Assembly (NCBI GenBank): GCA_021782295.1
Contig: JAJXVC010000142.1
Span: forward strand, 1-5,115
Reading direction: 5' to 3'
Origin: a bacterium
GTDB taxonomy: Bacteria; Eremiobacterota; Eremiobacteria; Baltobacterales; Baltobacteraceae
DNA: 5,115 nt
Shown here: one piece after another, positions 1-5,115 of the stretch
Layout: each line of letters opens with the position of its first letter
Numbering within the stretch: the first letter of the stretch is position 1
Notes under the pieces: model-generated
The model's input: the letters and a program-made list of their open reading frames with translations, nothing else
Databases searched by the model: none
What the model was told of the DNA's origin: nothing
Program-made: the position numbers and the translations under genes

Positions 1-57
1 ATCGCGGAAGCCCAGCAGCGCATCGAGGATATCCCGTGTGGTCGGTTCGTCGTTCAT
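1..57 (-). CDS. Possible start of an unidentified gene (partial, 19 codons)
   Basis: An ATG at 57 (minus strand) opens a frame that stays open to the window edge and reads MNDEPTTRDILDALLGFRD. It lies 37 bases downstream of the VIT1-like transporter stop on the same strand, a spacing typical of a co-transcribed gene. The upstream ATG at 66 in another frame closes after three codons, so 57 is the plausible start. No strong Shine-Dalgarno is visible; GATAGG lies too far upstream. The peptide looks like an acidic then amphipathic soluble N-terminus. It is too short to assign to any family. The call rests only on position, start codon and open frame. Confidence 0.35.
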   Translation of the reverse strand, partial: MNDEPTTRDILDALLGFRD

Positions 58-94
58 CGTGCCATCGTAGCCTATCACTGTTGCCGCAGTATTG

Positions 95-799
95 CTATCC
101 GCCGGCAACCCAGCGCGCGAAGAGAAAAGCGACGCCCGATGCGACGCCGCCGATCGCGAGCGTCTGAAGCGCGGCGAGCCATGGCGGAATCCCCGTCAAC
201 CGCCCCTTCACCGCGCCGAAGATCGCAAGCGCGATCCCGGTCAGCAATGCCGAGACGAGGAACGCTTCGTTGGAGACCGCGATCAGCGCGTAGGGCGCGA
301 GCGGAATCACCCCGCCGACGACATACGAAATGCCGATCGTCACGCCGGAGAGGATCGCGCGGTGCTTCTCCGGGCGTTCGAGCCCAAGTTCGAAGCGCAT
401 CATAAACTCGACCCAACGTTCGCGATCCGAACAGATCGTATCGACGGTCTGGTTGAGGAGGTCCTCGCTCAATCCGTAATGCGAGAGCACCTCGGCGACC
501 TCGGCACGCTCGGTCTCCGGAAGATGCTCGGCTTCGTAGTACTCGCGCGCGAGTTCGTTTTCGTAATGATCGCGGTCGGTGCGCGTTGCGAGATAACCAC
601 CGAGCCCCATCGAGATACCGCCCGCCGCTAACTCAGCGACACCGGCGGTCACGACGATATGCGATGCGGCGAGCGCTCCGGCGATGCCGGCGGCGAGTGC
701 GAACGGCACCGTCAGGCCGTCGGACATGCCGATGACGACATCGCGCAAGGTCGCCGTCGATGAAAGGTGCCGCTCTGGGTGCGGTGGCGTGGAGAGCAT
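95..799 (-). CDS. VIT1/CCC1-family iron/manganese transporter
   Basis: This is a 234-residue inner-membrane protein of the VIT1/CCC1 family, which moves Fe2+ (also Mn2+) out of the cytoplasm, usually against protons, to relieve metal excess. Helix 1 carries VVIGMSDGLTVPFALAAGIA (21-40). Helix 2 carries ELAAGGISMGLGGYL (56-70). A soluble metal-binding domain follows (about 75-145), ending in the family signature FMMRFELGLE (132-141). Three further hydrophobic segments lie at about 148-172, 176-196 and 207-232. Recalled EgVIT1 functional residues D43, M80, E102, E105, E113, E116, M149, M150 and E153 map with a constant offset of 16 onto D27, M64, E86, E89, E97, E100, M133, M134 and E137, so metal binding and the pore look intact. 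I chose the ATG at 799. The frame extends to 970, but that segment lacks family similarity and would invade the divergent gene. The Shine-Dalgarno is weak (AAAGCGGG). The family is certain; Fe versus Mn preference is not visible. Confidence 0.93.
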   Translation of the reverse strand: MLSTPPHPERHLSSTATLRDVVIGMSDGLTVPFALAAGIAGALAASHIVVTAGVAELAAGGISMGLGGYLATRTDRDHYENELAREYYEAEHLPETERAEVAEVLSHYGLSEDLLNQTVDTICSDRERWVEFMMRFELGLERPEKHRAILSGVTIGISYVVGGVIPLAPYALIAVSNEAFLVSALLTGIALAIFGAVKGRLTGIPPWLAALQTLAIGGVASGVAFLFARWVAGG

Positions 800-927
800 T
801 GGGGCCCGCTTTGCGTCGGCGCTCGCGGTCGCCTGCCGACCGATGTTCTTTCCGTCCTTGACGCACGCGCCGTCCTGTGAGAGAAGCAGAAAGAGACGCT
901 CGTTGCGTTTGGAGGAAGATTCCGAGT
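800..927. promoter_or_regulatory. Divergent intergenic region between transporter and pta operon
   Basis: These 128 bases separate two start codons that point away from each other, so promoters for both directions should lie here. On the plus strand TTGACG at 858-863 resembles a sigma70 -35 box. The matching -10 position (about 880-887, AGAGAAGC) is poor, so the promoter call is tentative. No convincing -35/-10 pair is visible on the minus strand. No clear inverted-repeat operator was recognised by eye. This stretch contains no GATC although the rest of the window is rich in it. Confidence 0.45.
911..916 (+). promoter_or_regulatory. Shine-Dalgarno GGAGGA deciding the pta start
   Basis: GGAGGA ends 11 bases before the ATG at 928. 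This supports 928 over the alternative GTG at 877, which lies upstream of the site, and over the second in-frame ATG at 937, which lies 20 bases from it. Confidence 0.75.
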
Positions 928-1860
928 ATGCCGGCCATGTTCCCCAGCTACGAAACGATTGCCGCCGCACTGGCGAGTTCCGCTGCAGTTCCCATGGCCG
1001 TCGTCGATGCAGGGGAGCGCCACGTTATCGAGGCCGCCTGTGCGGCGCGACGCGCCGGATTCATCGAGCCGATCTTCATCGGGAAGCGGGCCGAGATCGA
1101 AGCGATCCTCCACGATCGCGGGGAGAGCGATGCCTCGATCGTCGCCGTCGCAAGCGACATGGAGGCCGCCGAAGCAGGCGTTGCGGCGATCCAGGCGGGG
1201 GGCGCGCGCGCACTGATGAAGGGGCACCTCCACACCGATACCTTCCTGCACCCGATTCTCGCGCGATTGCGCACGACGAAACGGCTCTCGCACGCCTTCG
1301 TGATCGAGATGGAGCGCTACGCAAAGCCGCTGCTGCTCACCGACGGCGCGATCAACGTCGCCCCCGACCTCGCGACGAAAACGGCGATCCTCCAGAACGC
1401 CGTCGACTTTGCCGTCGCCATGGGGCTCGAAGCGCCGAAGGTCGCGTTGCTCTCGGCGGTGGAAACGGTGAAAGCGACGATCCCTTCGACGATCGATGCC
1501 GCGGCGCTCGTTGCAAGCGCCGCTCGCGGCGCCTTCGCACCGGCGATCCTCGCCGGGCCGTTGGCATTCGATTGCATCGTTTCGCGCGAAGCGAGCGCCG
1601 TCAAAGGTTTGAGCGGCCCGGTTCCCGGCGATGCCGATATCGTACTCGTTCCCGAGATCGTCGCGGGAAACGCCATCGTCAAAGCATTGGAGTACGGTGC
1701 GGGCGCAACGCTGGCGGGCATCGTCCTCGGAGCGCAGGTTCCCATCGTGCTGACGTCACGTGCCGACTCGGTGCAGACGCGCCTGCACTCCACCGCGCTC
1801 GCAGCCTACCTGTATCATCGTTCGAACCGGCAAGCGGAAGCGGCGACACCGGTGCGATGA
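928..1860 (+). CDS. Phosphate acetyl/butyryltransferase (Ptb-type Pta)
   Basis: This 310-residue soluble enzyme belongs to the phosphate acetyl/butyryltransferase family. It interconverts acyl phosphate plus CoA with acyl-CoA plus phosphate. Recognisable blocks are MKGHLHTD (97-104), the family's active-site region, then the HAFVIEM and LLLTDGAINVAPDL segment. These are followed by ALLSAVETV, GPLAFD (210-215), VPEIVAGNAIVKAL and the C-terminal ADSVQTRLHS (279-288), which contributes to the CoA/phosphate pocket in this family. The length matches stand-alone Ptb-type enzymes (about 300). There is no N-terminal MaoC-like hydratase domain, which is present in the bifunctional relatives, and no DRTGG domain as in long Pta. 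The family alone cannot separate acetyl from butyryl specificity. The phosphoketolase two genes downstream makes acetyl phosphate, so acetyl is the likely substrate. This is the first gene of the operon, and its TGA overlaps the ATG of the pump gene (ATGA). Confidence 0.92.
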   Translation: MPAMFPSYETIAAALASSAAVPMAVVDAGERHVIEAACAARRAGFIEPIFIGKRAEIEAILHDRGESDASIVAVASDMEAAEAGVAAIQAGGARALMKGHLHTDTFLHPILARLRTTKRLSHAFVIEMERYAKPLLLTDGAINVAPDLATKTAILQNAVDFAVAMGLEAPKVALLSAVETVKATIPSTIDAAALVASAARGAFAPAILAGPLAFDCIVSREASAVKGLSGPVPGDADIVLVPEIVAGNAIVKALEYGAGATLAGIVLGAQVPIVLTSRADSVQTRLHSTALAAYLYHRSNRQAEAATPVR

Positions 1861-4127
1861 CGGAGCTGGGCGAGGGCCTGACATCGATCGAAGCACAGGC
1901 GCGCCTCGCACGCGACGGCCCGAACGAGATCGCGCCGATTCGTGCGAATCCGACGCTCGATCTCCTGCGAAAATTTTGGGCGCCGATTCCTTGGTTGCTT
2001 GAAGGAAGCATCGCCCTCGCGCTGCTGACGCACCGTTCGAAGGACGCCGCTGCAGTCGCGCTGCTGCTTCTCCTCAACGTTCTCCTCGCATTCGTACAAG
2101 AACGTCGCGCGGAGCGCGCCCTCGATCTTCTGCGCGCGCGTATCGTCGCGCACGCAAAGGTTCTCCGCGACGGCGTTTGGGGAACGCTTGCATCGCGCGA
2201 ACTCGTCGTCGACGATCTCGTGCGCCTCGTCGTCGGCGACGTCGTTCCCGCCGATATCTCCATCGATCTCGGCGCGCTGCAGATCGATCGATCGGCGCTC
2301 ACCGGCGAATCGGTTCCCGAAGAGGTCGCTGCGGGGCAATGCGTCTACGCCGGTTCGACCGTCACCCGCGGCGATGCAACCGGTCACGTTATCGCGACCG
2401 CCGAACGCACGAAATTCGGAAAGACCGCTGCGCTGATGCGCGATATTCATACGACCGGAAGCGTACAACGCTTGGTGCTCGGCATCGTGCGTTCGCTGGC
2501 CGTCGCCGGGGCGATCGTCGTCTTCGCCGTCTCAAGCTATGCGTTGACGCAGCAGATCGCTCGCTCGGAGATCGTCGTCTTCGCGCTCGTCGTCGTTCTT
2601 GCGGCAATCCCCGTTGCGTTACCGGCGGCATTCACGCTTGCAACCGCGCTCGGGGCGCTCGAACTCTCGCGCAGCGGTGTGCTGGTAACGCATCTTGCCG
2701 CGATGGAGGATGCCGCTTCGATGGATGTCCTCTGTTGCGACAAGACGGGCACGCTCACGCTCGATGCGATTCGGGTCGATCGCAGCACCCCGTATCCGCC
2801 CTACACCGAATCGGAGCTCTTGCAATTCGCGAGCGCGACCTGCGATATCGCCGGGCAAGATCCCATCGATATCGCCGTTCTCGCAGCGGCGCGTTCGCTC
2901 GCAGCGGAACCGCTGCGCGTCGAGCGCTTGATTCCCTTCGATCCGCAGAGCAAAATCGCGCAAGCCTCGGTACGCTTTGCAGACGGATCGCAAGCGCTCA
3001 TCGCAAAGGGAGCGCCGAGTGCCCTCGGCGTCGCGTTCCCCTCGCTCGATGCGCTTGCAGCGCGCGGCGACCGTGCGATCGGCGTCACGATCGCGCGCAA
3101 CGCGCTCACCGTCGCGGTCGGTGCAATCGGCCTCGCCGATCCACCGCGCCCCGACGCAGCGCATCTCGTCGCCGCGATCGTCGCGCGCGGTGTCGAGGTA
3201 CGCATGATCACCGGCGATGCGCCCGAGACCGCGCTCCACGTCGCAGCGGAGATCGGCATTCCCTCGCTCTCGGTCGATGCATCGGTCTTTCCCGATCAGA
3301 AGCTGCAGATCGTCCAGCGCGAACAAGCGAAGGGTCGGATCGTCGGCATGACCGGCGACGGGATCAACGATGCGCCGTCGTTACGCGCGGCGAACGTCGG
3401 TATCGCGGTCTCCAACGCGACCGACGTCGCCAAGGCTGCCGCGAGTATCATCCTCACCCGTCCGGGACTCGACGGCGTTCTTGCCGCGATCGATACCAGC
3501 CGTCGCATCTACCAACGCATGCTGACCTACGTCGTCGCGAAGATCGTCAAATACTTCGAGATCGTCTTCGTCTCCAGTGCCGGCTTCTTTGTTTTCCGCC
3601 ACTTCATGCTCTCGCCGACGCTGATGGTGGCGCTCCTCGTGCTCAACGATTTTGCGACGCTCTCCATCGCGACCGACCGCGTCGCGCCCTCGCGCGGCTT
3701 CGATGCGTGGCACGTCGGCCGTTTGGTCGCGGCCTCGGCACTGCTCGCCGTCGTCACCGCTTCGTCGATCGTCGCATTCATTCTCTACCTCCACCGTGCC
3801 GCCGCACTCGATCTCGCGCAACTGCGCGGCGCAACCTTCGTGGCGATGGTCGGCGTCGGGCAGATCGCCTTACTCGCTCTGCGCGAACGCGACGCTCTTT
3901 TTCGGCAGCCCCCGTCGCGCTTTCTCGCGCTCGCGGTGGCCTTCGCCATCCTCGCTGCAGCGGCGATGGCCTTCTTCGGCGTGCTGATGCCGCCGTTACC
4001 ACCGACGGTCGTCGCCGAAGGCATCGCCTTCGTCGCGCTCGTCGGCATCCTCGTCCTCGCAATCAAACTTCCGATCTACCGCGCCTTCGGCATCGGGCGC
4101 GACCGCAATGCATCCACTCCGCTCTAA
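1857..4127 (+). CDS. P3A-like (plasma-membrane H+-ATPase type) cation-pumping P-type ATPase
   Basis: This is a 756-residue membrane pump that couples ATP hydrolysis to cation export, most likely protons. In order it has a short cytoplasmic N-terminus with the LARDGPNEI block, then M1-M2 (about 40-85). The actuator domain has TGES at 149-152, and M3-M4 carry the PVALP motif (252-256). The phosphorylation site is DKTGTLT with D295, inside LCCDKTGTLTLD. The nucleotide domain has FDPQSK (361-366) and KGAP (384-387). P-domain motifs are ITGD (451-454), VFPDQK (477-482) and MTGDGINDAP (498-507). About six C-terminal helices follow, with LND at 596-598. The MTGDGINDAP to SRRIYQRM stretch and the LND motif in M6 are typical of P3A pumps. 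D598 matches the proton-acceptor Asp of plant H+-ATPase (AHA2 D684). No C-terminal autoinhibitory domain is present. The nucleotide domain is compact, and M5 has Glu568 where AHA2 has Arg655 by my hand alignment. The frame is open upstream to 684, but that part is an Arg-rich shadow over pta. The start at 1857 overlaps the pta stop, implying translational coupling. Confidence 0.9.
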   Translation: MTELGEGLTSIEAQARLARDGPNEIAPIRANPTLDLLRKFWAPIPWLLEGSIALALLTHRSKDAAAVALLLLLNVLLAFVQERRAERALDLLRARIVAHAKVLRDGVWGTLASRELVVDDLVRLVVGDVVPADISIDLGALQIDRSALTGESVPEEVAAGQCVYAGSTVTRGDATGHVIATAERTKFGKTAALMRDIHTTGSVQRLVLGIVRSLAVAGAIVVFAVSSYALTQQIARSEIVVFALVVVLAAIPVALPAAFTLATALGALELSRSGVLVTHLAAMEDAASMDVLCCDKTGTLTLDAIRVDRSTPYPPYTESELLQFASATCDIAGQDPIDIAVLAAARSLAAEPLRVERLIPFDPQSKIAQASVRFADGSQALIAKGAPSALGVAFPSLDALAARGDRAIGVTIARNALTVAVGAIGLADPPRPDAAHLVAAIVARGVEVRMITGDAPETALHVAAEIGIPSLSVDASVFPDQKLQIVQREQAKGRIVGMTGDGINDAPSLRAANVGIAVSNATDVAKAAASIILTRPGLDGVLAAIDTSRRIYQRMLTYVVAKIVKYFEIVFVSSAGFFVFRHFMLSPTLMVALLVLNDFATLSIATDRVAPSRGFDAWHVGRLVAASALLAVVTASSIVAFILYLHRAAALDLAQLRGATFVAMVGVGQIALLALRERDALFRQPPSRFLALAVAFAILAAAAMAFFGVLMPPLPPTVVAEGIAFVALVGILVLAIKLPIYRAFGIGRDRNASTPL

Positions 4128-4142
4128 AGAAAGCGCGTCATC

Positions 4143-5115
4143 GTGACCGAGCACCCCATCGCCGAACAACCGACCTCCGATGAAATCGCCGCCGTCGACG
4201 CCTATTGGCGCGCGGCGAATTATCTCAGCATCGGTCAGATCTATCTTCTCGATAATCCGCTCCTGCGCGAGCCCTTGCGCCGCGAGCATATCAAGAAACG
4301 CTTGCTCGGCCATTGGGGCACATCGCCGGGGCTCAATTTTATCTACGCCCACATGAATCGCCTGATCTGCAAATACGATCTCGACGCGATCTTCATCGCC
4401 GGCCCCGGGCACGGCGGTCCGGCCGTCGTCGCAAACGCCTTTCTCGAGGGAAGTTACAGCGAACGCTACCCGAACATTCAGCACGACGTTGCGGGGCTGC
4501 GCACGCTCTTCCGGCAATTTTCCTTTCCCGGTGGAATACCCAGCCACGCATCGCCCGATGCGCCCGGCTCGATTCACGAAGGCGGCGAACTCGGCTACAG
4601 TCTGCTGCATGCATTCGGAGCGGCATTCGACAATCCGGATCTCTTCGTTTGTTGCGCCATCGGCGACGGCGAAGCGGAGACCGGCGCGCTCGCGACGAGT
4701 TGGCACGGAAATAAATTCCTCAATCCAGTTCGCGACGGAGCGGTGCTACCGATCCTGCACTTGAACGGCTACAAACTCTCGGGGCCGACGCTGCTCGCGC
4801 GTATTCCCGAAGCGGAGTTATGCATGCTCTTGCGCGGCTATGGTTACGAACCGATCGTGGTCGCGGGCGACGATCCGCCGCTCGTGCATCGCCTCTTTGC
4901 CGAGGCACTCGAGCGCGCGCACCGGATGATTCGCGCGATTCAGAGCGATGCGCGCAACAACGGTTTTACCGAGCGCGCCGCTTGGCCGGCGATCGTTCTG
5001 CAAACGCCGAAGGGATGGACGGGGCCGAAGATCGTCGACGGCCTGCAAATCGAAGGAACGCAGCGCGCGCACCAAATTCCGATCGGCGATTTCGAGAAGC
5101 ACCCCGAGCATCTCG
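4143..5115 (+). CDS. xfp: Xylulose-5-P/fructose-6-P phosphoketolase, N-terminal part
   Basis: This thiamine-diphosphate enzyme splits xylulose-5-P (and often fructose-6-P) with phosphate, giving acetyl phosphate plus glyceraldehyde-3-P or erythrose-4-P. The 324 codons present are about 40% of a usual ~790-residue enzyme; the gene runs off the window with no internal stop. Signatures are [15 protein letters not shown] (21-35), [11 protein letters not shown] (56-66), GPGHGGPA (87-94), [10 protein letters not shown] (126-135), [12 protein letters not shown] (143-154) and the cofactor/Mg2+ motif GDGEAETG (174-181). NGYK follows at 208-211. H57, H90 and H135 correspond, at a constant offset of 7, to the catalytic His64, His97 and His142 recalled from bifidobacterial enzymes. 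GTG at 4143 is the only common start between the preceding TAA (4125) and the conserved Y21. It is 15 bases after the pump gene with only a weak purine run (AAAGAAAG) upstream, so translation may depend on coupling. Xylulose versus fructose preference cannot be read. Confidence 0.95.

Follow-up and report, generated by a model that had tools for sequence, protein, structure and literature searches.

A P3A-like P-type ATPase gene between acetyl-phosphate enzyme genes in Eremiobacterota

Described counterparts and layout of the locus

The closest described counterparts of the pump studied here are the plant and fungal P3A H+-ATPases, for which the available text of a 2023 review (PMC10654040) gives an export of approximately 1 H+ per ATP and describes the roles of four residues, namely AHA2 Asp-684 as H+ acceptor, Asn-106 as its partner, AHA2 Arg-655, and Arg-695 of N. 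crassa Pma1. With respect to gene order, the nearest counterparts are pairs in which ackA follows or stands beside xfp, as in many of 120 xfp neighbourhoods, and clusters on plasmids of Caballeronia (SBC2), Rhodococcus AQ5-07 and Polymorphobacter, in which P3A genes stand in series with enzymes that make ATP, or feed its making, without respiration. Furthermore, one anaerobiosis table in the available part of PMC8575079 includes phosphoketolase (PA3613), P-type ATPase (PA1429) and ackA (PA0836) among the Anr-related low-oxygen genes of P. aeruginosa, and refers them to earlier oxygen/Anr studies. Universal stress proteins belong to the lxa locus of Burkholderia cenocepacia according to the available text of PMC9104464; the accessible portion of the lxa literature mentions neither acetate kinase nor phosphoketolase nor a P-type ATPase among the genes there. 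Neither the P. aeruginosa nor the lxa gene set is shown as one operon.

The pump of the present locus is like AHA2 and Pma1 in domain order, phosphorylation site, ATP-site motifs, M6 Asp, M2 Asn and fold. It differs from both in scoring under the cut-off of the P3A family model, in having only 756 aa, apparently without a long C-terminal extension, and in being encoded inside a metabolic operon, and from AHA2 also in carrying Glu at the place of Arg-655. Unlike the xfp-ackA pairs, the window's group has a P-type ATPase gene between pta and xfp, with overlapping genes, whereas the plasmid clusters have other gene orders, other partner enzymes and P3A proteins distantly related to that of the window. 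All parts of the locus fall in, or close to, known families. A published description of a pta-pump-xfp cluster was not found in the literature searched, of which few subscription papers formed part.

The window, i.e., the whole stretch of 5,115 nucleotides that was analysed, has three open frames in tight series on one strand, namely pta, the P3A-like P-type ATPase gene and the start of xfp. Its features are as follows.

95 to 970, minus strand: VIT1-family (PF01988) gene by profile match, longest frame, divergent from the operon
911 to 916, plus strand: GGAGGA, candidate ribosome-binding-site-like sequence, read from the sequence, 11 bases 5' of the pta ATG
928 to 1860, plus strand: pta, phosphate acetyl/butyryl transferase, 310 aa (PF01515, 104.6 bits; NF006045)
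1857 to 1860, plus strand: ATGA, in which the pump start codon overlaps the stop codon of pta, read from the sequence
1857 to 4127, plus strand: P3A-like P-type ATPase, 756 aa (PF00690, PF00122, PF00702, PF08282)
4143 to 5115, plus strand: xfp, phosphoketolase, first 324 codons from a GTG start (PF09364, 487 bits), incomplete because the window ends here

The coordinates of the three genes, the ATGA overlap and the 15 bases between the pump stop and the xfp GTG had been given correctly in the preliminary description. The pta product scored 315.2 bits against NCBIfam NF006045, above the cut-off of 282; note that this model is named after a bifunctional protein whose second half is missing from the window's Pta. 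Within the window, the phosphoketolase has XFP_N only before the sequence ends, and the xfp gene of a relative (L004) is full-length with XFP_N, XFP and XFP_C. The VIT1-family gene, of which the part from approximately 98 to 838 is common to most relatives, flanks the operon and is probably not part of it. Shared strand, tight spacing and conserved order were all found for pta, pump and xfp, which are presumably co-transcribed.

Conservation among close relatives

A search with the pump, taking one genome per species, gave 35 loci, and the close relatives of the pump (66-92% identity) came from Eremiobacterota or bacterial MAGs. The order pta-pump-xfp was found in 10 other genomes (L001-L008, L010 and L011), which rules out chance adjacency or misassembly. 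The junction of pta and pump was a 4-base overlap in all 10 of these relatives, written ATGA in five and GTGA in five. Pump and xfp likewise overlap by 4 bases in L001, L005-L009, L011 and L027; in L002-L004, L010, L067 and L068 they are 13-15 bases apart. In the more distant L009, L067 and L068, pta was not found beside the pump. The preliminary description had read the overlap as a sign of fixed stoichiometry rather than chance adjacency. The recurrence of the same order in 10 other genomes does place it beyond chance, but fixed stoichiometry was an overstatement, and the 4-base pta/pump overlap suggests translational coupling only.

The gene 3' of xfp was ackA in all 11 loci that reach far enough (L001, L002, L004, L005, L007, L009-L011, L027, L067 and L068); ppk2 was then present in eight of them (not in L001, L067 and L068), and a universal stress protein gene (usp) lay downstream in eight (not in L009, L067 and L068). 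Note that the contigs of L003, L006 and L008 end within xfp, and these loci are outside the count for ackA. L001 is the closest relative of the window, yet it is without ppk2; usp is present there. The downstream products of L004 matched acetate kinase PF00871, PPK2 PF03976 (with TIGR03709 above its cut-off) and Usp PF00582. Its acetate kinase scored 254.4 against TIGR00016, under the cut-off of 293.4, and retains the N-terminal NAGSSSLK motif and the blocks common to homologues. The genes 3' of the window in the source genome are probably the same, judging from these relatives; beyond the window, the pump would thus fall within three acetyl-phosphate enzymes (pta, xfp and ackA), commonly joined by PPK2 and a universal stress protein.

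The window-type pump adjoined xfp in all 11 genomes G001-G011. These genomes have 28 further P-type ATPase matches, and none lay within 10 kb of an xfp match when positions were compared by eye; because the contigs of these genomes are short, this absence of xfp neighbours is not absolute.

Pump class, candidate ion and possible fuel

The best NCBIfam model for the window pump was TIGR01647 (P3A proton pump) with 523.7 bits, under the cut-off of 615.5, and the pump is therefore called P3A-like here. The solved proteins nearest to it by sequence were AHA2 and Pma1. An AlphaFold2 model built with 24 sequences had a mean pLDDT of 84.4, and a Foldseek search of this model against the PDB placed Pma1 at the top (E 1.2e-49) along with AHA2 (E 2.5e-46, TM-score 0.87 by query length). 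A long C-terminal extension appears to be missing, since in the model the final residues directly adjoin the last predicted helix. Residues were compared in alignment A1, which comprises 24 rows of pump sequences, and the following sites were located.

2076 to 2078, plus strand: codon of Asn74, aligned with AHA2 Asn-106; invariant in A1
2739 to 2753, plus strand: DKTGT codons with the phosphorylated Asp295; D295, K296, T297, G298 and T299 invariant in A1
2934 to 2954, plus strand: PFDPQSK, nucleotide-domain motif, codons 360-366; P360, F361, P363 and K366 invariant in A1
3006 to 3017, plus strand: KGAP, nucleotide-domain motif, codons 384-387; K384 and G385 invariant in A1
3540 to 3560, plus strand: M5 codons 562-568 with Lys562 and Glu568, from alignments
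3648 to 3650, plus strand: codon of Asp598, aligned with the AHA2 proton acceptor Asp-684; invariant in A1

The P-type core, i.e., the Asp in DKTGT, TGE and the nucleotide-site motifs, was entirely present in the window pump, as were the Asp in M6 (Asp598) and the Asn in M2 (Asn74) known from AHA2. Invariant residues in A1 included TGE (T149-E151), F361, K366, K384, R406, D428-R431, T452-D454, K482, D501 and D505. In M5, Lys562 of the window's group stands where N. crassa Pma1 has Arg-695, and Glu568 where AHA2 has Arg-655; Arg occupies both positions in canonical P3A pumps of bacteria, for example L083 and L148.

These residues bear on the transported ion, which is presumably H+. The pump could instead move K+, Na+, Mg2+ or a metal, in which case the operon would serve ion balance and not proton export. 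The score under the TIGR01647 cut-off and Glu568 at the plant Arg-655 place point in this direction, as do L210 and L188, where MgtA-type pumps separate or adjoin xfp and ackA; in addition, the transport function of prokaryotic P3A ATPases was still to be determined according to the available text of the 2023 review (PMC10654040). On the other hand, the proton pumps AHA2 and Pma1 are nearest by sequence and by fold, Asp598 and Asn74 are invariant in A1, Lys562 occupies the fungal Arg-695 place, and pumps above the TIGR01647 cut-off were found in comparable clusters. We consider another ion unlikely.

The same alignment bears on the phosphoryl donor. It had been suggested in the preliminary description that acetyl phosphate might directly phosphorylate the pump, and the pump gene does adjoin genes for acetyl-phosphate enzymes. 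The SERCA pump can use acetyl phosphate in vitro. Against direct use of acetyl phosphate from the neighbouring phosphoketolase, the nucleotide-domain motifs are invariant in A1, and the 11 loci long enough to show it all carry the gene of acetate kinase, a potential competitor for acetyl phosphate, after xfp. Elsewhere, P3A genes adjoin PPK2 genes in stretches that showed no xfp, an arrangement that fits ATP as the shared currency. Direct phosphorylation is thus unsupported, and we regard it as very improbable. A pump dedicated to acetyl phosphate, its ATP site degenerate, was also considered and is not supported, the ATP-site residues being invariant in A1. ATP is presumably the donor in vivo, and ATP made from acetyl phosphate, together with polyphosphate, is the likely fuel, given that the pump keeps its ATP-site residues and that acetate kinase is encoded alongside it.

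Phosphoketolase yields acetyl phosphate at no ATP or redox cost; acetate kinase converts acetyl phosphate into ATP and acetate, Pta converts it into acetyl-CoA, and PPK2 makes ATP from polyphosphate. We give an even chance to the reading that, under energy or acid stress, the operon ties this ATP supply, which needs no respiration, to a proton exporter driven by ATP. Specifically, phosphoketolase would split sugar phosphate with Pi to give acetyl phosphate, from which acetate kinase would make ATP and acetate, and which Pta could divert to acetyl-CoA; in most relatives, PPK2 would add ATP from polyphosphate. The P3A-like pump would spend this ATP on H+ export and so hold cytoplasmic pH and membrane potential. 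The presumed trigger would be failing respiration, or acetate that is formed in an acid habitat and carries protons back in. A pump that exports approximately one H+ per ATP should be able to work against a steeper gradient than an F-type ATPase run in reverse, and the unit could therefore power H+ export when respiration fails. Judging from their names, the carriers L005 (MAG 15) and L006 (MAG 14) appear to be the MAGs so numbered that the available text of PMC8357290 describes from Cabin Branch, a site of acid mine drainage, and places in order UBP12 and family UBA5184. With these two names and the invariant Asp598 and Asn74, proton export against acid or acetate stress seems plausible; the preliminary description had put forward proton export upon accumulation of acetate or acetyl phosphate.

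Occurrence in other groups and on plasmids

Among 149 Eremiobacterota genomes, a pump match (1e-60) was found in 33, xfp in 79 and both in 32, so that pump and xfp presence were correlated across the phylum (Fisher p 9e-10, by a statistic that ignores kinship). The pump lay within approximately 5 kb of xfp in 19 of the 33 (G001-G011, G051, G070, G071, G085, G104, G105, G110 and G117), and 17 of these 19 were P3A-type. The pumps of G104 and of G105 contig C7 were rejected as P3A, L178 by model scores, and L178 and L209 by residues and tree. Note that the xfp places of G114 and G095, which have a contig-edge P-ATPase fragment just upstream (L181 and L208), were left out of the count. In G085 (L074), the order was shuffled to xfp-pump-ppk2-ackA-pta. 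Further Eremiobacterota P3A loci numbered 13, of which 12 had no xfp, ackA, pta or ppk2 nearby; the remaining one, L075, had ppk2 60 bases upstream.

In 185 Gammaproteobacteria, xfp was found in 43 and P3A matches (1e-120) in 28, with both in 11, a weak co-occurrence (p 0.049). The P3A match lay within 10 kb of xfp in seven of these 11, much more often than expected by chance (2e-12 in an idealised calculation that takes no account of kinship). The two genes were adjacent on the same strand in G523 and G610, and 1.6-8.5 kb apart in G528, G546, G509, G614 and G584, with G528 and G584 convergent. TIGR01647 confirmed three of the seven pumps, namely L148 (G523), L138 (G610) and L149 (G546). A pump near xfp was found in none of the six genomes having both among 149 Acidobacteriota, and in none of three among 151 Chloroflexota; of 142 genomes in an alphaproteobacterial sample, only 6 carried xfp. 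Likewise, xfp, ackA, pta and ppk2 were found at none of 21 pump relatives outside the group (L012-L026 and L028-L033; Proteobacteria, Thermoplasmata, Acidobacteria, Chloroflexi and others), where the flanks searched were sometimes short. The exact order pta-pump-xfp was not found outside the window's group in the neighbourhoods and gene-position tables of the sampled phyla. Hence, with regard to conservation across phyla as raised in the preliminary description, the exact order goes no further than close relatives, but a looser association in other orders does extend to other phyla.

Around the 120 xfp places, the number of P-type ATPases of any class dropped only slowly with distance: there were 10 in the first kb, another 9 between 1 and 3 kb, 8 between 3 and 6 kb and 6 between 6 and 9 kb. 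The link with xfp is not exclusive to P3A, because Mg-type (L188 and L210), Ca-like (L161, L111 and L178) and Cu-type pumps lie near it too. This clustering of several classes, and the accompanying usp genes, would fit a stress island whose genes are all switched on by one condition (low oxygen, acid or energy stress), with no direct metabolic coupling of the pump to the ATP supply. The anaerobiosis table with PA3613, PA1429 and PA0836 fits as well; since phosphoketolase, P-type ATPase and ackA stand in one P. aeruginosa table, their joint regulation has some precedent, as far as the available part of that source goes. However, the 4-base overlaps and the tight conserved series in the window's group exceed loose clustering, and tight pump-ackA or pump-PPK2 series recur elsewhere (Caballeronia and Polymorphobacter). 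No FNR-type site was found upstream of the operon either; the single match in the window, with 2 mismatches, was at 2928 within the pump gene, where 1.04 matches are expected by chance. We hold such an island possible, with doubt. In addition, no sigma-70-like promoter site scored across the entire window. An upstream block was common to the window, L001, L005-L008 and L011 and missing in L002-L004 and L010, and no known motif was recognised in it.

A plasmid search for P3A gave 15 records, of which 10 neighbourhoods were examined (H42 and four Klebsiella records were left out). In eight of the 10, xfp, pta/ackA or PPK2 lay within 8 kb of P3A, as follows.

Caballeronia plasmid (SBC2): pta-ackA-P3A-PPK2, on one strand
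Polymorphobacter plasmid: P3A-PPK2, with ackA further on
Thiodictyon plasmid: PPK2 nearly 7 kb from P3A, on the opposite strand
Lichenicola plasmid: P3A-PPK2
Rhodococcus AQ5-07 plasmid: xfp-aldolase-P3A
Aureibacter plasmid: pta-butyrate kinase 5.5 kb from P3A, on the opposite strand
Frondihabitans plasmid: xfp, then P3A
Paraburkholderia plasmid: ackA-pta on the opposite strand, with the pump annotated merely as HAD-IC P-type ATPase

The Acidiphilium and Rhodococcus WB1 plasmids had no xfp, pta/ackA or PPK2 within 8 kb of P3A. Conversely, in six plasmid xfp neighbourhoods, a P-type ATPase lay within 5 kb only in Methylobacterium nodulans and Sinorhizobium meliloti, and neither was annotated as a proton pump.

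From the recurrent placement of P3A genes beside xfp, ackA, pta and ppk2, a specific role can be proposed, namely proton export paid for by respiration-free ATP; this hints at the purpose of the little-studied bacterial P3A pumps. If true, the coupling of ATP supply and proton export would help to explain how some bacteria keep up pH and membrane potential once they no longer respire, and how a sugar breakdown that forms acetate can be tolerated in acid water. A far-reaching version would make prokaryotic P3A pumps emergency proton exporters with a dedicated substrate-level ATP supply, and the pump and enzymes of the group one coupled unit, possibly a membrane-bound assembly that turns acetyl phosphate into ATP or uses it directly at the pump; we rate this version as improbable.

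Finally, a tree of 62 pumps was made by a quick method and has long branches; 15 of 77 sequences had been left out beforehand (L066, L003, L019, L020, L024, L029, L080, L089, L141, L172, L151, L137, L092, L146 and L087). Label counts on this tree are biased because the non-P3A rows were chosen for lying near xfp. The P3A cases sit in separate parts of the tree, and the pumps near xfp in G051, G110 and G117 belong to the canonical P3A branch.

Flanks of the pta-pump-xfp cluster

The cluster is bordered on the pta side by a VIT1-family gene, which holds the same position in all ten relatives carrying pta-pump-xfp; beyond it, most of these relatives have genes for a 175-aa protein of unknown kind and a COX1-family oxidase.

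window 95-970, VIT1-family transporter gene, upstream of pta and divergent from it
window about 857-887, block resembling CTTGACGC..CTGTGAGAGAAGCAG, 5' of pta
L004 (a relative) 17206-17787, 194-aa protein at one edge of the cluster
L004 7327-7854, 175-aa protein at the other edge

In the upstream alignment of the window and its relatives, the block was common to the window, L001, L005-L008 and L011 and absent from L002-L004 and L010, and no match to a known site was recognised. Neither edge protein of L004 had a Pfam match, and both are kept, at these edges, in the close relatives whose contigs extend that far.

P-type ATPases in other neighbourhoods

Two other Eremiobacterota genomes (L210 and L188) have an MgtA-type pump in an xfp/ackA neighbourhood, each matching TIGR01524 above its cut-off.

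L210 6193-8811, MgtA-type pump between xfp and ackA
L188 1332-4034, MgtA-type pump after ackA
L213 7962-18334, Polymorphobacter plasmid island on one strand: cydAB, P3A pump, PPK2, then tkt, zwf, rpe, ackA and gnd

Copper-type P-type ATPases were also found near xfp in several groups (L092, L141, L151 and L172), that of L092 lying 44 bases from xfp. In the Polymorphobacter island, PPK2 is joined by a 4-base overlap.

Charges in M5 of the pump

window 3540-3560, M5 charge pattern

The transmembrane helix M5 carries Lys562, Lys565 and Glu568 in the window group, as opposed to Arg, Glu and Arg in canonical bacterial P3A pumps.
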